A stretch of 64,000 nt of DNA from Rubrobacter aplysinae. Lineage in GTDB: Bacteria > Actinomycetota > Rubrobacteria > Rubrobacterales > Rubrobacteraceae. A model generated the notes under the pieces. That model did no database searches, was not told where the DNA came from, and saw only the letters and a list, made by a program, of their open reading frames with translations. The stretch is taken from contig NZ_LEKH01000006.1 in the NCBI RefSeq assembly GCF_001029505.1, forward strand, positions 62,001 to 126,000. The letters are read 5' to 3'. Shown here piece after piece: positions 1-64,000 of the stretch (position 1 is the stretch's first letter; each line of letters starts with the position of its first letter). The position numbers and the translations under genes were made by a program.

Positions 1-144
1 ACCCGCGTGCGCCCCCTGATGGACGTGCTGCTGGACCTCGCCGCCACCCGTGGAGCCCGCGTGGACTTCATGCGCGGCGAGGACGAGAACGCCGTGACCC
101 TGCGCGACGAGTTCGGCGGCGTCGCGGGACGCACCAGGTTCTAA
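1..144 (+). CDS. C-terminal fragment of an unidentified protein
   Basis: The frame is open from the first base and stops with TAA at 142-144, leaving 47 residues that end in an Asp-Glu-Phe-Gly-Gly and Arg-Thr-Arg-Phe stretch. Codon use is GC-rich like the neighbouring genes, and a strong hairpin follows 20 bases after the stop, as expected at a gene end. The fragment is too short for me to assign a family, and no catalytic motif is visible. The gene starts outside the window. Confidence 0.6.
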   Translation, partial: TRVRPLMDVLLDLAATRGARVDFMRGEDENAVTLRDEFGGVAGRTRF

Positions 145-163
145 CGGTAGGCGGATAGAGGCC

Positions 164-193
164 GAGGGGCGCGAGTCCGGCTCCGCGCCTCTC
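164..193 (+). terminator. GC-rich hairpin after the first gene
   Basis: A stem of about eleven pairs (GAGGGGCGCGAG against CTCCGCGCCTCTC with one mismatch and one bulge) closes a five-base loop. It sits 20 bases after the stop of the preceding gene. There is no T-run after it, so it is a terminator-like hairpin rather than a textbook intrinsic terminator. Confidence 0.45.
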
Positions 194-670
194 GAACGCT
201 CCCTTTCCCGGATCGTCTCGGTGGCTATCCGGGTATAAACTCTCCAACCGGGCCGCGCTGGCTGTCCGCGCTATATCATGGCAGGTACGCCTTCCACGGC
301 CGGCTTCAGCTTACGATCTGGACTGTGCCCAGGACAGCTATGATCATGATCGTGCGCGGAGCACACCGGGAGGCCGCCGCGTCCCACCCGGACCCAGATC
401 TGGCCCTCGAAGAGCGGCACGCCGGCGCGGCTCACGATGTAGTTCGGTCCGGCGTCGCCGGCGGTTGTGCCTCCTAACTCCATCCCCTCGATCAACTCTT
501 GCAGCGCGGCCCTGTGCGTGCCCGGTGACGTCGCCGCCTGCGAGGCTTGCCCGCACGCTTTTGAGGTAATCGCCGGACAACGGCTCCACCCCTCATCCGT
601 GGCCTACTGCGCTCCAGGATATTCGAGCCCAGATTCTACGCCAGAGGCCGCGCGAGCCCACGGCGGCTGT
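194..670. other. Gene-poor spacer with a possible decayed minus-strand reading frame
   Basis: This spacer has no convincing gene. On the minus strand a reading frame stays open from about position 600 down to 271; its only methionine codons lie near 495 and 483 and have no good ribosome-binding site. The segment Asn-Tyr-Ile-Val-Ser-Arg-Ala-Gly-Val-Pro-Leu-Phe-Glu-Gly looks protein-like, and the end contains a His-Asp-His-Asp-His cluster. A second minus frame carries a different start. This could be a decayed gene or chance; I do not call it a CDS. Confidence 0.3.
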
Positions 671-682
671 TACAGTAGCGTC
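671..682 (+). promoter_or_regulatory. -10 box of a leaderless promoter for the 2H phosphoesterase
   Basis: TACAGT at 671-676 fits the TANNNT -10 pattern and lies six bases before the ATG at 683. There is no Shine-Dalgarno sequence, so transcription probably begins at or beside the start codon. No clear -35 is visible. Confidence 0.45.
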
Positions 683-1378
683 ATGCAAGGCGTAAAGGGC
701 TATGAGGAGATCTGGGAGAGCTTCGTCTCCGAGCGGACGCTGGAGTTCGGCGGACACCGGGACCCGGAGTGGCAGTCTGGCCACGAGCTCTCGGCGTCGT
801 TCGTGATCCCGGTAGACGTCTCCCGGTTCGCGGACAGGCTGCAACCGATGCGGGACGCGCTGGAGAACGAGCCCTACGTGTCGCTGCACCCGGATCACTT
901 CATGCACATAACGCTCCTGCTTTTGGGCTTTCTAACGCCGGAGCCAGAGGAGACCAACGAGGTCTCCAGCCGGCGGTTGACGGAGCTCGGGGAGCACGCA
1001 AAGGAGGCGCTGGCGGACTTTCCGCCGTTCTCGGTGGAGCTCGCGAACCTCAACGCCTTCCCCGGCGCGGCGTTCGTCGAGGTCCACGACGGCGGTGGGA
1101 TCTCCCGCCTCCAGGACACGCTATGCTCGGGCTGCGGGCTCAAACGTCCCCCCGGCCCTCCCCACCTCACCCTCGCCTACCTCCAGGCCCCGGACGGCAC
1201 CCCGGCACCGGACAGCCTCGTCTCGGCGGTCTCCGAGTACCGGGACTGGCCGGTCGGCACCCTGGAGGTCGAGCGCGCCGAGCTCACTCTCCTGAACGTC
1301 CGCGACGAGTACCCGGAGCCCAGGACCCTCTGCGAGTTACCGCTTTCCGGCCGCCGGGAGGCTACCGGAAAGGCTTGA
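683..1378 (+). CDS. 2'-5' RNA ligase family protein (2H phosphoesterase)
   Basis: This 231-residue protein carries the paired histidine signature of the 2H phosphoesterase superfamily: His-Ile-Thr at residues 75-77 and His-Leu-Thr at 161-163, about 85 residues apart, each in a beta-strand context. Family members hydrolyse or ligate 2',3'-cyclic or 2'-5' phosphodiester bonds in RNA or small nucleotides; the substrate here is unknown. The frame is open further upstream to about 467, but residues before the ATG at 683 are low-quality and a TACAGT -10 box sits six bases before that ATG, so I chose 683. It stands alone, facing the polyphosphate operon. Confidence 0.8.
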   Translation: MQGVKGYEEIWESFVSERTLEFGGHRDPEWQSGHELSASFVIPVDVSRFADRLQPMRDALENEPYVSLHPDHFMHITLLLLGFLTPEPEETNEVSSRRLTELGEHAKEALADFPPFSVELANLNAFPGAAFVEVHDGGGISRLQDTLCSGCGLKRPPGPPHLTLAYLQAPDGTPAPDSLVSAVSEYRDWPVGTLEVERAELTLLNVRDEYPEPRTLCELPLSGRREATGKA

Positions 1379-1564
1379 AGTAGGGATGTCGGGAGCCGGA
1401 AAGCAGGAGAGTCTGCGCTACGGTGCGAGTCCGGCGGGACCCTGGAGGGGCGTGACCTTATCGGGAGGCAGCGGGAAGCGTTACGCACGCGATGCGAGTC
1501 GGGAGATCTTCCGGACGGCCTACCGCAGCCTCGTCGCTCCCCCTCCCGACTCGGCCTGACCGGC

Positions 1565-2161
1565 TCAGGCGCCCGGGTGTGGCGACCCCGGAGAGACGAG
1601 CCGGCGCAGGACGCCCGCCCCGGGCCGGAGCGCCTCTCCGGAGCCCCCGAAACGCACCACGACCACCCCGCCCTTTTTTATCTTGACCTCCAAGCCGCGC
1701 GGGTCGCCGGAGACCATGTACGCGGCCAGCTCGTGCAGGCTCGGCCGGTGCCCGACGAGCGCCACGGCTCCTGTACGGGGGAGTTCGCCTCTGGCTATCG
1801 CCGCCGTCAGGGCGGAGAACATGTCGGCCGCGGGCGTCTCGGGCGCCAGCTCGGGTAGCTCGCGTGGGGCGGGCCACAGGCCCTCGGATTCCAGTATCCC
1901 GGCGGTCTGCCAGGCTCTCGTGAGCGGGCTGCTAAAGACCGCGCCGACCCCGCTCTCCAGCCCTCCGAGGGTCCGGGCGGCGGTCCGGAAAGCCTCCTCA
2001 CCCCCGCGGGTCAGGGGCCGCAGGCGGTCGTCGGGCCAGGCCGCCGGGTCCCGCCGGTGGGCGACGGCGTGCCGCACGAGGTACACGTCCAGCCCGTCAC
2101 GGCCGCCGATGCCCCGGTGGCCTCCGAGCCCGTCTGGTTCCGGTGTGATCTCCCCGCGCAT
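1565..2161 (-). CDS. SixA-like histidine phosphatase
   Basis: This 198-residue protein belongs to the histidine phosphatase (phosphoglycerate mutase-like) superfamily. The catalytic Arg-His-Ala is at residues 30-32, a Ser-Ser-Pro-Leu-Thr-Arg-Ala motif follows near residue 95, and the second catalytic histidine lies in a Gly-His-Arg-Pro-Ser segment in the C-terminal half. The RHA rather than RHG triad and the short length resemble SixA, which removes phosphate from phosphohistidine. It is the last gene of the polyphosphate operon, starting eleven bases after the CYTH-CHAD stop. A role on phosphohistidine proteins or polyphosphate-linked substrates is inference; the catalytic class is well supported. 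Confidence 0.8.
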   Translation of the reverse strand: MRGEITPEPDGLGGHRGIGGRDGLDVYLVRHAVAHRRDPAAWPDDRLRPLTRGGEEAFRTAARTLGGLESGVGAVFSSPLTRAWQTAGILESEGLWPAPRELPELAPETPAADMFSALTAAIARGELPRTGAVALVGHRPSLHELAAYMVSGDPRGLEVKIKKGGVVVVRFGGSGEALRPGAGVLRRLVSPGSPHPGA

Positions 2162-2172
2162 GACCTTCCGGG

Positions 2173-3906
2173 CTAACCGCCGTCTGGCCCGGACCCCTCT
2201 TCCCGCTCTTCCCGCTCTTCGTGTTCTTCGTGTTCTTCGTGTTCTTTCCGCGCTTTCTTCATCGCCTTCTCCAGGCGTTTGCGGGGCTTGCCCTTTATGC
2301 CGGAGTAGGCTGCGGGGAAGTCCCGCCGCAACTCCTCCGCCTCTAGGGTGCGGCGGGCGGCGACACCGCCGGCGGCGAATACGGCCGCGCGCGAGAGTTC
2401 GGGCGTACCTTCTCCGGACTCACCGGCCTCGAAGGCTATACGCCTGAGACGTTCCCGGGCGGCCTCGGCATCCTGTAGCCCACCGAGCACGTCCTGGAGG
2501 GGTTTTATACGTTTCACGAGCTTGCGGGCGGGGTCTCCGTAGACCTCTTCGAGCGGCTCCACGAGGTAGAGCAGCCGCTTGCAGCGCTTGCGCAGGGCGT
2601 GGTAGTCACCGGCGGGGGACTCGGGGCAGATCCGGTCGCCGGTCTTGCGGACGCGCCGGTAGGCGTGGCGGACGAGTTCCGGCGCGGCCTCGACGACGGG
2701 CTCGTCGGAGGGATTATTGCGGCGTGAGGGTCCGAGCCGCAGGGTGCGGGAGAGCGTATCCACGAGCCGCTCGTAACGCCCGGAGTCGAGCTCGGCGAGC
2801 ATCCTCTCCCTGGCCCCGGCGTGCTCGCCCCGGAGTACGCCGCGCAGCTCCTCTAGCGGGCCGTGATCCTCCCCGGGGGAGGAGGCGATACACCTCTCCA
2901 GGCTCTCTAGCTGCCCGTCGAGATCCCGCACCTCGCCGAGCACGGTGGCGAAGTGCTTTAGCTCCGGCTCGAAGCGCCGCTCCTCCTCGGGGAGCGCGGC
3001 CCGCAGCCGGTGGCCGGCGAGGCGCATACCGTGTACCTCCCCGGGGTCCTCGCCGAGCCGCACGCCGGGCTCGTGGCCCAGGAACTCCCTGAGCTGCCGC
3101 CGCATCACGGCGTAGGCGGTCTCCCCGAGGGTGAGCGAGGGGTCGATCTCCTCCGGTCCGAAGTCGGGCTCCTCCGGCGGCTGTATCCCCCGGGCCATGA
3201 GACCGGCCCCGAACTTGGACTCGGCGGCCGGCGTGAGCCCGCACGTCTCGCGCAGCTCGGAGACGAAAGGCTCCAGGCTCTCCCGGCCACCGGGCCCCAC
3301 CTCGACCTCGACCCGGTAGAGCCGGACGGGCCCGGCGCCGGGGACCGGTATCTCGGTCTCGTCTGTGGCGAGCTCTCCGGCTGCCGTGGACTCGGAGGAG
3401 CCGCCGTCTGCTGCGGTGGAGGAGAGGGTGAGCGGGTACGCCACCCGGCGGGTGCGGACCTCGAAAAGCTCCCCGAGCCGCCGGTCGGCGGCGAGCGCCC
3501 GCAGCCGGGTGCCCACCGGTCCCTCCGTCTCCTCCGGCGCCTCCCCGGAGGAGAGGGGCTCGGAGATCTCCCGCCGACGCCTGACACCGCCACCGCCGGC
3601 CTCCGCGAGAGACTTCAGCGTGGCCTCCGAGCTCTTACCGCGGCTGCGGACCCGCAGGGCGTATCCGGCCCGCCACAGCCTCCGGTCCTCGGTGTCGAGG
3701 TAACGATCCGTCAGGAGCAGCGTCTTCCCGTCGCCGACCGAGAGGCCGCCGGAGTCGCCAACCGCTCCCCTCTCCACCCTGTCTCCCAGCCAATCCCGTA
3801 CCGCGCCTATATCCGCGGCCTCGAACTGCCACTCGGTCTCCCGGTGGTCGGTAGCCGTCTCGCCCCGCACGCCCGTCCTCTGTGAGTCGCCTGAGTCGCC
3901 TAACAT
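2173..3906 (-). CDS. CYTH and CHAD domain protein
   Basis: The 577-residue protein has an N-terminal CYTH domain (about residues 25-260), of the fold that binds triphosphate-containing substrates and polyphosphate, and a C-terminal CHAD domain (about 285-550), a helical, histidine-rich domain known to bind polyphosphate. It follows ppx and ppk1 on the same strand, 82 bases after ppk1, and is followed by a SixA-like phosphatase, which fits a polyphosphate-granule role. The last 25 residues are almost only Glu, His and Arg, encoded by a 9-bp tandem repeat, and a basic Lys/Arg-rich stretch precedes them. I cannot tell whether the CYTH active site is a live triphosphatase. Confidence 0.88.
   Translation of the reverse strand: MLGDSGDSQRTGVRGETATDHRETEWQFEAADIGAVRDWLGDRVERGAVGDSGGLSVGDGKTLLLTDRYLDTEDRRLWRAGYALRVRSRGKSSEATLKSLAEAGGGGVRRRREISEPLSSGEAPEETEGPVGTRLRALAADRRLGELFEVRTRRVAYPLTLSSTAADGGSSESTAAGELATDETEIPVPGAGPVRLYRVEVEVGPGGRESLEPFVSELRETCGLTPAAESKFGAGLMARGIQPPEEPDFGPEEIDPSLTLGETAYAVMRRQLREFLGHEPGVRLGEDPGEVHGMRLAGHRLRAALPEEERRFEPELKHFATVLGEVRDLDGQLESLERCIASSPGEDHGPLEELRGVLRGEHAGARERMLAELDSGRYERLVDTLSRTLRLGPSRRNNPSDEPVVEAAPELVRHAYRRVRKTGDRICPESPAGDYHALRKRCKRLLYLVEPLEEVYGDPARKLVKRIKPLQDVLGGLQDAEAARERLRRIAFEAGESGEGTPELSRAAVFAAGGVAARRTLEAEELRRDFPAAYSGIKGKPRKRLEKAMKKARKEHEEHEEHEEREEREEGSGPDGG
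2203..2247. repeat. Five 9-bp tandem repeats inside the CYTH-CHAD gene
   Basis: Two copies of CCGCTCTTC are followed by three copies of GTGTTCTTC (the last ends in T). On the coding strand they encode Glu-Glu-His and Glu-Glu-Arg triplets in the acidic tail. The units are in frame, so copy-number change would alter tail length without breaking the gene. Confidence 0.85.
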
Positions 3907-3988
3907 GGACTATCTACAATAGCACCACTCACGTTTTTCCCGCCAGCTTCCCGGCTCTCTCAGACTCCTACTGGTAATCTTTGACCTT

Positions 3989-6211
3989 CTATGGCGGGTC
4001 TTGCAGGAGTGCGGCCTGGCTGTCGAATGGTTCCCCGCCCTGCGGCGGGTGCAGGCGCTTGGAGGTCCCGTCGGGGCGTAGCTCCCAGGCGTTCGCGGTG
4101 TCGGCGAGCTGGAGGTCCAGGATGTTCCGGACCTTCTCGCGGTGGCGTCTCTCGCGCAGCGGGAAGAGCGTCTCCACGCGGCGGTCGAGGTTGCGCTGCA
4201 TGAGGTCGGCGCTGGAGAGGTACACCTTCTCGTCAGCCTCGCTCTTGCCCGAGCCGTCGTGGAAGGCGTAGGCGCGGGCGTGCTCCAGAAAGCGTCCGAC
4301 GATGGAGATGACGCGGATGTTCTCGCTCACCCCTTCGAGACCGGGCCGCAGGCAGCAGATGCCGCGGATGATCATCTCTATCTTGACCCCGGCCTGTGAC
4401 GCCTGATAGAAAAGCTCTATAAGGCGCGGGTCGGTCAGGGAGTTCATCTTGCAGGTGATACGCGCGGTCTCCCCGGCTCCTGCCTTCTCGATCTGCTCCC
4501 GGATCAGGCTCGCCAGCCCGTCGCGCAGGTTCAGCGGAGAGACCATCAGTCTGTGGTACTCCTCCTGCTCGGAGTAGCCGGTGAGGTAGTTGAAGATGTC
4601 CGAGCCGTCCTCCCCGACCTCCTGGTCGGCGGTAAAGTACGAGAAGTCCGTGTACAGCCGGGCCGTAGAGGGGTTGTAGTTTCCGGTGCCGAGGTGGACG
4701 TAGCGCCTAAGGGTCGTGTTCTCTCCCGAGCCCTCCCGGCGCACCACGAGGCAGACCTTGGCGTGGGTCTTGAGGCCCACTATCCCGTAGGCGACGTGTA
4801 CGCCCCGGGCCTCTAGCTGCCGGGCCCAGGTGATGTTCGGCTCCTCGTCGAAGCGGGCCTTCAGCTCAACGAGCGCCGCGACCTGGGTCTGCTCGTCCCG
4901 GGCCTCAGAGAGAGCGTCCACGACCGGGGAGTTGGATCCCACCCGGTACAGGGTCTGTTTTATGGCGAGCACGTTCGGGTCGGCGGCGGCGGCGCGGGCG
5001 AAGTCCACGAACGGCGAGAAAGACTCGTACGGGTGATACAGCAGGATGTCTCCCTGCCGGATGGCGGAGAAGACCGAGCCCGATCCCCGGAACTCGGGCG
5101 GGTAACGCGGGGCTATCGGGGCGTAGAGCAGGTCGGGGCGGTCGAGCTTCGTAAGGTCCGAGAGATCCGCCAGCCCTATGGGCTCCGGGACCGCGTAGAC
5201 CGCGCCCGGCCCGACCTTAAGGTTGTCGGCGAGCCACTCTCTGAGCTCCTCGGGCATCCCGTCGGTCACGACGAGCCTCACGCTCTGGCCGAACCAGCGG
5301 CTCTCCAGCTCGCCCTCGATGGTCTGCAAGAGGTCGGCCGCCTCGTCCTCCTCTATGTCGAGGTCGGCGTTGCGGGTCATCTGGAACACGTAGCTCGCGG
5401 CCACGCTCTTGCCCGGGAAGAGCTCGTCGAGGTTCGCGGCTATGACCTCCTCGATGCGGACCAGCCGGTGCTCGTTGCGGGCACCGGCCGCGCCCGCGGC
5501 GGCCCCAGTTTCCTCCTCCCTGTTACCGCTCCTATCGTCCTTACCGACCTCGGGCACGGGCATGAAGCGGTCTATGGTGGCGGGGACCTTGATGCGGGCC
5601 ATCACCTTGCGCCCGTCCTCCTCCTCTATGACGACCAGCAGGTTAAGCGACAGGTTCGAGATGTGCGGGAACGGGTGCGAGGGATCTATGGCGAGCGGGG
5701 TGAGTATGGGAAGCACCTCGCGGGCGAACCTCTCCCTGAGCCCTTGCCGCTCGCGCTTTAGGAGCCTCTCGTGGGGGACGAGCTTTATGCCTTCCTCGGC
5801 GAGGGCGGGCATCAGCTCCCTGTCCATTATGCGCCGGCGCTCCTCGAAGAACTGCTCGGTGTGCTCCTTGACCCGGGCGAGCTGCTCCTCGGGGGTCATG
5901 CGATCCGGTACGGGGTTCGTGAGCCCGGAGGCGACCTGCTGCTGTAGCCCGGAAACCCGGATCATGAAGAACTCGTCCAGGTTGGTCTCGGAGATGGCGA
6001 CGAACCTGACCCTCTCCAAGAGTGGATGCCGGTCGTCGCGGGCCTGGGCCAGCACCCGGTCGTTGAACGCGAGCCACGACAGCTCCCGGTTTATGTACAG
6101 CGCCGGGTCGGAGAGATTCTGGCCCGTCGGGTCCGTGCCGTGGCCGCGCTCCACCGCCTCCCGGTGCTTGGCCTCCCGGTGGGCGGTCTCCCTGCGTACG
6201 GTATCCGTCAT
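3989..6211 (-). CDS. ppk1: Polyphosphate kinase 1
   Basis: This 740-residue protein makes polyphosphate from ATP and fits the usual PPK1 length. The N-terminal domain begins with Tyr-Ile-Asn-Arg-Glu-Leu-Ser-Trp-Leu-Ala-Phe-Asn, and the Ser-Glu-Thr-Asn-Leu-Asp-Glu-Phe-Phe motif follows. The autophosphorylated histidine lies in Lys-Thr-His-Ala-Lys-Val, and a Gly-Thr-Gly-Asn-Tyr-Asn motif precedes the C-terminal lobe. I chose the ATG at 6211 because it overlaps the ppx stop as ATGA and places the conserved N-terminus correctly; the frame is open upstream but that is ppx shadow. It is translationally coupled to ppx and heads toward the CYTH-CHAD gene. Confidence 0.95.
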   Translation of the reverse strand: MTDTVRRETAHREAKHREAVERGHGTDPTGQNLSDPALYINRELSWLAFNDRVLAQARDDRHPLLERVRFVAISETNLDEFFMIRVSGLQQQVASGLTNPVPDRMTPEEQLARVKEHTEQFFEERRRIMDRELMPALAEEGIKLVPHERLLKRERQGLRERFAREVLPILTPLAIDPSHPFPHISNLSLNLLVVIEEEDGRKVMARIKVPATIDRFMPVPEVGKDDRSGNREEETGAAAGAAGARNEHRLVRIEEVIAANLDELFPGKSVAASYVFQMTRNADLDIEEDEAADLLQTIEGELESRWFGQSVRLVVTDGMPEELREWLADNLKVGPGAVYAVPEPIGLADLSDLTKLDRPDLLYAPIAPRYPPEFRGSGSVFSAIRQGDILLYHPYESFSPFVDFARAAAADPNVLAIKQTLYRVGSNSPVVDALSEARDEQTQVAALVELKARFDEEPNITWARQLEARGVHVAYGIVGLKTHAKVCLVVRREGSGENTTLRRYVHLGTGNYNPSTARLYTDFSYFTADQEVGEDGSDIFNYLTGYSEQEEYHRLMVSPLNLRDGLASLIREQIEKAGAGETARITCKMNSLTDPRLIELFYQASQAGVKIEMIIRGICCLRPGLEGVSENIRVISIVGRFLEHARAYAFHDGSGKSEADEKVYLSSADLMQRNLDRRVETLFPLRERRHREKVRNILDLQLADTANAWELRPDGTSKRLHPPQGGEPFDSQAALLQDPP

Positions 6212-7197
6212 GCTCCCTCCTCGATAAGCGTCCCGTGACCTCCGACGCCCCCGAGCTCCCCGGCCATCGTGAGGACCGCCCCCTCCCGGAGGCCGCCGCG
6301 CACCACCACGAGGCGCTCGCGGCCGAAGTGCTCCAGCACCGCCGCCAGGGTCTCCGCGGCGGCCGGCAGCACCCGCGCCCGCTCGGGGGCGAGACCCTGC
6401 TCCCGGGCCAGCACGCCAGAGGGCCGGTCGCTTATCTCCGACGCGAGGCCGCGCAGCCTCCCCTGTGTGAGGGTGTCGCGGGTGATCTTGACCATCGCCC
6501 GTGCCGAGCCGCCCACGGCGACTATCGGGGTGTCCTCCGGTAGCTCCCAGCCCGTTAGCGCGCCAAGGCTCTTCAGGTCGTTTAGGACGCCCTCGCGCAC
6601 CCGGGATAGATCCTCCGGGGAAGGCGGGTCTCCTTCCACGTAACGCTCCGTGGTGCGGTTGGTGCCCAGTGGCAGAGAGACGCGGGCCGTGGGCCCGCCG
6701 GAGGCGTCGCCCAGTATGAGCTGGGCCGAGCCGCCGCCGAGGTCCACCACTAGCGCCGGGCTCTCCCACGAGATACCGGCCCAGCTCCCGGCCGAGAGAG
6801 CGCCCCGGAAGCCGAGCAGAGCCTCCTCCTCGCCGGATATGAGCCTGACCCCGAGCCCCGTGCTCCGCCGCACCCGCTCCGTGAGCTCAGGCCCGTTATC
6901 GGCGTCCCGCACGGCGCTGGTCGCGAGCACCGCAGGCTCGGCCGCGCCGTTGAGAGCCGAGATGCGGGCGAACATCTCGATGGCCGAGGCCCCGACCTCC
7001 AGCCGCCCGGCCTCGATGCCGCCGGTCTTCTCCACGCCCGAGCCGAGCCTGGCCGAGACCTTCTCGCCGGTAACCGGGACCACCGCCCCGCCATCCACCT
7101 CACCGACCAGCAGGTGGATGGTGTTCGAGCCGACGTCTATTACCCCGTATCTCTGGTTTTCGGAATTTCCTCGGCTTACAAGGCTCTCCCGGCTCAA
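6208..7197 (-). CDS. ppx: Ppx/GppA family exopolyphosphatase
   Basis: This 329-residue protein has the actin-like ATPase fold of exopolyphosphatase and guanosine pentaphosphate phosphatases. The first phosphate loop Asp-Val-Gly-Ser-Asn-Thr is near residue 21 and the second, Asp-Leu-Gly-Gly-Gly-Ser-Ala, near residue 150. The length fits the short actinobacterial form lacking the C-terminal HD-like domain. It starts with TTG at 7197 behind an AGGAGGT ribosome-binding site, and its stop overlaps ppk1. Having the degrading and synthesising enzymes in one operon suggests control of polyphosphate level; whether it prefers polyphosphate or pppGpp cannot be read from sequence. Confidence 0.92.
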   Translation of the reverse strand: MSRESLVSRGNSENQRYGVIDVGSNTIHLLVGEVDGGAVVPVTGEKVSARLGSGVEKTGGIEAGRLEVGASAIEMFARISALNGAAEPAVLATSAVRDADNGPELTERVRRSTGLGVRLISGEEEALLGFRGALSAGSWAGISWESPALVVDLGGGSAQLILGDASGGPTARVSLPLGTNRTTERYVEGDPPSPEDLSRVREGVLNDLKSLGALTGWELPEDTPIVAVGGSARAMVKITRDTLTQGRLRGLASEISDRPSGVLAREQGLAPERARVLPAAAETLAAVLEHFGRERLVVVRGGLREGAVLTMAGELGGVGGHGTLIEEGA

Positions 7198-7231
7198 CCC
7201 GACCTCCTAGCAATCCCGGCTCCGGGCCCGC

Positions 7232-7263
7232 GCATACGCGTATAACGCGCATACGCGTATAAC
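7232..7263. repeat. Two direct copies of a palindromic 15-mer between ppx and the ferredoxin fusion gene
   Basis: GCATACGCGTATAAC occurs at 7232-7246 and 7249-7263, a 17-bp period. Each copy contains the perfect 10-bp palindrome ATACGCGTAT. The pair lies in the divergent promoter region, 35 bases upstream of ppx and 96 upstream of the fusion gene, which is where a dimeric repressor or activator would bind. No regulator gene is adjacent. Confidence 0.6.
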
Positions 7264-7359
7264 CTCCCACATCCGGGATCATAACACCGCCCGAGACGAC
7301 CCGGACTTCGTGGTATCTTCAGGTTATCGGGAATGACTCTCAGTTTGGAGGTAGCGGGC

Positions 7360-8118
7360 TTGAGCAAACGAGAGGCCGGGATGGACCGGATGGGACAAGA
7401 GGAGGTCGCGGTCTGGCTGGAAGAGATGGCCGCGCGGATCAGGAGCGGCACCTTGACGGTGGACGGGGAGAGGTTGGATCTCCCGGCGCAACTCGGGTCC
7501 AGCGTGAAGAGCAAGACCAAGGACGGCCACCGCCGGCTAAAGCTCGAGATCGAGTGGCCAGAAGAGCCGGGCCCCGCCAAGACCTCGAAAAAGGACGAAA
7601 AGAAGAACGAGAAGAAGGGTAAGAAGAAAAGCAAGCAAGACCGAAAGGTCGAGAAGGACGAGAAAACGCCGGAGTACGCGCAAGACGCCGCCTCGAAGCA
7701 GGAGACCGGAGGACCGGGACCCGGTACGAACGGTAGCGTCCACGGCGGAGAGGCCGTGGAGACCGCAAGAAGCTCCGGCAAGTGTGGCAGCGTCCGCGAC
7801 TACGACTCGCACGTGCTGGTGTGCAAGGGCGGCGACTGCTCGAAGAAGGGCGGCAGGGAGACCAAAAAGGCGCTCAAGAGCGGCCTGCGCGCGGAGGGCC
7901 TGAACGGGGACGTGCGGGTGGACTCCGTGGAATGTCTCGGCCTGTGCAAGCAGGGTCCGAACGTAATCGTCTACCCCGAGGGTAGCTGGTACCTCGGGCT
8001 CAAGGAGGGCGACGTGCCAGAGGTCGTCGAGAAGCACCTCGCGGGCGGCGAGCCCGTCGAGCGTCTCGCCGCCGAGCGCAGGCCACGCAAGGGGGCCGCG
8101 CAAAAGGCGAAGGGGTAG
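7360..8118 (+). CDS. amphi-Trp domain fused to a thioredoxin-like [2Fe-2S] ferredoxin domain
   Basis: This 252-residue protein has three parts. Residues 1-70 look like an amphi-Trp domain (amphipathic helix, then a strand ending Glu-Ile-Glu-Trp near residue 66). Residues 75-140 are a Lys/Glu-rich, low-complexity linker. Residues 150-230 match the thioredoxin-like [2Fe-2S] ferredoxin family, with cysteines at about 155, 160, 192 and 196 and the Gly-Pro-Asn-Val-Ile-Val-Tyr-Pro segment. I chose TTG at 7360, seven bases after a GGAGG, over the ATG at 7333, which has no ribosome-binding site. It diverges from the polyphosphate operon. A redox or [2Fe-2S] sensing role is inference. Confidence 0.75.
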   Translation: MSKREAGMDRMGQEEVAVWLEEMAARIRSGTLTVDGERLDLPAQLGSSVKSKTKDGHRRLKLEIEWPEEPGPAKTSKKDEKKNEKKGKKKSKQDRKVEKDEKTPEYAQDAASKQETGGPGPGTNGSVHGGEAVETARSSGKCGSVRDYDSHVLVCKGGDCSKKGGRETKKALKSGLRAEGLNGDVRVDSVECLGLCKQGPNVIVYPEGSWYLGLKEGDVPEVVEKHLAGGEPVERLAAERRPRKGAAQKAKG

Positions 8119-8150
8119 GTAGGCCGCCCGGCGGCTGCCGGACGGCCTAC
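8119..8150. terminator. Bidirectional hairpin between convergent genes
   Basis: GTAGGCCG pairs with CGGCCTAC, extended by CCG/CGG pairs inside, between the end of the ferredoxin fusion gene and the end of the isochorismatase-like gene. It overlaps the stop codon of the latter. There is no long T-run on either side. Confidence 0.5.
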
Positions 8151-8770
8151 CTCTCGCCCGCCGTGAGGCTCCTCAGGTACTCCAGAGCCTGGCCGGCCGG
8201 GATCACGTCCCCGTATTTGGCCTCGATATCGTAGAGGTTTGCCTCGTGGGCTCCTGGGTTGCGGTCACCGACCGCCTCTCGCGGGACCACGGGGCGGAAC
8301 CCGTACTGCAGGGCGTCCACTACGGTCGCCCGCACGCAGCCGGAGGTCGAGGCCCCGGTCACCAGCAGGGTGTCAACGCCCGCGGCGGTCAGCGCGCTGG
8401 AGAGCCCGGTGCCGAAGAACCCGGAGGCGAAGAGCTTGTTCAGCACCGGCTCCTCCTCGCGCGGGGCGAGGCGCGGGTCTATCTCGGCCCAGCGGCTGCC
8501 GGCTTCAAGGTTTAGCAGCGCCGGGATCTTGTCTATAAAGGCGGCCGCGGTCAGCTTGTCCGACTCTCGGTAGGCGACGGTGGTGAAGACCACGGGGACC
8601 CCGGACCCGCGAGCCGCCTCCAGCAGCCGGGCTATCTCGCCAACGGTGGTTTCGAGGTCGCAGGCCAGCGGCGAGTCCGGGTCGGTGAAGCCCAGCGTCA
8701 TGTCTATGACGGCGAGGGCCGGGCGCGCCCCGACCCCGCCCCGGCCGCCGAAACCCTGGATCTGGCCCAT
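8147..8770 (-). CDS. Isochorismatase-family cysteine amidohydrolase (N-carbamoylsarcosine amidase-like)
   Basis: The 207-residue protein has the catalytic triad of the isochorismatase-like hydrolases: Asp23 in Val-Ile-Asp-Met, Lys112 in Asn-Lys-Leu-Phe-Ala-Ser, and Cys145 in Thr-Ser-Gly-Cys-Val-Arg. The cysteine marks an amidohydrolase rather than a true isochorismatase. Relatives include N-carbamoylsarcosine amidohydrolase and maleamate amidase. It starts two or three bases after the hyuB stop and is the last gene of the GntR-headed operon, so it probably removes ammonia or a carbamoyl group from the product of the hydantoinase. The exact substrate is unknown. Confidence 0.85.
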   Translation of the reverse strand: MGQIQGFGGRGGVGARPALAVIDMTLGFTDPDSPLACDLETTVGEIARLLEAARGSGVPVVFTTVAYRESDKLTAAAFIDKIPALLNLEAGSRWAEIDPRLAPREEEPVLNKLFASGFFGTGLSSALTAAGVDTLLVTGASTSGCVRATVVDALQYGFRPVVPREAVGDRNPGAHEANLYDIEAKYGDVIPAGQALEYLRSLTAGER

Positions 8771-8773
8771 CCT

Positions 8774-10687
8774 CTAGCGGCCTAGCTCGCCGGAGAGCCA
8801 CTCGTTGAACCGGCGGCGGGAGCCGGAGATCTCGGCCCGGTGCTCTTCGAGAGAGGGTATAGGACCGAGGTCGAATCGCGAGGCCTTCTCGGTTCTCGCG
8901 GACCTTAGCTCCTCCCGGCGCCGCCGCGTCTTCTCGGGGTCGGGAGCCCCGGCGTCGCCGAAGACCACACCGTAGACCTCCACCGCGGCCCCGGGGCTCA
9001 CCAGGCCCCAGCGGACGTCTTTGGCCACGGCGTCGGGGTCGCGGTCGAGCGGGTCTCCGACGCCCCCGGCTCCGGCGGTCTCGAAGACCAGCAGGTCGCC
9101 GTCACGGACCGGCACGTCGCGCACCTTGGAGGGGAGCTCCACCTCCTCGCCGTCGGGCCGGATCAGGCGCTTCGCCGAGCCCGCGCCCGGCTTACCACCC
9201 GCCACGCCGTAGGGGTAGGTGTGGGCGCGGTCGTCCTGGTAGGTTATGTAGCCTTCGGCCAGGAAGCGGTACGTCCGCCTCACCCCGCAGCCGCCCCGGT
9301 TCTCCCCGGCGCCGCAGGAGTCCTGGCGGGCCTCGTAGCCCTCGACGAGCAGCGGATAGTACTTCTCCATGTACTCGACCGGAACGGCCAGGAACTCGGG
9401 CCACCACGAGTGTCCGTCGAGGCCGTCCTTGCCGGGGATGGCGGGGATGCCGCCGTAGAGTATCTCCATCGTCTGGAAAGGCTCGCCGTCGTCCTTGACG
9501 CCGGAGTAGACGAAGTTCGGGCTGGTGCCGTAGGAGCCCGAGACGTTGAACCCGATTGCCCTGGCGTAGACCGCCCCGAGCACGTCGAACAGGCGCGCCA
9601 TCACCACCAGACGGTTGCTCAGGGGGGCCGGAGCCTTCGGGCGCAGGACGCTGCCCTCGGGGATGTTTACCTTGATAACGTCGGCGTAACCGTCGTTAAA
9701 GAGTATGGTCGGATCCACGGCGGAGATCAGGAAGACCCCCGCGAACATCTGGAACATCTCCTTGTTCAGGAGGAAGTTGACCGGGCCGGGGACCTGGGCG
9801 TCGGTGCCTTCCCAGTCCAGATACAGTTCGTCCCCCTCGCGCCACATGGTCAGGTTGAGCTTTATGGGGCCGTTGCCGAGACCGTCGTCGTCGGTGTAGT
9901 CCTCGAACTCGAACCGCTCGCCTTCGGGTATGAGCTGCCGGATCAGGGCCATTATGCTGTTGCGGGTCCGGTCGAGCAGCGCGTCGCAGGCTTCGAGGTA
10001 GGTATCCTTGCCGAAGCGGTCGCAGATGTCCTTTACCCGTTGCGCCCCGGCGGCGGTCCCGGCGGCTATCGCCATCACGTCGGCGCGGGTCTCGCGCGGG
10101 GTGCGCGAATTGTGGCAGAAGGTGCGTAGTATCTCCTCGTTCAATCGCCCCGCGTCATAAAGCTTGACGGGAGGCATGCGGATACCCTCCTCGTAGATCG
10201 AACGCGCGTCCACGGGGATAGAGCCAGCCGTCGAGCCGCCGACGTCCATGAGATTGCCCCATTGTAATGCGTAACCGACATGCTCGTCGGAGTGGAAGAT
10301 CGAGCGTATGAGGAGGATGTCCGGCAGGTGTGAGGTCGAGCCCTCCATCATGTAGGGATCGTTGACGGCTATTACGTCGCCTTCTTTGAGCTCTTCGAGG
10401 GTGTAGGGCGAGTGCTCTATGACGGTGCTGACGGGGCTGCCGAACTGGCCCACGATCATGCGCCCCTGACGGTCGGCGATCATGGGGAACTCGTCGGCCT
10501 GCTCCCGGATCACGGGGCTCACGGCGGTCGTGATGAGCACCCGGTCCATCTCGTGGCGGACGTTCTTCAGGGCGTTCTCGATGATGTCGAGGGTGACCTG
10601 GTCTATGTCGTGCTCGCGCACGAAGTCGGGCAGACCACCCTGTGACGAATGCTGTGAATGGGACGAGCGGGACTCTTCACCAAGCAT
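8774..10687 (-). CDS. hyuB: Hydantoinase B / oxoprolinase family protein
   Basis: This 637-residue protein matches the HyuB family, the partner subunit of ATP-dependent hydantoinases, 5-oxoprolinases, caprolactamase and acetone/acetophenone carboxylases. The family features Asn-Asp-Pro-Tyr near residue 105, a His-Leu-Pro-Asp-Ile segment, and a Gly-Gly-Gly-Asp-Pro-like Gly-Val-Gly-Asp-Pro-Leu motif in the C-terminal third are visible. The start ATG lies behind GGAGGAGG that overlaps the end of hyuA, so the two subunits are coupled. It is somewhat longer than the usual 520-590 residues because of a C-terminal helical extension rich in Arg and Glu. Confidence 0.92.
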   Translation of the reverse strand: MLGEESRSSHSQHSSQGGLPDFVREHDIDQVTLDIIENALKNVRHEMDRVLITTAVSPVIREQADEFPMIADRQGRMIVGQFGSPVSTVIEHSPYTLEELKEGDVIAVNDPYMMEGSTSHLPDILLIRSIFHSDEHVGYALQWGNLMDVGGSTAGSIPVDARSIYEEGIRMPPVKLYDAGRLNEEILRTFCHNSRTPRETRADVMAIAAGTAAGAQRVKDICDRFGKDTYLEACDALLDRTRNSIMALIRQLIPEGERFEFEDYTDDDGLGNGPIKLNLTMWREGDELYLDWEGTDAQVPGPVNFLLNKEMFQMFAGVFLISAVDPTILFNDGYADVIKVNIPEGSVLRPKAPAPLSNRLVVMARLFDVLGAVYARAIGFNVSGSYGTSPNFVYSGVKDDGEPFQTMEILYGGIPAIPGKDGLDGHSWWPEFLAVPVEYMEKYYPLLVEGYEARQDSCGAGENRGGCGVRRTYRFLAEGYITYQDDRAHTYPYGVAGGKPGAGSAKRLIRPDGEEVELPSKVRDVPVRDGDLLVFETAGAGGVGDPLDRDPDAVAKDVRWGLVSPGAAVEVYGVVFGDAGAPDPEKTRRRREELRSARTEKASRFDLGPIPSLEEHRAEISGSRRRFNEWLSGELGR

Positions 10688-10689
10688 AT

Positions 10690-12804
10690 CTACGCCTCCT
10701 CCAGGATCTGTGAGTCCTCTAAGCTCTGCAGGCTCTCTATGAGGACGTTGCCGAAACGGTCCACGGCGGCCCGGTACCCGGGTTCGACGACGGTCGTGGT
10801 GTCGGGCTGGGCGATTATCGCCGGTCCGATGACCACGTTGCCGGGGCGCAGCCGGTCGCGGGCGTAGGTCGGGCTCTCGTGCCAGCCGCCGAAGTAGACC
10901 GGCTCGTGGGACTCGATAGCGCCAGAGGCATCCTCGCCGGCCCCGTTCTCCGAGGGGGTCAGGGAGACGCCTTTTATCTTGCCCCGCCCCACGACCCGCA
11001 GCGTCGCCATCTCGAGCGGCGAGTCCGGCAGCTCGAAGTTGTAGCGGCCCTTGTGCTCCGGCTCGAAACGCTCGCGCAGGAACGTGCAGTCGGCCCCGTT
11101 ACCGCCGTCCAGCCCATCCAGTTCATCCAGCTCGCCTAACTCCACCCGGCACGGGATCTGGATGTTCTGTAGGTAGTAGCGGCAGTCCACGTACAGTTCG
11201 TAGTCGCGCTCGGAGCCGTCCACCCCCTCTCCGGCGAGCCATTCCTCCGCCTGGGAGAGCAGGGACTGTAGGCGCTCCTTGAGGTCTGTGGCGGAGGTCT
11301 CCTCGGCGAGCCGCAGGTAGGTCTCGGGGAACTCGTTCTTGGTATCCGACGAGAGAAAGCCGAACGCGCTCATCACCCCCGGCGTCGGCGGGATCACGAC
11401 GGGCCTGGAGCGGATCAGGCGCGCCAGCGCGCAGGCGTGCAGCGGACCGGCCCCGCCGAAGGCGACCAGCCCGAACCCGCGCGGGTCGTGGCCCCGCTCC
11501 ACACTCACCACCCGCAGCGCCGCGTGCATGTTCTCGTTGACGATCTCCAGGATGGCCTCGGCGGCCTCCTCCACGCTCATGCCCAGGGGCTCGGCGACCT
11601 TTCCTACGGCCTCGCGGGCCGCCGCTTCGTCGAGCGCGAGGGTGCGCCCCAGCCGGGCTCCGGGCGAGATGCGGTGCAGCACCACGTTCGCGTCGGTGAC
11701 GGTGGGCTCGGTGCCGCCCCGCCCGTAGCAAGCCGGGCCCGGGCTCGCCCCGGCGCTCGCCGGACCGACCTGCAAGGCGCCGCTGGTGGAGACGAAAGCG
11801 ATAGACCCGCCGCCCGCCCCGACGCTGTGGACGTCGGCGGCCGGAGACTTGAACTGGTAGTACCCGAGAGACATCTCGCGCTGCACCAGCTCCGAGCCGC
11901 CGAGGCAGAGGGAGACGTCGGTGGAGGTACCGCCGACGTCCAGCGTAAGCACGTCCTCGACCCCGATCTCCCGCGAGAGGTACGCCGCCCCGGTAACGCC
12001 GCCGGAAGGGCCAGAAAGGGCGATCTGGATGGGCCGCGAGGCCGTGGCCCGGGTGCTCATCGCCCCGCCGTCGGAGCGGACTATGGATAGGTTGCCGGAA
12101 AAGTTCCTCTCGCGGATCGAGGACTCGAAGCCGTTCATGTAGGTGATGGTGCTCGGCTGGACCGCCGTGTTTATAACGGTCGTCAGGGTCCGCTCGTACT
12201 CGCCGTACTCCTGGCCGATGTCCGCCGAGATGGAGACGGCGAGATCCGGGTACATCTCGGCCACGATCTCGCGCACGCGCCGCTCGTGATCAGGGTTCAT
12301 GTAGGAGTTCAAGAAGCCGACCGCGAGCGCTTCCACACCCCGCTCGACCAGCCCCTCGACGGCGGAACGTACCTCGTCCTCGTCGAGGGGCTTCAGCACG
12401 GTCCCGTCGGCCAGGGTGCGCTGGTCTATGCCCCGCGTGTCGGTCGGGTCGGCGGCGGGGTCCGGCTTGACGAGCGCCATCCAGCCGTAGAGCGGCCCCG
12501 GGGTCCAGGCGCGGGCGAGGTGCAGGATCTGCTCGTGTCCCTTCGTGGTCAACAGCCCGACCCTGGCCCCCTTGTTCTCCAGGATCATGTTCGTCACCAC
12601 GGTGGTGCCGTGGAAGAACAGGTTCAGCTCCTCGAACGTGATCCCGAGCCGCTCGCAGACCTTCTCCACGCCGGTCACCACGCCCCGTGAAGGGTCGTCC
12701 GGCGTGGACAGGACCTTCTCCTCGGTCAGCCCGCCGGTCTCTTCGTCGAAGGCCAGCACGTCGGTGAAGGTCCCCCCGACGTCTACGGCCACGTTATATG
12801 CCAT
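10690..12804 (-). CDS. hyuA: Hydantoinase A / oxoprolinase family protein
   Basis: The 704-residue protein is the ATP-binding HyuA subunit of the hydantoinase/oxoprolinase family. It begins with the phosphate-binding Asp-Val-Gly-Gly-Thr-Phe-Thr-Asp motif at about residue 8, and a second actin-like motif, Leu-Asp-Val-Gly-Gly-Thr-Ser-Thr-Asp, near residue 285. Together with HyuB it opens lactam, imide or hydantoin rings using ATP. It starts at an ATG behind GGGGAGAG and lies downstream of the HMG-CoA-lyase-like gene with a 116-base gap filled by short repeats. Substrate is not readable from sequence. Confidence 0.92.
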   Translation of the reverse strand: MAYNVAVDVGGTFTDVLAFDEETGGLTEEKVLSTPDDPSRGVVTGVEKVCERLGITFEELNLFFHGTTVVTNMILENKGARVGLLTTKGHEQILHLARAWTPGPLYGWMALVKPDPAADPTDTRGIDQRTLADGTVLKPLDEDEVRSAVEGLVERGVEALAVGFLNSYMNPDHERRVREIVAEMYPDLAVSISADIGQEYGEYERTLTTVINTAVQPSTITYMNGFESSIRERNFSGNLSIVRSDGGAMSTRATASRPIQIALSGPSGGVTGAAYLSREIGVEDVLTLDVGGTSTDVSLCLGGSELVQREMSLGYYQFKSPAADVHSVGAGGGSIAFVSTSGALQVGPASAGASPGPACYGRGGTEPTVTDANVVLHRISPGARLGRTLALDEAAAREAVGKVAEPLGMSVEEAAEAILEIVNENMHAALRVVSVERGHDPRGFGLVAFGGAGPLHACALARLIRSRPVVIPPTPGVMSAFGFLSSDTKNEFPETYLRLAEETSATDLKERLQSLLSQAEEWLAGEGVDGSERDYELYVDCRYYLQNIQIPCRVELGELDELDGLDGGNGADCTFLRERFEPEHKGRYNFELPDSPLEMATLRVVGRGKIKGVSLTPSENGAGEDASGAIESHEPVYFGGWHESPTYARDRLRPGNVVIGPAIIAQPDTTTVVEPGYRAAVDRFGNVLIESLQSLEDSQILEEA

Positions 12805-12850
12805 TCTCTCCCCTTCCTTTCCCTGTAAGCCGCGGCCCCGCGGCCTCCCC

Positions 12851-12912
12851 TTTACGACCCTTTGTTACGACCCTTTACAGTCCTTCACGGTCCTTACGAC
12901 CCTTTACGGACC
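12851..12912. repeat. Degenerate short tandem repeats between hyuA and the lyase gene
   Basis: TTACGACCC recurs at about 12852, 12865 and 12894, with weaker TTCACGGTCC and TTTACGGACCC copies between and after. The spacing is about 10-14 bp. The block fills the only sizeable gap inside the operon. Confidence 0.55.
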
Positions 12913-12920
12913 CACGAGAC

Positions 12921-13871
12921 CTATCCGGCCACCGGATCGAAGCTCCCCGCCTTGTAGAGCTGCCCCGGCAGCTCCTTGCCGAGTTCCCCGGCCAGCCACC
13001 CGGCGCACTCCATTAGCCGGTCGAGATCCACCCCGGTCTCATAACCCATGCCGTGCAGGAGGTACACCAGATCCTCCGTAGCTATGTTGCCCGTGGCCCT
13101 CGGCGCGAACGGACAGCCCCCCGTGCCGCCCACGGAGGCGTCGAGCACCCGGGCCCCGGACTCTACGGCGGCCAGCGCGTTCGCGAGCCCCGTGTTCCGG
13201 GTGTCGTGGAAATGCCCCCCGACATCCGTCCCGGGCTCCACGGAGCCGGATAGCTCTCCCACGAGCTCCCGAACCTGGGATGGGACCCCGACCCCGATGG
13301 TGTCGGCCAGCACCAGCTCGTCGGGCCGTGAAGCGAGGACCTCCCCGGCCAGCCGGAGCACGGTCCCGGCTTCCACCCTCCCCTCAAACGGACACCCGAA
13401 GGCGGCCGAGAGCGTTATGGAGACCCGTAAGCCGTCGGATCTGGCACGCTCCGTGAGCCTTGCGGCGAGCGCCGCGCCCTCGGCGGCGGTCGTGTTCTGG
13501 TTGCGCCGGGCGAACTCGTCGGTGACCGGGAAGGCGTAGCGTATCTCACCCGCCCCGGCCGCCAGGGCACGCTCGTAGCCCTTCTCGTTCAGCACCAGCC
13601 CGGCGAACTTCGAGCCGGACCGGCCTCCGGACATGCCCTGCACTACTCCCTGCATTACCTCCTCGGCCCCGGCCATCTGGGGTACGCGCCTCGGGTTTAC
13701 GAAGCTCGCGGCCTCGACCCGCGGCAGACCGGCGGCGGCGAGCCTCTGGCACAGGGCGACGCGGGTCTCGACCGAGAGTGTTCTGTCCTCGTTCTGGAGA
13801 CCGTCGCGCGGGCCCACGTCCACGAGCTCGACCCGCGCCGAACGCGCCGAATGGCGTACTGGATCGTGCAT
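12921..13871 (-). CDS. HMG-CoA lyase-like protein (acyl-CoA retro-aldol lyase)
   Basis: The 316-residue protein is a HMGL-type TIM-barrel lyase. The substrate-binding Gly-Pro-Arg-Asp-Gly-Leu-Gln-Asn is at residues 20-27, the metal ligands His220 and His222 are in Gly-His-Phe-His-Asp-Thr, and the catalytic cysteine is Cys253 in Gly-Gly-Cys-Pro-Phe-Ala. Such enzymes split 3-hydroxy-3-methylglutaryl-CoA or related branched 3-hydroxyacyl-CoAs. I chose ATG at 13871, which overlaps the stop of the CoA-transferase as TAATG, over longer frames. Between a CoA-transferase and a hydantoinase, it probably acts on a different acyl-CoA than in leucine breakdown; that is inference. Confidence 0.88.
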   Translation of the reverse strand: MHDPVRHSARSARVELVDVGPRDGLQNEDRTLSVETRVALCQRLAAAGLPRVEAASFVNPRRVPQMAGAEEVMQGVVQGMSGGRSGSKFAGLVLNEKGYERALAAGAGEIRYAFPVTDEFARRNQNTTAAEGAALAARLTERARSDGLRVSITLSAAFGCPFEGRVEAGTVLRLAGEVLASRPDELVLADTIGVGVPSQVRELVGELSGSVEPGTDVGGHFHDTRNTGLANALAAVESGARVLDASVGGTGGCPFAPRATGNIATEDLVYLLHGMGYETGVDLDRLMECAGWLAGELGKELPGQLYKAGSFDPVAG

Positions 13872-15094
13872 TAGATCACCCCCCGCTCCCCGAGCGCCGC
13901 CAGCTCCTCTCCGTCGAGGCCGAGTACGCCACCGTAGACCTCCTCGTTGTGTTGTCCGAGCGCCGGCCCGGTCCACTTGACCCCGCCCGGGGTTCCGGTG
14001 AGGCGTGGCACGACGTTCTGCATGGGGACCTCCCCTATCTCCGGGTCCTCGACGCCGACTATGTTCTCGCGGGCGGCGTAGTGCGGGTCGGACAGCATAT
14101 CTTCCGCGGTGTAGACCTTACCCGCCGGGACCCCGGCCTCGCGCATCGTGTCGAGGACCTCCCCGGCGGTGCGCTCCCGGGTCCAGGCGGAGATCTCCTC
14201 GTCCAGCACCTCCTGGTGCTCGCCCCGGGCGTGGTGGGTGGCGTAGCGTTCTTCGGAGGCCCATTCGGCGTGGCCCACCGCCTCCGCCAGACGCCCGAAC
14301 ACGGTGTCGGCGTTGCCCGCTATGAGGACGTAGTCGCCGTCGGAGGTGGGATATATGTTCGAGGGCGCGACAAAGGGCAGGACGGTGCCCGTCCGGTCCC
14401 GGACGTGATCCGTTAGCGCGTACTCGGGGATGGTGCTCTCCATCATGGCGAGCACGGCCTCGTAGATCCCTATATCCACCACCTGTCCCATCCCGCCCCG
14501 CGCGTCGCGGTTGTAGAGGGCGGTAAGAGCCCCGAGGGCCCCGAAGGTGGCGGCCAGCGAGTCGCCGAGGCTTACGCCGGTGCGCGGCGGCGGCTGGTCG
14601 GGGAACCCGGTAACGTGCCGGATGCCGCCCATCGCCTCTCCTATCGCACCGAACCCGGCCTGATCCCGGTAGGGCCCGGTCTGCCCGTAGCCCGAGACCC
14701 GGACCATCACGAGACCGGGGTTCGTCTCACGCAGGTCCTCGTATCCCATCCCCCACCGCTCCAGGGTGCCGGGCCGGAAGTTCTCGACCAGCACGTCCGC
14801 GCCGTCCACCAGCGAGCGGGCCAGCTTCTGGCCCTCCTCCTCGCGCAGGTTCAGGGTGACGGACTTCTTGTTGCGCGCGATCACGGGCCACCACAGCGTG
14901 CGGCCGTTCTTCTGGTGCCGGCCCCAGACCCGCATCGGGTCTCCCTTGCCCGGCGGCTCGACCTTTATGACCTCCGCGCCGAAGTCCGCCAGCAACTGTC
15001 CGCAGAAAGGACCGGCCAGGAGACTGCCCATCTCCACCACCCGCACCCCTTCAAGAGGCAGCCCCCCGGAAGCATCTGAGTACGCCTGGTTCAA
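13871..15094 (-). CDS. CaiB/BaiF (family III) CoA-transferase
   Basis: This 407-residue protein is a family III CoA-transferase. The N-terminal Leu-Ala-Gly-Pro-Phe-Cys-Gly-Gln-Leu-Leu-Ala-Asp-Phe-Gly-Ala and Val-Ile-Lys-Val-Glu-Pro-Pro motifs are typical, as is Asn-Phe-Arg-Pro-Gly near residue 105. Such enzymes move CoA from one acyl-CoA to a carboxylic acid. It starts at TTG overlapping the regulator's stop (TTGA) and its stop overlaps the lyase start, so regulator, transferase and lyase form one coupled unit. It probably activates the acid that the lyase cleaves. Confidence 0.92.
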   Translation of the reverse strand: MNQAYSDASGGLPLEGVRVVEMGSLLAGPFCGQLLADFGAEVIKVEPPGKGDPMRVWGRHQKNGRTLWWPVIARNKKSVTLNLREEEGQKLARSLVDGADVLVENFRPGTLERWGMGYEDLRETNPGLVMVRVSGYGQTGPYRDQAGFGAIGEAMGGIRHVTGFPDQPPPRTGVSLGDSLAATFGALGALTALYNRDARGGMGQVVDIGIYEAVLAMMESTIPEYALTDHVRDRTGTVLPFVAPSNIYPTSDGDYVLIAGNADTVFGRLAEAVGHAEWASEERYATHHARGEHQEVLDEEISAWTRERTAGEVLDTMREAGVPAGKVYTAEDMLSDPHYAARENIVGVEDPEIGEVPMQNVVPRLTGTPGGVKWTGPALGQHNEEVYGGVLGLDGEELAALGERGVI

Positions 15095-15789
15095 TACTTC
15101 TCCTCTCGCCCTTCTCTAAGAGATCGAATCACGAAATCTCTCCCTTCGTAAACGTGCTCGCGCATCACTATCCCGGCCCGCTCGCCGTCCCCAGCCTCCA
15201 GAGCTTCGAGAATCCTGCGATGGTAATGGTTGGATATTGCCCGCTCGCGCGGCGTGTACCAGAAGAAAGCCCTGAAGACGAGCGGCACCTGCACGGTCCT
15301 CTGGATCAGCTTCTCCAGCCGCCGGTTGTGGCTCGCCGCCACGATGGCCCCGTGGAAATCCTGATTCCGGGCGACCAGACGCCTTATGTTTTCCTCCGGC
15401 GTCCCGCCACGCTCCCGCTGTATCTCCAACTCCAAGCGCTCCATCTCCCCGGCAAGCTCCCCCAGCCTCCGCCACTCGGAGGCCCCGATCCGGTCCGCGG
15501 CCCGGCGCGCGGCGTGCCCCTCCAGCACGGCGCGCAGGTCGTATATCTCCCACACCTCCTCCGCCGAGAACGAGCAGACCACCGCCCCGCGGTTCTGCGC
15601 GATCTCCACCAGACCCTCCGCCTCAAGCATGGCCAACGCCTGGCGGACCGGCGTCCTGCTAACCCCCAGCTCGGCGGCGATCTGCTCCTCGACCAATCGC
15701 TCCCCGGGCCGGTGCTCTCCGAGCATGATCCCGCGCCGAATCTCCTCCAGTACCCCGGAATTCCCGACCCTCTGCCCCTGAGCCCCCAA
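15091..15789 (-). CDS. GntR family (FCD domain) transcriptional regulator
   Basis: The 232-residue protein has an N-terminal winged helix (about 8-75) with Ser-Arg-Thr-Pro-Val-Arg-Gln-Ala-Leu, the classic GntR recognition helix, and a C-terminal all-helical FCD ligand-binding domain with metal-binding type histidines and an Asp-Leu-Arg segment near residue 88. It starts at TTG. It heads the catabolic operon on the minus strand, and two TGTATACA operator candidates lie 52 and about 186 bases upstream. It most likely represses the operon and is released by a carboxylic acid substrate or intermediate. Confidence 0.92.
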   Translation of the reverse strand: MGAQGQRVGNSGVLEEIRRGIMLGEHRPGERLVEEQIAAELGVSRTPVRQALAMLEAEGLVEIAQNRGAVVCSFSAEEVWEIYDLRAVLEGHAARRAADRIGASEWRRLGELAGEMERLELEIQRERGGTPEENIRRLVARNQDFHGAIVAASHNRRLEKLIQRTVQVPLVFRAFFWYTPRERAISNHYHRRILEALEAGDGERAGIVMREHVYEGRDFVIRSLREGREEKY

Positions 15790-15840
15790 CTACAATACCC
15801 CCGACACAAAACGCCACAAAAGTTCTTCTGGTTACAGACT

Positions 15841-15852
15841 ATTGTATACAAT
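15841..15852. promoter_or_regulatory. Probable GntR/FCD operator 1
   Basis: ATTGTATACAAT is a perfect 12-bp palindrome lying 52 bases upstream of the regulator's start codon. FCD-type GntR proteins commonly bind palindromes of this kind with a TGTATACA-like centre. Confidence 0.75.
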
Positions 15853-15974
15853 CTATCCGAACGAAGCACCCCGAGTCAAGCGCGAGACGTTTTCCATCCC
15901 GGAATATCGTTAATTAGAGGGTATAAAAGAGCGCGAAAAGCTTAGCTCTGTCTCACAGGAGCCGTGGCGTAATT

Positions 15975-15986
15975 TCTGTATACAAT
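15975..15986. promoter_or_regulatory. Probable GntR/FCD operator 2
   Basis: TCTGTATACAAT matches operator 1 at 10 of 12 positions and keeps the TGTATACA core at 15977-15984. The centres of the two sites are 134 bp apart, which would allow looping or control of a promoter between them. It lies 49 bases from the end of the adenylate kinase gene. Confidence 0.65.
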
Positions 15987-16034
15987 TTCTATGCAGTTTG
16001 GGAGCGTGGAAGTCGGGGGAGGTGCGGCCCCGGG

Positions 16035-16703
16035 TCAGGCGCTCTGCTTGGGGCTCTCCGGGTGATTGAGGGCCTCCAGTATGGCCCCCGTTACCCGGTT
16101 TATGGGTTGGTCCGCGTCCACCACGGAGAGCAGCCCCCGGCTCTCGTAGTGTTCTTTCAGGGGGCCGGCCTCTTCATGGTAGATCTGTAGCTGTTTTCGG
16201 ATGGGGCCCTCGCCGTCGTCATCCCGGCGGACGAAAGGCCCCGGGTCCATGTGCTCCGAAGGATCGGGCGGCGGGTCATTCTCGGTGTGGTAGACCATGC
16301 GCGTGGCCTGGCTGTGTACCCTCCCGCTCACTATGCGGCGCACCAGCTCGTCGTCCGAGGGGCCTTCGAGGGCGATCACGCGCGTAAGCGGCCCTCCCCG
16401 GCGACCTTCCAGGCGCTCGTCCAGAGCCTGGGCCTGGGACAGGCTGCGTGGGAAGCCGTCCAGTATCCAGAACCCCGCGGGCTGGAGCCTGGTCCCGACG
16501 AGCTCTAGTATCGTCTCATCCGGCACCTGCTCCCCGCGCCGGTAGAAGCCCTCCGCCTGGCGGCCGAGCTCCGTGCCGGCCTCTATGTGTGTCCGGATCA
16601 TCTCACCCGTGGAGACCCGCATGTAGCCCGTGAGCATCTGCGAGATCCTCTGCGCCTGACTAGTCTTGCCCGCGCCGACGGGACCTATGAACGCCAGCTT
16701 CAT
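16035..16703 (-). CDS. adk: Adenylate kinase family nucleoside monophosphate kinase
   Basis: The 222-residue protein has the phosphate loop Gly-Pro-Val-Gly-Ala-Gly-Lys-Thr near residue 7, an AMP-site Ser-Thr-Gly-Glu-Met-Ile-Arg, and Asp-Gly-Phe-Pro-Arg-Ser at about residue 84. A LID region of full length is present but lacks the four zinc cysteines. It phosphorylates AMP (or a similar nucleotide) with ATP. I chose ATG at 16703, behind GGAGGAGGCGG; upstream in-frame codons are unlikely to be translated. It is not in the ribosomal-protein operon where adk usually sits, so it may be a second copy. Confidence 0.85.
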   Translation of the reverse strand: MKLAFIGPVGAGKTSQAQRISQMLTGYMRVSTGEMIRTHIEAGTELGRQAEGFYRRGEQVPDETILELVGTRLQPAGFWILDGFPRSLSQAQALDERLEGRRGGPLTRVIALEGPSDDELVRRIVSGRVHSQATRMVYHTENDPPPDPSEHMDPGPFVRRDDDGEGPIRKQLQIYHEEAGPLKEHYESRGLLSVVDADQPINRVTGAILEALNHPESPKQSA

Positions 16704-16837
16704 CCCAACCGCCTCCTCCGTACGCTGCTCTGTCACCAGTCCCGCCACCGGGGTGCCGGGGAACACCGCTCCGCTCTATCCCGGCCCTTACGATTAGTGC
16801 CGAAGATTACCCTTCCACCCGCTATTATGAAACATGC

Positions 16838-16866
16838 CGGACACGTACGGGACGTTTGGATATACT
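16838..16866 (+). promoter_or_regulatory. Leaderless promoter of the transhydrogenase operon
   Basis: CGGACA at 16838-16843 (four of six matches to TTGACA) is followed after 17 bases by TATACT at 16861-16866. The ATG of the alpha subunit starts after seven further bases, which is where transcription should begin, and no Shine-Dalgarno is present. Confidence 0.65.
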
Positions 16867-16873
16867 ACAGCGT

Positions 16874-18193
16874 ATGAGAGTGGGGGTTCCGAGAGAGATC
16901 GCCGAGCAGGAGAGCCGGGTCGCCATCGTGCCGGAGACGGTGGAGAGGCTCGCCAAGCAAGGTATAGCATGCGTCGTGGAGACCGGGGCCGGACAGGGAC
17001 ACAGCCTGGACGAGGACTACGAGGCGGCCGGGGCCAGAGTCGCCGGAGAAGCCTCCGAGGTCTACCGGGAGGCCGACATCATCGTCAAGGTGGCGCGGCC
17101 CACGGAAGAGGAGATCCCGCTAATGCACGAGGGTCAGGTGCTCCTGTGCTTCATAAACGGTCCGACCGAGCCCGAGGCGGTCGAGAGGCTCGCCGGGGCC
17201 GGGGTTACCGTGTTCTCCAACGAGGCCGTCCCCCGCACCAGCGTCGCCCAGAGCATGGATGCGCTCTCCTCGATGGGCTCCATCGCCGGTTACAAGACCG
17301 CCATTATCGCGGCGGACAGCTTCGAGAAGTACGTGCCGATGCTCTCGACCGCCGCCGGGACCACGAAGGCCGCCAAGGTTATGGTCTTCGGGGTGGCCGT
17401 GGCCGGGCTGCAGGCGATAGCAATCATGAACCGGCTCGGGGCCGAGGTCTTCGCCTACGACATCCGGCCCGAGACCAAGGACCAGGCCCGCTCGCTCGGC
17501 GCGACGTTCCTGGACTCAAACGATCACCGGGAGGACGACGGCCAGGAAGACGAGTACGAGGAGTACCAGCCGACCGGGTTCCGGGGCTTTATGACGAGGC
17601 TCGGCTTCTACTCCTTCGCCGAGCCCCCACGCGGGGAGTACGTCGTCGAGGGCGAAGAGGAGGAGGACTCGGGAGAGCCGGAGTGGGACCGGGAGAAGCT
17701 CGCCGAGGACCAGAAGCTCGTCAGAGAGCGCATGAAGGAGATGGACATCGTCATAACCACGGCTCTCGTGCCCGGCAGGAAGGCCCCCACGCTGGTGGAC
17801 CGCGAGATGGTCGAGTCCATGAAGCCCGGCTCGATAGTCGTGGACCTCGCGGCCGAGAGCGGCGGCAACTGCGAGCTCACCGAGCCCGGGGAGACAGTGG
17901 AGCACGGGCGGGTCCGGGTGCTGGGTCCGGTGAATTTGCCGAGCCGGATGCCGATACACGCCAGCCAGCTCCTCTCGCGCAACATGCTCAACCTCATTTC
18001 GCACATTACGGAGGACGCTTCGGAGGACAAGGACGAGAAAGACGTGAGGCTGAACCTGGACTTCGAGGATGAGATCGTCTCGGGCACCTGTATCGCGCAC
18101 GCCGGTGAGATCCGGCACGAGCAGATCCGCGAGGCGCTAGAGGCCTCCCACAAACAGCACAAAGAGTCGCACAGAGAGAGCGAGGCGGGCTAA
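16874..18193 (+). CDS. pntAA: NAD(P) transhydrogenase alpha subunit, part 1 (NAD-binding domain)
   Basis: This 439-residue soluble subunit binds NAD(H) in the proton-translocating transhydrogenase. The N-terminus (Val-Gly-Val-Pro-Arg-Glu), a Tyr-Lys-Thr-Ala motif near residue 140, and the Val-Ala-Val-Ala-Gly-Leu-Gln-Ala-Ile dinucleotide-binding segment near 178 are family features. Odd here: residues about 213-277 hold an acidic Glu/Asp-rich insertion just before the Asp-Ile-Val-Ile-Thr-Thr-Ala-Leu motif. The ATG at 16874 sits at the predicted transcription start; the earlier TTG at 16856 overlaps the -10 box. Its stop overlaps the next start (TAATG). Confidence 0.92.
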   Translation: MRVGVPREIAEQESRVAIVPETVERLAKQGIACVVETGAGQGHSLDEDYEAAGARVAGEASEVYREADIIVKVARPTEEEIPLMHEGQVLLCFINGPTEPEAVERLAGAGVTVFSNEAVPRTSVAQSMDALSSMGSIAGYKTAIIAADSFEKYVPMLSTAAGTTKAAKVMVFGVAVAGLQAIAIMNRLGAEVFAYDIRPETKDQARSLGATFLDSNDHREDDGQEDEYEEYQPTGFRGFMTRLGFYSFAEPPRGEYVVEGEEEEDSGEPEWDREKLAEDQKLVRERMKEMDIVITTALVPGRKAPTLVDREMVESMKPGSIVVDLAAESGGNCELTEPGETVEHGRVRVLGPVNLPSRMPIHASQLLSRNMLNLISHITEDASEDKDEKDVRLNLDFEDEIVSGTCIAHAGEIRHEQIREALEASHKQHKESHRESEAG

Positions 18194-18501
18194 TGCAGGA
18201 GCTACTCGCGCAGCTAGCCGTTTTCGTGATCGCCGCGTTTTTGGGGTTCGAGCTGATCTCGCGCGTCCCCAACCTCTTGCACACGCCGCTCATGAGCGCG
18301 ACGAACGCGATCCACGGCGTAATACTCGTGGGCGGCATGATCACGCTCGCCTCCGACGCGAACTTCGCCATAAAGGCGGTAGGCTTTCTCGCGGTATTCT
18401 TCGGGGCGCTAAACGTGGTCGGCGGCTTCTGGGTAACGAACCGGATGCTCGGCATGTTCCGCCCGCCCGTCAAGAGGGTCAAGAAGCGGAGAGAGGGGTA
18501 G
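18193..18501 (+). CDS. pntAB: NAD(P) transhydrogenase alpha subunit, part 2 (membrane)
   Basis: This 102-residue membrane protein has three predicted helices and matches the split C-terminal part of the alpha subunit, with the conserved Leu-Leu-His-Thr-Pro-Leu-Met-Ser segment near residue 30 followed by Asn-Ala-Ile. It forms part of the proton channel. It overlaps the first subunit by one base and is followed after three bases by pntB. The three-gene split form is common in Actinobacteria and alpha-proteobacteria. Confidence 0.93.
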   Translation: MQELLAQLAVFVIAAFLGFELISRVPNLLHTPLMSATNAIHGVILVGGMITLASDANFAIKAVGFLAVFFGALNVVGGFWVTNRMLGMFRPPVKRVKKRREG

Positions 18502-18504
18502 CCC

Positions 18505-19911
18505 GTGCAGGCGGCGACCTTCCTGGCCTACCTCGCGGCGGCGGCCCTGTTCATCTTCGGCATCCGGCGGCTAAAAGCACCGGAGACGGCCCGCTCGGGC
18601 AACACCATCGCCGCCGTCGGCATGGTGGTGGCCCTCGTAGCCACGCTCTTCGTCATCCAGTTCCAGGCTCTGCTGCTCATAGGGGTGGCGATACTACTAG
18701 GGGCGGTGGTCGGCGCGGTCTCGGCCCAGAGGGTGCAGATGACGGCGATGCCCCAGATGGTCGCCGCCTACAACGGGGTCGGCGGGGGCGCGGCGGCCCT
18801 GATCGCGCTCTCCGAGTTCTATCACCTTAGTGAAGGAGAGGGGCTCGGGGCCGTCTCCGGGATCACGATACCGCTCACGGTGCTCGTTGGCTCGGTCAGC
18901 TTCGCCGGGAGCGTGATCGCCTTCATGAAGCTCCAGGAGATAGCCTTCTCCGGCTCGGTGACCTTCCCGCTGCAGCAGGTGGTGAACGCCCTGCTCTTCC
19001 TCGGCATCCTGGTGCTGGCGGCCAACGCCTTCCTGGACGGCGCGATACTACCCTTCCTCTCCCCGATAGCCTCGGTGGTCGTGGTGCTCGCGGCCTCGCT
19101 GCTCTTGGGGGTGCTACTCGTGATCCCCATCGGCGGCGCGGACATGCCGATAGTGATCTCACTCCTGAACGCCTTCACGGGTCTCGCGGCGGCGGCCTCG
19201 GGCTTCGTCCTGGACAACTACATCCTGCTCATCGGCGGCACCATCGTCGGAGCGTCGGGCACCATCCTCACACGGCTGATGTCCGGCGCGCTTGGCCGGC
19301 CGCTGGGCAAGATCCTGTTCGCCAGCATCGCGGCCTCCGGCGGCGGCAAGCAGGAGCGTGAGGAGCGCCCCGTGAACGACGCGAGCGCCGAGGCGGTCGG
19401 CGAGTACCTCTCCGACGAGGCACAGAAGATCGTGATAGTCCCCGGCTACGGCCTCGCCGTAGCCCAGGCCCAGAGCGTGATGCGCGACCTCGTCGAGACC
19501 CTGGAGTCCGAGGGCAAGACGGTGCTCTTCGGCGTCCACCCCGTCGCGGGCCGCATGCCCGGCCACATGAACGTGCTCTTAACCGAGGTCGGCATCTCCT
19601 ACGAGAAGCTCTACGACCTCGAAGACATCAACCCCGAGTTCGAGGACACCGACGCCGTGATCATAGTTGGCGCAAACGACGTGGTGAACCCCGTAGCCGG
19701 GGACCCCGAGCAGAGCACTCCCATAAGCGGCATGCCCGTCTTGGAGGTGGGTAAGGCGAGCCAGGTCATCTTCGTCAAACGCTCCCTCTCCCCCGGCTTC
19801 GCCGGCGTGGACAACCCGCTCTTCTACGACACCGACAAGACCATGATGCTCTTCTCCGACGCCAAGCAGGGCCTGCAGGAGATAGTAAGCTCGGTAAGAA
19901 GTCCGGCCTGA
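18505..19911 (+). CDS. pntB: NAD(P) transhydrogenase beta subunit
   Basis: The 468-residue protein has about nine membrane helices (residues 1-260) and a C-terminal NADP(H)-binding domain. Conserved features include Ala-Tyr-Asn-Gly-Val-Gly-Gly-Gly near residue 90, Gly-Ala-Asp-Met-Pro near 212, and Val-Pro-Gly-Tyr-Gly-Leu-Ala-Val-Ala-Gln-Ala-Gln in the nucleotide domain. With the alpha subunits it uses the proton gradient to make NADPH from NADH. It starts at GTG three bases after pntAB. Its TGA stop overlaps an ACG that begins the next reading frame. Confidence 0.95.
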   Translation: MQAATFLAYLAAAALFIFGIRRLKAPETARSGNTIAAVGMVVALVATLFVIQFQALLLIGVAILLGAVVGAVSAQRVQMTAMPQMVAAYNGVGGGAAALIALSEFYHLSEGEGLGAVSGITIPLTVLVGSVSFAGSVIAFMKLQEIAFSGSVTFPLQQVVNALLFLGILVLAANAFLDGAILPFLSPIASVVVVLAASLLLGVLLVIPIGGADMPIVISLLNAFTGLAAAASGFVLDNYILLIGGTIVGASGTILTRLMSGALGRPLGKILFASIAASGGGKQEREERPVNDASAEAVGEYLSDEAQKIVIVPGYGLAVAQAQSVMRDLVETLESEGKTVLFGVHPVAGRMPGHMNVLLTEVGISYEKLYDLEDINPEFEDTDAVIIVGANDVVNPVAGDPEQSTPISGMPVLEVGKASQVIFVKRSLSPGFAGVDNPLFYDTDKTMMLFSDAKQGLQEIVSSVRSPA

Positions 19912-20492
19912 CGAAACGCGGGCGGAGGGGCAGGAGTAAATCGGGTGTTCTGCTCGGAGCGGCGGCCCTCTCCGGCCTATCAGTCTGGGTACTGTGCGGG
20001 GTCAAACGAGATTACGAGTCGCAAGGGCGGCTCTCATCCGGGACCTCGGCGGCTGGCTGGGTCCTCTACCTGACACACGCCGCCCTGACCGTGGCAGTCT
20101 CTCACCGTTCTCGTGGACCGCTCCCGATGAGCAGAGCAGGTTCGGCTGCGTTCGGGAGTGCACTGCTCTTCTCTGGCGTAGGACTGTACCGGGCAGGCAT
20201 GCGCGAGTTCCGCTCCTTCGAGCAAGCCTCGGGTATGGAAACCGGTAGCATGGTTACGAGCGGGCCATACCGCTACAGCCGCAACCCGCAAATCGTCGGG
20301 TGGTTGCTCGGGCTTTTGGGCGTGGCGCTGACTTATCGCTCCTCTCAGGGTCTTTTGCTCGCGGCCGCTTTCCTGGTTCTACATAGACTGTACTTCGAGA
20401 TCGAGGAGCAACATCTGGAGCGTACCTTTGGAGAGGAGTATCGGAGGTATAAATCGAGGACGCCCCGGTACCTGGGTATGCCAAACCGTTAG
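19911..20492 (+). CDS. Isoprenylcysteine carboxyl methyltransferase-like membrane protein (non-canonical start)
   Basis: The protein resembles the ICMT/PEMT membrane methyltransferase family: a C-terminal Gly-Pro-Tyr-Arg-Tyr-Ser-Arg-Asn-Pro-Gln motif, a helix pair, and Glu-Glu-Gln-His-Leu-Glu-Arg-Thr-Phe-Gly-Glu-Glu-Tyr. The reading frame is good protein up to the pntB stop, including a membrane helix near residues 13-31 and a family-like Gly-Arg-Leu-Ser segment, but it contains no ATG, GTG or TTG until GTG at 20091, which would delete the first two helices. The ACG at 19911-19913 overlaps the pntB TGA exactly where an ATG would make a TGATG overlap, giving 193 residues. I use that start; the safe core is 20091-20492. 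Confidence 0.65.
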   Translation, partial: TKRGRRGRSKSGVLLGAAALSGLSVWVLCGVKRDYESQGRLSSGTSAAGWVLYLTHAALTVAVSHRSRGPLPMSRAGSAAFGSALLFSGVGLYRAGMREFRSFEQASGMETGSMVTSGPYRYSRNPQIVGWLLGLLGVALTYRSSQGLLLAAAFLVLHRLYFEIEEQHLERTFGEEYRRYKSRTPRYLGMPNR

Positions 20493-20510
20493 CCGCCGGT
20501 AGTGACCGCT

Positions 20511-21419
20511 CTACTCTTGCTGCTGCCGCTTCTCCACATACCTGGCAAGCCCGGCTACGAGCATCTCGTAGTTTCCGGCCAGCTCATAGCGATCCGGGTC
20601 GTCGGGGTTACCGCCTTCCGCGAGGAGCTCGGCGTCGCCCTTGGTGGCCAGCTCGTCCGTTATTTCCTCTCGTGACTGCCCGTCGTCCAGCCGGGACTCC
20701 ACGAATAGCATCCACTCCTGTAGCCTCTGCTCCAGCTCGCCCAGATGCCGCTCGACGTCGTCGTAGTCGCCGAAGTGGGTCAGGAAGGTCCTGGCCGGGT
20801 CCAGCTCACGAACCCTCTGGATACTCCGCATCCAGGCCTCCACGTCTATCTCGGGTGGCGGGGTCGGGGGGCGCACGTAAGATTGCCCGGGCAGCCGGAT
20901 GCCGGCCACGTCGCCGGTAAAGAGCGAACCGGTGGAGTCCTCCATGTAGGCGAAGTGATGGTAGGCGTGACCGGGCGTGTCGTGGGCGGTGATGGTCGTG
21001 CCCGCGGTCCGTATCTCCGCGCCGTCCGAGAGGGAGACGAGCCTATCCTCGGGGACCGGGCGCATCTCGCCCCACAGCTTATCCATATCTTCGCCGTAGA
21101 TGCGGGTCGCGCTTTTTAGCAGCTTGGAGGGGTCCAAGAGGTGCGGGTAGCCGATCTCGTGCACGTAGAACGTGGCGTTCGGCAGCCGCTCGGCCAGGTG
21201 CCCGGCGGCCCCGGCGTGGTCCAGGTGTACGTGGGTCAGGAATACTTGCCGCACGTCCTCGCGGGCGACGCCGCGCTCGGCGAGACCTTCTTCCAGGGCT
21301 TCGAGGCACGTCGTCGGGCCGGTCTCTATGAGGGCGGCCGACTCCTCTCCGGTCAACAGGAACGAGCCTATGATCTCCTCGCTCCCCAGAAAGTTCAGGT
21401 CCAAGGTATGTATCCGCAC
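20511..21419 (-). CDS. Metallo-beta-lactamase fold hydrolase
   Basis: The protein (302 residues) contains the metal-binding motif Thr-His-Val-His-Leu-Asp-His near residue 80, a distal His in His-Asp-Thr-Pro-Gly-His, an Asp in Phe-Thr-Gly-Asp-Val-Ala and a C-terminal Thr-His-Phe-Gly-Asp. It is therefore a two-metal hydrolase of the glyoxalase II-like branch; the substrate is unknown. I chose GTG at 21419, just after a GGGGGGTT ribosome-binding site, rather than the upstream start with a basic, low-quality extension. It converges with the methyltransferase gene. Confidence 0.85.
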   Translation of the reverse strand: MRIHTLDLNFLGSEEIIGSFLLTGEESAALIETGPTTCLEALEEGLAERGVAREDVRQVFLTHVHLDHAGAAGHLAERLPNATFYVHEIGYPHLLDPSKLLKSATRIYGEDMDKLWGEMRPVPEDRLVSLSDGAEIRTAGTTITAHDTPGHAYHHFAYMEDSTGSLFTGDVAGIRLPGQSYVRPPTPPPEIDVEAWMRSIQRVRELDPARTFLTHFGDYDDVERHLGELEQRLQEWMLFVESRLDDGQSREEITDELATKGDAELLAEGGNPDDPDRYELAGNYEMLVAGLARYVEKRQQQE

Positions 21420-21578
21420 CGTAACCCCCCATAACCGCCGTAACTGCTGTATCCCGCCCGCCCTCGGACGCATTTGACTCCGGCTCCTGAAAAGGAGGAT
21501 TATACAGAGTAATGAGAGAAGTCTCCGGGTACGTCGGGGCTACCCGCTACTATCCGCTAGAACAATCGGGAGGGAACC

Positions 21579-22793
21579 TTGAACCTGGATTTGATGCGCG
21601 AGCTTTCGTTCTCTACGGACTCCAAGATCGTGCTGCTCGTAATGGACGGCCTTGGCGGTCTGCCGGACGAGTCGGGCCGCACGGAGCTGGAGGCGGCCGA
21701 CACGCCGAACCTGGACGATCTCGCCTCCCGCTCGGACCTTGGGCTCTCGCGGCCGCTCGGCACCCAGGGCGGGGTCAGCCCCGGCAGCGGTCCGGGCCAT
21801 CTAGGGCTCTTCGGCTACGATCCGCTGGAGTACGTGGTCGGGCGCGGCATCCTGAGCGCGCTCGGCGTGGGGCTGGAGCTTGGCGAGAACGACCTCGCCG
21901 CGCGCATCAACTTCGCCACCAAAGACGAGTCGGGCAAGATCTCGGACCGCCGCGCCGGCCGTATAGAGAGTGAGAAGGCGGCCAGGCTCGTCGAGCGGCT
22001 GCAGTCCGAGGTGGAGATAGACGGCGTGGAGGTGATCCTCTCCCACGAGAAGGAGCACCGGGCGGTCGTCATCTTCCGGGGCGAGGGGCTCGGCGACAGG
22101 CTCACCGACACCGATCCCCAGCGCACCGGCCTCGAACCGTTCACGGTAGAGGCCGAAGACGGTAGCGGCAGCGGCTCGGAGCGCGGCGCGGAGGTCGCGA
22201 ACGAGTTCGTCGCCCAGGCGGACCGGATACTCGCCGAGGAGAGCCCGGCAAATACGGTGCTGTTGCGCGGCTTTGGCATGCACCCGGCGCTGCCCGGGTT
22301 CTCCGACATCTACCGGCTCTCTCCGGCGGCGATAGCCGGATACCCGATGTACAAGGGCCTCGCCCGGCTGGCCGGTATGGAGGTGCTGCAGGAAGGCGAG
22401 GGCATCGCCGGAGAGTTCGACACGCTGCGCGAGAGCTGGGACGATCACGACTTCTTTTTCCTGCACGTAAAGTACACCGACAGTTCAGGCGAGGACGGCG
22501 ACCACCGGCGCAAGTCCGAGGTCATCGAGCAGGTTGACGGCCTACTTCCGGGGCTGCTGGATCTCGGCCCGGACGTGCTCGCCGTTACCGGCGACCACGG
22601 TACCCCGGCCAAGCTCATGAGCCATTCCTGGCACGGGGTCCCGTTCATGCTCAACTCCCCGTACACGCTGCCCACGGCGGAAAGCTTCGGCGAACGGACG
22701 TGCGCGGGCGGCTCGCTCGGGGCTTTCGCGGCGGCGGAGATCATGGGCCTCCTCATGGGCAACGCCCTGAAGCTGAACCGCTACGGAGCGTAG
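21579..22793 (+). CDS. apgM: Cofactor-independent phosphoglycerate mutase, archaeal type
   Basis: This 404-residue protein interconverts 3- and 2-phosphoglycerate. It is of the archaeal (ApgM) type in the alkaline phosphatase superfamily: Val-Met-Asp-Gly-Leu-Gly-Gly near residue 20 gives the first metal site, Gly-Gly-Val-Ser-Pro-Gly-Ser-Gly-Pro holds the catalytic serine near 68, and Thr-Gly-Asp-His-Gly-Thr-Pro the distal metal site near 340. The end in Lys-Leu-Asn-Arg-Tyr-Gly-Ala fits the family. TTG at 21579 follows GGGAGG by a short space; ATG at 21594 is too far from it. The next gene continues in the same frame after the TAG. Confidence 0.92.
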   Translation: MNLDLMRELSFSTDSKIVLLVMDGLGGLPDESGRTELEAADTPNLDDLASRSDLGLSRPLGTQGGVSPGSGPGHLGLFGYDPLEYVVGRGILSALGVGLELGENDLAARINFATKDESGKISDRRAGRIESEKAARLVERLQSEVEIDGVEVILSHEKEHRAVVIFRGEGLGDRLTDTDPQRTGLEPFTVEAEDGSGSGSERGAEVANEFVAQADRILAEESPANTVLLRGFGMHPALPGFSDIYRLSPAAIAGYPMYKGLARLAGMEVLQEGEGIAGEFDTLRESWDDHDFFFLHVKYTDSSGEDGDHRRKSEVIEQVDGLLPGLLDLGPDVLAVTGDHGTPAKLMSHSWHGVPFMLNSPYTLPTAESFGERTCAGGSLGAFAAAEIMGLLMGNALKLNRYGA

Positions 22794-22796
22794 CCC

Positions 22797-23477
22797 ACGG
22801 AGAGTAACCCGACAGATGATCTGGAGGCTCTGCAAGGGGAGATCGTCTCCTGCCGCCACTGCCCGAGGCTCGTACAGTGGCGCGAGCGGGTAGCCCGGGA
22901 GAAGAAGCCCGCCCACGCCGACGAGGAGTACTGGGGACGACCGGTCCCGGGCTTTGGCGACCCGGCGGCGGGGGTCGTCATCCTCGGCTTGGCTCCGGCG
23001 GCCCACGGCGCTAACCGCACCGGGCGCGTGTTTACCGGCGACCGATCCGGCGACTTCCTGTTCGCCGGTCTGTACAGGACTGGCTTCGCGAGCAGCCCCG
23101 TCTCCCGGGAGCGCGGCGACGGCCTGGAGCTGTACGGGCTCTGGATCTCCGCCGCCGTCCGTTGCGCCCCGCCGCAGAACAAGCCCACCCCCGCCGAGCG
23201 TGACGCCTGTCTCCCATACGCCGGGCGAGAGTTCGGGCTGCTGCCCGGAGCGCGGGTCGTGCTCTGCCTCGGGGCTTTCGCCTGGGACGCCGCGCTCAGG
23301 ATTTTCCCCGCGAGCCCCAAGCCAAAGTTCTCCCACGGCGCGGAGCACGTAACGGCCTCCGGTATCGTCCTGCTCGGCTGCTACCACGTCTCCCAGCAGA
23401 ACACCTTCACCGGACGCCTCACCCCGCCCATGCTAGACGCGAGCCTCGAAAGGGCCCGGGAGCTTGCCGCCGGGTAG
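22797..23477 (+). CDS. udgB: Type 5 uracil-DNA glycosylase (non-canonical start)
   Basis: This protein (226 residues from 22797) removes uracil and some deaminated purines from DNA. Family 5 features are clear: Cys20-x2-Cys23, Trp-Gly-Arg-Pro-Val-Pro-Gly-Phe-Gly-Asp, Gly-Leu-Ala-Pro-Ala-Ala-His-Gly, Arg-Val-Phe-Thr-Gly-Asp-Arg-Ser-Gly, and Cys124/Cys139, the four cysteines of a [4Fe-4S] cluster. No ATG, GTG or TTG exists between the apgM stop and TTG 22989, and starting there would remove two cluster ligands and the first motif. ACG at 22797, eight bases after GGAG, sits at the homology-predicted start. The frame is the same as apgM's, separated by one TAG. Confidence 0.8.
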   Translation, partial: TESNPTDDLEALQGEIVSCRHCPRLVQWRERVAREKKPAHADEEYWGRPVPGFGDPAAGVVILGLAPAAHGANRTGRVFTGDRSGDFLFAGLYRTGFASSPVSRERGDGLELYGLWISAAVRCAPPQNKPTPAERDACLPYAGREFGLLPGARVVLCLGAFAWDAALRIFPASPKPKFSHGAEHVTASGIVLLGCYHVSQQNTFTGRLTPPMLDASLERARELAAG

Positions 23478-23576
23478 AGCGGATAGGGTGGGGCAGGACC
23501 ACGATCTCTGGCACCCCCGCTGCTACAATACCCGGATTCCGCTCCACCTTTACGCTCTTTACGCCCGGAGGCACGC

Positions 23577-24071
23577 ATGGCGTCTCGCAGAACGGCACAG
23601 ATAATCCTCTCCCCCACGCCGTCGCTGCTGATCATGCTGATACTCACGCTGGTAATCGGCGGATGCTCCGGAGGAGACGACCCGCCCGAAACCACGAGTG
23701 GAGAGTTTCAGGAAGGCACCATCTCTTCCGGCGGCCAGGAAGATCCGGCTGGGGGCACGAGTAGCCTCCCGGGCGGCACCACGGGATCACCCGGCGAGAC
23801 GGTGCTGCGCGTCGAGGGCGGTAAACGCACCAGGTTCTCCGGGCTCTGCATGGCGGGCGACCGAGAGTACGTGATAAGCGGCAGGCCATCCAGGACGTAC
23901 TCCTTCGAGGAGAGCTCGTTCTCGTGCCGGATACAGAAACAGGACTCCGGCGGGGGCAACCTCAAGGTAACCGTGGTCTCCGGGGACTCGACCCGCTCCG
24001 TGCAGCAGACCAACGCCGGAGGCGGGGTCGTCAACGTCTCTCACGACGTCCCCGGAGGCTCCGCCGGTTAG
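23577..24071 (+). CDS. Small lipoprotein of unknown function
   Basis: The 164-residue protein has a signal peptide with a lipobox (Leu-Val-Ile-Gly-Gly-Cys) and the lipidated cysteine at residue 30. A Gly/Ser/Thr-rich linker to about residue 70 is followed by a small domain with two more cysteines (Gly-Leu-Cys and Ser-Cys-Arg) that could form a disulfide. It starts with ATG after CGGAGG, and a TACAAT box at 23524 is a plausible -10. I do not recognise the C-terminal domain. It is likely anchored on the outer face of the membrane. Confidence 0.75.
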   Translation: MASRRTAQIILSPTPSLLIMLILTLVIGGCSGGDDPPETTSGEFQEGTISSGGQEDPAGGTSSLPGGTTGSPGETVLRVEGGKRTRFSGLCMAGDREYVISGRPSRTYSFEESSFSCRIQKQDSGGGNLKVTVVSGDSTRSVQQTNAGGGVVNVSHDVPGGSAG

Positions 24072-24174
24072 CCAGCGGCTGTAGAATGAGATCGGCGGCC
24101 GGATAGCCGTATCCCACGAGGGTCATAAGATAATCGGGAAACAACGGAAGATCAGCTAGAAGCGAGGAGGCGGG

Positions 24175-24729
24175 ATGGACCGCGAGTATGCCTGGAACCT
24201 ACTCTGCCACTGGACCGAGGGGGACTCGCTCCGCAAGCACATGCTGGCCGTGGAGGCCGCAATGTGGGACTACGCCCGGTACTTCGGCGAGGATGAGGAG
24301 AAGTGGGGCATAACCGGCCTCCTGCACGACATGGACTACGAGAAACACCCGACCCCGGACGAGCATCCGATGGTCGGCGTGCGGGAGCTCCGGAGTCAGG
24401 GCTATCCCGAGGACGTGCTACATGCCATAGAGGGACATGCGGACTACCTGGACACTCCCCGAGACACCCTGATGTCCCGGTCCCTGTACGCCGTGGACGA
24501 GCTCTCGGGCTTCGTCACCGCCTGCGCGCTGGTGCGCCCGGAAGGTCTCTCTGGCATGAAGGCCAAGAGCGTACGGAAGAAGATGAAGCAGGCCTCCTTC
24601 GCCGCCAGCGTCAACCGCGAAGACATAGTAAACGGCGCAGAAGAGCTCGGCGTGGACCTGGACGAGCACGTAGAGTTCGTGATCTCGGCCCTCCAGAGAA
24701 GATCCTCTGAGCTTGGCCTCGCGCCGTAA
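24175..24729 (+). CDS. HD domain hydrolase
   Basis: The 184-residue protein carries the HD signature: an early His in a helix (Arg-Lys-His-Met-Leu-Ala-Val-Glu near residue 22), Leu-Leu-His-Asp-Met-Asp-Tyr-Glu at about 49, and a further His-Ala-Asp in Glu-Gly-His-Ala-Asp-Tyr. Family members are metal-dependent phosphohydrolases; small stand-alone versions like this have no assigned substrate. It begins with ATG behind GAGGAGGCGGG. It stands between a lipoprotein and D-Ala-D-Ala ligase, with no evident link to either. Confidence 0.85.
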   Translation: MDREYAWNLLCHWTEGDSLRKHMLAVEAAMWDYARYFGEDEEKWGITGLLHDMDYEKHPTPDEHPMVGVRELRSQGYPEDVLHAIEGHADYLDTPRDTLMSRSLYAVDELSGFVTACALVRPEGLSGMKAKSVRKKMKQASFAASVNREDIVNGAEELGVDLDEHVEFVISALQRRSSELGLAP

Positions 24730-24814
24730 GAGAACTCTCTGGACCAGAGGGGATAAAGAAAGGTCTCGCGCTCTGCTACGATGGTCGCGCGGCGGAAGAG
24801 AGGAGTTCTGGCAG

Positions 24815-25915
24815 GTGCTTCGGGTAATGGTCATATTCGGCGGCAGGAGCGGGGAGCACGAGGTCTCCCTGGCCTCGGCCCGCGCCGTCATGGAGGCCCT
24901 AGACGGCAGTGAGCGGTACGAGATAACGCCCGTCGGCATCACCCGCGAGGGACGTTGGGTCTCCGGCAACGACTCGCTGGAACGGCTAACGCACCAGCTA
25001 GAATCAGATGACGGAGACCACGACCAGGACGGCGGCGGACAGGCCGGACGGGGCTCCCCGGCTTCGGAAGTATCCGCCGCCCCGGCTCGGGAGCTGGCCC
25101 GCGAGCGGCTCCCCTCCGATCTCGGCGGCGTGGACGTGGTGTTCCCGGTGCTGCACGGCCCCAGAGGCGAGGACGGGACCATGCAGGGGCTGCTGGAGCT
25201 AGCCGGGGTGCCGTACGTCGGCTCCGGCGTGCTCGCCAGCGCGGTCGGGATGGACAAGGTCACCATGAAGAAGGTCTTCGACTATCACGGGCTGCCCCAG
25301 GTAGACTGGCTCGGGCTAACCAGCCTGCAGTGGGAATCCGAACGAGACTCCCTAACGGACAGGATCGGGACCGAGATCGGCTACCCGTGCTTCGTAAAAC
25401 CCTCGAACATGGGGTCCAGCGTGGGCATCAGCAAGGTCGGCGGCCCGGCGGAGCTCCCCGAGGCGATACACGCCGCCGCGGAGTTCGACCGCCGCATCAT
25501 GGTCGAGGCCGGCGTGGATGCCCGTGAGATCGAGGTCTCCGTGCTCGGCAACGAGCACCCGGAGGTCTCCCTGCCCGGCGAGATAGTCGTCCCGGAAGGC
25601 TTCTACGACTACGAGAACAAGTACACCGAGGGTGCGAGCGAGATCGTCGCCCCCGCCGACCTCCCCCGGAGCACTGTGGAGGAGATCCAGACCGTAGCCC
25701 GTACCGCCTATCAGGCGGTGGACGCGGCGGGTATGGCGCGGGTGGACTTCTTTCTGGAACAGGGCACGGACCGGCTATTCCTGAACGAGATCAACACCAT
25801 CCCCGGCTTCACCCCGACGAGCGTCTATGCCCGGCTGTGGGACGCCTCCGGCCTCCCCTACGACGACCTCCTGGAGCGTCTCATACAACTCGCGCTGGAG
25901 CGGCACGGCGGCTAA
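24815..25915 (+). CDS. ddl: D-alanine--D-alanine ligase
   Basis: This 366-residue ATP-grasp enzyme makes the D-Ala-D-Ala dipeptide for peptidoglycan. It shows Phe-Gly-Gly-Arg-Ser-Gly-Glu-His-Glu-Val-Ser at the N-terminus, Val-Leu-His-Gly-Pro-Arg-Gly-Glu-Asp-Gly-Thr near residue 110, Lys-Pro-Ser-Asn-Met-Gly-Ser-Ser-Val-Gly in the ATP-grasp domain, and the final Asn-Glu-Ile-Asn-Thr-Ile-Pro-Gly-Phe-Thr. GTG at 24815 follows AGGAG by nine bases; upstream in-frame sequence is not protein-like. An acidic, Gly-rich insertion of about 35 residues sits at 65-100. The alr gene lies 31 kb away in this window. Confidence 0.93.
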   Translation: MLRVMVIFGGRSGEHEVSLASARAVMEALDGSERYEITPVGITREGRWVSGNDSLERLTHQLESDDGDHDQDGGGQAGRGSPASEVSAAPARELARERLPSDLGGVDVVFPVLHGPRGEDGTMQGLLELAGVPYVGSGVLASAVGMDKVTMKKVFDYHGLPQVDWLGLTSLQWESERDSLTDRIGTEIGYPCFVKPSNMGSSVGISKVGGPAELPEAIHAAAEFDRRIMVEAGVDAREIEVSVLGNEHPEVSLPGEIVVPEGFYDYENKYTEGASEIVAPADLPRSTVEEIQTVARTAYQAVDAAGMARVDFFLEQGTDRLFLNEINTIPGFTPTSVYARLWDASGLPYDDLLERLIQLALERHGG

Positions 25916-26102
25916 ACGCCGCCACCGGAGCCTCTCCCCGAAGCCAAGCCGTTCTGCTCCCGCAGAGGTACGAGTCAGGGCTTCGGAGACCCACTCTCGC
26001 GACCGTCATCCGGCACGGAGGTCTAATTTCACATCTCCCACGGACACGGCCCCAGAGCCGCAGTAAGACCCGGGGGCCGGACGTTACGGAGGGCGTCGGG
26101 CT

Positions 26103-26768
26103 CTACTCACCGCCGCCCTGCTGTTCGTCCGGGCGCCAGTCTTTTCTCAGGTGACCGTTGGTCTTGGCCTTCTCCGTGGCCTGCCGGGTGCTCTCCAGCC
26201 TTTCGGCGGCCTCCGAGAGCAGCTCCTTGAGGCGTTCGAGACGCCCCTTCTCCGTGGGTATCTCCAGTAGCTCCTGCCGGGTATCGAGCTCGAACTCTAT
26301 GCGGCCCGCGATCCCGAAGGAGAGGTTCGTGTAAGGGGGCTCCACCTCGATATCCACGGAGCCCTCCGTCGCGGCTTCCACCACGCGCTCGAGCAGGGCT
26401 ATGTTCTCCTCGGCCAGCGCCTGGAGGTCTCCGGTCGCCTCCTCGTCTTGCAGGTACTCGATCTCCCCGACGTAGTACGGTTTACCCGAGGGCCCGCCGG
26501 AGAGGATGTTGTTGAGCTTGAACCTCTGCGAGCCCTCTACGAGTATTACGAGCCGCCCGTCATCGTAGCGCTCGACCAGCTCGGAGATGCTCGCCGTGCA
26601 GCCTACTTCACGGGTCCCGGAGTCGTCGGAGAGGACCATGCCAAACTCCCCCCCACTCTCCAGGCACTCGTCAACCATCTGCTTGTAACGTTCCTCGAAG
26701 ATGTGGAGCGGCAGCGGCGTACCGGGCATTAGCACCACGTTGAGCGGGAAAAGTGGTATCTCGGGCAA
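26103..26768 (-). CDS. Stand-alone Lon N-terminal (substrate-binding) domain protein
   Basis: The 221-residue protein matches the LON substrate-binding domain: it begins Ile-Pro-Leu-Phe-Pro-Leu-Asn-Val-Val-Leu-Met-Pro-Gly and has His-Ile-Phe-Glu-Glu-Arg-Tyr near residue 25. There is no AAA or protease domain. The C-terminal 35 residues are charged. Stand-alone proteins of this family are widespread but their job is not established; a role in binding unfolded proteins is only inferred. Confidence 0.88.
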   Translation of the reverse strand: MPEIPLFPLNVVLMPGTPLPLHIFEERYKQMVDECLESGGEFGMVLSDDSGTREVGCTASISELVERYDDGRLVILVEGSQRFKLNNILSGGPSGKPYYVGEIEYLQDEEATGDLQALAEENIALLERVVEAATEGSVDIEVEPPYTNLSFGIAGRIEFELDTRQELLEIPTEKGRLERLKELLSEAAERLESTRQATEKAKTNGHLRKDWRPDEQQGGGE

Positions 26769-26857
26769 TAGGGCTCCTTACCTCTGTCCGGCAACATTCT
26801 ATATCAAGGCTCTGAAAGTATCTGTGGACGGCGCGCTGAAGCCCTGCCACCACGAGA

Positions 26858-26885
26858 CGAGGGGCATCCCGTAGGATGCCCCTCG
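26858..26885 (-). terminator. Perfect 12-bp hairpin after the respiratory operon
   Basis: CGAGGGGCATCC pairs perfectly with GGATGCCCCTCG around a four-base loop, 28 bases after the stop of the last small gene of the respiratory operon. No T-run follows on the minus strand, so termination may be hairpin-only. Confidence 0.6.
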
Positions 26886-26912
26886 CGGTATTGAGATAGG
26901 TGGGCTCTGAGC

Positions 26913-27056
26913 CTACTCGTCCTTACTGATCCAGTAGGTAAAGAGCAAAGCCCCGGAGAACACGGACATCACCAGAAAGAACCCGATAAACAGCATGGCC
27001 GGTCCAGGGAAGGCCGCCTCCGCCAGCGTTAGATCCAGCATCTCCAGAGCTTGCAT
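26913..27056 (-). CDS. 47-residue single-helix membrane protein (CydX-like position)
   Basis: This short frame encodes 47 residues with one membrane helix (about residues 20-42) and ends Tyr-Trp-Ile-Ser-Lys-Asp-Glu. Its ATG overlaps the stop of the upstream cytochrome bd-like gene by one base (TAATG), so translation is coupled. Small single-helix subunits such as CydX and CydS stabilise heme pockets in cytochrome bd oxidases; position, size and topology suggest a similar role here, although I see no sequence match to CydX. Coding potential rests on overlap, hydrophobicity and context. Confidence 0.7.
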   Translation of the reverse strand: MQALEMLDLTLAEAAFPGPAMLFIGFFLVMSVFSGALLFTYWISKDE

Positions 27057-28399
27057 TAGCCGGCCTCCCGTCCAGAGATGGTGTTCACGCCGTCAGAGAC
27101 CGCCGGGCAGTTCTCGCTAACCACCTTCTGATCCAGGGTGATGCACTTGTAGATCAAATACCCGGGGTCATTGTCCACCCGGCGAGCCGACTCCCGGGTG
27201 TAGCCCATCGTGACCATCGTAAACACTATCGTCACAGAGCAGGCGATCAGGGCAAACTGGCTCCAGCGGCTGGCGTTGCCCCAGTGGAAGCCACTCGCCG
27301 ACGCTCTCAGATACAGCGCGACCACGAAGAACCCGACCAGCATCAGCCCGATCAGGCCGATGTACTTCCACGGGTACATCCCGCCGAGGGGTATCTGGGT
27401 TTCCTCACCACCGAGGAAGGTAATGCCGGTGGCAATGTGACCGTCGGCCGGTATCAGGTTCAGCACCGAGAACAGCGCGGTGAACGCCAGCCCTCCTATG
27501 GCAAGCTTGCGCAGGAAGGGCATCGGCCTCACCGAGAATCTCAGCTTGTGTACGAAGTAACCGGTAGCCGCCACCGCCAGCACCGTCAGCCAGATCATGA
27601 GCAGGTTGAAGGTAAAGGCGTTGTCGAGCATGATGCGGTCGAAGGCGTCGGGCGCGCTCTCGCGGATGCCCTTCATGTAGCCGTACCCGATCACGGGCTG
27701 CAGCATCGTGAACCCGAAGCCCCAGATGATCCCCCAGTGACCCATCCAGTCGTAGTAAGCCCGGTCGTCTTCGCGGGTGCTCTTCAGATACCGGAACCCG
27801 GCCCAGCCCGCGATCAGGAACCCGGCGTAGCCGAAGTTGCCCACGAAGCGGTGCATGTTCAAAGGCACCATCGTCTGGTTCAGGAAGGTCCGCGCAACGT
27901 CCGTAGCCGGCGCTTCTGCCGGGGTGAGCATGTACGAGGCCACCGCGTCTATCATGGTCATCGCCATCAGGCCGAAGAAGCCCGCGATAAATCCGAATAC
28001 CACGTGCAGGTTCTTGCGGTAGGCTAGTTTGTCCCACACGTTGTACCAGGCGTACACGATAATGATCTGCCCGAGGAACATGAAAGCCTCGACCAGAAAC
28101 ACCCAGAAAAAGATGTTCTGCAAATAAGAGAAGAACACCGGGAACAACGTGACCAGGGCCAGCACGAACGTAATGGCGAGCGCCGCCCCGGAGGCGAACA
28201 GGAGAACCACGAACCTGGCCAGGTTGCGGGCGAACCTCTCGTAGCGAGGCTGCTTGGTCACCATGCCCATGTACTCACTGGTCGCCGCTATCAGCACCGC
28301 GCCGATAATGAAGGCGGCGAAGAGTATGTGAGACTGGACGAGAACGGCGATTACGACGTTCTTGCCGACTATTGGTACGTTTATATCACCAATGGGCAT
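27056..28399 (-). CDS. Cytochrome bd subunit I-like protein, copy 2
   Basis: The 447-residue protein has nine or so membrane helices and resembles cytochrome bd subunit I (CydA). A first-helix His (Gln-Ser-His-Ile-Leu-Phe-Ala) fits the heme b595/d-type ligand, Phe-Leu-Val-Glu-Ala-Phe-Met keeps the conserved third-helix glutamate, and Met-His-Arg-Phe-Val-Gly-Asn matches the low-spin heme histidine. The Gly-Arg-Gln-Pro-Trp signature of quinol-oxidising CydA is missing. The C-terminal 40 residues are soluble with two cysteines but no Cys-x2-Cys-His. It lies downstream of the cytochrome b subunits in the operon. I infer it belongs to the non-canonical bd superfamily branches. Confidence 0.8.
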   Translation of the reverse strand: MPIGDINVPIVGKNVVIAVLVQSHILFAAFIIGAVLIAATSEYMGMVTKQPRYERFARNLARFVVLLFASGAALAITFVLALVTLFPVFFSYLQNIFFWVFLVEAFMFLGQIIIVYAWYNVWDKLAYRKNLHVVFGFIAGFFGLMAMTMIDAVASYMLTPAEAPATDVARTFLNQTMVPLNMHRFVGNFGYAGFLIAGWAGFRYLKSTREDDRAYYDWMGHWGIIWGFGFTMLQPVIGYGYMKGIRESAPDAFDRIMLDNAFTFNLLMIWLTVLAVAATGYFVHKLRFSVRPMPFLRKLAIGGLAFTALFSVLNLIPADGHIATGITFLGGEETQIPLGGMYPWKYIGLIGLMLVGFFVVALYLRASASGFHWGNASRWSQFALIACSVTIVFTMVTMGYTRESARRVDNDPGYLIYKCITLDQKVVSENCPAVSDGVNTISGREAG

Positions 28400-28415
28400 C
28401 CGCGCTTATACCCCC

Positions 28416-28898
28416 TCATCCACCTGGGAAGTTGATGATCCGGCTAACCGAGAGCATCATGTTCAGTATTACCACCACGATAACGAGCACGCCTATGATA
28501 GTAACGAACGGCCGCTTAAAGGCCGCGTAATGCGGGCTCGTGTCGAGCCAGGGCAGCGCAAACAGCAGCACGATGAAGATCGTCGGTATCACGACGGCTC
28601 CGAAGCTGATAAGCGCGTAGCCCGGGAAGAACATGAGCATCTGCTCGTAGAAGAAGAAGAACCACTCCGGCCGCGGCACGTAGTCCAGCGTCGCCGGGTT
28701 GGCGGGCTCGGACAGCGGTGCCGGAGACAGGTACGAGAGGGCTATACAGGCCACTAGCAGCGCGGTGGACACGTAGAGGTCGTAGAGCACCTGCTTCGGG
28801 AAGAACCCCATCGTCTCGTCTGGACGATCAAAGACGTTCTCCTCGGTGATTATCTCTTCTTCGGGAGATACCGACTTGTCAGGCGCCTTGGCCCACAT
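28416..28898 (-). CDS. Cytochrome b subunit IV-like protein
   Basis: This 160-residue protein has three membrane helices and corresponds to subunit IV of cytochrome b6f-type complexes, or the C-terminal part of cytochrome b. Pro-Glu-Trp-Phe near residue 78 replaces the usual Pro-Glu-Trp-Tyr quinol-site motif. The N-terminal 25 residues are acidic and soluble. It lies between the cytochrome b6-like gene and the second bd-like gene. With its neighbours it should form the quinol-oxidising site of a Rieske/cytochrome b complex. Confidence 0.88.
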   Translation of the reverse strand: MWAKAPDKSVSPEEEIITEENVFDRPDETMGFFPKQVLYDLYVSTALLVACIALSYLSPAPLSEPANPATLDYVPRPEWFFFFYEQMLMFFPGYALISFGAVVIPTIFIVLLFALPWLDTSPHYAAFKRPFVTIIGVLVIVVVILNMMLSVSRIINFPGG

Positions 28899-28984
28899 CT
28901 CTCACACCTCACCTTCTACAAGGATAGCTTTGGATAAGTTAGCAGCATCGTTGCGGTCATGGCGGTAAATACTCTTACTCCCCA

Positions 28985-29815
28985 TCATTCCCGTTCCCTG
29001 TAGCCCCGGTCCCCGTTAGAACCGTAGCCGTCCTCATCATCCTCGTACCCGTCTTCGAGCTCGTAGCGGGCCACCTCGTCGGCGGCCTGGTTCTCGTGCA
29101 GCTTGGAGAGCCGGTCGGTGTACTCGAACTCGCCGCCGAACACGCCGTGGCGGCGCATCAGGACGAGGTGGAGCCCGATCATGGGCGCTATGAGCGCGGG
29201 GAGCAGCCACACGTGGATGGCGAAGAAGCGGGATAACGTGGCCGGTCCGATCACATCGCCACCGAGCAAGAACTGTATCGTCTGCGCTCCGACGAGCGGA
29301 GAGTAGGAGCCGATCTTCATACCCACCACGGAGGCCCAGAAGCCGTCCTGGTCCCAGCGCAGGAGGTACCCGGTGAAGGCGAGCCCGATCACGAGCAAGA
29401 GCAGCACGACACCGATCACCCAGTTCAGCTCTCTCGGAGCCTTGTAGCCGCCGGAGAAAAAGACCTGGGCCATGTGCATCCCGATCACGGCCAGGAGAAA
29501 ATTCGCCGACCAGTAGTGGATACCCCGGATCAACTGCCCGAAGTAGGTGTCGTTCTGTATGAAGTAAACGGAGTTCCAGGCCTGCTCGATGGATGGCACG
29601 TAGTAGAAGAGCAGCAGGATGCCGGTAAGAAACTGTAACGTTATGAGGAATAGCGTGGCGCTGCCGAGGGTGTAGAGCCAGGCCCCGCGCTTGGGGACGG
29701 GCTCGTACAGCGTGTGCTCCATGAAGGTTACGACGCCGGTCCGGTGCTCCATCCAATCCACCATGAACTTGCTGGCGTCCGCGGTCTGGGAGCGGACCTT
29801 GCTTATCATGCCCAT
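28985..29815 (-). CDS. Cytochrome b6-like subunit
   Basis: The 276-residue protein has four membrane helices and two pairs of heme histidines: His100/His114 and His201/His216. The 14 intervening residues in the second pair are as in cytochrome b6 rather than mitochondrial-type cytochrome b. The split from subunit IV also fits the b6 type. After residue 235 an unusual acidic tail rich in Asp, Glu, Gly and Tyr follows. ATG lies eight bases after GGAGG. It follows the Rieske gene. Confidence 0.92.
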   Translation of the reverse strand: MGMISKVRSQTADASKFMVDWMEHRTGVVTFMEHTLYEPVPKRGAWLYTLGSATLFLITLQFLTGILLLFYYVPSIEQAWNSVYFIQNDTYFGQLIRGIHYWSANFLLAVIGMHMAQVFFSGGYKAPRELNWVIGVVLLLLVIGLAFTGYLLRWDQDGFWASVVGMKIGSYSPLVGAQTIQFLLGGDVIGPATLSRFFAIHVWLLPALIAPMIGLHLVLMRRHGVFGGEFEYTDRLSKLHENQAADEVARYELEDGYEDDEDGYGSNGDRGYRERE

Positions 29816-29885
29816 TCTCTAGGCCTCCTTTCCGGCTCTCCGCGCAGAGGCCACAGATACCATCTCCGGGCTCATGGACAGCGTG

Positions 29886-30557
29886 CTATATGACATGCGG
29901 CTCACCGTAGGGCGCGCTGCCGTCGAACTCGTGCTTTACGTACAGCTTACCGTCGTCGCGGACCTCGGCTTTGGGATACTCGTACATCCCCCGGGGCGGA
30001 GGACCGGCCACGTAGTCGCCGTTCAGGGTGTAGATGCCGCCGTGACAGGGGCAGAGAAACTCTCCCTGACCCTCTATCTCAAGCCAGCGCACCGGGCAGC
30101 CCAGGTGGGCGCAGGAGTTGCTCAGGATGTTCAGCTTGTCCAGGATCTCTTTCTTCTCCTGCTCGGAGAAGCCCTGGCTCTTGCTGTCCAGAAAGCCCGG
30201 CCGCTCGCTCTCTTTGGCGTGACCGCTCGGCGAGTACCATGAGAGCCAGATCAAGTTCCTCACGGTCGGGTCGTAGGCCTCGTTGCCGCTCTCTTCCTGA
30301 ATCTCCTCGTTACCGTATGACTGGGTGATCGGGAACTCCACCACGGTCGAGGTCGGCGCACCGGCCGGTATCTCACTGACGGACATGACCTCTTGCCACT
30401 CGTCCTTGACGTCGGATTTGCCCCGCACAACGTCTATAACCGGCCCGACCACGAAGAGGGTAGAGGGTACGACGAGCGCGGCCCCCATCACGCCGCCCAG
30501 CACGCCGAAACCCAGAAAGTCCCCGCGGCTTATACCGTCTTTCTGAAGATCTGCCAA
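29886..30557 (-). CDS. Rieske iron-sulfur protein
   Basis: This 223-residue protein has an N-terminal membrane anchor (about 14-40, preceded by Ser-Arg-Gly-Asp-Phe-Leu) and a Rieske domain with Cys149-x-His151-x2-Cys154 and Cys169-Pro-Cys171-His172-Gly-Gly binding the [2Fe-2S] cluster. Gly-Pro-Pro-Pro-Arg near residue 185 is the usual proline loop. It transfers electrons from quinol to the next carrier. It starts at TTG. Upstream is a bd-like gene rather than a cytochrome c gene, so the natural electron acceptor is not obvious. Confidence 0.94.
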   Translation of the reverse strand: MADLQKDGISRGDFLGFGVLGGVMGAALVVPSTLFVVGPVIDVVRGKSDVKDEWQEVMSVSEIPAGAPTSTVVEFPITQSYGNEEIQEESGNEAYDPTVRNLIWLSWYSPSGHAKESERPGFLDSKSQGFSEQEKKEILDKLNILSNSCAHLGCPVRWLEIEGQGEFLCPCHGGIYTLNGDYVAGPPPRGMYEYPKAEVRDDGKLYVKHEFDGSAPYGEPHVI

Positions 30558-30616
30558 CGCTTCGCCCTTTCCAGCTTCTAGTCCGGCTCCGTGTACGGGG
30601 ACCTTCCCCGCTGAAT

Positions 30617-31975
30617 CTAGCGACTACCCCCGAAGGCGCCGCCCTCGTAATCACTTATCTGCTGACTCTCTACTTTATAGTCTGGCTGATTATATACTGT
30701 GAACGGAACCCTAGAGTTGGACTTCATAAAGCCCATGTTGAGCGCCGTTACAGCCGCCAGCACCCCTATAGACAGCAGCACCACCCGGTACCAGGTCCCC
30801 GGGCTGCCGTAGCGGAAGCGCAGCCTGCCGCGCAGGTAGGTAACGAAGGCCCCGAGTGTGGCGAGCGCCATCACCAGCATCGCTATGTAGCGCATGTACA
30901 GGAACGGAAAATCGGCTATGGGCGAGATCGAGTACAGCCCGGCGACCGCCGCCACGAGCCCGAATATGCGGATCGGCACCCGCCCACCGCGGTCGGGGTG
31001 CCGTATCGCGCCCATGTACATCGCCACGTTCGAGAGCACGAAGAGCCCGACCACGAGGATGAGGTTTATCTTGAGCATGCTCGCGGTGTCACCACTGGTG
31101 AGCCGCTCGTAGGAGCCGCCCGAGAGCGCCTGACCCTGGGGATCCGCGGGGGCAGCGGTCTTCATGGCGTAGGCCGTGGCGAAGCCAACGAATGGCTGGA
31201 GCAGCAGGAAGCCCACCCCCCAGGTAAGCCCGACCGAAGTGCTCCAGTCGTAGAAGGACTTGTCCTCCGGCCGCTTCGCCCTCATGTACATGAAGGCGGC
31301 CCAGGTAGCCACCGCAAACGCCGGCCAGGAGAGGTTGGCGAAGGTCCGGTGCAAGACCATCTCGGTGAACATCGGGTTGAAGACGCCCTGCACGGCCACG
31401 GTGAAGTTCTGCACGTTGCCAGCGGAGAGCGCCGGGACTCCGGGGCCGCCACCGGTAGTCATGTAGGTATCTATTCCGGTCATGATGACCATCCAGATCC
31501 AGATAAAGAAACCCATGGTGAACCCGAGAGCGATGTGACGCCGCTTGTGCAGCATCGCGTACTTGTCCCACTTGTAGTAGTAGCTGTACATGCCCCACAG
31601 CGCGAGCCCCATGGAGGCCATCGCCACCACGATGAGCAGGAAGAAGTGGGTAAACAGCGAGCCCGTGACCCGCGGATAGAACCCGACCAAAAGCACCATG
31701 AAGAGCACCGCGAACGTGGCCCCCGTGGAGAACGTCAGGACATTGAACCGCGTCATGGAGTGCGCCAGCCGGTCCATCCTCGGGCTACCCGTGCGGGCCC
31801 CCCAGGCCTGGAGTACCGGCGAGGCTATGGCAAACCCGACGAAGAGCTGGGCGAAGAACATGTGGACCAGCATCGTGATCCCCGTGAAAGCCCGGGTCCC
31901 ACCCGGAAAGCTGAACGCCTGACCGAGGTCTATCTGGCCTAGAAACCAGAGGTTTGGAGAGATGGCTACAAGCAC
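30617..31975 (-). CDS. Cytochrome bd subunit I-like protein, copy 1
   Basis: The 452-residue membrane protein resembles cytochrome bd subunit I. It has a first-helix His (Leu-Val-His-Met-Phe-Phe-Ala-Gln) and a Leu-His-Arg-Thr-Phe-Ala-Asn segment matching the low-spin heme histidine. Unlike the second copy, the third-helix glutamate motif is missing (Phe-Phe-Leu-Leu-Ile-Val-Val), and there is no Gly-Arg-Gln-Pro-Trp. The two copies may form a CydAA'-like heterodimer in which only one carries a full active site; this is inference. It starts at GTG after AAGGAG and is 15 bases from the two-helix protein upstream. Confidence 0.8.
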   Translation of the reverse strand: MLVAISPNLWFLGQIDLGQAFSFPGGTRAFTGITMLVHMFFAQLFVGFAIASPVLQAWGARTGSPRMDRLAHSMTRFNVLTFSTGATFAVLFMVLLVGFYPRVTGSLFTHFFLLIVVAMASMGLALWGMYSYYYKWDKYAMLHKRRHIALGFTMGFFIWIWMVIMTGIDTYMTTGGGPGVPALSAGNVQNFTVAVQGVFNPMFTEMVLHRTFANLSWPAFAVATWAAFMYMRAKRPEDKSFYDWSTSVGLTWGVGFLLLQPFVGFATAYAMKTAAPADPQGQALSGGSYERLTSGDTASMLKINLILVVGLFVLSNVAMYMGAIRHPDRGGRVPIRIFGLVAAVAGLYSISPIADFPFLYMRYIAMLVMALATLGAFVTYLRGRLRFRYGSPGTWYRVVLLSIGVLAAVTALNMGFMKSNSRVPFTVYNQPDYKVESQQISDYEGGAFGGSR

Positions 31976-31990
31976 TCTTCTATACTCCTT

Positions 31991-32623
31991 CTAGGCCTTC
32001 TGGGCGCCGATGATCGGGCCTCCGAGGTCGCTCGACCCTATCCTGTGCAAAGTCGCCTGGTGTACTGCCCGGGGCTCGAGACGCCGGTTGACTATATAGT
32101 AGGTCGCCCCCTGCCGCTGCAACGCCTCCCGGATGGGCCGGATCATCTTCCGGTCCCGGACGGTGGCGAAGACCAGCACCCGACCCATCTCGAACTCGTC
32201 GTTCCAGATGCCGGCCTCCTGGCGGGGAGCTTCCATGTCGGTGAGTATCGGGGAGATCCCCACCCTGGTAAACGACCCCGCAACCAGGATGGCCGCCAGA
32301 GACATGAACACCACGAAGGTCGGTATCCCGATGGCCGGCACGACGAGCGCGAAGAAGATGCCGAGCAGGACGAAGGACACGGCGAAGCCTATCGGCACCT
32401 CGAGCCCCCGGCGGTCGTCCGGGATGGTTATGTACCGCGTCCCCTGCGGAAAGGGCTCCTGCTGGGCCGTGGCCGGGCGCTTTAGGACGACGGTCATGTC
32501 GTCGGGGCCCACGCCGAGGTCCCGCACCTCCTTGACGGCTTGGTTCAACTCGACGCCGTCGTTTACCACCCCAATCATGGTGTACTCGGAGCCTGGCTCC
32601 TGAGACTCCCGGGATATACCCAA
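31991..32623 (-). CDS. Two-helix membrane protein with ActD/GSP17M-like layout
   Basis: The 210-residue protein has a soluble N-terminal domain (15-50, resembling the general stress protein 17M fold: Gly-Val-Val-Asn-Asp plus a helix), two adjacent membrane helices (about 80-125), and a C-terminal soluble domain. ActD of alternative complex III has the same order of parts. It is the first gene of the respiratory operon, starting at TTG after GGAGGTAGGG. I propose an assembly or structural subunit of the Rieske/b/bd-like complex. No heme or metal motif is present. Confidence 0.65.
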   Translation of the reverse strand: MGISRESQEPGSEYTMIGVVNDGVELNQAVKEVRDLGVGPDDMTVVLKRPATAQQEPFPQGTRYITIPDDRRGLEVPIGFAVSFVLLGIFFALVVPAIGIPTFVVFMSLAAILVAGSFTRVGISPILTDMEAPRQEAGIWNDEFEMGRVLVFATVRDRKMIRPIREALQRQGATYYIVNRRLEPRAVHQATLHRIGSSDLGGPIIGAQKA

Positions 32624-32686
32624 GACCCTACCTCCATAGAGCTTATTAGCTTTTTCGGCTTCCTCTGCGCTTCTCTACCGGCTTCT

Positions 32687-32711
32687 ACTCCCGCCACTTG
32701 CCACCGGGAGT
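32687..32711. promoter_or_regulatory. Inverted repeat upstream of the respiratory operon
   Basis: ACTCCCG and CGGGAGT form a perfect 7-bp inverted repeat with an 11-base spacer, 64 bases upstream of the operon's first start codon and about 200 bases upstream of the divergent gene. It could be an operator or a leader hairpin. Confidence 0.35.
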
Positions 32712-32895
32712 TCCACGACCGATAGGATACATGCCCGCCCGCAAGCGGACCACCCCGCTCCGAGTATCGCCGGTAACTCTTTCACGCAGCCTCTCCGCCC
32801 GGCTCCCTGTATTTCATGCGTCCTTGTTTTATCCGTGCCTCGAACGGAAGACGCACATTGTGAAGGTTTGACCGGTTTATGCCCCGGGGCTCGGT

Positions 32896-32908
32896 TAGAA
32901 TTCGGGCC
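32896..32908 (+). promoter_or_regulatory. -10 box of a leaderless promoter
   Basis: TAGAAT at 32896-32901 lies exactly seven bases before the GTG at 32909. A TTGACC at 32868 resembles a -35 but the 22-base spacer is too long, so the -35 is uncertain. No Shine-Dalgarno precedes the start. Confidence 0.5.
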
Positions 32909-33589
32909 GTGGACACCAGAGACGCTCAAAGACCGCTACGGCCGGGCGAGTACCCGGACAGGGAGATGCCCGACGAGCCGGGACTCGGGCGTTGGATCAA
33001 GCGCAACCCCTGGCTCCTGACCCGCCTGTTCATGGTGATAGTCTTCTCGTTCGGGGCGACCGCGACCGCGGCCAACTTCTCCTACGGGCTGGAGATCAAC
33101 CCGATACCGCTCTCGGTGGAGCAGATCAACTCCGGCGAGCTCCCCCCGGAGGCGGAGCTCGAGGACTTCGTCGAGATCACCGGCACCCCGGACTACGGCG
33201 AGGACACGCGCCGCATCGGCACCGAGGAGTCCAGTATAGGCTTCGTCCAGCGTTACAGCGCAAACTACTTCTACTTCGGTCTGGAGGAGACCGAAGACAA
33301 CCTCCTGATACAGTCCGCCCAGACCCCGCCGGACGTTACGGACGAGAGCGAGCGGGTGTGGCGCGGCAAGCTCTCCAACGTGGGGACCGTCATCTTCCAC
33401 GACACCACCAGAGACGGCCTCAAAAACGCGGGACTCACTACTAATCAGAGCGTCCCGATAATCGAGACCGGAGACACCCCGAACTACTACCGGCAGATCT
33501 TCCCGGCCTACTCCACGATACTCGGGCTGTGGGTCCTCTCCTTGGCCTGGCTCGTCTGGAAGCGAAACAAGCCCTTCCTGGACGAGTAA
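32909..33589 (+). CDS. Membrane protein with two terminal helices and an extracytoplasmic domain
   Basis: This 226-residue protein has an N-terminal helix (about 32-55), an extracytoplasmic domain of roughly 140 residues rich in Glu, Asp and Thr, and a C-terminal helix (about 200-220) ending Lys-Pro-Phe-Leu-Asp-Glu. The layout is like SURF1, an oxidase assembly factor, but I see no clear sequence match. It is divergent from the respiratory operon and could share its control. GTG at 32909 was chosen because a TAGAAT box lies seven bases before it. Confidence 0.7.
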   Translation: MDTRDAQRPLRPGEYPDREMPDEPGLGRWIKRNPWLLTRLFMVIVFSFGATATAANFSYGLEINPIPLSVEQINSGELPPEAELEDFVEITGTPDYGEDTRRIGTEESSIGFVQRYSANYFYFGLEETEDNLLIQSAQTPPDVTDESERVWRGKLSNVGTVIFHDTTRDGLKNAGLTTNQSVPIIETGDTPNYYRQIFPAYSTILGLWVLSLAWLVWKRNKPFLDE

Positions 33590-33744
33590 ATCCTGGACGG
33601 GTAACGGGCTGTACCCGCCCCCGCCAGACTGCTATATTTATCAGGCATCTAGTGTGGCTCCGGCTCAAGCTCGGGGCCTTCGCGGCGTGACAAAGGGCGG
33701 TGCGGAGCATTCGCGAGTCATCGGTTCTGGGGGGATAAGAAGGT

Positions 33745-35109
33745 TTGGACGGCTTCTTCAAGTTCTCGGAGAGGGGCACGAGCCTCCGCACGGAGATCAT
33801 CTCCGGTCTGACGACCTTCATGACGATGGCGTACATAATCTTCGTCAACCCCTCGATACTCGCCAGCGAGGGCACCGGGCTCTCCGCTTCCGGGATCATA
33901 TTCGCCACCTGCGTGGCGGCCGCCGCCGCGAGCATCGCGATGGGCGTGGCGGCGAACTTCCCGCTGGCGCTGGCCTCGGGCCTCGGGCTGAACGCGGTCG
34001 TCGCCTACACGCTAATACTCGGGCTGGGGCTGCCGTGGCAGACGGCGATGGCGGCCATCGTCGTGGAGGGGCTGTTGATAACGGTCCTCGTCTTGACCAA
34101 CCTGCGGGAGGCGGTACTTAACGCGGTCCCGCTCTCGCTAAAGTTCGCCATAGCCGTCGGTATCGGGCTTTTCATAGCGTTTATCGGGCTGAAGAACTCC
34201 GGGATCGTGGTCTCCAACGAGACGAACTATCTGGCCCTCGGAGACCTCACCAGCGGGCCGGTGTTGCTCGCGGTCTTCGGGCTCGCCGTGACCCTCTCGC
34301 TGGTCGCCCGGGGGATACGGGGAGGGCTCCTGATCGGCATAGCCGTAACCGGGATAGCGGGCATGATCTCGGGCGTGGTGCCGCTGCCGCAGCAGGTAGT
34401 GGACTTCAACTTCGACACCTCCACGGTCGGCGGCGGTATCTTGGCGGTGCCGGACGTGTTGCAGCTCACGCTGCTACCCGTGATCTTCGCGCTTTTCATG
34501 ACGGACTTCTTCGACACGATGGGGACCATGATCGCGGTCGCCCAGGAGGGAGATCTGCTGGAGGACGACGGCACGGTGCCGAACACCAAGCGCATCCTGC
34601 TCGTGGACTCCCTGGCGGCGGTTGGCGGCGGCGCGATGGGCGCGAGCTCGGTAACATCCTACGTCGAGAGTGGGTCGGGGGTCGCCGAGGGCGGCAGGAC
34701 CGGGTTCTCCAGCGTGGTGGTCGGGCTGCTATTCCTGCTGGCGCTGCCGTTCGCGCCCCTGATCGCGGTCTTCGGCGGCGCCGTGCCCATAGCGGGACCC
34801 GAGGGCGGCGAGCTATTCGTCTCCCCCGTAACGGCCCCGGCGCTCGTGGTAGTGGGCTTCCTGATGATGACCTCGGTCCGCTTCATCCCCTGGGACCGTT
34901 TCGACGAGGCTATCCCGGCTTTTCTCACCATCCTCACGCTGCCGCTGACCTTCAACATCGCCTACGGCATAGGCTTCGGCTTCATCTCGTACGTGCTCAT
35001 AAAGCTCGCCCGGGGCCGCCCCGGCGAGGTCCACCCCCTGCTCTACGGCGTGGCCGCGCTCTTCATGCTCGCCTTCGTGGAGCCGGCGCTCCAGAGCCTG
35101 TTCTCCTAA
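33745..35109 (+). CDS. NCS2/AzgA-type purine permease
   Basis: The 454-residue protein has about 12-14 membrane helices and matches the guanine/hypoxanthine permease (AzgA) branch of NCS2: Thr-Phe-Met-Thr-Met-Ala-Tyr-Ile near residue 24, Asn-Pro-Ser-Ile-Leu, Gly-Leu-Gly-Leu-Asn-Ala near 80, and Phe-Phe-Asp-Thr-Met-Gly-Thr near 255. It likely imports hypoxanthine or guanine with protons. It starts at TTG behind GGGGGGATAAGAAGG. guaA and guaB3 lie 5 kb downstream on the other strand, so purine salvage and synthesis genes are near each other without sharing an operon. Confidence 0.9.
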   Translation: MDGFFKFSERGTSLRTEIISGLTTFMTMAYIIFVNPSILASEGTGLSASGIIFATCVAAAAASIAMGVAANFPLALASGLGLNAVVAYTLILGLGLPWQTAMAAIVVEGLLITVLVLTNLREAVLNAVPLSLKFAIAVGIGLFIAFIGLKNSGIVVSNETNYLALGDLTSGPVLLAVFGLAVTLSLVARGIRGGLLIGIAVTGIAGMISGVVPLPQQVVDFNFDTSTVGGGILAVPDVLQLTLLPVIFALFMTDFFDTMGTMIAVAQEGDLLEDDGTVPNTKRILLVDSLAAVGGGAMGASSVTSYVESGSGVAEGGRTGFSSVVVGLLFLLALPFAPLIAVFGGAVPIAGPEGGELFVSPVTAPALVVVGFLMMTSVRFIPWDRFDEAIPAFLTILTLPLTFNIAYGIGFGFISYVLIKLARGRPGEVHPLLYGVAALFMLAFVEPALQSLFS

Positions 35110-35547
35110 CCGACACTCCGGAGAGCTAAGGCGAGGCCCTTGTTAACGAGGCTGTTACGAGACCGGATGTGTCCGGGATGTTTAGGCTCCCTGAGCCGGG
35201 GGTAACAGGCCCTGGTGTAGCGCGAGACAAAGTATCTGTTATGCTTCGCTTACGGACGCTACGTGGCAGCTTGCGGAGTAATTGTAAAGGGGGAGGTGAA
35301 AGGCGAGTCAACGTTCACGGTCCGCATAATCATGGCCCTTATCCCCAGCGTTACCGTTCGGCGGCACACAGATAATTTCGTTCCGTCCCGGGTTCTGTTG
35401 GAGCGGGTCAAGCCTCTTCGACGAGGCCAAGCGAACCGGATGTAATCAGACGTTTGATAGCCATCGCAGAGATACCTCTTACGGGAACATACTCCGGGGT
35501 AGGCTAGGTTAGTCCTTGTCGTAGGCAGTAGTCAGAAGGGAGAGTCG
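35110..35547. other. 438-base spacer with one structured element
   Basis: No convincing gene is seen. Short open frames exist but lack ribosome-binding sites and protein-like composition. At 35391-35437, GGTTC and GAACC could pair outside an inner GCCTC/GAGGC stem with a six-base loop; this might be a structured leader for the Asp23 operon. A good Shine-Dalgarno (AGAAGGGAGAG) precedes the next gene. I find no clear sigma-factor promoter. Confidence 0.35.
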
Positions 35548-36021
35548 ATGAGTGAGTCGAAGGGTCAGCAAAATCAGCAAAGTCAGCAGAGAGGGCAGCA
35601 GTCGAACAGCCCCCTGCAGAGCGAGCGTGGCGGCACCACCATCCAGAGCGCGGTGGTCTCGAAGGTCTCCGGTATAGCCGCCCAGGAGGTTGACGGCATC
35701 CGCATGGGTGGCGGCGGCTCTCAGGCGGCGGCCGGTCTCATAGGTAGCATCACCGGCAATCAGGGCGGCGGCCAGACCACCGGCGTAACCGTCGAGGTCG
35801 GCCAGGAAGAGGCCGCTATAGACCTGATCCTGACGGCGGAGTACGGCAAGTCCATACCCCAGCTCACCGAGGCTGTGCGCCGGAACGTGATCAACCGCGT
35901 GGAGAACCTGGTCGGCCTGAAGGTCAACGAGGTCAACATAGATGTCACCAACATCTTCTTCCCGCAAAACGATCAGAACCAGCAGCAGTTGGAGCAGGGC
36001 CAACAGCAGCAGTCCGGCTAG
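35548..36021 (+). CDS. Asp23/Gls24 family envelope stress protein
   Basis: The 157-residue protein contains an Asp23 domain (about 28-130) beginning Gly-Gly-Thr-Thr-Ile-Gln-Ser-Ala-Val-Val and containing Val-Glu-Val-Gly-Gln-Glu-Glu-Ala-Ala-Ile-Asp and Val-Asn-Glu-Val-Asn-Ile-Asp-Val. Both ends are Gln-rich, low-complexity tails. In Gram-positives Asp23 forms a layer at the inner membrane face, held by AmaP, and responds to alkaline or envelope stress. It is the first of five genes in an Asp23/AmaP/DUF2273 set leading to the rhodopsin. Confidence 0.92.
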   Translation: MSESKGQQNQQSQQRGQQSNSPLQSERGGTTIQSAVVSKVSGIAAQEVDGIRMGGGGSQAAAGLIGSITGNQGGGQTTGVTVEVGQEEAAIDLILTAEYGKSIPQLTEAVRRNVINRVENLVGLKVNEVNIDVTNIFFPQNDQNQQQLEQGQQQQSG

Positions 36022-36036
36022 GCAGCCGAGGCGTCT

Positions 36037-36351
36037 GTGGCTGGCGAACTTCAAGTGGCGAGGGCCGTAGCCGATACGGCCCTCTCTACAGAGGGTATAC
36101 ATTCTCTAGGCACCGGCACCCTGGCGGAGATTGCGACTTACGGGCCCGGGGAGAAGGTTCTCGGGGTTATAGTGACCGAGGAAGAGGTGGAGGTGCACAT
36201 AGTCGCCCTCTACCCGCTCAAGGGCACCGTCCCAGAGCTGGCGGGCGAGGTAAGAGACAAGGTCGCCCGGGACGCGGAAGGCCGCAGTATACAAGTAGTT
36301 GTCGACGACCTGGCGATGTCCGAGGAGGTGAACGACGATGCGAGTGTTTAA
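36037..36351 (+). CDS. Second, smaller Asp23-like protein
   Basis: This 104-residue protein has an Asp23-like pattern: Ala-Val-Ala-Asp-Thr-Ala-Leu, a central Val-Ile-Val-Thr-Glu-Glu-Glu-Val-Glu-Val-His-Ile strand, and a helix followed by Ile-Gln-Val-Val-Val-Asp-Asp-Leu. It lacks the Gln-rich tails of the first copy. It starts at GTG 15 bases after the previous stop and overlaps the next gene by 14 bases. It probably partners the larger Asp23 protein. Confidence 0.8.
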   Translation: MAGELQVARAVADTALSTEGIHSLGTGTLAEIATYGPGEKVLGVIVTEEEVEVHIVALYPLKGTVPELAGEVRDKVARDAEGRSIQVVVDDLAMSEEVNDDASV

Positions 36352-36919
36352 CCGGATCGTCGTAACCCTGCTTCTTGTGGCGCTCCTGGTTCTGGGTATC
36401 TACGGCGTGATCTACAGCTTCCAGATAGCGGGCTACAGTCTCTCCAGCCTGGAGCAGACCCTGGGTGTACCGAGCATACTGAGCGGCGCGCAGAGCTTCC
36501 TGCAGAGCCTCGGGCAGGGCACGCTGCCCGCCCTCACAATCGCTATCCTGGCCGCTATCGTGGTTCTTGGCCTGATCCTGCTAATACTAGAGCTGAAGCC
36601 GCGCAGGCCCCGTCACGTGCGTACCAGTTCAAAGGGCGTGTATCTGACCCGGAGCGCCGTCCGCAGCGCGGTCAAGAGCGCCGCCGAGAGCACATCGGCC
36701 GTTTTGGGCGCCAAGGCCAAGGCCAAGGCGCGCCGGGGAGCCGGCGCCAAGGCCAAGGTCAAGGCTAGCGTCAGAACCGGGGAGGGCGGAGAAAGCTCCA
36801 GCATCCGGGACCAGATGAACAGCACGCTCTCGGAGAGGGGGGTCCCGATCAAAAAGCTAAAGCTAAAATTAGAAGAGACCAGCCCTCAGGGATCGAGCTC
36901 AGAGACAAGGGTGAAATGA
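36338..36919 (+). CDS. AmaP-like membrane anchor, copy 1
   Basis: The 193-residue protein has two membrane helices (about 8-30 and 65-88) and a basic, Lys/Ala-rich cytoplasmic part with Ala-Lys-Ala-Lys repeats, as in the alkaline shock response membrane anchor AmaP that holds Asp23 at the membrane. It overlaps both neighbours (14 bases before, 4 bases after), showing tight coupling. The C-terminal domain is similar in plan to copy 2. Confidence 0.82.
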   Translation: MRVFNRIVVTLLLVALLVLGIYGVIYSFQIAGYSLSSLEQTLGVPSILSGAQSFLQSLGQGTLPALTIAILAAIVVLGLILLILELKPRRPRHVRTSSKGVYLTRSAVRSAVKSAAESTSAVLGAKAKAKARRGAGAKAKVKASVRTGEGGESSSIRDQMNSTLSERGVPIKKLKLKLEETSPQGSSSETRVK

Positions 36920-37488
36920 ACGGTTTCAACAGGTTAGTAATGCTGATCATAGCCCTGCTACTGCTGGTGGTGCCGGTTCTGCTGTTGCTGGTCGGGCTCG
37001 GGGTTATCTCTTCACAGCTGGCGAATACATACACCGGGTACCAGAGCGCGGCCAGCTCCATAGGCAGCTTCTCGCTCTCCGGGCTGCCGAACACGGCCAG
37101 GATCATAGCCGGTGTCGTAAGCGCGTTGGTGGCGCTTATAGCCCTGATACTCATATTCAGGGAGGTCACCCCGGGACGTCGTCCTGCCAAACAGGTCACC
37201 CTGAACCGCGAGTCCGGCAAGGAGACCAAGATCACCGCCAAGGGCGTACGCTCGCTCGCGGCGGGGGCGGCCCGAGAGGCCGGCGGGGCTTCCCCCAGGG
37301 TGTCGCTCGCCTCCAGGAAGAAGGCCTACAAGGTCAACTGCAGGATCAACGTTCCAGAGTCGAGCAGCTACACGGGGGTAGCGGAACGTGCCCGGGATAA
37401 GATCCGGCAAGTTCTGGACAATCAGAGCGTCCCGGTAAGAGAGGTCGAGGTTACGGTCGAAGGGGCCGACTCGGGCTCTGAGTCCTAG
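36916..37488 (+). CDS. AmaP-like membrane anchor, copy 2
   Basis: This 190-residue paralogue of the preceding gene again has two membrane helices (about 5-30 and 56-76), a basic segment, and a C-terminal domain with Tyr-Lys-Val-Asn-Cys-Arg-Ile and Val-Arg-Glu-Val-Glu-Val-Thr-Val. Its ATG overlaps the stop of copy 1 (ATGA). Two AmaP-like anchors beside two Asp23-like proteins suggests specific pairs. Confidence 0.82.
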   Translation: MNGFNRLVMLIIALLLLVVPVLLLLVGLGVISSQLANTYTGYQSAASSIGSFSLSGLPNTARIIAGVVSALVALIALILIFREVTPGRRPAKQVTLNRESGKETKITAKGVRSLAAGAAREAGGASPRVSLASRKKAYKVNCRINVPESSSYTGVAERARDKIRQVLDNQSVPVREVEVTVEGADSGSES

Positions 37489-37511
37489 AACGCCAGACGA
37501 AAGGAGAGTTC

Positions 37512-37751
37512 GTGCAATACTGGACTAACAAACATTGGGGCGCACTATTCGGTGCCCTGGTGGTGCTCTTTATAGGACTGGTCGGGGTCGGGTTGACCGC
37601 CCTCGCCGTCCTGGCGGGGCTTTTGGGATACTTCATAGGCAAGTTCCTCGACGGAGAGTTGAGTCTCCAGGAGATACAGTACCGGGCCCAGGGCCGCACG
37701 CGGTATCCGGAACAGGGGCAGGGTCCCCCGAGGCCTCCGAGGGTGGACTAG
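37512..37751 (+). CDS. DUF2273 small membrane protein
   Basis: The 79-residue protein has two closely spaced membrane helices (about 10-45) beginning Trp-Gly-Ala-Leu-Phe-Gly-Ala-Leu and containing Gly-Leu-Leu-Gly-Tyr-Phe-Ile-Gly-Lys. This is the DUF2273 pattern, whose genes are regular neighbours of Asp23 and AmaP. GTG follows AAAGGAGAG. Its C-terminal tail is proline-rich. Confidence 0.88.
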   Translation: MQYWTNKHWGALFGALVVLFIGLVGVGLTALAVLAGLLGYFIGKFLDGELSLQEIQYRAQGRTRYPEQGQGPPRPPRVD

Positions 37752-37838
37752 GGTAGTCTGTTTCACTTCTCCGGGGCCGCAGAGCATTTAAGGTTCTGTG
37801 AGGTGCCGGAAAGCAACTCAGAAAGGAAGGGGTAAAGA

Positions 37839-38636
37839 ATGCAGCTTGCGTTGTTGCAGGGAGTACTGGGAGAGTTGGTACAGGAGGGCAGTTCGGTCTT
37901 CTGGCTCTGGATCGGGGCTGGCGGCTTCTTCCTCGCTACCGCATGGTTCGTTTATCTGGCCGCTACCAGCGGTGGCAGTCACACTCACCACTATGTAGCT
38001 AGCACCATTATCGTGCTCTGGGCTGGCGTGTGGTACGCGATAATGGCCACCGGCGGTGCCATCTCTCTCGTTTCGGGCCCCGGCGGCGAGCCGGTGGTGT
38101 ACTACTTTGGTCGCTACATAGACTGGACGCTAACGACTCCCCTGCTGCTCCTGGGCCTGGCCTGGGTCGGTCTCGGCGGCACAGGAGTAGGAAACAGGTC
38201 AGGCTTGATCTGGGGCCTCGTCATCGCCGACGTGCTGATGATCCTGACCGGTGTTGTGGCCGGTGCGACCACCGCGTTCGTGTCCGGGCTTTTCTTCGTG
38301 CTCAGCACCATCTTCTTCCTGATCGTACTCGCTCTCGTCTGGGGTCCGCTGCGCTCCGCGGCCCAGCAGGGTGAGCCGGAGGGCGGCTTTGGGCTGTTCT
38401 ACACCCTGGCTACCATGCTGACGGTGCTCTGGATCATCTACCCGATCGTGTGGCTGATCGGTACCGAAGGCGCCGGGCTCGTTACGGCCCCGATCGAGGT
38501 CTTCCTCTACGCGGTTCTGGATGTCCTGGCGAAGATAGCCTTCGGCGCTATCCTGCTCGGCGGCGTCAGGCGCGCCTCGGGTGGCCAGCAGCAGAGCGGC
38601 GGTGGCTCCCAGAGAAGGGCCGCCCGGGTTAGCTAG
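37839..38636 (+). CDS. Microbial (type 1) rhodopsin with a DTG motif
   Basis: This 265-residue seven-helix protein binds retinal through Lys232 in helix G (Asp228-Val-Leu-Ala-Lys232). Helix C reads Gly-Arg92-Tyr-Ile-Asp95-Trp-Thr-Leu-Thr99-Thr-Pro and then Gly106 at the position of the bacteriorhodopsin proton donor Asp96. The motif is therefore DTG. Trp96, Trp198, Tyr201, Pro202 and Trp205 line the retinal pocket. The acceptor Asp fits a proton pump; DTG-type rhodopsins have been reported to pump protons outward without a carboxylic donor. It starts at ATG behind AAGGAAGGGG, 87 bases after the DUF2273 gene. A terminator follows. No retinal-synthesis gene is in the window. Confidence 0.96.
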   Translation: MQLALLQGVLGELVQEGSSVFWLWIGAGGFFLATAWFVYLAATSGGSHTHHYVASTIIVLWAGVWYAIMATGGAISLVSGPGGEPVVYYFGRYIDWTLTTPLLLLGLAWVGLGGTGVGNRSGLIWGLVIADVLMILTGVVAGATTAFVSGLFFVLSTIFFLIVLALVWGPLRSAAQQGEPEGGFGLFYTLATMLTVLWIIYPIVWLIGTEGAGLVTAPIEVFLYAVLDVLAKIAFGAILLGGVRRASGGQQQSGGGSQRRAARVS

Positions 38637-38667
38637 AGCGTAAACGAAAAGTATTGCACGACTCCCT

Positions 38668-38695
38668 AGCGGGTCCCCATGGGGGCCCGCTTTTT
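38668..38695 (+). terminator. Intrinsic terminator after the rhodopsin gene
   Basis: AGCGGGTCCCC pairs with GGGGGCCCGCT (one mismatch) around a short loop, followed by TTTTTCTTT. It lies 31 bases after the rhodopsin stop. Confidence 0.9.
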
Positions 38696-38853
38696 CTTTG
38701 CCCTACTTCTCCACTTTTGCCGAAAATCCACTGGACGTGACCGCACTGGACGTGGAAGACGCTACACGTGGTCCTGGTAGGCGGAGCTCGGAGGAACACC
38801 GGGGCAGAGAGACCCGGCTCCGGCTACATCGCTCAGATGGTACTTACCGGAGT

Positions 38854-38919
38854 ATGGCTGACCTCGCGGCGATAGTCTTCATAACGGCGTTGATGTACGC
38901 CTTCGCCAACTGGGCGTAA
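38854..38919 (+). CDS. Possible 21-residue membrane peptide
   Basis: ATG at 38854 opens a 21-residue frame starting Met-Ala-Asp-Leu-Ala and forming one hydrophobic helix, like the tiny KdpF-type proteins annotated in Actinobacteria. GGAG lies only one base before the ATG, so initiation is doubtful. No kdp genes are nearby. The frame is open upstream but that part is basic and unlikely to be real. Confidence 0.25.
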   Translation: MADLAAIVFITALMYAFANWA

Positions 38920-38923
38920 GCGG

Positions 38924-39715
38924 CTAGCCGGGGTCAGAGAGCACGAGCTCGGCGACCACCGGATAGTGGTCGCTCGGGTAGACGGGCGGGACCTCGTCGC
39001 GTACCACGGAGCAGGAGCGTGTCTCCCACCGTCTCTCCGAGCCGTCCCGCACGAGCACCCAGTCGAGCCTCGCCTCGCTATCTCGCCTCCTGGGGGTAAA
39101 GTCCTGGCCCGCAAAGCGGTGGAAGGTGTTCTCCGGCGGGTTGCCGACCAGACGATGGGCGTCCGAGTAACCGGCCTCCTCGTACATCTGGTAGGTCCTG
39201 TAGCCCGGGTTGCAGTTGAAGTCTCCGGTCACGATCGCGGGTAGCGTGCCGCCCGTTAGCTCTTCAAGCCTGCGGAGGATGAGGCGGCTGCCCTCTACCC
39301 GGGCCTCGCCGCTCTCGTGATCCAGGTGGGTATTGAGGTGAACGAACTCCGCGCCGTGCGGGGTACGGAAACGCGCCCACGACGCCGAGCGCACGTGGCT
39401 CGACCCCCACGAGCGAGATCGTTCGTCAGGCGTCTCGGAGAGCCAGAACCCGCCTCCGTCGAGGAGGTTCAGCCTATTCGGGTCCCAGTAGACCGCGTTG
39501 TAGGCCCACGGCCTGTGATTCTCGTAGCCTGGCCCGAGCCGCCGCTCGTAGCAGGACAGCTCCCTATCGTAGGTCTTCCGGTTGCCTTTCTGAAGCTCCT
39601 GGAAGCCTATTAGGTGCGGCGCGCAGCGCCGGATGCAGTCCACGTTTAGCCCGGCGCGCCGGGGCCACTCGTTCGCGCCGTCGCGGTGCTGCGAGCCCCG
39701 GACGTTGAAGGTCAT
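38924..39715 (-). CDS. Endonuclease/exonuclease/phosphatase family protein
   Basis: The protein (263 residues) is of the EEP superfamily. Thr-Phe-Asn-Val-Arg opens the fold, the metal-binding Glu is in Gly-Phe-Gln-Glu-Leu-Gln near residue 40, Asn-Thr-His-Leu-Asp-His is near 128, Thr-Gly-Asp-Phe-Asn-Cys-Asn near 163, and the final Ser-Asp-His-Tyr-Pro-Val near 252. It cleaves phosphodiester or phosphomonoester bonds; whether DNA, lipid or another substrate is not clear. No signal peptide is visible. ATG at 39715 fits AAGGGG better than the GTG one codon earlier. Confidence 0.88.
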   Translation of the reverse strand: MTFNVRGSQHRDGANEWPRRAGLNVDCIRRCAPHLIGFQELQKGNRKTYDRELSCYERRLGPGYENHRPWAYNAVYWDPNRLNLLDGGGFWLSETPDERSRSWGSSHVRSASWARFRTPHGAEFVHLNTHLDHESGEARVEGSRLILRRLEELTGGTLPAIVTGDFNCNPGYRTYQMYEEAGYSDAHRLVGNPPENTFHRFAGQDFTPRRRDSEARLDWVLVRDGSERRWETRSCSVVRDEVPPVYPSDHYPVVAELVLSDPG

Positions 39716-39731
39716 CACCCTTAGAGCGCTC

Positions 39732-39757
39732 AGCGTTTAGCTTTAAGCTTTGACGCT
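39732..39757. repeat. Inverted repeat between guaA and the EEP gene
   Basis: AGCGT/ACGCT outside AGCTT/AAGCT form a nested, nearly palindromic 26-base sequence. It is 17 bases upstream of the EEP gene and about 70 bases after guaA, so it could be a guaA termination hairpin or an operator. Confidence 0.45.
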
Positions 39758-39827
39758 CCTGGGAACGCGGCCTCTTCTGCTTGCAGGTCGCTCCACACAC
39801 CTGCTGACCGCCGGCGGCAGGCCGCCT

Positions 39828-41354
<1,527 letters not shown>

Positions 41355-41363
41355 GCGCCGCCC

Positions 41364-42521
41364 CTAGCCCATACCTACGCCCTGGGAGCGCTGCTCGACC
41401 TTGCCTTCGGTCTGCAGTCCCGGAGCGTACATGACCTCGGCCTTCTGGAACTCCTTGATGTTCTGGTAGCCGGTCGTGGCCATGCTCATCTGGAGCGCGC
41501 CCATAAGGTTCAGGGAGCCGTCGTTCTCCCGAGCCGGGCCGGTCAGGATCTCCTCGATGCTGCCGGTAGTGGTGGTCTTTATGCGGGTGCCGCGCGGCAG
41601 CGTCGGGTGGAAGGTCGCCATACCCCAAGAGTAGCCCTTGCCCGGGGCCTCCTCGGCCTTGGCGAACGCGCTGCCGAGCATCACGGCGTCGGCGCCGACC
41701 GCAACCGCCTTGGATACGTCGCCCCCGGTCGACATGCCGCCGTCGGCGATGACGTTCACGTAGTCGCCGGTCTCGAAGTAGTGGCGCATGCGGGCCGCGG
41801 CCGCGTCGGCCACCGCGGTGGCCTGGGGCACGCCGACCCCGATCACACCCCGGGTGGTGCAGATACGGCCCGGCCCGACCCCGACGAGCACGCCGACCGC
41901 GCCGGTGCGCATGAGGTGGAGTGCGGTCGAGTAGCTGGCGCAGCCGCCGACGACCACGGGCACGTTGAGCGAGGGTATGAACTCCATGAGGTTCAGAGGA
42001 GTGGTCGTGGTGGAGACGTGCTCGGCGGAGACCACGGTGCCCTGTATCACCAGGAGGTCCAGCCCGGCCTCCAGGGCGGAGCGATGATACTTCTCCACCC
42101 TCTGGGGGGTAAGGCTCGCGCAGGCGAGGACGCCCTGGTCCTTGATCTCCTGCACCCGGCGGAAGATGAGCTCTTCCTTGATGGGCTCCTGGTAGAGCTC
42201 CTGCATCACGCGGGTCGCCTTCTCCTGCGGCAGACTCGCAATCTCCTCAAAGATCGAGTCCGGGTCCTCGTAGCGGGTCTGGAGCCCCTCCAGGTTGAGC
42301 ACCGCCAGCCCGCCCAGGTTACCGATGATCCCGGCGGTCTTGGGGTCTACCGAGGCGTCCAACGCGCTCGCCATACACGGTAGATCCAGGTGCAAATTCC
42401 CGAGACTCCAGGATATGTCCACATCCTCCGCATCCCGGGTCCTGCGGCTCGGGACGATGGCGATCTCGTCCAGAGAGTAGGCCCTTCGCGCCGTCTTTCC
42501 TCTCCCTATCTCAATGTCCAT
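41364..42521 (-). CDS. guaB3: GuaB3 family IMP dehydrogenase-related protein
   Basis: The 385-residue protein is the actinobacterial GuaB3 type. It has the TIM-barrel IMPDH features Gly-Pro-Gly-Arg-Ile-Cys-Thr-Thr-Arg with the catalytic-position cysteine near residue 219 and Ala-Asp-Gly-Gly-Met near 263, but no CBS pair. GuaB3-type proteins are distinct from the main GuaB; recent work on homologues has ascribed GMP reductase-type activity to some, so IMP dehydrogenase activity should not be assumed. It starts with ATG behind GGAGG and is followed by guaA. A classical guaB is not in the window. Confidence 0.9.
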
Positions 42522-42623
42522 TTAGCCTCCTTTCTAGGCAGGCCCCGAGAGGCCCGCACCACTACCTAGAGCCCGAATCGGAGGCCGCCGCCCGACGCCT
42601 AAAGCCCGCAGCGGGTATAACAA

Positions 42624-42649
42624 AGCCCACGAACAGTCGTCCGTGGGCT
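42624..42649 (-). terminator. Hairpin in the guaB3 leader
   Basis: AGCCCACG pairs perfectly with CGTGGGCT around a ten-base loop; on the minus strand it is followed by TTTGTTAT. It lies downstream of the 27-residue gene and between the predicted guaB3 promoter and guaB3, so it could be a terminator for the small genes, an attenuator for guaB3, or both. Confidence 0.5.
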
Positions 42650-42687
42650 CCGCCTCTTCTTTACTCTGGCCCTCGCAAATCCAGATT

Positions 42688-42717
42688 ATGCTACACCTCG
42701 TCGTCCGCGAGGGTCAA
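42688..42717 (-). promoter_or_regulatory. Predicted guaB3 promoter
   Basis: On the minus strand TTGACC (42717-42712) is followed after 18 bases by TAGCAT (42693-42688). This would give a leader of about 160 nt containing the hairpin at 42624-42649. Confidence 0.4.
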
Positions 42718-42779
42718 GGTAAGTTATCCGCCAGCTTGTCTGCTAGTTCACACAGCACCGGGTCCTCTGGCAAGAACGC

Positions 42780-42863
42780 TTAGTTAACAAGCCTCAATAT
42801 GAGCACAACCAAGATTATTATGACCAGCACGCTAATGATTGTGCCTAACAGCCCTCGTCCCAT
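42780..42863 (-). CDS. 27-residue hydrophobic membrane peptide
   Basis: ATG at 42863 follows a strong ribosome-binding site (AAGGGAGGAG) and opens a 27-residue frame ending in TAA. It starts Met-Gly-Arg-Gly-Leu-Leu-Gly and is otherwise one membrane helix of Ile, Val and Leu, with Leu-Arg-Leu-Val-Asn at the end. Tiny hydrophobic proteins of this form are common in bacteria and mostly uncharacterised. It lies downstream of the DUF2752 gene in the lower-GC patch. Confidence 0.6.
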   Translation of the reverse strand: MGRGLLGTIISVLVIIILVVLILRLVN

Positions 42864-42938
42864 TTTACTCCTCCCTTGACCGCCGTTTTCGTTGTAAGTG
42901 TAGTTCCCTGTACGCGGAGTAATCAAACCAGCAGGATA

Positions 42939-43349
42939 TTACGGTGCTAGCAAAGAGAACGGATAAACAGGGATATTCCTTAGTATCCAGTACACCAAGA
43001 TAATCAATAGTAATGACCATATAAATACAGGTTGGATAAAGAAACGTCGTAACGATTGTCCAAAGAAGGTGAGCTTGAGTTGAGATGTAAAGTAGTAGGC
43101 GATAAAGGGGACGGAAAGAACCATCATAGGGTTCAAGCCTAGAGCTGCAACAAGTTCTCCACGTGCGAGTTGATGTATAGCTCGAAGACTCCCGCATCCC
43201 GGACAATAGCAACCCGTCATTGCTAAAAACGGGCACCGCGGGAAGAGGTTAGAGTTAGTCGGATTGACTAAGTACAGAACGCTTATAGATATTAACACTG
43301 CAAAAATAAAGCCCGCAGAGGAGAGCCGGGCCATAGAGGTCGAGGCCAA
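42939..43349 (-). CDS. DUF2752 membrane protein
   Basis: The 136-residue protein matches DUF2752: Cys-Pro-Phe-Leu-Ala-Met-Thr-Gly-Cys-Tyr-Cys-Pro-Gly-Cys-Gly-Ser near residue 39, then Ala-Ile-His-Gln-Leu and Gly-Leu-Asn-Pro-Met, with three membrane helices. TTG at 43349 lies eight bases after GGAG; ATG at 43334 is the alternative. It follows the zinc ribbon-CD225 gene by three bases; the two families often occur together. Function is unknown. Its codons are more AT-rich than most of the window. Confidence 0.85.
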   Translation of the reverse strand: MASTSMARLSSAGFIFAVLISISVLYLVNPTNSNLFPRCPFLAMTGCYCPGCGSLRAIHQLARGELVAALGLNPMMVLSVPFIAYYFTSQLKLTFFGQSLRRFFIQPVFIWSLLLIILVYWILRNIPVYPFSLLAP

Positions 43350-43352
43350 GAC

Positions 43353-43727
43353 TCAGGCTCCGGCAAGAGCCGCAATGACAGTGAAGGATAGATAGCCTAG
43401 CCAAAGCACTATCCCGCTCCCAAAAGCTACCCACGCCCAAGTCTTTGCTTTCCTCGACGTCTCCGCAGCGGCTGTTCTCTGACCCGCCGCCACTCTGCCA
43501 TTAACTTGCGCTGCATAGACTATAGATACTATCCCAAACGGCAAACAACAGAAGATCGTGGTGAGAATAGCTGGAACTAGGTAATTCGGAACGTATTCCT
43601 GCGAGTGGTGCTGAGTGTATGGTGGAACACCAGTAGGCTGGGAAGCCCCAGATCGTAGATTGGCCCCGCAATTGGTGCAGTGGATAGCATTATCGTCGTT
43701 CTGGGCGCCGCAGTTAGAGCAATACAC
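43353..43727 (-). CDS. Zinc-ribbon and CD225/dispanin-type membrane protein
   Basis: The protein (124 residues) begins with a zinc ribbon (Cys-Ser-Asn-Cys-Gly and Cys-Thr-Asn-Cys-Gly, about residues 3-22), then a proline-rich linker, then a CD225-like region with two membrane helices: Pro-Asn-Tyr-Leu-Val-Pro-Ala-Ile, Cys-Cys-Leu-Pro-Phe-Gly-Ile-Val and an Ala-x-x-Val-Asn segment, with Ala-Lys-Thr-Trp before the second helix. GTG at 43727 follows GGAGG closely, whereas the upstream ATG at 43772 has no such site. Function is unknown; it is paired with the DUF2752 gene. Confidence 0.8.
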   Translation of the reverse strand: MYCSNCGAQNDDNAIHCTNCGANLRSGASQPTGVPPYTQHHSQEYVPNYLVPAILTTIFCCLPFGIVSIVYAAQVNGRVAAGQRTAAAETSRKAKTWAWVAFGSGIVLWLGYLSFTVIAALAGA

Positions 43728-43847
43728 TAGTCCTCCATCTATTATTGCTACTGGTTGAAACTCCCCTAGCATTACTCACTGCTCGTTTATTATGCGCTAT
43801 GCGAAGCATTTCGCGCAACACGACGACTGGAATCCAGTGGCGGGTCC

Positions 43848-43887
43848 CGCAAAACAAAGAGGGGCGGAGCCAATAAGGCCCCGCCCC
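43848..43887 (-). terminator. Intrinsic terminator of groEL
   Basis: On the minus strand GGGGCGGGGCC and GGCTCCGCCCC pair around a short loop (43887-43861), followed by TCTTTGTTTT. It lies 27 bases after the groEL stop. Confidence 0.85.
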
Positions 43888-43913
43888 GATGGATCTCTCG
43901 CTTTGGACGGCCC

Positions 43914-45569
<1,656 letters not shown>

Positions 45570-45633
45570 CTACCTGCCGGACTTTAGCCGATCTGGCTAC
45601 ATCTAATCGTCTCGGCCCACCGGCTTACACTTT

Positions 45634-45660
45634 TCGGCACTCTCACCAGGAGAGTGCCAA
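45634..45660. promoter_or_regulatory. CIRCE element (HrcA operator)
   Basis: TCGGCACTC, nine bases, then GAGTGCCAA fits the CIRCE inverted repeat (consensus TTAGCACTC-N9-GAGTGCTAA). It lies directly downstream of the predicted groEL -10 box, covering the transcription start, which is how HrcA represses. Confidence 0.92.
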
Positions 45661-45668
45661 CAACGAGC

Positions 45669-45697
45669 AGTATAGTCCCGGCAGGGGTAGAATTCAA
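45669..45697 (-). promoter_or_regulatory. groEL promoter
   Basis: On the minus strand TTGAAT (45697-45692) and TATACT (45674-45669) are spaced by 17 bases, a near-consensus vegetative promoter. It overlaps the -10 box of the divergent zinc-ribbon gene. Confidence 0.75.
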
Positions 45698-45700
45698 ACC
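45688..45700 (+). promoter_or_regulatory. -10 box of a leaderless promoter for the zinc-ribbon gene
   Basis: TAGAAT at 45688-45693 lies seven bases before the ATG at 45701. No ribosome-binding site is present. The box overlaps the groEL -35, so the two promoters may compete. Confidence 0.5.
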
Positions 45701-45976
45701 ATGAACCCGAGGACTGAATCACGAGAAAGAAACGATAGCTCGCGCCGGGAGGGACTCCCGGCGCTTAGCAGAATACCTAGAGAGCTGGTCCGGGAAGAGC
45801 GTTACTGTGAACGGTGCGCCGCCGACACGGAGCACATTATCTATCGGGTGCCCAAGAAGATGCTCGTGGTCTACCTGAAAAACCACGATAACAACGTGCA
45901 GGCGACCTGCAGGGAGTGTGCCCGTAGCACCGTGCTCACCGGCGAGGAGCGGGAGCGGGCGCTACAGGGCGCATAA
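45701..45976 (+). CDS. Small four-cysteine zinc-ribbon protein
   Basis: The 91-residue protein has Cys-Glu-Arg-Cys near residue 37 and Cys-Arg-Glu-Cys near 71, a likely zinc ribbon with a beta-rich insertion (Glu-His-Ile-Ile-Tyr-Arg-Val) between the knuckles. The first 25 residues are charged and probably disordered. ATG at 45701 is at the predicted transcription start. It is divergent from groEL and shares the promoter region including CIRCE. Function is unknown. Confidence 0.7.
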   Translation: MNPRTESRERNDSSRREGLPALSRIPRELVREERYCERCAADTEHIIYRVPKKMLVVYLKNHDNNVQATCRECARSTVLTGEERERALQGA

Positions 45977-46048
45977 AGCAGGCTGGGATAGCTCCCGGAT
46001 AGGTCCCCCGGATCTCAAGAATCCCGGCCTACAGAGGAGTAAGGCGGG

Positions 46049-47287
46049 CTACGAGGACCCCAGGGCTATGGTGAAGCTCCGAACCTCATAACCCGCTACC
46101 AGCTCGTTCCAGCTCACGGAGGGCTTACGCTCGATGTGCAGGTCTTCGAGGGCGAGCAGCTTGCGCAGGAAGACGTCGGACTCCTGAATGGCGATGTAGC
46201 TCCCGGGACAGCGGTGGCTGCCGTCGCCGAAGCCCATGACCGCCGCTCCGACCTTCTCTTTCTGCAGCTCGCGGCCCGGCCGGAGGGCGAGCGGACATTC
46301 CCCGGCCACCGACTCGTCGGCGTTTGCGTCGTAGATGTGGAGGTCCACGAGGCTGCCCGCCGGGATGGTCACCGAGGCTTCTCCGTCCGGCCCGCCGTCC
46401 AGCTGGATGTCGGCGGTGGCGCGCCGGTACAGGTGGCCGACCACGGGCTCGAGGCGCAGTATCTCCTCTAGCAGCGCGTGGCGTTCTTTCTCGTCGGCTT
46501 GCAGGTAACGCTCGCGGACCGTGGGCTGTTCGAGCATGTGCCAGGCGGCGACGCTTATGAACTCGCGGGTCGTCACCATGCCGGCCGCGGCGTAGGTCAG
46601 ACACTCGGTCAGGATCTCGCCGTCGCCGTAGCCCTGCTCTATGAGGTGGGAGATCACATCCTCCCGGGGCTCTTTCTTGCGAGCCTCTATGGCGGGCTTG
46701 ACGTCCAAATAGAAAAAGGCCGCGACCCGGGTCTGGTTGCGGGCGAAGCCGAGCAGGGCGCGCGGGCTCCAGCCGAAGCTCGTGATGTCGTTCGCGAAGA
46801 ATGCCTCCAGACGCCGGTCCATCCCCGGCACTCTGCTATCCGTGAGCCCGACGACCTTGCCCGCGACCTTCACGGCGAGCTTCAGGCTCAGGTCGTCTAG
46901 CTCGGCGCGACGCTTGCGCCGCAGCTCGGAGATCAAGCCCCCCGCAAACTCCTCCATCAACCCCCGGTAGTTCTCGCTTACGGCCCTGGGCGAGAAGAAA
47001 CGGGCGGTCTTAGCGCGCTGCTCGTTGTGCGGCTTGCCTTCCTGGTACAGGATCGGGGCCCTCATCTCCCCCGGCATCTTCTGTAGTAGCTCCGCGTTGA
47101 ACCCCGCCTGCTTGACCTCGGTGCTCCGCAAGACCTCTCGTGTCTGGGCGTGGCCGCGGACGTGCCAGACCCCGTCCGGCCCCTGCTCAACCGCCTCCCG
47201 CGCGGGGGCCTCCACGGTACGCACCGTCTTGCGCTGAGACAGCGCCGCGTGGTCAACCGGACACCCTCCCCGAACCTCATCCGACAT
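46049..47287 (-). CDS. Cytochrome P450
   Basis: This 412-residue protein is a soluble bacterial P450. The heme cysteine is Cys360 in Phe-Gly-Asp-Gly-Ser-His-Arg-Cys-Pro-Gly, the ExxR pair is Glu275/Arg278, and the I-helix oxygen-activation segment is Ala-Ala-Ala-Gly-Met-Val-Thr-Thr (233-240). It inserts oxygen into a substrate that cannot be inferred. No ferredoxin or reductase gene is adjacent. A TetR regulator is transcribed divergently, and direct repeats lie in the shared region. Confidence 0.93.
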   Translation of the reverse strand: MSDEVRGGCPVDHAALSQRKTVRTVEAPAREAVEQGPDGVWHVRGHAQTREVLRSTEVKQAGFNAELLQKMPGEMRAPILYQEGKPHNEQRAKTARFFSPRAVSENYRGLMEEFAGGLISELRRKRRAELDDLSLKLAVKVAGKVVGLTDSRVPGMDRRLEAFFANDITSFGWSPRALLGFARNQTRVAAFFYLDVKPAIEARKKEPREDVISHLIEQGYGDGEILTECLTYAAAGMVTTREFISVAAWHMLEQPTVRERYLQADEKERHALLEEILRLEPVVGHLYRRATADIQLDGGPDGEASVTIPAGSLVDLHIYDANADESVAGECPLALRPGRELQKEKVGAAVMGFGDGSHRCPGSYIAIQESDVFLRKLLALEDLHIERKPSVSWNELVAGYEVRSFTIALGSS

Positions 47288-47329
47288 GGATCACCCCTCT
47301 CACTCACCGCTAATCCGCCACCCGGCGTT

Positions 47330-47348
47330 TTACGTTACTTTACGTTAC
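47330..47348. repeat. Direct repeats in the P450/TetR intergenic region
   Basis: TTACGTTAC occurs at 47330-47338 and 47340-47348, a 10-bp period that places both on the same DNA face. They lie about 43 bases from the P450 start and 92 from the TetR start and are candidate regulator sites. Confidence 0.5.
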
Positions 47349-47439
47349 GGTGTACAGCTTTTGAGACACAGAGTATCATAATAATCTTGGCAGCCGTGGT
47401 GGTTGTCAGTCAGAGGTATGCCAGAGGCAGAGGAGGGAC

Positions 47440-48045
47440 ATGGAGGCCGTAGACGGGACGAGCGGGTACTCCGGGGACCGGAGGGTGAGGCGCACGCGGC
47501 GTCTTCTGGCCGAGGCTTTGATCTCGCTCGTCCTGGAGCGGGGTTACGAGGAGGTGACGGTCCGGGAGATCACCGGGCGCGCGGACGTCGGTTACGCGAC
47601 GTTTTTCCGGCATTATCCCGGTAAAGACGCCCTGCTCGAAGAGGTACTGGAGGTCGTGCTCGACGACCTGCTCCAACTGCTCGGTCCAGCGCAGGCCGAG
47701 GGACAGGCCGCCGTCGGCGCTTCGCTTTTCCGGTACGTTCAGGAGAACGCCGAGGTGTGCCGGGTACTGCTGGGAGACGGCGCTTCGCCGGCGCTGGTCA
47801 GGCGGATGGTAGAGACCGGCACGAGCAACGTGCTAGGTCAGAACGTCCCGTCCGGAGTGGGCGGAGAGAATTATCAAAACGAGCCCGTGCCGGCGGAGAT
47901 CGCGGCCCACCACCTGGTAGTTTCCTCGATCGCGCTGATCCGGTGGTGGCTGGAGCGCGGGATGCCCTACCCGCCCGAGCGAATGGGTGGGATCTACCGG
48001 GACCTGATCGAACACCCTACCCGCAACGCGGCGTTCGAGACCTGA
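47440..48045 (+). CDS. TetR/AcrR family transcriptional regulator
   Basis: The 201-residue protein has a TetR helix-turn-helix at about residues 12-60 (Thr-Arg-Arg-Leu-Leu-Ala-Glu-Ala-Leu, Val-Thr-Val-Arg-Glu-Ile, Gly-Tyr-Ala-Thr-Phe-Phe-Arg-His-Tyr-Pro) and a helical ligand-binding domain. ATG at 47440 follows GAGGAGGG. It is divergent from the P450 gene and most likely controls it and itself. Confidence 0.9.
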   Translation: MEAVDGTSGYSGDRRVRRTRRLLAEALISLVLERGYEEVTVREITGRADVGYATFFRHYPGKDALLEEVLEVVLDDLLQLLGPAQAEGQAAVGASLFRYVQENAEVCRVLLGDGASPALVRRMVETGTSNVLGQNVPSGVGGENYQNEPVPAEIAAHHLVVSSIALIRWWLERGMPYPPERMGGIYRDLIEHPTRNAAFET

Positions 48046-48126
48046 GCCGTCGGTCCCCGGACAGGGCGGATCGGAGCGAGGCAGAGTAAAGACAGGGCAA
48101 TACGGGGTAAGGCGGGACAAGCGGGC

Positions 48127-49242
48127 TCAGGCGCTGGTCTCCGTGCGGTTCTTGCCGAGCTCTTTAGCGCGGTAGAGGGCGAGGTCGGCCCGTTTTGAGA
48201 GCGTGGTCCCGCTATCGTTGTGGCGATAAGAGGAGACCCCAAAGCTCGCCGAAATCCACCATCCGGTGGCCGACTCGTGCTCCTCGATGGTGATCCGGAG
48301 CCTATCGGCCAGCAGGTAGGCGGGCTCGAGGCCGGTGTCCGGCACGAGGACGGCGAACTCCTCGCCTCCCCAGCGCGCGAAGCTGTCGTTTTCTCTGAGG
48401 TGTGGCTGGACCTTGCGGGCGACGTTTATCAGGGCCTCGTCGCCGGAGTCGTGACCGTAGGTGTCATTGAGGATCTTGAAGTCGTCCAGGTCGAAGACGA
48501 TCAGGGACAGAGCCCCGCCCGTGCGCGCGGCCCGCTCCACCTCCCGGCTCAGTATCGGCTCCAGGCCCCGGCGGTTTAATATCCCCGTGAGCGGGTCGGT
48601 GTCGGCCAGGCGCTTGAGGCGCTCTGCGTCGAGCTCCGTGCGGCGCAGGTCGTCTTTCATACTGGTCAAGAAATAGAGCACCGTAATGATAGAGACTCCA
48701 GAGACGTAGGTCAGGCCCAGCGTGTTCACTCCCTCCAGAGGGGTTCTCTCACCGGCGGGTAGAAAGAAAACGGGTAAGGAAAGCAGGACGGAGAGCGCGT
48801 ACAGAATTCCCGCGCGGACCAGCGCCCCGAATCTCTCGTGGGCCAGAAAGACGAAGATGTAGATAAAAGGAAACCACAGGTAGAGGCTGAACAGCGAGAC
48901 GTCCGTGAGCCCCGGCTGCGGCTCCAAGTACAGAGCATAGGCGAGGACCGCGAGCAACACGGCCCCTATGCTTATATACACCGCCTCCTCGACGATGCGC
49001 ACCGGCAGCCTGCCGGAGAGTAACGTCCAGATAGAGACGGCCGAGACTAACAAGACGGAGACGAACGCGGCCCGGGTAAAGGGCGAAATGCTGCCCGCCA
49101 GCTCGTTTGCAAGCCAGGCAAGGCAGGAGCCTGTAAAACCCACGGTCAGGATCACCGCGTAGGTGCGGCGCTTGAAACCGGCTAGGGAATCCACTACCTC
49201 CCCCGTAGCACTCTGCCCCGTTCCCGGCACGATGGTAGACAC
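48127..49242 (-). CDS. Membrane-bound diguanylate cyclase (GGDEF)
   Basis: The 371-residue protein has about six membrane helices in residues 25-195 and a C-terminal GGDEF domain that makes cyclic di-GMP. The active-site motif is Gly-Gly-Glu-Glu-Phe, and Arg-x2-Asp lies five residues before it, forming the inhibitory I-site for product feedback. Thr-Asp-Pro-Leu-Thr-Gly-Ile-Leu-Asn-Arg-Arg opens the domain. No EAL domain is present. GTG at 49242 lies six bases after a TATTCT box, so it may be leaderless. The membrane part is of unknown sensing type. Confidence 0.93.
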   Translation of the reverse strand: MSTIVPGTGQSATGEVVDSLAGFKRRTYAVILTVGFTGSCLAWLANELAGSISPFTRAAFVSVLLVSAVSIWTLLSGRLPVRIVEEAVYISIGAVLLAVLAYALYLEPQPGLTDVSLFSLYLWFPFIYIFVFLAHERFGALVRAGILYALSVLLSLPVFFLPAGERTPLEGVNTLGLTYVSGVSIITVLYFLTSMKDDLRRTELDAERLKRLADTDPLTGILNRRGLEPILSREVERAARTGGALSLIVFDLDDFKILNDTYGHDSGDEALINVARKVQPHLRENDSFARWGGEEFAVLVPDTGLEPAYLLADRLRITIEEHESATGWWISASFGVSSYRHNDSGTTLSKRADLALYRAKELGKNRTETSA

Positions 49243-49248
49243 GGTACA

Positions 49249-49254
49249 AGAATA
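49249..49254 (-). promoter_or_regulatory. -10 box before the diguanylate cyclase start
   Basis: TATTCT on the minus strand ends six bases before the GTG start at 49242, with no ribosome-binding site between. This fits a leaderless transcript. Confidence 0.45.
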
Positions 49255-49302
49255 ACCCCTGGCCGCCTCCGGCTCTACGTCCGCCGCATAAGCTACGTAA
49301 CC

Positions 49303-50298
49303 TTACGCGCTACGGGCGCTCACAGAGAGGTAGTCCGGGTGGGCCAGCGCGGGCGTGTAGAGGGCTGCGGCCCCGATCATGGCCGCGTTGTCGGTGCACA
49401 GCGCGGACGGCGGGACCACGAGCCCGAGGCTCCGGCGCTCGCACTCCTCACCGAGCCTGCGCCGCAGCCGGGCGTTGGCGGCCACGCCCCCGGCCACGAC
49501 CAGCGAGCGCGCCTCCCGCAGCTCGGCAGCCCGCACCATCTTTCGGACCAGCGCCTCGACCACCGCCGACTCGTAGCTCGCCGCGAGATCCGGCAACTCC
49601 GCGGCCACCGCCTCCGCGTAGAGCCCCTTGAGCCGGTACAAAAGGCTCGTCTTCAGGCCGGAGAAAGAGAAGTTCAGGTCGTCGCGGCCCTTGAGCGCGA
49701 CCGGGAAATCGTATGCGGCCGGGTCCCCCTCCCTCCCGGCCTCCGACAGCGCGGGGCCGCCCGGGAACCCGAGCCCGAGCATGCGGGCTCCCTTGTCCAG
49801 CGCCTCGCCGGCCGCGTCGTCCAGCGTCGCGCCGAGCCCTTCCATGCCACGGCGCTCGTCCACGGCGTAGAGGGCGGTGTGCCCGCCCGAGGCTATACCG
49901 GCGACGAAAGGAGGCTCGAGGTCCGGCTCGGTAAGATAGGCGGCGGCGACGTGCCCTTCGAGGTGATCCACGGCCACCAGCGGCAAGCCCCGCGAGTAGG
50001 CGAGCCCCTTGGCGGCAGAGACGCCGACGAGCAGGGCCCCGATCAGACCCGGATTCGTCGTGACCGCGACCTTCTCCACCTCCTCCAGCCCGACGCCCGC
50101 CTCGGATAGCGCCCGCTCCACGACACCATCCAGACGTTCGAGGTGGGCCCGCGAAGCGACCTCCGGCACCACGCCGCCGTAACGGCCGTGCTCGGTCTGG
50201 GTGTGGACCACGTTCGAGAGCGCGCGGGCGCCGGAACCGAGCGGCTCGACCACGGCGGCGCAGGTATCGTCGCAGGATGTCTCGATGGCGAGGATCAC
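49303..50298 (-). CDS. tsaD: tRNA threonylcarbamoyladenosine transferase TsaD
   Basis: This 331-residue enzyme transfers threonylcarbamoyl to A37 of ANN-decoding tRNAs. It starts Ile-Leu-Ala-Ile-Glu-Thr-Ser-Cys-Asp-Asp and has the metal-binding His112/His116 in Asp-His-Leu-Glu-Gly-His, plus Gly-Phe-Pro-Gly-Gly-Pro and Gly-Gly-Val-Ala-Ala-Asn motifs. GTG at 50298 lies seven bases after TACAAT with no ribosome-binding site, suggesting a separate leaderless promoter from rimI-tsaB-tsaE. It is divergent from the small membrane protein gene. Confidence 0.96.
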   Translation of the reverse strand: MILAIETSCDDTCAAVVEPLGSGARALSNVVHTQTEHGRYGGVVPEVASRAHLERLDGVVERALSEAGVGLEEVEKVAVTTNPGLIGALLVGVSAAKGLAYSRGLPLVAVDHLEGHVAAAYLTEPDLEPPFVAGIASGGHTALYAVDERRGMEGLGATLDDAAGEALDKGARMLGLGFPGGPALSEAGREGDPAAYDFPVALKGRDDLNFSFSGLKTSLLYRLKGLYAEAVAAELPDLAASYESAVVEALVRKMVRAAELREARSLVVAGGVAANARLRRRLGEECERRSLGLVVPPSALCTDNAAMIGAAALYTPALAHPDYLSVSARSA

Positions 50299-50305
50299 GA
50301 CTCAT

Positions 50306-50311
50306 ATTGTA
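50306..50311 (-). promoter_or_regulatory. -10 box of a leaderless tsaD promoter
   Basis: TACAAT on the minus strand ends seven bases before the GTG of tsaD. No Shine-Dalgarno is present between them. Confidence 0.6.
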
Positions 50312-50360
50312 GCTGTCTGTAGCGGGCTATAGCGGTTACTCCACGTATCGGGCGCGCCGG

Positions 50361-50366
50361 TATACT
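50361..50366 (+). promoter_or_regulatory. -10 box of a leaderless promoter
   Basis: TATACT lies six bases before the ATG of the small membrane protein gene at 50373. It is back-to-back with the tsaD -10 box 50 bases away. Confidence 0.55.
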
Positions 50367-50372
50367 CCCGTT

Positions 50373-50648
50373 ATGCGCGCATTCTCGCTGTTGTTCGCTT
50401 TTATCTCGCTCGTGTTGCTGGTGCAGCTCGTGGCGTACCTGATCATAGGTCCGGTGCAGACGGTCTTCGTGGTGGCGCTGCTGGTGGGATTCGCGGCGTG
50501 TGCGGGGGCGGCTCTGTATCTGCTCAAGCCCTACGAGGACCGCGACGCACTGCAAAAACGCCGGGAGCTCTGGAGAGCACGCCGGGGTCTGGATGGGTCC
50601 GACGACGAGTCCGAAGAGCACCGGGAAGATGAGAGCCGGGAGAGGTAG
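50373..50648 (+). CDS. Small two-helix membrane protein
   Basis: The 91-residue protein has two membrane helices (about 3-25 and 28-52) and a charged cytoplasmic tail rich in Arg, Asp and Glu. I do not recognise a family. It is divergent from tsaD and converges with rimI. The start is at the expected transcription start. Coding is supported by hydrophobic pattern and codon use. Confidence 0.72.
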   Translation: MRAFSLLFAFISLVLLVQLVAYLIIGPVQTVFVVALLVGFAACAGAALYLLKPYEDRDALQKRRELWRARRGLDGSDDESEEHREDESRER

Positions 50649-50671
50649 AAAGTCTAGAAGGTCTAGAAAGG

Positions 50672-51145
50672 CTAGAGGGTGAGGCTCATGATCAGGGCGT
50701 CCTCGTCGCCGTAGTAGCGGGGGCGGCGTCCCACGGTCGAGAAGCCCAGGGAGTCGTACAGGGAGCGTGCGGAGGCGTTGCTCGGTCGGACTTCCAGATA
50801 CACCGTCCGTGCTTCGGGGTGTTTGGAGATAGCCGAGGTTAGCAGACGCCGGGCGAGGCCCCTGCGGCGGCTCTCCGGACGCACGGCTATGTTCATGACG
50901 TGTAGCTCGTCCGCGGTGTGCTTGATGCCCACGTATCCCGAGATCCCGCCGCCCTCCGCAGTGTTCGCCGCGGCGACCAGATAATCGCTGAACGGGCTGT
51001 GTAGCTCCGCCTGCCAGATCGCCCGCGTCCAGGGGCGGGCGAGGCTTACGGAGTCTATCTCCCACACCTCGGGGAGGTCCTCCTCGCGCATCGGACGCAA
51101 CTCCACCGGAGGTACCAGAGGCGCTTCGTCTCCCCTCTCTTTCAT
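50672..51145 (-). CDS. rimI: RimI-like N-acetyltransferase (GNAT)
   Basis: The protein (157 residues) is a GNAT acetyltransferase with Val-Met-Asn-Ile-Ala-Val-Arg-Pro-Glu-Ser-Arg-Arg-Arg-Gly-Leu-Ala as its acetyl-CoA loop, and Tyr-Leu-Glu-Val-Arg-Pro-Ser-Asn and Leu-Tyr-Asp-Ser-Leu-Gly-Phe motifs typical of RimI, which acetylates ribosomal protein S18 in E. coli. ATG at 51145 overlaps the tsaB stop as ATGA; I prefer it to the start four codons earlier. It sits in the usual tsaE-tsaB-rimI order. Confidence 0.9.
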   Translation of the reverse strand: MKERGDEAPLVPPVELRPMREEDLPEVWEIDSVSLARPWTRAIWQAELHSPFSDYLVAAANTAEGGGISGYVGIKHTADELHVMNIAVRPESRRRGLARRLLTSAISKHPEARTVYLEVRPSNASARSLYDSLGFSTVGRRPRYYGDEDALIMSLTL

Positions 51146-51855
51146 CCCTCGCTCCACGGGTTGCGTTCCCGACGGGCCTCTGCGTCGGGCTGGCGGACGT
51201 AGATCGGCACCAGTTCATCGGGCGTGACGGGTGTCAGGTCGCCGCCCCGCACCATCCCCGCCGCCGTGACCCGGTGCAGCGGGGAGCCGTCCGGCGGGAT
51301 AAAGCCCAGATGACCGAGCCGCTCGCGGTAGCGTACCGCTCCGTCACCGGTCACGAGCGCCGCGGACATCTCCTCCGGCAGCGACTCCGGCTCGGCGCAG
51401 ATAACTTCTCCCGCACCTCCACCGCCGTGGCGCCGGGCGAACACCTCGCCGCGCCGGGCGTCCACCACAGATAGCACGCTCCCACCCTCCCCGAGCACCG
51501 AAAGCGCGGGCTCTGCGAGCGCGGATAGCGTGTCCCCACCGGCGACCTCAAGGCCTCCCCCGAAAGCCAGCGAGCGGGCGGTGGCGGCGGAGATCCTGAT
51601 CCCGGTAAAGGTTCCCGGCCCGAGACCGACGAGGATGCGCCCGATCTCCCCCACCCCGATGCCGCACAGTCCCAGCGTGGAGTGTATGGCCGGTAGCAGA
51701 GCCTCCGAAGATCCCCCCGATCCTCTACCGGCGACCGAGGTCTCGGCGAGTATCTCCCGCTCCTCCTGTACGTCGCCCCCGCGGTCCGCGCCGCTCACCC
51801 GCGCCACGGCGACCGTCGCCACCGACGTCGAGGTGTCGAAGGCGAGGACTAGCAA
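51142..51855 (-). CDS. tsaB: t6A biosynthesis protein TsaB
   Basis: This 237-residue protein is the TsaB partner of TsaD. It begins Leu-Ala-Phe-Asp-Thr-Ser-Thr and has Gly-Leu-Gly-Pro-Gly-Thr-Phe-Thr-Gly-Ile-Arg near residue 85. TsaB is a catalytically inactive actin-like protein needed for threonylcarbamoyl transfer. It starts with TTG within the last codons of tsaE, and its stop overlaps rimI. Confidence 0.94.
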   Translation of the reverse strand: MLVLAFDTSTSVATVAVARVSGADRGGDVQEEREILAETSVAGRGSGGSSEALLPAIHSTLGLCGIGVGEIGRILVGLGPGTFTGIRISAATARSLAFGGGLEVAGGDTLSALAEPALSVLGEGGSVLSVVDARRGEVFARRHGGGGAGEVICAEPESLPEEMSAALVTGDGAVRYRERLGHLGFIPPDGSPLHRVTAAGMVRGGDLTPVTPDELVPIYVRQPDAEARRERNPWSEG

Positions 51856-52352
51856 CCGGCCTCCCTATCCTCCGTATTCTCTGCATCAGAGAGACGCCGG
51901 GCGGCGGGGCCGGAGATCTCGACCCGCCGCGTCGTGGCGGTCTCGTGCGAGAGCCGGACGACGGTCGGCTCCGCGAGCAGCGCGAGCGCGGGCTCGGCCC
52001 ACTCCACGAACGCCACGGCGTCCGGACGGAGGTGCTCGTCCAGGTCGAGCGCGTCGTACGGGTCGAGGCCCTCCAGCCGGTACAGATCCAGATGCTCCAC
52101 GGCGAGCCGCCTGCCTCCGCGCCCACCCCGGTAGGCCCGGGCCAGCTGGTAGGTCGGGCTCGTCACCTCTTCCTCCACACCCAGGGCGTGGGCGGCCGCG
52201 CGCACGAAGGTGGTCTTGCCAGCCCCCACCTCGCCGGAGAGGACGACCGCGTCGCCCGGCGCCAGCACGCGGGCAAGGTCTCGGGCGAGGCGCGAAAGCG
52301 CGGCCTCGTCCACACCCTGGCGCAGTATCGTGGGTCCGGGGAGCTCCCCCAC
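51849..52352 (-). CDS. tsaE: t6A biosynthesis ATPase TsaE
   Basis: The 167-residue P-loop protein has Ser-Gly-Glu-Val-Gly-Ala-Gly-Lys-Thr-Thr (39-48), Ser-Pro-Thr-Tyr near 78, and His-Leu-Asp-Leu-Tyr-Arg-Leu near 104. TsaE is the ATPase that resets the TsaB-TsaD complex. It starts with GTG a few bases after the glycosylase stop and overlaps tsaB. Confidence 0.95.
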   Translation of the reverse strand: MGELPGPTILRQGVDEAALSRLARDLARVLAPGDAVVLSGEVGAGKTTFVRAAAHALGVEEEVTSPTYQLARAYRGGRGGRRLAVEHLDLYRLEGLDPYDALDLDEHLRPDAVAFVEWAEPALALLAEPTVVRLSHETATTRRVEISGPAARRLSDAENTEDREAGC

Positions 52353-52358
52353 GGACTT

Positions 52359-52991
52359 TTAGAAGAGCTCCGGCTGCGCGGGCTCTCTGGCTCCGGTCTC
52401 GCCGCCGGGGATGTTCAGGGTGCCATAGGTGGCCGGGCGTTCGGCGGAGAGGAGCTCCGGCAGACGCCCGAAGTCCGATAGCAGGAGGGCCCGGTCGGCC
52501 GGGGTGTAGAGCGCCCGCGGCAGCGAGAGAGTCGGGAAGACGAACCGGCCGTCCAGCGGCACGGCCCGGCCCCGGATGCGGGACACGGCCTCCTTGCGGC
52601 CCGTGAGCAGCCGGCTCGCGAGGTCCCCGAGCGCGAGGACGACCTTCGGATCTACCGCCGCCAGCTGGCTCATCAGGTACTCGCGGCAGGAGTTGATCTC
52701 GGCCGGCTTCGGCCCTCTTGGCGGGGTGCCGGGCGGCCGGCACTTGACGAGCGTGGTCAGGTAGGCCCGGTCCCGGCCCAGCCCGATAGAGCCAAGCAGC
52801 CGGTCGAGCAGCATCCCGGACGCCCCCTGGAAGGTCCGGCCCTCGCGGTCCTCATTGAAGCCCGGTGCCTCTCCGACCACGAACAGCTCCGCGTTTAGCG
52901 GGCCCTCACCGAAGACCACCTGGCTCCGGCTGTGGCACAGACCGCACCGCCTGCAACCCAGGGCCTCCTTCTGGGCCTCCGCGAAGTCCAA
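52359..52991 (-). CDS. Type 4 uracil-DNA glycosylase
   Basis: This 210-residue enzyme removes uracil from DNA. It shows Cys-x2-Cys near residue 14 (Cys-Arg-Arg-Cys-Gly-Leu-Cys), Gly-Glu-Ala-Pro-Gly-Phe-Asn-Glu-Asp near 41 with the family 4 Gly-Glu-Ala-Pro-Gly motif, Arg-Thr-Phe-Gln-Gly-Ala-Ser-Gly, and later cysteines (Lys-Cys-Arg-Pro-Pro and Ser-Cys-Arg) to complete a [4Fe-4S] cluster. It is the second uracil-DNA glycosylase of the window, and of a different family from the type 5 one. It is followed by tsaE after six bases. Confidence 0.92.
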   Translation of the reverse strand: MDFAEAQKEALGCRRCGLCHSRSQVVFGEGPLNAELFVVGEAPGFNEDREGRTFQGASGMLLDRLLGSIGLGRDRAYLTTLVKCRPPGTPPRGPKPAEINSCREYLMSQLAAVDPKVVLALGDLASRLLTGRKEAVSRIRGRAVPLDGRFVFPTLSLPRALYTPADRALLLSDFGRLPELLSAERPATYGTLNIPGGETGAREPAQPELF

Positions 52992-53000
52992 GGATACGCC

Positions 53001-53204
53001 TTAGATCTCGTCGGACTCTGGCAGGAAGTAGCCTAGGGCCACGTAAGCCCCGCCGACGATCAAGGTGCCGGGCCCGGGGATGAAGATCACCGCCGCCACC
53101 GTCGCCAGCCGGACCCAGACGGAGGCCACGCCCATCTCCCGGGCTATGCCGCCGCAGACGCCCATGATCCAACGGTCGCTCTTGGACCTCTTCAGTCCGC
53201 CCAT
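53001..53204 (-). CDS. PspC domain protein
   Basis: The 67-residue protein is a single PspC domain: Ile-Met-Gly-Val-Cys-Gly-Gly-Ile-Ala near residue 12, one helix around 25-55, then Gly-Tyr-Phe-Leu-Pro-Glu. PspC-type proteins act in envelope-stress responses at the membrane. ATG follows GGAGGTGTGGAG. It lies between panC and the uracil-DNA glycosylase, nine bases from the latter, and may be cotranscribed. Confidence 0.9.
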   Translation of the reverse strand: MGGLKRSKSDRWIMGVCGGIAREMGVASVWVRLATVAAVIFIPGPGTLIVGGAYVALGYFLPESDEI

Positions 53205-53235
53205 GAGATCTCCACACCTCCCGTGATTCCGTAAC

Positions 53236-53262
53236 TTCTCATAATTCTCATTACTCTCATTA
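53236..53262. repeat. Three 9-bp tandem repeats upstream of the PspC gene
   Basis: TTCTCATAA, TTCTCATTA and CTCTCATTA follow one another. They lie 32 bases upstream of the PspC start, within the likely promoter region. Confidence 0.55.
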
Positions 53263-53341
53263 CTTCCCTCACGACTTTTCGTAATCCACCGGGGCCGACC
53301 GGAGCCGGTAGGCGTTACGGTCGTCTCTACAGTCTCTCAGT

Positions 53342-54241
53342 CTATAACAGCGGTGATTGGACCGCTTTCTCCGGCTCTAGCCGGACGACCACGTTGTCTA
53401 TGAGCCGGGTGTCGCCGGCCTTTGCGGCGCAGGAGAGCAGTATCGCCCGCGTGCCGTCCGCGGCGTCTCCCAGGCTCTCGGCGTCGGCGGCCGACACGTA
53501 GTCCACCTCCAGGCCCTCTTGTAGGGTGAGATCCCCCTTCACCAGCTCGCGCAGCCTGTGGGCGAGCCGGGCCGGAGGCTCCCCGTCCCCGGCTTGACCG
53601 GCCTCCTCAGCGGCCCGGAGTGCGCGTGGAATCGCCAGGGCCGCCTCGCGCCCGGCGGCGGAGAGGTACACGTTGCGCGAGCTCAGGGCCAGCCCGTCCC
53701 GCTCGCGCACCGTGGGGCAGACCACGAGGCTCGCCGCAAACCCGAGATCCCGCATCATGCGCCGCACCACGACGGCCTGCTGGGCGTCTTTCTGGCCCAT
53801 GTACATCCGGTCCGGCCCGACCACGTTCAGGAGCTTTACGAGCACGGTCGCGACCCCGGCGAAGTGTCCGGGCCGGGATGCGCCTTCGAGCACGTCCTCG
53901 AGGCCCCGCACCCGCACCTCGGTCGTGAAGCCGACCGGATACATCTCCTCGGGGCGGGGCAGGAACACCGCGTCCACCCCGGCCTCCTCGGCCAGCCGAA
54001 GATCACGCTCCTCGTCCCGGGGATAGCGGTCGAGATCCTCCGCCGGACCGAACTGCAGCGGGTTCACGAAGATGGAGACGACCACGGCCCCGCACTCCCG
54101 CCTGGCCCGTCTCACGAGCGAGAGATGCCCCTCGTGCAGGTACCCCATCGTGGGCACCAGCCCCACGGATGACTCCCCAACGGCTCCGCCGGACTTACCG
54201 GCGAACGACCGCATGTCCCCGGCGTTCCTCAGCACCTCCAT
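53342..54241 (-). CDS. panC: Pantothenate synthetase
   Basis: This enzyme (299 residues) joins pantoate and beta-alanine. It has Pro-Thr-Met-Gly-Tyr-Leu-His-Glu-Gly-His near residue 31, Phe-Val-Asn-Pro-Leu-Gln-Phe-Gly near 58, Tyr-Pro-Arg-Asp, and Gly-Gln-Lys-Asp-Ala-Gln-Gln near 150. ATG at 54241 follows GAGGAG by five bases and is better than the GTG two codons earlier. No panB or panD is adjacent. Confidence 0.95.
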   Translation of the reverse strand: MEVLRNAGDMRSFAGKSGGAVGESSVGLVPTMGYLHEGHLSLVRRARRECGAVVVSIFVNPLQFGPAEDLDRYPRDEERDLRLAEEAGVDAVFLPRPEEMYPVGFTTEVRVRGLEDVLEGASRPGHFAGVATVLVKLLNVVGPDRMYMGQKDAQQAVVVRRMMRDLGFAASLVVCPTVRERDGLALSSRNVYLSAAGREAALAIPRALRAAEEAGQAGDGEPPARLAHRLRELVKGDLTLQEGLEVDYVSAADAESLGDAADGTRAILLSCAAKAGDTRLIDNVVVRLEPEKAVQSPLL

Positions 54242-54346
54242 TACCACTCCTCGTCCAACTTGTTAACCTTGTTGACCCTCAACGACCAGCCGTCATGGTC
54301 CTCGACGCCCGGTGGCGCCTGCCCGCAGGGCTCCTCACGGAGCCCT

Positions 54347-55231
54347 TTATGAAGGACCTGTGGCGTCGGTTCGCGGTGTCCGATCCGGAAACATCGCGGC
54401 CGTCTGCGCCAACGCCTCCTCGTCGTCCACCCCGCGGGCCGCCAGTAGCCGCAGGTGGCCCGCCGCGCGGCCCGCATCGGCGTCATCCTCCGGTCTCCCC
54501 CGTCCGAGCCTCCCTGCGAGGGCCCGGTAGTCCGGCGGCATCTGTGCGGCGGGCTCTCTCTCGCCCAGCCGGCGGCTCTCCCGCAGGAAATCCGCACACA
54601 GCTCGCGGTGGCGCTCGACGTGCTCGGGCTTGAGCCTGGCGCCCCGGGCGGCGAGCCGGTCGGCCAGGGAGAGCACCGCGAGCTCCTCGGCGAACGGTCC
54701 GGCCGCCCGAGCCAGCCGCCGCGGCGGGTAGTCCGAGCTCGGGTTGGACATGAAACCTATCTTCAGGTGCAGGGCGGTCAGCGTCACGGCGAGGTCCGTA
54801 TCCCCGGCAGACACCCCGAGCCGGCGGCAGATATCGTGGGCATAGCACGCGCCCAGGGTATCGTGGGCGACGAAGAGCACCCGGCCCTCTATCTCACCCC
54901 GGGTGATGGGCTTCGCAATATCGTGCAGCAGGCCCACCAGCCGCAGCCCGGCGCGTCTCTCGGGCGGTACCCTCGCCCCCAGACTCTCCTCGTCGAGCTC
55001 GCGCTCCACCTCCCGGATGGTCTGCAGTATGTGGCCGAAGGCGTCGAGGTGATGAAAGTCCCCCTGACCCACGCCCCGGGCGAGCCCGAGCTCCGGCACC
55101 GCCTCCAGCACGAGCTCCGGCCGCAGGGGCGGCTCCAGCGCGGCGAAGAGGGCCTGCGCCGGGCCCGACCGGCTCTCGCCAGCTCCGGTTATTCCGGTTA
55201 TTCCGGCTGCGGGGTCTACGGGATGTTCCAA
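54347..55231 (-). CDS. HD domain protein related to the C-terminal part of CCA-adding enzymes
   Basis: The 294-residue protein has a metal-binding HD domain: His-His-Leu-Asp-Ala-Phe-Gly-His near residue 60, Leu-Leu-His-Asp-Ile-Ala-Lys-Pro near 102, His-Asp near 122 and a further Asp. The layout resembles the HD region of tRNA nucleotidyltransferases, but there is no nucleotidyltransferase domain. TTG at 55231 is used for lack of a better start. It is the middle gene between a small membrane protein and panC; the function is not known. Confidence 0.75.
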   Translation of the reverse strand: MEHPVDPAAGITGITGAGESRSGPAQALFAALEPPLRPELVLEAVPELGLARGVGQGDFHHLDAFGHILQTIREVERELDEESLGARVPPERRAGLRLVGLLHDIAKPITRGEIEGRVLFVAHDTLGACYAHDICRRLGVSAGDTDLAVTLTALHLKIGFMSNPSSDYPPRRLARAAGPFAEELAVLSLADRLAARGARLKPEHVERHRELCADFLRESRRLGEREPAAQMPPDYRALAGRLGRGRPEDDADAGRAAGHLRLLAARGVDDEEALAQTAAMFPDRTPRTDATGPS

Positions 55232-55259
55232 GAGGGTCTCACGGGCTCGTTCGACGCGC

Positions 55260-55622
55260 CTAGCGGCGGCGACGGGCCTTCTTGCGGCTGGTGTTCGGGT
55301 TCGGACGGCCCTTCAGGGGCCCGGCCTCCCCGTCGTCTTCCCCGGAGCCCGCGGCGCGCCCGTTACCGGAGCCGCCCTTGCTCTTAGCCTGCTGCGCCCG
55401 CTGTGCCCGCTGCGCTCTCTGGCGCTCGGTAAAGGCCGAGAACAGGGTGAAGATGAAGAAGAAGAACACGGCGTTTATCGCGAGAAACGGCAGCTCCTCG
55501 GGGATCTCGATGCCGAAGCTCTGCGGCCAAATAACGCTCGTAACGTAGACTATGCCGAGCCAGATCAGGGTAAAGATCGTCGCCCGGCGAAAGGCTGATC
55601 TCCAGTTGAGGTCCTTCAACAA
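55260..55622 (-). CDS. Small two-helix membrane protein
   Basis: The protein (120 residues) has two membrane helices (about 14-33 and 46-66), a short Gln/Arg/Ala-rich segment with repeated Gln-Arg-Ala, and a basic tail ending in Arg-Arg-Arg-Arg. I do not recognise a family. TTG at 55622 follows AGGAG by eight bases; an adjacent TTG is equally possible, and the frame is open upstream. It precedes the HD gene by 28 bases. Confidence 0.65.
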   Translation of the reverse strand: MLKDLNWRSAFRRATIFTLIWLGIVYVTSVIWPQSFGIEIPEELPFLAINAVFFFFIFTLFSAFTERQRAQRAQRAQQAKSKGGSGNGRAAGSGEDDGEAGPLKGRPNPNTSRKKARRRR

Positions 55623-55921
55623 CTCCGGGGCTCCTCTCGGTGCAATGGTTCGATACGCAAAGACCAGTCTATCGCACACGGACCCGGCCCAACCTCCCCG
55701 ACCGAAAATCGTGTATGAATTTAAGCATTGGACAATTAGATTGCGCCAAATATAATGTGCGCGTCGGAGTTATCCCGCTGGTTGCGCCGGGAGGTTGCGG
55801 GCGGGGTCAGGCAGGATATCGGGAGGTTTACCGGAAGGTACAGGTTGGAAAGTCGAGGAGTTCAAAGAGTAGCTACGGAGTTCGGACACGGCCCTGTTTG
55901 CGGGGCTGAGGAGGTTTCATA

Positions 55922-56755
55922 GTGGCATTTTTGAAGGTTGGAGAAGAGAACAGCACGCCGGTAGAGCTTTACTACGAGGATCACGGCTCCGGTAGCCCGG
56001 TCGTCCTGATCCACGGCTGGCCGCTCTCGGGGCGGTCGTGGGAGAATCAGGTACCGGCGCTCGTCTCAGCCGGTCACCGGGTAATCACCTATGACCGCCG
56101 GGGCTTCGGGAGCTCGTCCCAGCCGTGGGCCGGCTACGACTACGACACCTTCGCGGCGGACCTCGACGCGTTGCTCACCGAGCTGGACCTCCGGGACGTG
56201 ACGCTCGTCGGGTTCTCGATGGGCAGCGGCGAGGTCGCCCGCTACATCGGCAATTACGGCACCTCTCGCGTCTCGAGGGCCGTGCTCGCCGCCGCGGTGC
56301 CGCCGTATCTGTACCAGAGCGAGGACAACCCCGACGGCGGGCTGGACGACGCCACCATCCAGCAGTTCAAGGACGGTGTGCGCGGCGACCGCATCGCGTT
56401 CCTGGAGGAGTTCACCAAGAACTTCTTTACCGCCGGAGACCGGGACGACCTCGTCAGCGAGCCGAGCCGGCTGTATCACCGCGACATCGCGGCCTTCGCC
56501 TCGCCCAAGGGTACGCTGGACTGCATAGAGGCGTTCGGGCGCACCGACTTCCGCGAGGACCTGGAGAAGTTCGACGTGCCGACCCTCATAATCCACGGCG
56601 ACTCCGACGGCATCGTCCCGTTCGAGGTCAGCGGCCGACGTTCGCACGAGACGATCCCGGACAGCACGCTGGCCCTCATCGAAGGCGCGCCGCACGGCCT
56701 CAACGCCACCCACCCGGAAGATTTCAACCGCGCGCTGCTGGACTTCCTCGGCTAA
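55922..56755 (+). CDS. Alpha/beta hydrolase (non-heme chloroperoxidase/esterase type)
   Basis: The 277-residue protein is an alpha/beta hydrolase. The nucleophile is Ser in Gly-Phe-Ser-Met-Gly-Ser-Gly near residue 100, the acid is Asp in His-Gly-Asp-Ser-Asp near 227, and the base His in Ala-Pro-His-Gly-Leu near 258. His-Gly-Trp-Pro-Leu near 31 is the oxyanion region. The close match to cofactor-free haloperoxidases suggests an esterase or perhydrolase; physiological substrate is unknown. GTG follows GAGGAGG. A terminator follows, then an OhrR-like regulator. Confidence 0.9.
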   Translation: MAFLKVGEENSTPVELYYEDHGSGSPVVLIHGWPLSGRSWENQVPALVSAGHRVITYDRRGFGSSSQPWAGYDYDTFAADLDALLTELDLRDVTLVGFSMGSGEVARYIGNYGTSRVSRAVLAAAVPPYLYQSEDNPDGGLDDATIQQFKDGVRGDRIAFLEEFTKNFFTAGDRDDLVSEPSRLYHRDIAAFASPKGTLDCIEAFGRTDFREDLEKFDVPTLIIHGDSDGIVPFEVSGRRSHETIPDSTLALIEGAPHGLNATHPEDFNRALLDFLG

Positions 56756-56824
56756 CGCCGGGCAGCGCCGGTTAACGTCGGGCGGGGGGTACGGACGCTA
56801 GACGTTACGGCCTCTGTCAGGGGT

Positions 56825-56860
56825 GAGCCGGACCGGGGGAGTAGGTCCGGCTCGCTTTTT
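56825..56860 (+). terminator. Intrinsic terminator after the alpha/beta hydrolase
   Basis: GAGCCGGACC pairs perfectly with GGTCCGGCTC around a nine-base loop, followed by GCTTTTT. It ends transcription of the hydrolase before the OhrR-like gene. Confidence 0.92.
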
Positions 56861-56924
56861 ACGGGGCGAGTATGGTATATGTCGTATATTGGACTATTTG
56901 GAGAAGACATCGGGTAAAGAGAAG

Positions 56925-57356
56925 ATGCTGCAGCCGGAGGACATGCTGTGCTTCGAGCTCCACGCCGCCTCCCGCGCGATGACGGCGGTTTACAGGCCGC
57001 TGCTCGGTGAGCTCGGCCTCACGTATCCCCAGTATCTGGTCATGGTGCTCCTCTGGGATAGCTCGCCCCGGCTGGTAAACGAGCTCGGCCGGGAACTGGA
57101 GCTGGACTCCGGCACCCTGTCTCCGCTACTCAAGCGTCTCGAAGGCTCCGGTCTGGTGCTGCGCCGCCGCCGGGAAGAGGACGAGCGCGAGCTGGAGGTT
57201 ACGCTGACCAGGTCCGGCCGGGAGCTCAAAGAGCGGGCCCGGCACATTCCCGCCGCCATAGAACAGGCCGCGGACCTGGCCCCGGGAGAGATGGAGAAGC
57301 TCGTCGGCAGGCTCGCGAGCCTTAGATCCTCGCTGTACCGGTCTGCCTCCGGGTAA
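56925..57356 (+). CDS. MarR/OhrR family redox-type regulator
   Basis: The protein (143 residues) is a winged-helix MarR regulator. Leu-Cys-Phe-Glu-Leu-His-Ala-Ala-Ser-Arg near residue 8 has the reactive Cys of OhrR, and Leu-Thr-Tyr-Pro-Gln-Tyr-Leu-Val holds the tyrosine that contacts it; Asp-Ser-Gly-Thr-Leu-Ser-Pro-Leu-Leu-Lys-Arg-Leu is the recognition helix. It probably senses organic peroxides through that cysteine. ATG at 56925 is my choice; TTG at 56889 or 56898 would add 9-12 residues. No ohr gene is adjacent. GTATAT/GTATATT repeats at 56875-56889 may be its operator. Confidence 0.85.
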   Translation: MLQPEDMLCFELHAASRAMTAVYRPLLGELGLTYPQYLVMVLLWDSSPRLVNELGRELELDSGTLSPLLKRLEGSGLVLRRRREEDERELEVTLTRSGRELKERARHIPAAIEQAADLAPGEMEKLVGRLASLRSSLYRSASG

Positions 57357-57369
57357 CGGCCGGACCCGG

Positions 57370-58482
57370 CTATCGCCCGATGTAGATCCGCTCGACCCGG
57401 CGGGGGTTTACGCCGGTCGTGATCTCGTAGTTGATCGTGCCCGCCAACCGGCCAAGCTCCTCCGCGCCGACCCTCTCGCCGGCCTGCTCGCCGACCAGCA
57501 CCACCTCGTCGCCGACCTCGACCACGCCGTCAACCCCGAGCACCATCGCATCCATCGTCACCCGCCCGAGCACGGGCCGCCGCTCCCCGCGCACGATCGC
57601 CACCCCGGCGTTCGAGAGCGTGCGGCGGTAGCCCTCGGCGTATCCGGCAGGCACCGTGGCGGCGTACATCGGCTCCTCGGCCCGGAAGGTAAGCCCGTAC
57701 GATACCCCGTCGCCGGGCTCCAGCCGCCGCGTGTCCGCAACGTAGCTGACGAGGCTCATGACCGGACGCAGACCCTCCTCGTGGGGGTCTCCCTCGTCGC
57801 CCTGAGGGTGCATGCCATAGATGGCCACTCCGGGCCGCACGAGGTCGTAGCGGGAGCGGGGATGCCACAGCGTGCCCGCCGAGTTCGCGGCGTGTACGGT
57901 GAGCCCGGCAAAGGAGCCCGCATCCAGAACTTCCTCGAACAGGGCTAGCTGCCGCCGGGTGGAGCCGGAGTCCTCCGGGTCGGAGTCCGCGCAGGCGAGG
58001 TGGGTGTAGACGCCGGTCAGCCGGTCGCCGAGCACGCGCCGCGCCTCCCCCACTTCATCCGGCGCCACACCCCAGCGGTTCATCCCCGTGTTTACCTTGA
58101 GGTGCGCCCGCAGCCCGGGCACCGCGGCGATACGGCGCGCGCTCTGCGGGGAGTGTGCCGTCACCGTGAGGCCCCTGGAGGCGGCGAGCGCGAGCTTCTC
58201 CGGGAGCAGGTCGGTAAAGACTAGGACCGGGGCTCCGATACCGGCGTCCCTGAGCTCCGCGCCCTCCTCGGCGGTCACGACGGCCAGGGAGTCGGCCCCG
58301 GCGGATAGCGCGGCTCGCGCCACCTCCACCGCGCCGTGGCCGTAGGCGTCGGCCTTTACGACCGCCATCAGCCGGGCTCCTCCGGCGCGTCCGATCAGGG
58401 TGCGCACGTTGTGGCGGACCGCAGAGAGGTCTATGCGGGCGGCGGTTCGGGCGGGGCTTTCCCGGAGAGGCTCTCCGGTCAA
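57370..58482 (-). CDS. alr: Alanine racemase
   Basis: This 370-residue PLP enzyme makes D-alanine for peptidoglycan. The PLP lysine is in Val-Val-Lys-Ala-Asp-Ala-Tyr-Gly-His-Gly near residue 43, and the catalytic tyrosine is in Val-Ser-Tyr-Gly-Leu near 266. It starts with TTG overlapping the CBS gene stop (TTGA). It supplies D-alanine for the ddl product encoded 31 kb away. Confidence 0.95.
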   Translation of the reverse strand: MTGEPLRESPARTAARIDLSAVRHNVRTLIGRAGGARLMAVVKADAYGHGAVEVARAALSAGADSLAVVTAEEGAELRDAGIGAPVLVFTDLLPEKLALAASRGLTVTAHSPQSARRIAAVPGLRAHLKVNTGMNRWGVAPDEVGEARRVLGDRLTGVYTHLACADSDPEDSGSTRRQLALFEEVLDAGSFAGLTVHAANSAGTLWHPRSRYDLVRPGVAIYGMHPQGDEGDPHEEGLRPVMSLVSYVADTRRLEPGDGVSYGLTFRAEEPMYAATVPAGYAEGYRRTLSNAGVAIVRGERRPVLGRVTMDAMVLGVDGVVEVGDEVVLVGEQAGERVGAEELGRLAGTINYEITTGVNPRRVERIYIGR

Positions 58483-58958
58483 CTTCCGGGGCTCTTGAGG
58501 TGGAGCTTCAGGATGTCCATGCGGGTTACGACCCCGACGAGGCGGCCCTGGTCCTCCACCGGCAGGATCTTCTTCCGCTCACGCACCATCGCGGTCGCGG
58601 CCTCCGACAGCGCGGCCTCGGGCGGGATTGATACGGTCTCGGCGGTCATCACCTGGCCGACGGCGACGCCCGCGCTCTTTATGGTCTCCTCCTTGTACTC
58701 TCCCCAGTCGCCGAATGGCACCACGCCGCCGAGTATCTCCAGAAAGCCCGGGGTGCGGATATTGGCGTCCTGGAGTATGAGGTCGCCCTCGGTCACGATG
58801 CCCGCGACGGCGCCGTCCTCGACGACCGGCGCGCCGGGGATGCGCCGCTCGGCGAAGAGCCCTATCGCGGTCTCTATGGTGTCGTCCGGCGAGAGCGTCG
58901 GCCAGTCCTCGTGCATGACCTCGCTCACCCGGATGTTACGGACGTCTTGCTCTTCCAC
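58479..58958 (-). CDS. CBS domain pair protein
   Basis: The 159-residue protein consists of two CBS motifs: about residues 8-62 (Val-Met-His-Glu-Asp-Trp to Val-Thr-Glu-Gly-Asp-Leu) and 100-155 (Val-Met-Thr-Ala-Glu-Thr to Val-Thr-Arg-Met-Asp-Ile-Leu-Lys). Such pairs bind adenosine nucleotides and act as sensors. It overlaps alr and may be translated with it. Why a CBS protein sits between nnr and alr is unknown. Confidence 0.92.
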   Translation of the reverse strand: MEEQDVRNIRVSEVMHEDWPTLSPDDTIETAIGLFAERRIPGAPVVEDGAVAGIVTEGDLILQDANIRTPGFLEILGGVVPFGDWGEYKEETIKSAGVAVGQVMTAETVSIPPEAALSEAATAMVRERKKILPVEDQGRLVGVVTRMDILKLHLKSPGS

Positions 58959-59064
58959 TGGCTCTCCCCTCGATTATGAGCTTACGATCCTTTTTTCACG
59001 GCGGGCTCCAGCCCACGATACTACTGCATCCGCCCGAGGCCCCACGGGCCCCGGGGTACAAGAG

Positions 59065-60578
<1,514 letters not shown>

Positions 60579-60582
<4 letters not shown>

Positions 60583-60989
60583 GAGGCTGGGCCGTTTCGC
60601 CGGATCTGGCAGACGGCGACTGCGGAAAGCTCGGAGTGGGTTATGGAGATGGAGATGTCCTCTTCGCGCACCCCGACCAGCTTCGCGAAATCCGAGATCT
60701 TGCCCATCAGCCGCACGTAGGGGGCGCGGCGGCGCTGCCGGATCACCTCTACCCCGTTCCACTGTATGAGGCCGCAGCCCAGCGCCTTGCACACGGCCTC
60801 CTTGGCGGCCCAGCGTCCGGCGTAGTGGCGCTCGTAGAAGCGGTACTTCTCGCAGTAGGAGATCTCATCCCCGGTAAACAGCCTCTGGCGGATACGGGGC
60901 GTTCGCTCCAGGGCGAACTTCATCCGCCCACAGTCCACGACGTCCACCCCGACCTCTGGCACGTAGAAGTTCTCTGGGAGATTTTCCAA
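60579..60989 (-). CDS. acpS: Holo-[acyl-carrier-protein] synthase
   Basis: The 136-residue enzyme adds phosphopantetheine to acyl carrier protein. It has Val-Gly-Val-Asp-Val-Val-Asp near residue 13, Phe-Thr-Gly-Asp-Glu-Ile near 38, and Trp-Ala-Ala-Lys-Glu-Ala-Val near 60, with Ser-Ile-Thr-His-Ser-Glu near the end. It starts at TTG some ten bases after AGGAGCGG. It heads acpS-nnr, as in many Actinobacteria. Confidence 0.92.
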
Positions 60990-61075
60990 GGCGCTCTTCC
61001 GCTCCTGTCGCGGGTTTTACGGGTCATGTTCACGGCGGCCAGCGTCCCACTCAGGTGATGCTCCGCCAAAAGACA

Positions 61076-61081
61076 TATTAT
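61076..61081 (+). promoter_or_regulatory. -10 box of a leaderless promoter for the lipid kinase gene
   Basis: TATTAT ends seven bases before the ATG at 61089. The intervening AGAGG is too close to the ATG to be a normal ribosome-binding site. Confidence 0.5.
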
Positions 61082-61088
61082 AGAGGCC

Positions 61089-61955
61089 ATGACGGCGGTG
61101 ATCATAGGCAACCGGGGCGCGGGCCGGGCGGGGGGCGAGGGCAAGCTGGAACGCTGCGCCGAGATCCTGGAGTCCGGCGGCATAGAGGCCGAGATCTGGC
61201 CCACCGAGTACCCCGAGCACGCCACCGAGCTCGCCGCAAAGGCCGGGGACGGCCTGATCGTGGCCGCCGGCGGCGACGGCACGGTAAACGAGATAATAAA
61301 CGGCATCTCCGCCGAGGCGACCCTGGGCATCCTGCCACTCGGCACAGCCAACGTCCTGGCGCGGGAGCTGGATCTCCCGATGAGGCTGGAGGCCGCGTGC
61401 AAGAGGATCATCCGCGGTCAGACCATCGACATAGACGTCGGGGTGGCGACCGACTGCGAGAGCGTGGAGCGCCGCTTTGCCTGCATGGCGGGCATCGGTT
61501 TCGACGCGAGCGTGATCGGCGAGGTTGACCCTCACATGAAACGCCACCTCAAAACTTCAGCATTCACGCTGACCGCCTTCCAGGTCTATTTCAAGAGCGA
61601 GATGCCAAAGTTCGAGCTCACCCACGGCGACGAGGTATACACCACCCAGTTCGCCATCGTCGCCAACACCAGTCACTACGGCGGCGATTTCAAGGTGATA
61701 GACGAGGTATCTCTAACCAGCGGCGAGCTCTCCGTGGTCAGGGTCGAGAAGGTCGGCTCCCTGCTCCGCCCGGACTACCTGGGACGCATCTTCGCCCGCC
61801 AGCCACTCTCCGGCTTCTCGCCGACGTTCTCCGGCGCGGAGGTTAGCGCGCGCGCCCTGGGCGAGAAAGTCCCCGTGCAGCTCGACGGCGAGATCTGGGG
61901 CTGCCTGCCGATGTCATTCCGCGTCGACCCCTCCAGCCTGCGTGTGATCCGGTGA
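61089..61955 (+). CDS. Diacylglycerol kinase family lipid kinase
   Basis: The 288-residue protein has a DAGK catalytic domain: Asn-Arg-Gly-Ala-Gly near residue 9, Ala-Gly-Gly-Asp-Gly-Thr-Val-Asn-Glu near 61, and Leu-Pro-Leu-Gly-Thr-Ala-Asn near 83. Relatives phosphorylate diacylglycerol or related lipids. The substrate here is not known. It is divergent from acpS, so both face outward from a 99-base region. It stands alone. Confidence 0.9.
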   Translation: MTAVIIGNRGAGRAGGEGKLERCAEILESGGIEAEIWPTEYPEHATELAAKAGDGLIVAAGGDGTVNEIINGISAEATLGILPLGTANVLARELDLPMRLEAACKRIIRGQTIDIDVGVATDCESVERRFACMAGIGFDASVIGEVDPHMKRHLKTSAFTLTAFQVYFKSEMPKFELTHGDEVYTTQFAIVANTSHYGGDFKVIDEVSLTSGELSVVRVEKVGSLLRPDYLGRIFARQPLSGFSPTFSGAEVSARALGEKVPVQLDGEIWGCLPMSFRVDPSSLRVIR

Positions 61956-62095
61956 ATAGATGTCCAGCAGAGAGCAAGGTTCCGAATAAGATCTACACAG
62001 CGCTCGCAGAACGTCTCGAAAACGGGTGGAGAAGGTCTTCAGGCTAACCTCGGAGCTACGCGAAATTGAGAGGTAGACTTCTCGTAAGAAATAAG

Positions 62096-62314
62096 TTAAT
62101 GACTCTCATCTTCAAGGAAAAACTTATCGAGCTTATCGGTGGTGGCAACTACGACACCAAATCCGAGTGCAAGTGCGGTACATAACCCGAGTAACCATAA
62201 AAGCACCGTATCAATTACGTTTGGAAACTCTACAAACTTTGAAAGCAACCAAGGCCCGTTACCAAGAAGTAAAAGTGGCAAGATAACTCTAGTGAACGCA
62301 CGTGTTGAAATCAT
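62096..62314 (-). CDS. Small two-helix membrane protein in an AT-rich patch
   Basis: The 72-residue protein has two membrane helices (about 8-28 and 33-58) and an acidic tail. Its ATG follows AGGAG by five bases. Codons such as TTA, ATA and AAA are more frequent than elsewhere, and the surrounding spacers are also AT-rich, so this may be acquired DNA. No family is recognised. Confidence 0.65.
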   Translation of the reverse strand: MISTRAFTRVILPLLLLGNGPWLLSKFVEFPNVIDTVLLWLLGLCTALALGFGVVVATTDKLDKFFLEDESH

Positions 62315-62484
62315 CCGTTCTCCTGTACGAAATCCAGCTACTTAACCGTAGCACTAGAAGTTTTGGTAAGCAATCTTCCCAGGAGAGAAGCCTTTGTATC
62401 GAGCGAGGAGCCTGCTCATGAGAATTACTAGACTCCTACTCTTTCAAGAGATTGCGAACCTTGGCGGCTATTATATTTTAGGTT

Positions 62485-63117
62485 CTATCCACTTTCGGCG
62501 AAAGCCAGCCGCAACCCGAGGCCGACAATCACCCCACCCGTAACGTATCCCAGAGCCTTCGCCGGTCCGGGTCTGCCTCTAAACCAGCCGCCCAGAGCTC
62601 CGGAGAAAAGCGCGATCACCCCGGTAAACACCAGTGTGAGCAACGTAAAAGCCGCCCCGAGCGAGAGGAAGCCCAACGCCCCGCCGGAGCCCGCGAACTG
62701 CGGCAGGAAAGCCAGAAAGAAAAGCGCGACCTTCGGGTTCAGCACGTTCGTGAGGAGGCCCTGCGCGAAGATGCTCCTGAGCCCCGCCGCCAGACGCCCG
62801 CTCTCTGGTACGGAGAAACTCTCTCTATCAAAGAGCGTCTTTACACCAAGGTACACTAGATAAGCCGCCCCCGCATACTTTACGACCTGGAAAGCGGCGG
62901 CGCTGCTCGCCAGTATCGCTGAGAGCCCGGCGGCGGCGAGCGTGGTGTGTACGAGCAGCCCGGCGCACACTCCCCACGAGGAGACGAGCGCCGCCCTCCG
63001 GCCCTGGGCCACACCGCGCGTCAGCACGTACAGGTTGTCCTGGCCCGGGGTCGCGATCAAGGCCAGCGACGCGCCCAGTAAAAACAGTAGACTCGAACCT
63101 TCCGGCAGCACACTCAA
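62485..63117 (-). CDS. LysE/RhtB family amino-acid exporter
   Basis: The 210-residue membrane protein has about six helices and LysE-family features: Ile-Ala-Thr-Pro-Gly-Gln-Asp near residue 20, Gly-Arg-Arg-Ala-Ala near 37, Ala-Tyr-Leu-Val-Tyr-Leu-Gly and Leu-Asn-Pro-Lys-Val-Ala-Leu-Phe-Phe. It probably exports an amino acid or related solute. TTG at 63117 follows AAGGTGAG; the frame is open upstream into glmS shadow. It starts 11 bases after glmS and is likely cotranscribed. Confidence 0.88.
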   Translation of the reverse strand: MSVLPEGSSLLFLLGASLALIATPGQDNLYVLTRGVAQGRRAALVSSWGVCAGLLVHTTLAAAGLSAILASSAAAFQVVKYAGAAYLVYLGVKTLFDRESFSVPESGRLAAGLRSIFAQGLLTNVLNPKVALFFLAFLPQFAGSGGALGFLSLGAAFTLLTLVFTGVIALFSGALGGWFRGRPGPAKALGYVTGGVIVGLGLRLAFAESG

Positions 63118-63128
63118 ATTCTCACCTT

Positions 63129-64000
63129 CTACTCCACGGTTACGCTTTTCGCGAGGTTGCGGGGCTTGTCCACGTCCAGCCCGCGGAACTTCGCCACGTG
63201 GTAGGCGAGGAGCTGTAGCGGCACGCAGACCACTAGCGGGCTCAGCTCGGGGGTTTCGAGCGCCGAGGCAGGTAGCGGCAGGGTGGACTCCGCGACCCGC
63301 TCGGCTTCCGGGTCTCCCTCTGCGGCCACGGTTATGACGCGGGCGCCGCGGGCCATCGTCTCCTCGACATTGGAGAGCGTCTTCTCCCGGTACACGCCGT
63401 GGCCCAGGATGGCGACGACCGGGCAGTAGTCGTCCACGAGCGCTATCGGACCGTGCTTCATCTCGCCCGCCGGGTATCCCTCGGAGGGGAGGTAGGAGAT
63501 CTCCTTCAGCTTCAGCGCCCCCTCCAGCGCGATGGGAAACGAGACGCCGCGCCCGAGAAAGAGCGAGCATCGGGCCTCCTCGAAGATGCCGACGGCCCGC
63601 CGCATCCGGCTCACGCCGTCCTCGCCCTCTAGCAGGGCCAGCGCCTCCTCCACCCTGTCGGGCGAGCGGCGTAGCTCCTGTCCGAGCTCTCGGCGCCCGT
63701 CCTCGGGTAGAGTCCCCCGCGCCTCCGCGAGCCCGAGCGCGAGCAGGTACATGGCCGCGATCTGGGTGGTAAAAGCCTTCGTGGAGGCGACGGCTATCTC
63801 CGGGCCCGCGTGGGTGAGCAGAACTGCGTCGGCCTCGCGGGTAATTAGCGAGTCCCGGGTGTTGGTTAGGGCGAGCACCTTGCCGCCGAAGCCCCGGGCG
63901 GACTCGACCGCCGCCAGCGTGTCGGTGGTCTCGCCGCTCTGGGAGATGGCGACCACCAGCGTCCGCCCGTCGCCGATGGGGTCCGAGTAACGGTACTCGC
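63129..64000 (-). CDS. glmS: Glutamine--fructose-6-phosphate aminotransferase, 3' part
   Basis: The window holds 290 residues, the C-terminal isomerase part with two SIS domains. Ile-Ser-Gln-Ser-Gly-Glu-Thr-Thr-Asp-Thr at the start of this fragment and the universal ending Arg-Asn-Leu-Ala-Lys-Ser-Val-Thr-Val-Glu are visible. GlmS makes glucosamine-6-phosphate for peptidoglycan. The N-terminal amidotransferase domain lies beyond position 64000. Confidence 0.96.
   Translation of the reverse strand, partial: EYRYSDPIGDGRTLVVAISQSGETTDTLAAVESARGFGGKVLALTNTRDSLITREADAVLLTHAGPEIAVASTKAFTTQIAAMYLLALGLAEARGTLPEDGRRELGQELRRSPDRVEEALALLEGEDGVSRMRRAVGIFEEARCSLFLGRGVSFPIALEGALKLKEISYLPSEGYPAGEMKHGPIALVDDYCPVVAILGHGVYREKTLSNVEETMARGARVITVAAEGDPEAERVAESTLPLPASALETPELSPLVVCVPLQLLAYHVAKFRGLDVDKPRNLAKSVTVE

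Follow-up and report, generated by a model that had tools for sequence, protein, structure and literature searches.

In the textbook view, complex III is linked to oxidases via c-type cytochromes, whilst bd enzymes are quinol oxidases that bypass complex III. In the actinobacterial bcc-aa3 supercomplex and in the archaeal Sox complexes, the bc part is wired to its oxidase without a diffusing cytochrome c. Within the bd superfamily, the OR-N CydAA' proteins of the Nitrospirota/Nitrospinota reportedly owe their name to the classification of Murali, Gennis and Hemp 2021. In Nitrospira moscoviensis a pair of bd-like genes is found in the region of a Rieske/cytochrome b complex, and a III-IV supercomplex has been proposed (PMC6606698), and in Nitrospirales the genes of alternative complex III (ACIII) are followed directly downstream by those of an OR-N5 CydAA' (PMC12342949). 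The occurrence of CydAA' (OR-N) beside complex III or ACIII is already known in Nitrospirota, and the Rubrobacterales module described here is a variant of it.

The Rubrobacterales are hardy desert and hot-spring bacteria. The window analysed here is a stretch of 64,000 nucleotides from Rubrobacter aplysinae, in which seven minus-strand ORFs were verified between 26913 and 32623 at the coordinates claimed for them in an earlier note. A Pfam search of the operon returned two CydA-family proteins (PF01654), a Rieske protein, a cytochrome b/b6 and a PetD/cytochrome b C-terminus. Together with the ORF coordinates, this bears out the minus-strand order that the earlier note had given: two-helix protein, bd-like copy 1, Rieske, cytochrome b6, subunit IV, bd-like copy 2 and 47-aa protein, with successive intergenic gaps of 15, 59, 70, 86, 16 and -1 nt. 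The seven genes and a divergent neighbour are as follows.

31991..32623, minus strand: two-helix protein, first operon gene; 210 aa, with a soluble N-terminal part, two membrane helices and a C-terminal part
30617..31975, minus strand: bd-like copy 1; 452 aa, about 10 TM helices; PF01654, E=2.9e-12
29886..30557, minus strand: Rieske [2Fe-2S] protein; PF00355, E=1.4e-8
28985..29815, minus strand: cytochrome b6-type subunit; 276 aa; PF00033, E=1.2e-45; best PDB match cytochrome b6
28416..28898, minus strand: subunit IV, corresponding to the C-terminal portion of cytochrome b; 160 aa; PF00032, E=3.8e-6
27056..28399, minus strand: bd-like copy 2, proposed catalytic subunit; 447 aa, about 10 TM helices; PF01654, E=3.5e-20
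26913..27056, minus strand: single-helix protein of 47 aa, its FTYWIS-type ending conserved; follows copy 2 in the loci
32879..33589, plus strand: divergent membrane protein at the operon flank; 236 aa, a helix at each end and a soluble domain between

Comparison with relatives, which the earlier note had proposed as a check, found the seven-gene order to be identical in all of the approximately 21 intact Rubrobacterales loci checked, and copy 2 is present in 22/22 high-quality Rubrobacterales genomes; given these counts, the arrangement is far beyond chance. Several genomes carry a second copy of the whole module with its order unchanged, which is an old duplication. Trees were built for cytochrome b6, subunit IV, the Rieske protein and the two-helix protein; each separates the paralogues from the main copies with support of 98-99, and both bd-like proteins divide likewise. 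The kept order of the duplicated modules and the matching splits in the subunit trees thus indicate that the genes behave as one unit. 'Cytochrome bd ubiquinol oxidase' is the name that an earlier genome survey gave to the oxidase of Rubrobacteria (PMC7901476), a label that would suit ordinary quinol bd oxidase genes lying beside a bc operon by chance. Such a coincidence is scarcely credible, and is counted as refuted, in view of the interleaved order that every locus and the duplicated module have kept, the absence of CydB from the module and the position of the bd-like proteins in clades outside the quinol oxidases.

The central genes encode the traits of a bc1/b6f complex, namely a four-His cytochrome b, a PEW-type Qo motif and the Rieske ligands. 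The Rieske motif C-x-H-x-G-C ... C-P-C-H-G is invariant (C149, H151, C154, C169, C171 and H172), the cytochrome b6-type subunit has four conserved heme-ligand His (H100, H114, H201 and H216) and is the single PF00033 protein of the R. aplysinae genome, and in subunit IV the Qo motif PEWF is conserved (E78, W79). As for a c-type subunit of the bc1/b6f kind (c1, f or cc), no c-heme motif was found in the module. Indeed, the Cys-x2-4-Cys-His motif occurs in none of the seven operon proteins and in none of 197 orthologue proteins, so that the absence of a Cys-x2-Cys-His protein noted earlier extends to the relatives.

The two bd-like proteins differ in the ligand positions that they keep. The His pairs H24/H38 and H183/H209 are invariant and fall in the columns of the heme-ligand His of quinol oxidases. 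In 29/29 sequences copy 2 retains both heme His (His24 and His183) together with the two active-site Glu (Glu104 and Glu403); it also has Arg406. Copy 1 retains His38, His209 and Arg422 by alignment column, with Ser419 at the position of the second heme-ligand Glu and Met119 where the third-helix Glu is expected; the earlier observation that only copy 2 keeps this Glu therefore holds without exception (E104 in 29/29 versus Met119 in 29/29). The termini of both proteins are predicted by positive-inside counts to lie outside, on the same face as the Rieske head, and the tail of copy 2, also predicted outside, carries the invariant Cys419 and Cys431. Structure models were of medium confidence (pLDDT 79 for copy 2 and 83 for copy 1), and CydA gave the best Foldseek matches of both, making canonical bd the nearest fold.

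The GRQPW quinol motif is absent from all 29 copy 1 and all 29 copy 2 sequences, in agreement with the earlier note, and extra helices occupy the Q-loop region. In copy 2 a remnant, E403-x-x-R406, lies in the columns of the Glu and Arg of the canonical E-x-G-R-Q-P-W. The module has no CydB gene, whereas both canonical CydA loci of the R. aplysinae genome have one; identity as a canonical quinol oxidase bd (qOR) was rejected on the lack of GRQPW and of CydB. The tree places copy 1 and copy 2 each in a clade of its own (100/99), apart from the quinol oxidases (100/100), so that neither falls inside the quinol-oxidase clade, a placement the earlier note had asked about; the rows of the tree comprised both copies, quinol-oxidase CydA and one OR-C-like sequence. 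The pair might still oxidise quinol at a site of its own, with the b6-type complex adjoining it for proton translocation or regulation, as the E403-x-x-R406 remnant would allow. Murali et al. 2021 reportedly describe an archaeal CydAA' that oxidises quinol, a precedent for such a site. The missing GRQPW, the extra helices at the Q-loop and the distance from quinol oxidases in the tree make this improbable. Three traits of OR-N CydAA' are present: a CydA core with its heme His, no GRQPW/Q-loop, and two CydA-like paralogues encoded together.

A phylum-wide search found full-length relatives in Rubrobacteraceae only, with three weak matches elsewhere, one of which has GRQPW. A scan of genome contigs gave matches only from Rubrobacterales or actinobacterial bins, a scan of viral contigs for relatives gave none, and plasmid searches returned one annotated quinol oxidase and one OR-C-like protein, from an Agrobacterium plasmid, which is 26-28% identical in its match to the first half and has its own c domain. 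The Rubrobacterales proteins themselves are not OR-C, there being no C-x2-4-CH motif in the 197 module proteins.

Carriers were sought across 40 Rubrobacterales genomes by three markers, PF13442, ResB and copper-bind. The CBB3-type cytochrome c domain (PF13442) was found in 1/40 genomes and is absent from R. aplysinae, and ResB was found in 0/40, its positive controls giving matches. Cupredoxin-type (copper-binding) genes occur in 12/40, and the copper-bind family has no member in R. aplysinae, G012, G014, G015 or G016. With these markers, nearly all Rubrobacterales genomes show no cytochrome c partner, and the module itself encodes none. These results bear on a reading in which the bd-like pair makes up an OR-N-type oxidase of its own, co-regulated with the adjoining bc complex and fed by a soluble carrier, such as an unrecognised cytochrome c or a cupredoxin, which that complex reduces, the two not forming one complex. 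The OR-N CydAA' of Nitrospinota/Nitrospirota has been proposed to use cytochrome c (PMC10839748), and the c domain of the Agrobacterium plasmid protein and the cupredoxin-type genes point the same way. With ResB absent, PF13442 confined to one genome, copper-bind missing from the closed genomes G014 and G015, and no carrier gene in any module, we consider this reading unlikely.

No oxygen-reducing heme-copper oxidase was found in the 40 genomes with PF00115; the COX1/PF00115 matches in 2/40 (G005 and G024) were rejected as such, both being quinol NO reductases (qNOR). AOX was found in 0/40, a weak absence given that the search had no working positive control. Canonical CydA is missing from 7/22 good, near-complete genomes, one of them closed, and with no heme-copper oxidase either, those seven showed no candidate for a respiratory oxidase other than the module. 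R. aplysinae has two canonical CydAB oxidases besides the module, which is therefore not the sole route to O2 there. The genus Rubrobacter is obligately aerobic (PMC8146576), and in obligate aerobes such as G014 and G016 the families searched yielded no further O2 reductase. Cultured strains are among the obligate aerobes concerned, as is a closed genome. It has also been proposed that the bd-like proteins of Nitrospina have an alternative-complex-III-like role (PMC3578206); by analogy, and in keeping with the loss of two Glu positions from copy 1, the pair here could, instead of reducing oxygen, serve for electron transfer or as an anchor in a modified bc complex with another acceptor. We think this doubtful, given the active-site ligand positions retained in copy 2 and the obligate aerobes left with no other O2 reductase among those families.

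The two-helix protein is conserved in all loci checked. Its earlier 'ActD-like' label has no backing in homology: DUF3341 matched 0/11 members, the only matches were weak ones to YflT (best E=0.0027), and the likeness to ActD is one of layout only. Membership of alternative complex III was rejected on the lack of DUF3341 and of a c-heme motif for a multiheme ActA. From its sequence, the 47-aa protein is a putative small accessory subunit. The divergent 236-aa gene is conserved beside the operon, has no Pfam family match, and may encode an assembly factor.

Judged from sequence, the operon probably encodes one quinol:oxygen oxidoreductase, in which Rieske passes electrons directly to a heterodimeric bd-like oxidase. 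We infer the physical complex, its heme content, the electron path and O2 reduction as follows. Menaquinol would be oxidised at the Qo site of the cytochrome b6/subunit IV pair, where the four heme His and the PEW motif are observed, one electron passing to the low-potential heme b while the Rieske cluster takes the second. From its place on the outer face, the Rieske head would then reduce a b558-like heme lying close to that face in the bd-like heterodimer, a direct transfer that would make cytochrome c1 or c unnecessary. Copy 2 would be the catalytic subunit and reduce O2, keeping the H24/E104, E403 and H183 positions, and copy 1, with H38 and H209 kept and both Glu lost, may be the partner of copy 2 or the subunit at which electrons enter, a role like that of A' beside A. 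The module would be the main respiratory oxidase of the Rubrobacterales, and the sole one in some species. The earlier note had read the pair as fed by, or working with, the bc-type complex; gene order, clade position and the lack of a c partner strengthen that reading, and its ActD comparison fell away. The absence of heme-copper oxidases, the lack of canonical CydA in seven genomes and the co-duplication of the module make such cooperation much more likely. The fuller proposal of a single c-cytochrome-free quinol:O2 supercomplex, with Rieske reducing the bd heterodimer directly, that is the ancestral and in some species the sole oxidase of the order, has in our judgement an even chance of being right.

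If true, a bc-bd module without cytochrome c, serving obligate aerobes as main oxidase, would break both textbook rules, and would be, to our knowledge, the first case of a bc-type complex connected to a bd-type oxidase with no c heme at all. OR-N-like bd oxidases, for which no biochemical characterisation was found in the literature consulted, would gain a tractable host, and the annotation that credits Rubrobacteria with an ordinary bd ubiquinol oxidase (PMC7901476) would be corrected.

Canonical CydAB shares its fold and core ligand positions with the Rubrobacterales proteins, which differ from it in having no GRQPW, no CydB and two CydA-like subunits, and in their distance in the tree. The OR-C oxidases share the CydA-like core, but their cytochrome c domain is absent from the module. 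In the bcc-aa3 and Sox complexes the oxidase is of the heme-copper type, bcc-aa3 having a fixed diheme c subunit, whereas that of the Rubrobacterales is bd-type and has no c heme. The Nitrospira cluster includes several c-type cytochromes, with cytochrome c as the supposed donor; in Rubrobacterales, by contrast, the Rieske/cytochrome b genes lie between the two bd-like genes, the cluster lacks a c-type cytochrome, and hardly any was found in the genomes. As with the ACIII and OR-N5 genes of Nitrospirales, a quinol-oxidising complex is encoded with a CydA-like pair, although in Rubrobacterales Rieske/cytochrome b6-subunit IV takes the place of ActABCDE with its multiheme subunits. Like OR-N CydAA', the module has two CydA-like paralogues with no quinol motif and with extra helices in place of the Q-loop, and it is likewise proposed to be an oxygen reductase downstream of complex III.

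The seven minus-strand open reading frames that an earlier note had reported at window positions 26913-32623 are present as described, separated by intergenic gaps of 15, 59, 70, 86, 16 and -1 nt. Pfam searches identified two CydA-family proteins, one Rieske protein, one cytochrome b/b6 and one cytochrome b C-terminal/PetD protein (subunit IV); the first and last frames matched no family above threshold. The bd-like genes, and a neighbour of the module, are as follows (window positions).

30617-31975 (-): copy 1, bd-like (CydA-family) protein
27056-28399 (-): copy 2, bd-like protein
32879-33589: membrane protein of a divergent gene, its outer domain flanked by one helix on either side, kept beside nearly all main loci

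Copy 2 was detected in 35 of the 40 Rubrobacterales genomes, including all of the high-quality ones (22/22). Loci matching the module in the named collection belong to Rubrobacter marinus, R. taiwanensis and Rubrobacteraceae or actinobacterial metagenome bins, and in a phylum sample (n=397 genomes) full-length matches were confined to Rubrobacteraceae. The gene order is conserved in relatives, as had been anticipated: every intact locus read runs two-helix protein, bd copy 1, Rieske, cytochrome b6, subunit IV, bd copy 2, small protein. Upstream of the module in nearly all loci read is the divergent membrane-protein gene, whose product matched no Pfam family and is a candidate assembly factor of SURF1-like layout. 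A PF01036 bacteriorhodopsin-like gene (37839-38636) lies ~5 kb from the module.

In several Rubrobacterales genomes all seven genes recur as a divergent second module in unchanged order, and isolated copy-2 genes also occur.

L066, L067, L069: second module, complete loci
L068, L071, L072: second module, truncated by contig ends
L063:6582-7913, L064:6134-7501, L065:6906-8264: orphan copy-2 genes with no module neighbour

Paralogous and main copies split at 98-99 support in each of the cytochrome b6, subunit IV, Rieske and two-helix protein trees, and the copy 1 and copy 2 clades show the same division. Because the subunit trees share this split and the order is kept, the module genes were duplicated and then stayed together, as components of a single machine would be expected to do. 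In L069 a formate dehydrogenase operon precedes the second module, an arrangement that suggests a dedicated formate-to-oxygen chain. The genomes with orphan copy-2 genes also possess the full module, and a 41-residue copy-2 remnant (73% identical) elsewhere in the R. aplysinae genome (G000:C9:92664-92786, in locus L074) is probably a decayed duplicate.

A maximum-likelihood bd-family tree was built from copy 1, copy 2, quinol oxidases and one OR-C-like protein. Copy 1 (100/99), copy 2 (100/99) and the quinol oxidases (100/100) each form a single group; the two copies group together (96/87), neither falls in the quinol-oxidase clade, and the OR-C-like protein adjoins them on a very long branch. 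Foldseek found solved CydA subunits to be the nearest structures to both models. Copy 2 retains His24, Glu104, His183, Glu403 and Arg406 in 29/29 sequences; the first three align with Geobacillus H21, E101 and H186, and the last two with Glu and Arg in the motif E-x-G-R-Q-P-W, all of them residues with heme roles. Copy 1 retains His38, His209 and Arg422, with Met119 and Ser419 replacing the two Glu, which bears out the claim that only copy 2 keeps the third-helix Glu. GRQPW is, as claimed, absent from both proteins, which have additional helices where a quinol loop would be expected. Helix count and positive charges place the N- and C-termini of both outside, putting Cys419 and Cys431 of copy 2 (invariant in 29/29, in the predicted outer tail) on the Rieske-head side, where they could form a disulfide, bind a metal or serve as an entry point for electrons.

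In the quinol-oxidising half, cytochrome b6 has all four ligand His, subunit IV the PEW Qo motif and the Rieske protein its complete set of cluster and disulfide Cys/His. No c-type subunit (c1, f) lies beside them, and the claimed absence of a Cys-x2-Cys-His protein held, with no C-x2-4-C-H in the module proteins or 197 orthologue proteins. The module's cytochrome b6 is the only PF00033 cytochrome b in the R. aplysinae genome (3.19 Mb, completeness 98.9%). ResB, required for system II cytochrome c maturation, was found in 0/40 Rubrobacterales genomes (five control genomes were positive), a CBB3-type cytochrome c domain in 1/40, and copper-bind proteins in none of R. aplysinae, G012, G014, G015 and G016. 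PF00115 was matched in 2/40, both proteins being quinol nitric oxide reductases (qNOR).

L172:65-2353, L082:1351-3690: qNOR, sole PF00115 proteins found in Rubrobacterales

R. aplysinae has two canonical CydAB pairs besides the module. Canonical CydA was not found in 7/22 good genomes (G002, G012, G014, G016, G019, G022, G023), of which G014 is a single contig of 3,225,748 bases; several Rubrobacterales genomes show non-quinol types as their sole bd-family proteins. AOX was matched in 0/40, in a search that lacked a working control. The genus has been described as obligately aerobic (PMC8146576), and an earlier survey found Rubrobacteria to be without cytochrome c oxidase and assigned them a 'cytochrome bd ubiquinol oxidase' (PMC7901476).

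The bd-like proteins are tied into one operon with a bc-type complex, and the markers searched revealed neither a c cytochrome partner nor a heme-copper oxidase; on this basis the simplest path would run from quinol through Qo and Rieske to the outer-face heme of the bd-like pair, the copy 2 active site and O2. The first two steps follow from the motifs; we infer the remainder. A Q cycle would improve proton economy, in contrast to canonical bd.

Sequences of OR-N CydAA' enzymes have been described from Nitrospinota and Nitrospirales, with cytochrome c as the supposed donor (PMC10839748, PMC12342949), whereas the Rubrobacterales module is c-free. The complex III region of N. moscoviensis contains two bd-like genes, and a III-IV supercomplex has been proposed (PMC6606698). 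An OR-C-like relative was found on a plasmid.

L163:3648-6704: bd-like gene of OR-C-like type that includes a cytochrome c domain, part of a small cluster of conjugative Agrobacterium plasmid NZ_CP092895

Against these systems, what appears to be new is a c-free interleaved operon, kept order-wide and the sole candidate oxidase in some species.
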